Of a stretch of DNA of 14,409 bases, positions 1-14,409 are shown piece after piece. Source of the stretch: Chloroflexota bacterium (lineage in GTDB: Bacteria > Chloroflexota > UBA6077); the NCBI GenBank assembly GCA_021788565.1, contig JAJYKO010000041.1, forward strand, positions 1 through 14,409. Reading direction: 5' to 3'. The notes under the pieces are model-generated. The model ran no database searches and was not told the origin of the DNA. It was given only the letters and a program-made list of their open reading frames with translations. Each line of letters begins with the position of its first letter. Position 1 is the stretch's first letter. A program made the position numbers and the translations under genes.

Positions 1-783
1 CTCCAGAGCCGCACAGGCAGACAGAAAGGACGAACAGGTCAGCCCGGGGCCCTCGTCCACCACCAGGAAGGTCGAGGAACCACTCCTCTCCATAAGACGC
101 TGCCGCAAGGTTGGTGCCAGGTTGATGAACCGCTCGAACGGGTGGCCCCGCGGCCGGACCGTCTCCGCCGTTGCCTCGATGCCCAGATCCCGGAGGGCAC
201 CGGCCACGAGCGTCGCCAGCGACGTCCCTATGCTGCGGATGCCGATCACGGTGTACCGGGTGCGGTCCGGATCCGTCTCGAGGACTCGGAGCAGGCTCGA
301 GAAGTACGATTCGGGGTAAAGCGAGTAGAAGGCGTAGCCCTCGGGAACCCGCACGCACATCCTCGGCGCCAGTCGCAGCTCCGCGAGCCGCGAGACCGCC
401 TCGCGTGCGGCGGCAAGGAGATCAGGTGTCGTGGGATGTGCCAATGCCGAGACCCGCGGGGTCTCCGAGACCCCGCGGGTCTGGTGACGGCGCCGCAGCG
501 TCTGCCACGATCGAAACACGCAGCGACCGATCAGGATGCCGGCCTCGGCAAGGCGATCCGTTTCGGCGAACGAACCGTCCGCCTCAGTGCCCAGGGCGTC
601 CGCCACCGCCTGGTGGATCTCCCCCAGTGCCACGGCCGCGCCCACCAGGGCCGCGTGATGACGCAACGCCCACTGGTGTCCGTCCTCGCCCCGTCCGTCG
701 CCGGCCTCGGCCAGCGCGCGCACGATTTCCCGCAAGACGGCTTCTGGATCGATCTCTCGCTGGGCGTCACCGTAGTACAGCAA
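1..783 (-). CDS. Phosphoribosyltransferase-like protein (partial, runs off left edge)
   Basis: An open frame of 261 codons without a stop continues past the window edge, so the C-terminus is missing. There is no ATG near the beginning. The likeliest start is TTG at 783-781, directly abutting the TAG stop (786-784) of the upstream gene, with GGAGG at 800-796 as ribosome binding site; this implies translational coupling. Residues about 155-195 read YTVIGIRSIGTSLATLVAGA, like the nucleotide-fold core of type I phosphoribosyltransferases, and the segment at 60-46 (VVDEGPGL) sits where these enzymes carry the acidic PRPP-binding loop. The exact substrate is unknown. Residues around 102-112 are encoded by the 451-481 palindrome, which may be an insertion. 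Upstream partner is a glycoside-hydrolase-like gene, so the pair may act on a sugar or nucleotide-sugar derivative (inference). The family call rests on motifs only. Confidence 0.6.
   Translation of the reverse strand, partial: MLYYGDAQREIDPEAVLREIVRALAEAGDGRGEDGHQWALRHHAALVGAAVALGEIHQAVADALGTEADGSFAETDRLAEAGILIGRCVFRSWQTLRRRHQTRGVSETPRVSALAHPTTPDLLAAAREAVSRLAELRLAPRMCVRVPEGYAFYSLYPESYFSSLLRVLETDPDRTRYTVIGIRSIGTSLATLVAGALRDLGIEATAETVRPRGHPFERFINLAPTLRQRLMERSGSSTFLVVDEGPGLTCSSFLSACAALE
451..481. repeat. 31-nt perfect palindrome inside a coding region
   Basis: Two 15-nt arms, GACCCGCGGGGTCTC (451-465) and its exact reverse complement (467-481), flank a single central base at 466. It lies inside the phosphoribosyltransferase-like gene and stays open in that frame, encoding roughly TRGVSETPRV. 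Such GC-rich perfect palindromes resemble dispersed REP-like elements. Only one copy is visible in this window, so dispersal cannot be shown here. Confidence 0.85.
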
Positions 784-1665
784 CTACCTCGCGTACCTCC
801 TCGCGACCTCCCGGCAGAAGTAGGCGAACTCGCCGACGTCCTGGGGCGGACTCGTGTGGCTAGGCACTATGCCCCGGCTGGGAGGCGTGAAACAGAGCGT
901 CACCGTCACGTCGAAGCGGCTCAGCTTGCTCATCATCCGGTCGAACCAATCCACCGCGTTCGGCCTGTGCCAGTCGGCCCAGCTGATTCCCGTCCGCAGC
1001 ACCTTGACCCCGAGTCGGGGAAGCCATCGACAGACGAGGTCGAGCATGTCGTCGTCCTCGTACTCCACCCACTGGCAGATCCCGGCCTCCGGTGGGAAGT
1101 GCTCCAGGGACATCTTCGGGGTCTCGTCGCTGCGCAGCAGGCCAAAGTAGAAGTGGCGGTAGTAAGCGCTCCCCTCGCTCTCTTTGTGGCGGGTTATCGC
1201 TCCCTTCTCCACCGGCAGGTCGATCAGCGAGTACCAGTGAACTCGCGGTACGAGGGGCAGCAACAGCTCCATCGTGCGCCGGAGTCCGAACAGCTGCACC
1301 TCCTCGGCGCCGAAGCTGGATGCCCCGACCTCCGTCACCCAGACGGGCCGGCCCGCGGCCTCGCGCATTTCCGCGATCTTCGCCGGCCACTCCTCGATCT
1401 GCCAGAGGTTCCAGTCGAGCGGAAAGCCGTGCAACGCAATGATATCCACGGCATCAGCTACCCCGAAGCGGCACATCCGCTCCGCGAAGTCGGGGTCGAG
1501 GGGCGAAAGGCCCCCGAGCACGCGCGTGACGCCCGGGGCCTCGTTCTTGACTTCCCTGGCGGCGTAAAGGACCATCTGCGAGAAGGTGGTCCACTCCGGA
1601 TCCAGGGTATAATCCCAGTGCGAGAGGTTGTTCGGCTCGTTCCAGAACTGAATGGCCTCGATCAA
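784..1665 (-). CDS. Glycoside-hydrolase-like (GH-A clan type) protein with circularly permuted barrel order
   Basis: This 293-residue protein starts at TTG 1665, with AGGAG at 1677-1673 (7-nt spacing); a TAA at 1737-1735 closes the frame upstream and no ATG/GTG lies between. Residues 8-12 (WNEPN, E10) match the acid/base strand of GH-A TIM-barrel enzymes such as GH39 or GH5, and VWVTEVG (E112) matches the nucleophile strand. The region 195-293, with LGVKVLRTGISWAD (218-231) and VTVTLCFTPP (253-262), looks like strands 1-3 that normally precede WNEPN. The protein ends at VARRYAR, just where an ordinary family member would run into WNEPN. I believe homologues annotated as beta-xylosidase/glycosyl hydrolase share this order, but could not check. 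No signal peptide is seen, so it is probably cytoplasmic. Substrate unknown. It is coupled to the phosphoribosyltransferase-like gene downstream. Confidence 0.8.
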   Translation of the reverse strand: MIEAIQFWNEPNNLSHWDYTLDPEWTTFSQMVLYAAREVKNEAPGVTRVLGGLSPLDPDFAERMCRFGVADAVDIIALHGFPLDWNLWQIEEWPAKIAEMREAAGRPVWVTEVGASSFGAEEVQLFGLRRTMELLLPLVPRVHWYSLIDLPVEKGAITRHKESEGSAYYRHFYFGLLRSDETPKMSLEHFPPEAGICQWVEYEDDDMLDLVCRWLPRLGVKVLRTGISWADWHRPNAVDWFDRMMSKLSRFDVTVTLCFTPPSRGIVPSHTSPPQDVGEFAYFCREVARRYAR

Positions 1666-1804
1666 GGGCGGGCTCCTGCTCGTCGCCTGCCCGAACCGTG
1701 GCAGGCTAGAGGTTGTTGAGAATGCTACTTCTTCTTACCATGGTCGGCAAGTAACATGCCAGTCCTTTGATGCGAAGTCCGCCCGCGCGAACCTATCCGA
1801 TGGA

Positions 1805-1916
1805 TGTAGGGGCGGGGCGCCGTACCCGCCCGCCGGGGTGTGGGAGAGGGCGGTGCTTCGGGGCGAGAGGGCCGCATCCCACGATGGGCGGGCCGGCAGG
1901 GCCGCCGGCCCCTACA
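1805..1916. repeat. Nested inverted-repeat (MITE/REP-like) element
   Basis: Terminal arms TGTAGGGGC (1805-1813) and GCCCCTACA (1908-1916) are exact reverse complements. Inside them are CCCGCCC (1825-1831) with GGGCGGG (1886-1892), then GTGGGA (1840-1845) with TCCCAC (1877-1882). The whole ~112 bp can fold as one interrupted hairpin. It encodes nothing convincing and shows no clear target duplication. It occupies most of the 317-bp divergent spacer between the minus-strand hydrolase gene and the plus-strand MBL gene. The remaining spacer shows no convincing promoter. Confidence 0.7.
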
Positions 1917-1982
1917 GGGTGAACGCGTGAAGGCGAGTTTCGCGATGACGACGGGGGATCTTGGGGAACGAGGCAGGACGGG

Positions 1983-2786
1983 ATGCAGGTCTGGTCTATC
2001 AGCAGCGGTAGCTCGGGCAACTGCTACCTGGTTCGCGAGGGCAATACACTGCTTCTTATGGAGGCCGGCCTCGGGATCAGGCGGATCGAGTTCGAGCTGT
2101 TGCAGCTCGGTGTCTCCCCCGCGCAGCTATCGGCCATCCTGGTGAGCCACGAGCACACGGACCACTGGGCCTCCGCCCTGGCCCTCGGCCGCCGCCTGCG
2201 AGTGCCCGTCGTGTGTACCGCTGGAACCTGGAAGGCCGGGGGCGGGCTCGACTCCCGATCCGTGGACCATGTGGCGCTTGCCTCTGGCTCCTCGCTCCGC
2301 GTCGGCTGCCTTACGGTGGATGCCTTCGCCTTGCCGCACGACGCCCGGGAGCCGGCCGGCTTCTTCGTGAGGTCGGGCGCGGCCGCCGCTCTCATGGCGA
2401 CCGACATGGGATTCGCCACCGAAGAGGTGGTGGAGCTAGCCAGGCAGGCCGACCTGGTGATACTGGAGGCCAACCACGACGTCGACATGCTGGTGAGAGG
2501 TCCGTACCCCGCCTACCTGAAGACCCGCATCCTTAGCGAGCGGGGCCACCTCTCCAATGAGGATGCCGGCCGCGCCATCCTGGGAATGGCCAACGGGCGC
2601 CAGCACCACTTCTGGCTGGCGCACCTCAGCCACACCAACAACTCCCCGCGCCTGGCCCTCACTTCCGTGCAGGATCAACTGCGGCGCGACGGGCTGACCA
2701 ATCTCAGCATCTCGGTGGCGCTTCGCGACCGCCGCAGCCTCTTCTGGGACTCCGACGCCGCCATGACCCAACTGCCGCTGTTCTGA
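1983..2786 (+). CDS. YycJ/WalJ-type metallo-beta-lactamase-fold hydrolase
   Basis: The 267-residue protein has the family's usual length. The N-terminal SSGSSGNCYLV is the typical first strand and loop. The metal-binding HxHxDH motif is intact as H56-E-H58-T-D60-H61. Further ligand candidates are H119 (LPHDA), D141 (TDMG) and H165 (EANHD). The C-terminal RGHLSNE (187-193) and LAHLSHTNN (212-220) are signatures of the YycJ/WalJ branch, known as a 5'-3' exonuclease implicated in mismatch repair and in the wal regulon of Firmicutes. The start is ATG 1983 with an AGGA-type site just upstream. No walRK genes adjoin it, so the cell-wall regulatory link should not be assumed. It appears monocistronic; no clear terminator follows. 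Confidence 0.85.
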   Translation: MQVWSISSGSSGNCYLVREGNTLLLMEAGLGIRRIEFELLQLGVSPAQLSAILVSHEHTDHWASALALGRRLRVPVVCTAGTWKAGGGLDSRSVDHVALASGSSLRVGCLTVDAFALPHDAREPAGFFVRSGAAAALMATDMGFATEEVVELARQADLVILEANHDVDMLVRGPYPAYLKTRILSERGHLSNEDAGRAILGMANGRQHHFWLAHLSHTNNSPRLALTSVQDQLRRDGLTNLSISVALRDRRSLFWDSDAAMTQLPLF

Positions 2787-2927
2787 GCGAGGCCGGTACT
2801 GTAGGGCAGCGCGCTTCGCGTCGCAGTGTCACGGTGGTTCACGTCGCTCCAGACCACGGGGGTGGCCCTGCGCTCCGTTCGACTCATGAAGCCCGACATT
2901 GTATGTTTTCATCATCGTAGTAGGGGT

Positions 2928-3126
2928 GAGTCTTCCGGAGCAACCCCCCCAAGTGTGAGCCGGGGGCCGGCAGGGGCGCGGCTTTCACTGCGGGAAGACT
3001 CAGTTCGCCATCGACCGGCGCGGCGAACCGCGAAGCAAGCAATGTTCGAGATGCAGCAAGGCATCTCACCGCGCGTCAGCTGCCATAGGTGGGGGCACAC
3101 TGCAGGTAACTTCACTGTTAGAAGTT
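2928..3126 (+). other. Run of four perfect hairpins; candidate structured RNA or leader
   Basis: This lies in the gene-free stretch 2787-3259. The stems are GAGTCTTCC (2928-2936) with GGAAGACTC (2993-3001); GTTCGCC (3003-3009) with GGCGAAC (3022-3028); GAGATGC (3048-3054) with GCATCTC (3061-3067); and AACTTC (3108-3113) with GAAGTT (3121-3126). Within the first lies a further GTGAGCCG...CGGCTTTCAC stem with a TT bulge, and its G-rich loop could pair with the CCCCCCC run at 2944-2950. I do not recognise a named riboswitch or ncRNA, and no convincing ORF explains the region. The strand is assumed from the downstream genes. Confidence 0.35.
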
Positions 3127-3154
3127 GATAAGAAAGCACTCAAGAGTATTGACA
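3124..3154 (+). promoter_or_regulatory. HspR-operator (HAIR)-like site with adjacent TTGACA box
   Basis: The HspR-associated inverted repeat has the consensus CTTGAGT-N7-ACTCAAG. Here GTTGATA (3124-3130) is followed by 7 nt and then a perfect ACTCAAG (3138-3144), matching 11 of 14 positions. A perfect -35 box, TTGACA, follows at 3149-3154. The -10 element is unclear (best 17-nt spacing gives TACTTA). Its place upstream of an hsp20 gene makes heat-shock repression by HspR plausible. The hsp20 start is ~350 nt away, which is long. Statement of the consensus is established knowledge; its function here is inference. Confidence 0.4.
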
Positions 3155-3259
3155 GATGCAGCAACATATGGTACTTAAGAATCGTTCTGGCGTGGGATAT
3201 CCACCTTCGGAAGTACAATCTGGGAAGGCACTTGGACCGGGACGAGGAGGTGGTGAGCG

Positions 3260-3358
3260 ATGTTGGAGGCAGCCCGCGGTATTAGCGGTGGCCATTCATT
3301 CGCATTGGCTATTGTTGTGTTCTCCATCGCCCTTGCTTGTGGGCTTGCTCTCCAGTGA
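3260..3358 (+). CDS. Small single-pass membrane peptide (32 aa)
   Basis: ATG 3260 is preceded by a perfect AGGAGG (3245-3250) with 9-nt spacing, and an in-frame TGA just upstream (3254-3256) leaves no longer start. The 32-residue product begins MLEAARGISGGH and continues as an uninterrupted hydrophobic stretch, SFALAIVVFSIALACGLAL, long enough to cross the membrane once, then ends in Q. It lies between the HspR-like site and hsp20, so it may be the first gene of that transcript. I do not recognise a family. The optimal Shine-Dalgarno plus membrane-helix composition argue for a real gene; no homology evidence was available. It could instead be a translated leader affecting hsp20. Confidence 0.5.
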   Translation: MLEAARGISGGHSFALAIVVFSIALACGLALQ

Positions 3359-3498
3359 CCCGAGGATCGGATTGAACTTCTTACCCATACAAACACGATG
3401 CCTGTTGAGCAGGCGGCCTGGATTGGTAGAACCGTGTAGTGTGACGTCCAATCCTGGCGAGATTCATGGATGACCAATGAAGAAGGAGGTAACGTGAA

Positions 3499-3960
3499 AT
3501 GGCTAGTACTGCGCTTACTCGCTGGAATCCGGCACGCGAGATCTCTACCATGCGAGACGTCGTGGACAGGCTGTTCGACGATAGCTTCTTCCGCCCCTTC
3601 CGCCTCTTTGACGGGTGGACGGGCCTCGGTTCAGGCTTTGCCATGGACCTATATGAGGAAGGAGACAACTACGTCTTAGAAGCTGCCCTGCCCGGCGTAA
3701 GGCCTGGAGACGTGGATATCTCCCTTCAGGGCAATATGCTCACGATCAAGGGCAAGGTGTCCGAGGCCGACGGCAAGGAGGGGCGTGATTATCTGGTTCG
3801 GGAACTTGGCAGCGGGGAGTTCATCCGGACGCTGACGCTGCCCGCGGAAGTAAACGCCGACCAGGTGAACGCCACCTTCGAGCATGGCATGCTCCGGCTC
3901 GTGCTGCCGAAGACGCCGGCATTCAAGGCGAAACGCATCAAAATCAGGAGCGGCAAATAG
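3499..3960 (+). CDS. Hsp20/alpha-crystallin family small heat shock protein
   Basis: The 153-residue protein is a cytoplasmic ATP-independent holdase that keeps unfolding proteins soluble. The N-terminus (TRWNPAREISTMRDVVDRLF, 7-26) is typical of bacterial class A Hsp20. The alpha-crystallin domain covers about 47-140, with VLEAALPGV (59-67) and the signature GMLRLVLPK (130-138). The C-terminal I-x-I motif used in oligomer assembly is I147-K-I149. AAGGAGGT (3483-3490) is well placed before ATG 3499. It is followed after 150 nt by an SPW-repeat gene and a shared terminator, suggesting a stress operon. A weak promoter TTGAGC (3394-3399) with TAGAAC 16 nt later is possible, in addition to the upstream HspR-like region. 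Confidence 0.95.
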   Translation: MASTALTRWNPAREISTMRDVVDRLFDDSFFRPFRLFDGWTGLGSGFAMDLYEEGDNYVLEAALPGVRPGDVDISLQGNMLTIKGKVSEADGKEGRDYLVRELGSGEFIRTLTLPAEVNADQVNATFEHGMLRLVLPKTPAFKAKRIKIRSGK

Positions 3961-4110
3961 AGAGATCCCGATCCTCTCGGGTGACCCTCCTAATGGGAGA
4001 AGCCTGCCCGGCTGTCGACTTTCAATGGAAGGTGAATCACGGAGTGCGGTGCTCTGTGGCAGCCACAAAAGATGTTGGGTTTGCCGGGCTAATCGAAAGG
4101 AGTTCTGACG

Positions 4111-4461
4111 ATGGCACCTTGGCATCGATGGCAAGATTGGGTGAATGTAGTGCTTGGCGTGGTTCTCTTTATCACGCCTTTCACCTTCGGGGCCACTTCG
4201 GTGCAGGCCGCAGCGTACACGGCCTGGGTCGTTGGCGTGCTCCTGCTCGCGGTAGGGCTTTACCTGCTGTCCAATCCAGAGAACACGGGCGTTGAGTGGG
4301 TACAAGTCATCCTGGGAGTCTTGCTGTTCATATCTCCGTGGGCTCTGACTTTCACCAATCTCACCCAAATGGCGTGGAGCGCGTGGATCATCGGTGTTCT
4401 GTCGGTGATCGCTGCGGGGTGGGTCCTGCTCGCCGAGAGGAGCGAGGTCGTCCGAGGCTAG
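4111..4461 (+). CDS. SPW-repeat integral membrane protein
   Basis: The 116-residue protein contains two copies of the SPW repeat, a two-helix membrane module of unknown biochemical role. Copy one (about 7-53) has WVNVVLGVVLFITPFTFG, where the SPW tripeptide is diverged to TPF; copy two (about 62-107) has VLLFISPW-type sequence with SPW at 75-77. Four membrane helices are apparent near 10-27, 35-53, 62-80 and 89-107. AGGAG precedes ATG 4111. The 150-nt gap from hsp20 contains a small CCCGA/TCGGG hairpin just after the hsp20 stop, but no T-tract, so read-through from hsp20 is plausible. The terminator at 4504-4540 closes the unit. Confidence 0.92.
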   Translation: MAPWHRWQDWVNVVLGVVLFITPFTFGATSVQAAAYTAWVVGVLLLAVGLYLLSNPENTGVEWVQVILGVLLFISPWALTFTNLTQMAWSAWIIGVLSVIAAGWVLLAERSEVVRG

Positions 4462-4503
4462 CAACGTCGCAAGTCGCCGACGCTCCGCTCCGTTGGGATG
4501 AGT

Positions 4504-4540
4504 CTCCTCGTGGGAGAAGCCCTCCCACGAGGAGGCTTAT
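4504..4540 (+). terminator. Strong intrinsic terminator-like hairpin after the hsp20-SPW unit
   Basis: A 13-bp perfect stem, CTCCTCGTGGGAG (4504-4516) with CTCCCACGAGGAG (4522-4534), encloses the 5-nt loop AAGCC. The tail GCTTATCTATCT is only moderately T-rich. It sits between convergent units and could also stop minus-strand transcripts. A short related motif, CTCCTAATGGGAGAAGCC, follows hsp20 near 3988-4005. The rest of the gap to 4737 shows no gene. Confidence 0.8.
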
Positions 4541-4737
4541 CTATCTGGGGCCATGATGAGTCCAAGGTGGCTGGACCGGCTGGGTCGCTCCGTGAGTTGG
4601 AGAACTGTCGCGGACTGGAAATCGAGGATGGCGAAGCCTTCGGAAAATCGGCAAGAAGGCAGTTCTCAAAGCCTGACGGAAACCGATAGCACAGTTGGTC
4701 GTCGGGGGTTCATACCCCACAGGACGGCTGGCCGGAA

Positions 4738-6081
4738 TCATCGGGCCAGGGGCAATGTGAAGCTGAAGGTGCTTCCCTTCCCGGGCTGGCTCTCCGCCCA
4801 GATTTTTCCTCCATGGGCCTCCACCAGCATCCGGGTGATGTACAGGCCCAGTCCCAGCCCCTCGGATTTTCTGGCCCCCCTGGTTCTATAGAACCGCTCG
4901 AAGAGATGGGGTAGGTCCTGCGGATCTATGCCAATGCCATGGTCGGCTACCGAAACCCGCAGATAACCATCCTTCCTCCTCGCGTCCACCACCACCTCGG
5001 TGCCAGCCTCGGAATACTTCAGGGCGTTGCTGAGTAGGTTGGTGAGTATTCGCTCCAAGTGATACGGGTCGGCCTTCACCCGCACCCCCTCGGGGATCTT
5101 CACCCTCACGCGTCCCACAGCCATCACGTTCGCAGCTGTTTCCAGCAGACGGGAGACCAAAATCCCCAGGTCCACCGACTGCCTCTCAAGCCTCAATTGG
5201 TTGCTCTCGAAGCGGATGGCCTCCACCAGGTCCTGAATCATCACGTTCATTCGCTTGGCGTTGGCAACTATTGTCTCTGCGCCTCTCGAGACTGTGCCCT
5301 GCTCACTATCTCGTGATGCCACCTGTAGCAGGTATTGGCCCAGAGCCTGAATGACCGCCAGGGGGTTTCGAAGGTCATGCGCGATGGTGCGTAGGATATC
5401 CTCCTGTTGCTCCAGTAGCTGGTGCAGCCGAGTGATGTCTGCGAAGGTGACCACGGCTCCCAACTGCCGATCACCGGTACGTATCGGCCCCGCGGTGGTG
5501 GAAACCCACACGGTCCCGCCGTCGGGTGGGTGGAGAACCAGGACCAGACTGCGCACCGTCTCGCCACGCAGTGCACGCGAGACCGGATCCTCCCCCGGAG
5601 CCAGGCGCTTGCCCTCAGGAGTCTCTGGAGTCAGCAGGGCAAGCTGCTCTTCAAGAGACCGTGCGTGGCTGGCTGGCGAGAAGCCAAGGAGACTTTCGGC
5701 TGTGGGGTTCATCCGAGTGATCCTGCCATTCACATCGTAGAGCACCAACGCGTCGGCGATGGAGGCGAAGAGGACGTCCCATTCCTCTGTTCGGCGCGCC
5801 ACCTCCTCGGCCAGTTTTCGCTCTCGCTCCACGGCCGGCTGCTGCGGGCCGTTGGCCTCGATGTCGTCGTTGTGGAGCGTGGAGGACTCCTTGGTCAGCC
5901 CTGGTATCTGCGCCTGCTCTTCCTCCCATCGTTCCTGACCGGCCTCCCGATCCGCGACCCACCACTGCATCTCCGTCAACTCGGCCATTGGGTAATCCCT
6001 CGGCTCGTGAGGTTCGGTTTGCATCCTCTTCCCAGAATTCCGCAGCCAGTTATCATTCTCGCCACGCATATCAGGAGTCAC
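4738..6081 (-). CDS. PAS-domain sensor histidine kinase (soluble, orphan)
   Basis: The 447-residue protein has a charged, probably coiled N-terminus (35-100), a PAS sensor domain (about 100-218), a HisKA dimerisation domain and a HATPase_c domain. H235 in [10 protein letters not shown] is the phosphoacceptor. The N box is [10 protein letters not shown] (348-357), G1 is DHGIGI (380-385), the F box is FERFYR (394-399), and G2 is GLGLGL (408-413), so all catalytic boxes are intact. No transmembrane segment is seen, so it senses a cytoplasmic signal. No response regulator is next to it. The start is uncertain: GTG 6081 and ATG 6069 lack a good ribosome binding site, while ATG 5988 ([10 protein letters not shown]) has GAGGG about 9 nt upstream and may be the real start. 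Confidence 0.9.
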
Positions 6082-6425
6082 TTATCGCCGGCAATCGAGC
6101 ATTGCATTGTCCAGAACCGAACTCCAACCTTCGAGAGTGCTCCGAAATGCCGCCCTTGACGAACCTCCGTTCGTTCCTGCCCAGGTCATGAGACCAGACG
6201 AAACCCGGACTGGAACGGTCGCAGCGGGAGTTCGCGGAAGCTGTCGATGAGGCTACGTTCGCCGCCCCGAGATCCATGTGTGAGGCTCCCTCCGTCGCCG
6301 CCCGCAAGATTCGCGAAGAAAACGGCTCGCCTTCGCGTCTGACAGATTCGGGGGCATCATTCCAGCGCCCCCGGTTCGCTCCAGACTTCCAACTTCTGTA
6401 CGTCAGTTGGATCGCCCCGATCCGG
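6082..6425. other. Gene-free gap between kinase and DUF2795 genes
   Basis: No convincing gene is seen. One perfect 7-bp hairpin, CGCGAAG (6312-6318) with CTTCGCG (6331-6337), lies about 90 nt downstream of the DUF2795 stop on the minus strand; its tail is not T-rich, so it is at best a weak terminator. No clear promoter for the kinase was found. Confidence 0.4.
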
Positions 6426-6656
6426 CTACCCGTGAGGCACGAGGTCGAAGAGAGATTGGAACTCGTTCCAGAGGTCACGCTCGGACTTGTACCATCGCTT
6501 TGGCAGACGGCTCAACACGTCCAAGACGTGGATGGGAGCTCCTCTGCGCTTCGCGATGTTGATGACGAAGTTCAGAGAGAGCGGCCACACGGGTCTTCCC
6601 AGGTACTTCCGCAACTCGTCTCTCGACAGAGTTGGCTGTTCCGTTGCCGTAACCAC
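6426..6656 (-). CDS. DUF2795-like small protein
   Basis: The 76-residue protein starts at GTG 6656 with a textbook GGAGGTGA about 7 nt upstream. The region 13-62 has the DUF2795 pattern: an LRKYLG opening (15-20), a middle helix VINIAKRRGAP (31-41), and the closing VLSRLPKRWYKSERDLWN (47-64), where family members carry a LxxLPxxxYxSxxDL motif. Members are short, cytoplasmic and of unknown function, often near stress genes. Codon content and the excellent ribosome binding site distinguish it from the overlapping spurious plus-strand frame. It is on the same strand as the kinase, but a 344-nt gap suggests a separate transcript. Confidence 0.75.
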   Translation of the reverse strand: MVTATEQPTLSRDELRKYLGRPVWPLSLNFVINIAKRRGAPIHVLDVLSRLPKRWYKSERDLWNEFQSLFDLVPHG

Positions 6657-6754
6657 CCAGTCACCTCCATAAAATGGTTGCGGCCCACCCTCCTGATAGG
6701 AAATGAACTTGGTTGGCCGGTTCTGAGTTTTGCCGCAGACGACATTATCAATCG

Positions 6755-6760
6755 ATTATA
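6755..6760 (-). promoter_or_regulatory. Possible -10 box for the DUF2795 gene
   Basis: On the minus strand this reads as a perfect TATAAT, about 100 nt before the GTG start. The best -35 candidate, TATTCA at 6782-6777, matches TTGACA at only three positions, so the call is tentative. An extra TGATAATG lies immediately downstream. Confidence 0.3.
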
Positions 6761-6975
6761 GGAATGGCGTAAGAACTGAATACGAAGAATGTAAAGACCG
6801 TGCGTGCCGTCCTGTGTACGTTCGAGTTTCATGGCAGGCAGTCGAGCGCGAATTGCGTGCACCACCAGCCCGCGCTTCTACTGACACCCGGATAGGCCGG
6901 TGGCGCGAGATATCCAGCCGTTTGTCACTCAGTATCACGCGCGATGACACCTACATATTTCTTACGCTATGCCTA

Positions 6976-7005
6976 TTCACTGCGCACGCTGTGCGGCGAT
7001 ATACT
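6976..7005 (+). promoter_or_regulatory. Possible promoter of the glycosyltransferase-GH130 unit
   Basis: TTCACT (6976-6981) and TATACT (7000-7005) are separated by 18 nt, matching the -35 and -10 consensus at 4/6 and 5/6 positions. It would give a ~210-nt leader before GTG 7229. The 6657-7228 divergent spacer otherwise shows no convincing gene. Confidence 0.35.
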
Positions 7006-7228
7006 TAGCAGCGATAGTCAGGCACTAGGGAATCTACCCTCTGCTGTGCGCCAAACATGCCGAGAAGGCCGGGGCTGTCCCGAACATTGGCCAGCAGGAT
7101 CGCCTCAAGAATGACCGATCTGGCCTGTCTGTCCTCGCCCAGCGTGCTTGTACAATCGGTGGTGAGGTGTCGCGTTCTGGTGCGGACAGCCTGGCCATGC
7201 ATTCGCTCAATGGCGAGGAGGTCGCCCA

Positions 7229-9553
7229 GTGAGCCAATTTGGATCTACCCCGTACGCACGGGGAAACATCGCGGTGATTGGGAACTACATACCCAGACAG
7301 TGTGGCATCGCCACCTTTACCTCCGACCTGGTGGAGGGAATTTCCGTAGCATCTCCCGGATCTAGCTGCTACGCCGTGGCGATGAACGACGTCCCCGAGG
7401 GGTACGACTATCCTCCCAGGGTTCGCTTCGAGGTGAGCGACAAGCGACTGCGCCACTACCAGCTCGCCGCCGATTTTCTCAACGTTCACCGAGTTGACGT
7501 GGTGTGTCTCCAACACGAGTTCGGTATATTTGGTGGAGACCACGGCAAGCACGTCCTTTCGTTGTTGCGCGACCTGCGGATGCCGGTGGTCACCACCCTG
7601 CACACCGTGTTAACCGAGCCGCTCCCCGAGCAGCGGGCCATTATCGAAGAGATAGGAGAGATCTCGGACAGGCTGGTCGTGATGAGCCAGAGAGCACGAG
7701 AGATCCTCCTCGAGTCTTACCGCGTACGTGATAAGAAGATCGTCCTGATCCATCACGGCATTCCCGATTTGCCTTTCATCGATCCCAACTACTACAAGGA
7801 CCAGTTCGGGGTGGAGGGCCGCAAGGTGGTGCTGACCTTTGGATTGCTCTCCCCGGGCAAAGGGGTGGAGTCCATGATCGACGCTCTGCCCAGGGTGGTG
7901 CGGAAGCACCCGGAGACGGCCTATATAATCCTAGGAGCAACTCATCCAAACGTGTTGCGTGAGTCTGGTGAGGCCTACAGGTTATCCCTCCAGCGCCGAG
8001 CCAGGGATCTCGGGGTGGAGAAGCACGTCTTCTTTTACGACAGGTTCGTCGACTTGGAGGAACTGTGCGAGTTCCTGGGGGCGGCTGACATCTACGTAAC
8101 ACCCTACCTGAACAGGGAGCAGGTAGTCTCAGGCACCCTCGCCTATGCCATTGGAGCAGGCAAGGCCTGCGTCTCCACGCCCTACTGGTACGCGGAGGAG
8201 ATGCTGCAGGAAGGGAGGGGGCGGCTGGTCGCTTTCCGCGATCCAGAGGCTCTGGCAGATCAAGTGATCGATCTGCTCTCCAACGAGACCGAGCGGCATG
8301 CCATTCGAAAGCGCGCCTACGCCTTCGGCCGCCAGATGGTCTGGAAAGAGGTCGCTCGACGCTACCTGGACCTGTTCTCCGAAGTTACGGAGGAGCAGGC
8401 GCGCCACCCCAGGATTCCATTCCAGGCAAGATCTCTCCAATCTGCCGTCCAGGAAATGCCGCTTCCCAAGTTCGACCACCTCTTGCGGCTCACGGACGAC
8501 GTCGGTATTCTGCAACACGCCAAGTATCTAGTGCCCGACCGCACTCACGGCTACTGCACCGATGACAATGCTCGCGCCCTGATCCTCGTGTTGATGGCAC
8601 AGAAGTTCCTTCCTGAGGGAAGCGAACTACGAGGCGTCGACTACCGCTATCTCAGTTTTCTTCACCACGCCTTTAACGAGGCGAACGGTTGCTTCCGGAA
8701 CTTTTTAGGCTATGACCGGCGATGGCAGGAGGAGAGGGGTTCCGAGGACAGCCACGGGCGCGGAACCTGGGCGCTGGGCATGACGATCGGGCTATCCAGG
8801 TCAAAGGATCTCGGCGACATGGCCATGGAGATTTTCGGGCGCGCCATATCGACACTGACCACCATGGAGAGCCCAAGGGCTTGGGCTTTCGGCCTGGTGG
8901 CTCTCCACGTCTATTTGAGACGCTTTAGCGGCGACAGCGAAATGAGGCGAGCTCGCGAAAAACTCGCAACCAGACTCTTCGACCTGTACCAGAAAAATGC
9001 CACGGACAATTGGCCTTGGATCGAAGATGTAGTCACCTATGACAATGGCAAGGTCGCTCAAGCGCTGCTTGTTTCCGGGCTTTCCATGCAACGCGACGAC
9101 ATGATAGAGGCCGGACTGCGGTCCTTGGAATGGCTATTGGATACCCAGACCGACCCGAGTGGCCATCTGGTTCCCGTTGGTAACCGTGGGTGGTTCCGGC
9201 GAGGCGGTGAGAAGGCCAGGTTCGACCAGCAGCCCCTTGAGGCGCAGAGCCTTCTCGAAGCCTGCACCGAGGCCTTCAACGTTACCAAAAGCGAGAGGTG
9301 GACCCTCAGGGCACGCCAGTGCCTGGAATGGTTCCTTGGCCGAAATGACTTGGATACTTCGCTGTATGATCACCAGTCCGGCGGCTGCTGCGACGGCCTG
9401 TCAGCTACGGGTGTTAATCGCAACCAGGGCGCCGAGGCTACCTTGGCCTGGCTTCTTTCCTTGATGCAGATGCATATCCACAATTACTCGACGCCAGCCA
9501 AGGTGACATCGAGAATCGTGCCGGAAGGGGTTGGAGTTACGGACGTAGCTTGA
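7229..9553 (+). CDS. GT4-family glycosyltransferase fused to a helical C-terminal domain
   Basis: The start is GTG 7229 behind GAGGAGGT (7215-7222). The 774-residue protein has two parts. Residues about 10-390 form a GT-B fold glycosyltransferase of family 4: GNYIPRQCGIATF (18-30) is the N-terminal acceptor-side loop, VTTLHTVL (121-128) is the family His-containing strand, GLLSPGKGVE (205-214) begins the donor-binding half, and EQVVSGTLAYAIGAGK (298-313) holds the nucleotide-sugar binding Glu. Residues about 410-765 look like an alpha/alpha-barrel domain (GYCTDDNARAL at 441-451; WPWIEDVVTYDNGK later), resembling six-hairpin glycosidase folds. No membrane segment or signal is seen. A GH130 gene follows 50 nt later, so both probably act on the same, likely mannose-containing, glycan. 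Substrate specificity cannot be read from the sequence. Confidence 0.92.
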   Translation: MSQFGSTPYARGNIAVIGNYIPRQCGIATFTSDLVEGISVASPGSSCYAVAMNDVPEGYDYPPRVRFEVSDKRLRHYQLAADFLNVHRVDVVCLQHEFGIFGGDHGKHVLSLLRDLRMPVVTTLHTVLTEPLPEQRAIIEEIGEISDRLVVMSQRAREILLESYRVRDKKIVLIHHGIPDLPFIDPNYYKDQFGVEGRKVVLTFGLLSPGKGVESMIDALPRVVRKHPETAYIILGATHPNVLRESGEAYRLSLQRRARDLGVEKHVFFYDRFVDLEELCEFLGAADIYVTPYLNREQVVSGTLAYAIGAGKACVSTPYWYAEEMLQEGRGRLVAFRDPEALADQVIDLLSNETERHAIRKRAYAFGRQMVWKEVARRYLDLFSEVTEEQARHPRIPFQARSLQSAVQEMPLPKFDHLLRLTDDVGILQHAKYLVPDRTHGYCTDDNARALILVLMAQKFLPEGSELRGVDYRYLSFLHHAFNEANGCFRNFLGYDRRWQEERGSEDSHGRGTWALGMTIGLSRSKDLGDMAMEIFGRAISTLTTMESPRAWAFGLVALHVYLRRFSGDSEMRRAREKLATRLFDLYQKNATDNWPWIEDVVTYDNGKVAQALLVSGLSMQRDDMIEAGLRSLEWLLDTQTDPSGHLVPVGNRGWFRRGGEKARFDQQPLEAQSLLEACTEAFNVTKSERWTLRARQCLEWFLGRNDLDTSLYDHQSGGCCDGLSATGVNRNQGAEATLAWLLSLMQMHIHNYSTPAKVTSRIVPEGVGVTDVA

Positions 9554-9603
9554 AAGGCATTGTCGGCTTGCTCGCGGATGGCACCAAATCTGGAGGTATG
9601 CCT

Positions 9604-10566
9604 ATGGAGAATCCCCATTTCGTGGAACTGTTCCACCGTCATCGCAACAACCCCATTATTATCGCCAAGGACCTACCATATCCGGCAAACACGGTTTTCA
9701 ATGCGGGAGCAGCCTTGGTGGACGGCGAGACTTTGCTGCTGCTGCGAGTTGAGGATCGACGCGGAATATCCCACCTGACTGCGGCCCGGAGCCATGACGG
9801 TTTCGAAAACTGGCGCATCGATGCGGGACCTACCATCCTTCCCAGCCCGTCAACCCACCCCGAGGAGGAATGGGGGATAGAAGACCCGCGGATCACTTAT
9901 CTGGAAGAGGCAGATCTGTGGGCGATCACCTATACGGCCTACTCCACGGCTGGGCCTCTAGTATCCCTCGCCACTACACACGACTTCCGCAGCTTCGAGC
10001 GGCACGGGTCCGTCATGCCGCCAGAAGACAAAGACGCCGCTCTCTTCCCAGTGCGATTCGACGGCCGCTGGGCAATGATACACCGGCCAGTGTCGACCCT
10101 CCCCAACACAGGAGCTCATATCTGGATCTCCTTTTCCCCGGACTTGAAACACTGGGGAGATCACCAGATTCTCCTGCCGGCTCGAAGGGGAGCATGGTGG
10201 GATGCTGACAAAGTGGGGCTGTCGACTCCTCCTTTGCGGACGGAGGAGGGGTGGCTGGTCCTCTACCACGGCGTGAAGTCCACCCCTGCGGGTTCCATAT
10301 ACCGCGTCGGGCTCGCCATGCTGGACCTCGAACACCCGCGCCAGGTTACAAGCAGATCCGACGAGTGGGTGTTCGCACCTGAGGCCGCTTATGAGTTATT
10401 CGGCGACGTGGATAAGGTGGTATTTCCCTGCGGCTGGACGCTGGTGGGCGACGAAATCCGGCTCTACTACGGCGCGGCGGACACCTCGATCGCTTTAGCT
10501 ACCGGCAGCCTTTCCGAACTGCTGGCCTGGCTCACGGTTCACAACTCCTTGCGAGGCTACAAGTGA
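9604..10566 (+). CDS. GH130 family glycoside phosphorylase/hydrolase
   Basis: The family acts on beta-mannosides (phosphorolysis or hydrolysis) through a five-bladed beta-propeller. From ATG 9604 the protein has 320 residues. FNAGAAL (32-38) and the arginine of LLLRVED (45-51) start the first blade, and GIEDPRIT (91-98) contains the signature catalytic Asp94. YHGVKS (221-226) and DKVVFPCGW (270-278) are further family blocks, and LYYGAADTSIALA (287-299) closes the propeller. I chose 9604 because GGAGG (9592-9596) is 7 nt upstream; a longer frame opens at TTG 9550, overlapping the glycosyltransferase stop codon, but has weaker signals. No signal peptide, so cytoplasmic. Phosphorylase versus hydrolase is not decided here. 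Confidence 0.9.
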   Translation: MENPHFVELFHRHRNNPIIIAKDLPYPANTVFNAGAALVDGETLLLLRVEDRRGISHLTAARSHDGFENWRIDAGPTILPSPSTHPEEEWGIEDPRITYLEEADLWAITYTAYSTAGPLVSLATTHDFRSFERHGSVMPPEDKDAALFPVRFDGRWAMIHRPVSTLPNTGAHIWISFSPDLKHWGDHQILLPARRGAWWDADKVGLSTPPLRTEEGWLVLYHGVKSTPAGSIYRVGLAMLDLEHPRQVTSRSDEWVFAPEAAYELFGDVDKVVFPCGWTLVGDEIRLYYGAADTSIALATGSLSELLAWLTVHNSLRGYK

Positions 10567-10924
10567 GTGATACGTCTGGCCCGCCACTCCGTGTCACTGG
10601 GGCCCGCGGGCAAACGTGGTGTCGCTACGCACGGAGCGTCCGGTCTGTCAGCAAGTAGAACTGGCCGTCGTGTAGCATGGCGTCCATCTTGGCCAGTTCA
10701 CACTCGAGTCCGAACCGGTGGGGCTACCTTCTCTATATTCCACTGATTCGGCCGCCTGTATCTCGACATGGTGGACATGGTAGCCATCGAGGTAAACCCC
10801 AGCCGGGGAATGAACCTTCTGATCTCCGGCATCCGAACGTCCGCAACTGTCTGGGAGACCGCTACTCCTGCAAGGGCTGCGAGGTCAGGGTGCCGGTCTG
10901 CCGTTCGTTCGGAGGCTATGGGGG
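10567..10924. other. Gene-poor gap between the GH130 gene and the minus-strand redox unit
   Basis: No confident gene. The gap holds the 10658-10699 inverted repeat and a CCCC-AGCC-GGGG hairpin near 10798-10809. A minus-strand open stretch at 10624-10716 translates plausibly (it contains AKMDAMLHDGQFYLLTDRTL) but is bounded by stops and has no ribosome binding site, so it may be a gene remnant. Confidence 0.35.
10658..10699. repeat. 9-bp inverted repeat with nested hairpin
   Basis: GAACTGGCC (10658-10666) and GGCCAGTTC (10691-10699) are exact reverse complements around 24 nt that contain a smaller ATGG-cgt-CCAT hairpin. It lies ~95 nt after the GH130 stop. There is no T-tract, so a factor-independent terminator role is doubtful. 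Confidence 0.5.
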
Positions 10925-10973
10925 AAAAAAAGAGACCCGGCGACCTGCCCACTGGATAGAGGTTGCCGGGTCT
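10925..10973 (-). terminator. Intrinsic terminator of the DsrE-FTR unit
   Basis: Read on the minus strand, AGACCCGGCAACCT (10973-10960) pairs with AGGTCGCCGGGTCT (10946-10933): 14 bp with one G-U wobble and a 13-nt loop. One base later comes a run of seven Ts (10931-10925). It lies 77 nt past the stop of the FTR-like gene. The short TCTTTCT on the other side gives only weak plus-strand activity. Confidence 0.92.
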
Positions 10974-11049
10974 TTCTGCTCTGGTCCGATCCGACGCTTG
11001 CGCCCGCACGGGGCTCACGAGCCGGCTCCCAATCCGGCTCCGCGCTCAC

Positions 11050-11760
11050 TCAGGAACGCTTCAGGGTGACTTCATAGGCTCCTGAACTGGCCTCTCGACG
11101 GTCAAAGCCGAACCCTCGGGAAGCCGCCACTTTCCCGAGGTTGTCGACCGATGCCTCCCGATCCACCACTATCAGGAGATCGCCCGATACCGCGTTCAGG
11201 GCTTGCTTGACCTGATGGGTGGCGTCGGGCACCGGTAGGCCCCGGCGCGGATCCAGGGGCTGCCCGCGGGTGTCCAGGCGGTTTCCGACAAGCTTCAGCC
11301 CGGGCCGGTACTCCCGCTGCAGCTCCTTCTCGGCGGCGGCGAACTCGGCGTCGGTCAGTCCGCCTCTTCCGAACAGCACACAGTGGCAGACTCCCTTTGC
11401 CTCGACGTCGGCCAGCGCGAAGGAGCACGGGCAGAGCAGCTTCCTGTCCAGACCCTCCTCACCCGATGGCTCGAAGCAGGGGCACTGCTGCCTGCCGTAC
11501 AGGTCGCGGCTCTCCTCTATCCAGATCTTCAGGTTGGTGTAAAACATCGCGTGGGGGTTCACCCGCAGCCCTTTGGCCCGGGCGTACTTCTGGATCCACA
11601 CGTCGTCACGCTTCATTCTCTTCCGGTACTTCCACCAGCCCGCAAAGAAGTCCCGATACATCTTAAGGTCCGCCATGAAACTCGACAAAAGCTCACCATC
11701 TTCCATTTGAGACTGGGGGACCGGACCAGAGCGCCCCACCTTCAAACGAGCCAGGGCCAT
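11050..11760 (-). CDS. Ferredoxin:thioredoxin reductase catalytic-like domain fused to a degenerate TusA-like domain
   Basis: The 236-residue protein starts at ATG 11760 with GAGGA upstream. Residues about 50-140 match the catalytic beta chain of ferredoxin:thioredoxin reductase. CPC (93-95), CPC (110-112) and CHC (125-127) supply, by analogy with the cyanobacterial enzyme, [4Fe-4S] ligands C93, C110, C112 and C125 and the redox disulfide C95-C127. The gap between the second and third motif (12 residues) is longer than in plants. Residues about 160-236 resemble TusA: LDTRG (162-166), an amphipathic helix at 181-191, LLIVVDREASVDNLGKVA (195-212). However, the TusA CPxP cysteine is absent (the matching region reads GLPVP). 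It follows the DsrE gene by 19 nt. A role in disulfide or sulfur-carrier reduction with ferredoxin electrons is inference. Confidence 0.85.
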   Translation of the reverse strand: MALARLKVGRSGPVPQSQMEDGELLSSFMADLKMYRDFFAGWWKYRKRMKRDDVWIQKYARAKGLRVNPHAMFYTNLKIWIEESRDLYGRQQCPCFEPSGEEGLDRKLLCPCSFALADVEAKGVCHCVLFGRGGLTDAEFAAAEKELQREYRPGLKLVGNRLDTRGQPLDPRRGLPVPDATHQVKQALNAVSGDLLIVVDREASVDNLGKVAASRGFGFDRREASSGAYEVTLKRS

Positions 11761-11779
11761 ACCCGCTATCCTCTATCCC

Positions 11780-12133
11780 CTACGTGTAATGCACCTTGCC
11801 CGCTCTCGACAGGGCCTCCACGATGGCCTGCATATCGCCAACGCGGCCGATAGCCAGCCTGTCCTGGAGCCCGAAGTAGTTGACACAGGTGCCGCACAGG
11901 ACTATCTCGGACCCCTTCTGGGAGAGCACCTCCAGCATCGGCACCGCGGAGGAGCCCTGGTCGGCCAACTTCACGCCGCTGTTGTAGCAGACCACCGTCC
12001 CGGGAACGTCGTCCCTAAAGGCGATCGTGCGTAAGAAGTTCACCATCAGCTGCGCGCCAAGCTCGTCGTCGCCCCGGCCAAGAGTGGCGGAGTCCAGAAC
12101 TAGCACCGTATCGGGAGATGGTCGTTGTTCCAT
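11780..12133 (-). CDS. DsrE-family protein like the C-terminal half of YedF
   Basis: The 117-residue protein matches the C-terminal DsrE-like domain of YedF-type (selenium/sulfur relay) proteins: LGRGDDELGAQLMVNFL (18-34), YNSGVKLA (50-57), then the conserved cysteine motif LCGTC (C80, C83) followed by VNYFGLQDRLAIG (84-96) and a C-terminal AGKVHYT. In canonical YedF an N-terminal TusA domain precedes this part; here it is missing, and a TusA-like domain is instead at the C-terminus of the next gene. The start is ATG 12133 with AAGGTG 7 nt upstream. It is cotranscribed with the FTR-like gene (19-nt gap). Likely cytoplasmic persulfide or thiol chemistry; the exact substrate is unknown. Confidence 0.9.
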   Translation of the reverse strand: MEQRPSPDTVLVLDSATLGRGDDELGAQLMVNFLRTIAFRDDVPGTVVCYNSGVKLADQGSSAVPMLEVLSQKGSEIVLCGTCVNYFGLQDRLAIGRVGDMQAIVEALSRAGKVHYT

Positions 12134-12271
12134 ATCGCTTCACCTTCTGTCCGTAGAGTGTGGATGGGATCCCATGCTGATCGAAGTCGATACTGAGGTT
12201 GGCCCACATCTGCCTGTTGTCTGTGGTCATCTCTCCTGTGCTTCCTTCCGCGACTGTCTTTAGACATAAAT

Positions 12272-12301
12272 TTGGCCGGACACCCAAGAGCGTCCGGCCA
12301 A
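12272..12301 (-). terminator. Terminator- or attenuator-like hairpin upstream of the DsrE gene
   Basis: TTGGCCGGAC (12301-12292 on the minus strand) pairs perfectly with GTCCGGCCAA (12281-12272) around a 10-nt loop, and is followed by AATTTATGTC. A second hairpin, GTCCTG/CAGGAC (12331-12312), precedes it and overlaps the stop of the small upstream ORF. It is in the leader of the DsrE-FTR unit, 139 nt before its start codon, so it could terminate the micro-ORF transcript or act as an attenuator. The tail is only moderately T-rich. Confidence 0.5.
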
Positions 12302-12324
12302 CACCTTCTAAGTCCTGGAAGGAG

Positions 12325-12469
12325 TCAGGACAGTAAATCACAGCCCTCCCGGAGGATGTCGCACTCCCGGGGCAAGGGACGCTCTTTGAGCAGACGACTG
12401 ATGCAGAACCTGCATCGATCCACTACGGGCTCAGGTTCAGGTCTGGCTGAGACGCAGCCAATCAGTCAT
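12325..12469 (-). CDS. Cys-rich micro-ORF, apparently frameshifted
   Basis: ATG 12469 has GGGGGTGA upstream, reads MTDWLRLSQT, and then hits TGA at 12439-12437. Dropping one base there would join it to a second frame (12423-12325 from GTG 12423), continuing EPEPVVDRC and giving a 47-residue product with four cysteines spaced C-x2-C-x13-C-x6-C, ending GCDLLS. The second frame alone is open for 32 codons. The codons are GC-biased in third position as in a real gene. A promoter (12564-12536) and a hairpin (12301-12272) flank it. It may be a frameshifted small gene, a programmed frameshift or sequencing error, or a leader peptide. No family is recognised. Confidence 0.4.
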
Positions 12470-12535
12470 TACCCTCACCCCCTTTCCACGAGTTGCGGCC
12501 CTCCAGCCGGAGTGCCACGTTCAACTTACGAACCG

Positions 12536-12564
12536 AGTGTATCTATGTAGGCGCTGTTTTGCAA
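12536..12564 (-). promoter_or_regulatory. Possible promoter of the Cys-rich ORF / DsrE-FTR unit
   Basis: On the minus strand TTGCAA (12564-12559) and TACACT (12541-12536) are spaced 17 nt apart, each matching 4/6 of the sigma-70 type consensus. It lies about 70 nt upstream of the Cys-rich ORF start, and MerA ends ~110 nt further upstream. Confidence 0.4.
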
Positions 12565-12676
12565 TCGTTTCCCAAACCTCAGCAGAGGAGCGCATCTCAC
12601 CTCAGGTCCATCTGTAAGCTGTGGCGGCTTTGGAGCTCCTGCCCGATCGAGGATGCCTTACTCAAGGCCGTCCCCT

Positions 12677-14326
12677 TTAGGCCGCGCAGCACGACAGCTT
12701 GGATACATCTCGCCCGAAGGTCTGGGCAGCAAGCTTGAGTCCCTCAGCCATGGTCAGATACGGGGCAAAGGTCGAAGTGAGGTCGGACACCGTGAGGTGG
12801 AACTTCACCGCGAGGGTCGCCGCGTAGATCACCTCCCCGGCGTTCTCGGCCACCACATGCGCGCCCAGCACCCGGTCTGTCCTAGCGTCCGCCACCAGCT
12901 TGAACACACCCTCCGTTGCCCGGTTCGCAAGCGCCCGTGGAACGGCGTTGGCCGGTAGGACCGAGGTCTTCACGTCAAACCCCGATGCCCGCGCCGCGGC
13001 CTCGGTGAGTCCCACCGTCGCCACCGAGGGGGTCGTGAAGATCACCCCTGGAACGGTAGAGAGATCGACCGCCCGCGCTCCTCCGAGGGCGTTTTCGGCG
13101 ACGAGCGAGCCCTCGTAGGCGGCCACGTAGACGAACTGCGGGCCTAGAGTCACGTCGCCCGCGGCGAAAACCCTCCGGTTGCTGGTCCTCAGCTGCTCGT
13201 CCACCAACACCTCTCCACGCTCGCCAACGGCCACGCCAGCCCGGTCCAGGCGCAGCGCGCCCGTGTTGGGCTGTCGTCCCACCGCCACGAGGAGTTGCTC
13301 AGCCTCGACCACTCGCTTCTCGCCGTCGACGTCGAGCGTGACGCGGTACCCATCGTTCGTGCGCTCGACCCGCCGGTATTCTGCCCCGGTGACGAAGCTT
13401 ATCCCCTGTCCGGTCATGGTCTCGAAGACGGCGTCGGAGACCTCAGGCTCGTACTTCTTGAGGATACGGGTGCTGCGCTGCATGAGGGTCACGCGGCTCC
13501 CCAGGTGGTGGAAGAGCTGTCCCATCTCCAGGGCGACGTAGCCCGAGCCGATGACGGCGAGGCTCTTGGGTAACTCTCTGAGATCCAGGGCCGTCGTGCT
13601 GGTCAGATATCCTGCCTCCGCAAGACCCGGGATTGACGGGATGGCTGGGGAGGCGCCGGTGGCGATGAGGAAGTTCCGGGCGCTCACCGTTCTGCCGGCC
13701 ACCTCGAGCCGCCCCTGGTCCAAGAAGGCCGCCTCGCCCCTGATCAACTCCCAGCCGTACTCCCCGATCAGATCCTCGTACTTCTCTCGGCGCAGGCGGC
13801 CCACCAGTTCGTCCTTCTGTTCCACCAGCGCCGCCATATCCACAGTGCCGGCAGCCGTCCCGACGCCGGTGAAGGGCTGGTGGCCCGCCTGGTAGAAAAG
13901 CTCCCCGGCTCTCAGCTGGGTCTTGCTGGGCACGCAGCCGACGTTGACACAGGTTCCCCCGATGGTTCCCCGCTCGATCATCACGACCGAGGCGCCGGCC
14001 TCCCGAGCCTTGATCGCGGCGGCGAAGGCTGCGCTGCCAGAGCCGACGATCGCCAGGTCGCAGCCGGTACCCGAGGCCGCTACCTGTCCGGCCGTAATCC
14101 GCGGGAGGACTTCCACCGCACCAGGCTGATATCCCGCCGCCGCCACCGCTCGGGTGAGAGGGCCGGCGTCGGTCCCCGCCGGCACCTCGACCAGCGCCTC
14201 GCCCGCCATGTGGTCCACCTTCAGGACCTTTGCCCCGGCCTCCTGCAAAGCTTCGGCCACGGACATCTCGCAGTGGCGGCAGGTCATGCCCTGAACATCT
14301 ATGCGTAGTCGCTCGATTTCACTCAC
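12677..14326 (-). CDS. merA: Mercuric reductase MerA with N-terminal heavy-metal-associated domain
   Basis: The 549-residue cytoplasmic flavoprotein reduces Hg(II) to Hg(0) with NADPH. An N-terminal HMA domain (1-75) carries GMTCRHC (C16, C19). The FAD-binding start is IVGSGSAAFAAAIKA (93-107), and the redox disulfide is in GGTCVNVGCVPSK (C126, C131). A central NAD(P)-binding motif VIGSGYVALEMG precedes VAVGRQPNT and the FAD-site GD in VFAAGDVT. The C-terminal vicinal cysteine pair diagnostic of MerA is present (SCCAA; C546, C547), which separates it from other disulfide oxidoreductases. The start is GTG 14326 with GGAGAG upstream. The stop is TAA 12679-12677; only a weak 5-bp hairpin (12655-12668) follows. 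No merR is in the window; the preceding gene ends 30 nt upstream, so co-transcription is likely. Confidence 0.95.
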   Translation of the reverse strand: MSEIERLRIDVQGMTCRHCEMSVAEALQEAGAKVLKVDHMAGEALVEVPAGTDAGPLTRAVAAAGYQPGAVEVLPRITAGQVAASGTGCDLAIVGSGSAAFAAAIKAREAGASVVMIERGTIGGTCVNVGCVPSKTQLRAGELFYQAGHQPFTGVGTAAGTVDMAALVEQKDELVGRLRREKYEDLIGEYGWELIRGEAAFLDQGRLEVAGRTVSARNFLIATGASPAIPSIPGLAEAGYLTSTTALDLRELPKSLAVIGSGYVALEMGQLFHHLGSRVTLMQRSTRILKKYEPEVSDAVFETMTGQGISFVTGAEYRRVERTNDGYRVTLDVDGEKRVVEAEQLLVAVGRQPNTGALRLDRAGVAVGERGEVLVDEQLRTSNRRVFAAGDVTLGPQFVYVAAYEGSLVAENALGGARAVDLSTVPGVIFTTPSVATVGLTEAAARASGFDVKTSVLPANAVPRALANRATEGVFKLVADARTDRVLGAHVVAENAGEVIYAATLAVKFHLTVSDLTSTFAPYLTMAEGLKLAAQTFGRDVSKLSCCAA

Positions 14327-14356
14327 CTTGAACTCTCCTATTCTCGAAACTTGCTC

Positions 14357-14409
14357 TTACTTCAGCACTTGGCAGGTCAGGATCGCCTGAGCGTTGTCGG
14401 CTATTATGG
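14357..14409 (-). CDS. C-terminal end of an unidentified gene
   Basis: The last 16 codons plus TAA (14359-14357) are visible, reading IIADNAQAILTCQVLK. It is on the same strand as merA, 30 nt upstream, and so probably in the same operon. Too little is present to name a family. Confidence 0.5.
   Translation of the reverse strand, partial: IIADNAQAILTCQVLK

What the first reader, a model, noticed from the sequence alone, without database searches (positions are those of the whole stretch)
11050..12133. Split and rearranged YedF: DsrE half stands alone, TusA-like half is fused to a ferredoxin:thioredoxin reductase-like catalytic domain
YedF proteins normally carry TusA then DsrE in one chain. 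Here the DsrE part is a separate 117-aa gene, and the TusA-like part sits at the C-terminus of the next gene behind a complete CPC/CPC/CHC iron-sulfur redox domain. The TusA-like part lacks the active CPxP cysteine. This predicts a complex in which ferredoxin electrons are passed through the 4Fe-4S/disulfide domain to thiols or persulfides on DsrE (C80/C83). The motifs are seen directly; the function is inference.
Basis: partly seen in the sequence, partly recalled or inferred. Interest (0 to 1): 0.8.

Follow-up and report, generated by a model that had tools for sequence, protein, structure and literature searches.

The report
Ferredoxin reductase tied to selenium use
Two neighbouring genes encode an iron-sulfur redox enzyme and a small selenium-linked partner; in some other bacteria the same enzyme is fused to the protein that activates selenium, so it may be how these microbes chemically prepare selenium for use.

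Summary
Window 11050-11760 (-) encodes an FTR-type iron-sulfur domain with all six CPC/CPC/CHC cysteines, then a TusA-fold domain without the CPxP cysteine; 11780-12133 (-) encodes a stand-alone DsrE matching the C-half of YedF. But stand-alone DsrE is common without FTR-TusA, so 'split YedF' is not a shared event. Best reading: a ferredoxin-driven reductase helping supply reduced selenium to SelD. Function is inferred; SelD co-occurrence (43 of 49 genomes) is little above class baselines of 58-84%, and 53 of 70 places show no such neighbour. New variant of a known kind.

The parts
11050..11760 (-). FTR-TusA gene (236 aa as read from ATG 11760; the start may lie further downstream, e.g. TTG 11688 or ATG 11676)
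11335..11625 (-). ferredoxin-disulfide reductase (FTR catalytic) domain, about residues 46-142
11380..11484 (-). CPC (93-95), CPC (110-112), CHC (125-127) cysteine motifs
   Evidence: 141-142 of 142 sequences
11053..11289 (-). TusA-fold domain without CPxP cysteine, residues 158-236
11206..11229 (-). invariant P178-D179-x-x-H182-x-x-K185 motif, about where TusA has CPxP and helix 1
   Evidence: 142 of 142 sequences
11780..12133 (-). stand-alone DsrE gene, corresponding to the C-terminal half of YedF (117 aa)
   Evidence: TIGR03527 116.3 bits; DsrE fold
11885..11896 (-). CGTC redox motif of DsrE (C80, C83)
   Evidence: both cysteines invariant in 21 aligned sequences, window included
10933..10973 (-). 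possible terminator hairpin with T-run after the FTR-TusA gene (weak)
   Evidence: z -1.26, 21 of 200 shuffles fold as well; not listed by the scan

Best explanation
FTR-TusA is a ferredoxin-dependent disulfide/perselenide reductase of selenium assimilation. Reduced ferredoxin passes electrons to the [4Fe-4S]-disulfide centre (C93, C95, C110, C112, C125, C127). The centre reduces an S-S or S-Se bond on a carrier cysteine: C80/C83 of the neighbouring DsrE or, in SelD fusions, the linker cysteine of a C-x-P-P-x-P-like motif. This releases selenide or bound perselenide for SelD, which makes selenophosphate. The TusA-like domain, with no CPxP cysteine but with invariant R173 and PDxxHxxK, docks the partner (DsrE or SelD) and does not carry the atom itself. 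Shown: domains, folds, conserved residues, gene pairing, SelD fusion, double-cubane and SelD-SelA-SelB neighbourhoods. Inferred: ferredoxin as donor, selenium as substrate, the docking role, the direction of transfer.
For: All 27 long proteins (402-731 aa) found with this FTR-TusA region carry SelD-type domains (PF00586 and PF02769; one partial has PF02769 only); the five fusions scanned (L036, L039, L052, P0055, P0079) pass SelD equivalog cut-offs. The 31 fused tips form one clade, support 0.999. 27 of 27 have a cysteine 74-75 residues before the first CPC; 42 of 50 stand-alone forms have none N-terminal of CPC. The GCG(C/S)K motif of SelD is kept in 26 of 27, the other being partial. DsrE is beside FTR-TusA in 8 of 70 places, in Bacillota, Actinomycetota, Chloroflexota and Campylobacterota besides the window. 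L023 has FTR-TusA, full YedF and SelD in a row. DsrE lies in SelD-DsrE-SelA-SelB (L069) and SelD-DsrE...SelB (L067, L068). Double-cubane reductase and activase lie upstream, activase 6-12 nt away, in L024, L028, L029, and nearby in L026, L075. 48 of 49 genomes have SelD, SelB or MnmH over cut-off. Papers: YedF tied to SelD (PMC5322559, passages); a fused NADH oxidoreductase proposed as reductant for SelD's substrate (PMC2432076, passages); thioredoxin reduces selenite for selenoprotein synthesis (PMC8538045, abstract).
Against: SelD is common anyway in the classes measured: 66 of 82, 144 of 247, 208 of 249 genomes, so 43 of 49 is weak. 53 of 70 FTR-TusA places show none of the three neighbours sought (DsrE, SelD, double-cubane) within at most 8 kb of flank; 32 of these 53 are Campylobacterota by title. 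The SelD fusion is a single event and the search for fusions started from one. The three fused spirochaete genomes have neither SelB nor MnmH over cut-off, so the use of their selenophosphate is unknown. 8 of 50 stand-alone forms do have 1-2 cysteines N-terminal of CPC. No selenium gene beyond the DsrE was seen in the window; its neighbour is mercuric reductase. DsrE and TusA folds are best known from sulfur transfer.
Confidence: 0.5

Rival explanations
1. A ferredoxin-dependent persulfide (sulfur) reductase: FTR-TusA reduces sulfane sulfur on DsrE or other carriers for sulfur trafficking, and its meeting with SelD is secondary.
For: 34 of the 66 loci carry titles naming Campylobacterota such as Sulfurimonas and Sulfurovum (sulfur metabolism of these recalled). 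DsrE and TusA structures matched include sulfur-transfer proteins. 32 of these 34 have no selenium-linked neighbour among those sought.
Against: The only fusion partner found is SelD, 27 of 27. DsrE is the YedF-C type and sits in a SelD-SelA-SelB operon. Sulfur-oxidation genes beside FTR-TusA were not searched for.
Confidence: 0.27
2. A redox guard for SelD and its selenium partners: FTR-TusA keeps the SelD catalytic Cys/Sec and the DsrE CGxC thiols reduced and does not handle selenium itself.
For: FTR catalytic subunits normally reduce protein disulfides (recalled). Fusion to SelD puts the centre on the same chain as its conserved cysteine.
Against: It does not explain the linker cysteine of 27 of 27 fusions, the double-cubane neighbours, or pairing with DsrE away from SelD.
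Confidence: 0.13
3. Literal split YedF: the two genes simply replace a single-chain YedF after gene fission and refusion, with YedF's unchanged function.
For: Full YedF is in 3 of 49 FTR-TusA genomes, stand-alone YedF-type DsrE in 8, four of them over the model's cut-off. In the class of G028, four of the five FTR-TusA genomes have the stand-alone type and none the full type.
Against: Stand-alone DsrE is common without FTR-TusA. The TusA part lacks YedF's CPxP cysteine and has another invariant motif. 38 of 49 FTR-TusA genomes have neither form, apart from a few weak partial hits.
Confidence: 0.1

Closest known systems
Ferredoxin-disulfide reductases: FTR catalytic subunit (1dj7, 2pu9, 7c2b), Grx-FTR fusion 7pwe, Methanosarcina 4tpu
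   Same: Same fold and cysteine pattern; fusion of the centre to an acceptor domain is already known in 7pwe (title).
   Different: The fused domain is TusA-like with no cysteine at CPxP, instead of glutaredoxin. An FTR alpha subunit gene was not searched for.
YedF (TIGR03527; also called FdhU in PMC5322559), TusA+DsrE selenium metabolism protein
   Same: The DsrE half passes the YedF model on its own; CGxC kept.
   Different: Separate gene; the TusA-like domain is in another chain behind an FTR domain and lacks the CPxP Cys.
Ndh-SelD and NifS-SelD fusions (PMC4561486, PMC2398784, PMC2432076; passages read)
   Same: A redox or selenium-delivery partner fused to SelD; Ndh was proposed to reduce the selenium substrate.
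   Different: PMC4561486 states that the fusions it found lie on the N-terminal side of SelD; here FTR-TusA is C-terminal and the donor would be ferredoxin.
NF041072 FtrB family double-selenoprotein; GOS FTR selenoproteins (PMC2398784 passages)
   Same: FTR family; weak score to that model (35-53 bits).
   Different: Far below its cut-off of 160; active-site residues are cysteines; the model has 121 positions, too short for FTR plus TusA.

Membership tests
FTR / ferredoxin-disulfide reductase catalytic family (PF02943) | profile score over curated cut-off | tested here: met
   41.7 bits against 22
FTR / ferredoxin-disulfide reductase catalytic family (PF02943) | CPC-CPC-CHC cysteines (cluster ligands plus active disulfide) | tested here: met
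   which are ligands and which form the disulfide is recalled from plant FTR, not tested
FTR / ferredoxin-disulfide reductase catalytic family (PF02943) | fold | tested here: met
FTR / ferredoxin-disulfide reductase catalytic family (PF02943) | [4Fe-4S] cluster and ferredoxin-dependent activity | not testable with these tools
   needs purified protein
TusA (PF01206) | profile score over curated cut-off | tested here: not met
   window 17.7 bits against 28.6; 5 of 52 homologues have a precomputed hit
TusA (PF01206) | TusA fold | tested here: met
TusA (PF01206) | CPxP sulfur-carrying cysteine | tested here: not met
   absent in 142 sequences; so TusA-like, not an active TusA
YedF (TIGR03527) | TusA and DsrE in one chain | tested here: not met
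   two genes
YedF (TIGR03527) | model score and CGxC motif in the DsrE part | tested here: met
   116.3 bits against 110; C80, C83
YedF (TIGR03527) | SelD in the same genome | not testable with these tools
   no genome held for the window; 43 of 49 relatives' genomes have SelD over cut-off
DsrE (PF02635) | profile score and fold | tested here: met

The most novel reading that the evidence does not exclude
SelD-FTR-TusA is a self-contained, ferredoxin-driven selenophosphate factory. The FTR centre reduces selenium held on the linker cysteine and hands selenide straight to the SelD active site, so toxic free selenide never leaves the protein. In other bacteria the same job is done in trans by DsrE plus FTR-TusA, in some fed by a double-cubane reductase. 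In spirochaetes without SelB or MnmH it would serve a selenium use not yet recognised.
Probability: 0.28. Interest if true: 0.82.

Novelty: new variant of a known kind. Interest (0 to 1): 0.62.

Why it matters
How cells, anaerobes above all, reduce selenium compounds and deliver selenide to SelD is still unsettled; thioredoxin and fused NADH oxidoreductases are among the proposals (PMC8538045 abstract; PMC2432076 passages). A conserved ferredoxin-type reductase that in one clade is fused to SelD, carries there a linker cysteine in every member found, and elsewhere pairs with the YedF-type DsrE gives that question concrete, purifiable proteins. It also gives YedF, whose function PMC5322559 calls unknown (passages), a candidate electron source.

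Tried and rejected
Selenocysteine in FTR-TusA: L033 has an in-frame TGA exactly at the last CHC cysteine, but its genome G032 has no SelB over cut-off and no other carrier turned up among 48 genomes of its class. Sequencing error or decay is as likely; dropped.

SelD co-occurrence as proof: 43 of 49 looked strong against 2 of 14 control genomes, but class baselines are 58-84%; kept only as weak support. Mobile origin: no plasmid match and no relative in viral contigs. A conserved operon across all relatives: clustering showed mostly unrelated neighbours. Known RNA in the window: none at gathering scores. Sigma-70-type promoter in 10560-12760: none found, 0.3 expected by chance. PDB sequence search with DsrE: no relative, settled by fold comparison. 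The first DsrE search with one query sequence missed the L025 neighbour; a profile found it. Orientation of FTR toward TusA or DsrE was not examined: no coordinates to hand, and no complex was modelled.

Literature (openly licensed papers only): no paper held FTR plus TusA, nor SelD, fused, ferredoxin, selenium and spirochaete together. Listings showed no title on this fusion; only the papers named here were opened, and of those mostly passages. PMC13188914, PMC9312934 and PMC11097638 were also searched for passages and add nothing on FTR-TusA.

Full report

Conservation. In 142 aligned sequences (window, 51 homologues, 27 SelD fusions, and loci; ten short hits from seven loci dropped; some loci duplicate database proteins) the six FTR cysteines are kept in 141-142. 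In the TusA-like part R173, P178, D179, H182 and K185 are kept in 142 of 142, while no cysteine stands at CPxP. The domain is therefore under strong constraint for something other than carrying sulfur on CPxP. In DsrE both cysteines of CGTC are invariant in 21 sequences, window included.

Distribution. The protein search gave 52 relatives, one a fragment. The genome scan gave 66 loci, by title in Bacillota, Campylobacterota, Chloroflexota, Actinomycetota, Spirochaetota, Bacteroidota and others. Within four classes, each chosen because it holds a known carrier, it is rare: 5 of 82, 5 of 246, 1 of 48, 3 of 248. No relative was found in plasmids or viral contigs.

Neighbours. I counted 70 places: the window, the 66 loci (L030 and L066 lie in one genome and are probably two pieces of one gene) and three further genomes found (L075-L077). 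Flanks are at most 8 kb and many contigs end sooner. DsrE lies within 350 nt in 8: window, L003, L023 (there as full YedF), L025, L027, L075, L076 and L077. Order and orientation vary (DsrE first, FTR first, or convergent), and on a midpoint-rooted tree the smallest clade holding them is the whole tree of 142 tips. So the link is old or repeatedly renewed. In the class of G003, 4 of 5 carriers have it; the fifth gene is cut by a contig end. Double-cubane reductase plus activase lie within 1.6 kb in L024, L026, L028, L029 and L075, the activase 6-12 nt away in L024, L028 and L029. L025 has a divergent reductase 592 nt off (and a reductase-activase pair 5-7 kb off); a second, degraded FTR copy in the same genome (L071) has reductase, activase and DsrE. 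NCBIfam names were checked only for L075 and L070, the latter being the L025 place (NF040772 495.5 and 430.8 bits against 350; activase TIGR00241 193.7 against 125.4); the rest rest on my own profiles. In all, 17 of 70 places show DsrE, double-cubane or SelD as neighbour or fusion; 53 show none.

SelD. Four loci (L031, L036, L039, L052) encode SelD and FTR-TusA in one chain. A search with the FTR-TusA part of one of them, limited by the tool to proteins of about 355-1130 aa, returned 27; all carry SelD-type domains (one 402-aa partial only PF02769). The five fusions scanned pass SelD models; GCG(C/S)K is kept in 26 of 27. Every one of the 27 has a cysteine in a C-x-P-P-x-P-like linker 74-75 residues before the first CPC (a few differ in the prolines); in stand-alone forms 42 of 50 have no cysteine N-terminal of CPC and 8 have one or two, one more not scored. 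The 31 fused tips are one clade, support 0.999. Also, L023 has FTR-TusA, YedF and SelD in a row, and L010 has SelD 3.2 kb away. In Actinomycetota the stand-alone DsrE sits between SelD and SelA-SelB in L069 (DsrE 108.9 bits, just under cut-off), and L067 and L068 have SelD-DsrE with SelB downstream; FTR-TusA lies elsewhere in those genomes.

Genome-level tests. Of 49 genomes (50 of the 66 loci submitted), SelD is over cut-off in 43, SelB in 24, MnmH in 29, and at least one of the three in 48. The exception, G033, is a 1.5-Mb assembly. Against this, SelD is in 66 of 82, 144 of 247 and 208 of 249 genomes of three of the classes, and no Campylobacterota baseline was measured, so co-occurrence proves little. 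Full YedF is in 3 of the 49; stand-alone YedF-type DsrE is in 8 (G003, G017, G024, G025, G026, G027, G028, G029; four over cut-off). Stand-alone DsrE without FTR-TusA is common (42 genomes in the capped list). The three fused spirochaete genomes have neither SelB nor MnmH over cut-off, and the fused deltaproteobacterium G041 has a second, TGA-containing SelD. These assemblies may be incomplete.

Mechanism. FTR catalytic domains take electrons from ferredoxin and reduce a disulfide (recalled). YedF is linked to SelD and its CGxC motif was suggested to act in selenium redox steps (PMC5322559, passages). A fused NADH oxidoreductase was proposed to make SelD's substrate (PMC2432076, passages), and thioredoxin reduces selenite for selenoprotein synthesis (PMC8538045, abstract). 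Double-cubane proteins have been tied to selenium clusters (PMC10418091, passages), and activase and dehydratase-type genes appear in the YedF column of an association table in PMC5322559. The simplest common reading is a ferredoxin-driven reductase acting on selenium carried by DsrE or by the fusion's linker cysteine, to the benefit of SelD. Sulfur as the true substrate remains the main rival.

Novelty. PMC4561486 (passages) reports NADH dehydrogenase-like and NifS-like SelD fusions in prokaryotes, all on the N-terminal side. I found no paper on FTR with TusA or on a SelD-ferredoxin reductase fusion (only openly licensed papers are searchable). FTR centres fused to acceptor domains are known (7pwe). 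Hence: new variant of a known kind.

Noticed in passing
window 12677-14326 (-): Mercuric reductase MerA (TIGR02053, 604.5 bits against 454.45) with an N-terminal HMA domain just at cut-off, upstream of the DsrE gene on the same strand; a terminator-like hairpin at 12272-12301 lies between them (2 such sites found in the region, 1.3 expected).
   Followed up: partly
window 784-1665 (-): Weak Glyco_hydro_cc hit (22.2 bits against 21); by eye the frame holds the end of one such barrel followed by the start of another, as in a permuted or tandem gene. Not tested.
   Followed up: no
window 7229-10566 (+): Glycosyltransferase group 1 protein (774 aa) followed by a GH130-family gene; the second half of the long protein has no Pfam hit.
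   Followed up: no
L010 5606-6181, L027 86-646, L053 1610-2077, L075 5224-5712: A small HAD-type hydrolase recurs near FTR-TusA in four loci of different phyla (Pfam scores just under cut-off for the two scanned).
   Followed up: partly
L036 4066-6531: ABC transporter genes (NMT1-type binding protein and permease by Pfam, ATPase by eye) lie directly upstream of the SelD-FTR-TusA fusion.
   Followed up: partly
L031 2172-5983 and L039 8820-12630: A DctP-type TRAP transporter set and a DHDPS-family gene follow the SelD-FTR-TusA fusion in two spirochaetes (two L039 genes scanned, the rest by clustering and eye).
   Followed up: partly
L003 10752-14318: Xanthine-dehydrogenase-type genes about 3 kb downstream of DsrE-FTR-TusA; the one subunit scanned also matches the selenium-dependent XDH model, far below cut-off.
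   Followed up: no
L071 4297-4757 (-): Second FTR copy in genome G025, next to DsrE and double-cubane genes, keeps only a short out-of-frame remnant of its TusA part.
   Followed up: partly
L033 3248-3250: In-frame TGA at the last CHC cysteine of FTR-TusA in a Caldithrix assembly that has no SelB over cut-off.
   Followed up: yes
genomes G031, G035, G037: The only SelD over cut-off is the SelD-FTR-TusA fusion, and neither SelB nor MnmH is over cut-off: a possible orphan-SelD selenium use.
   Followed up: partly
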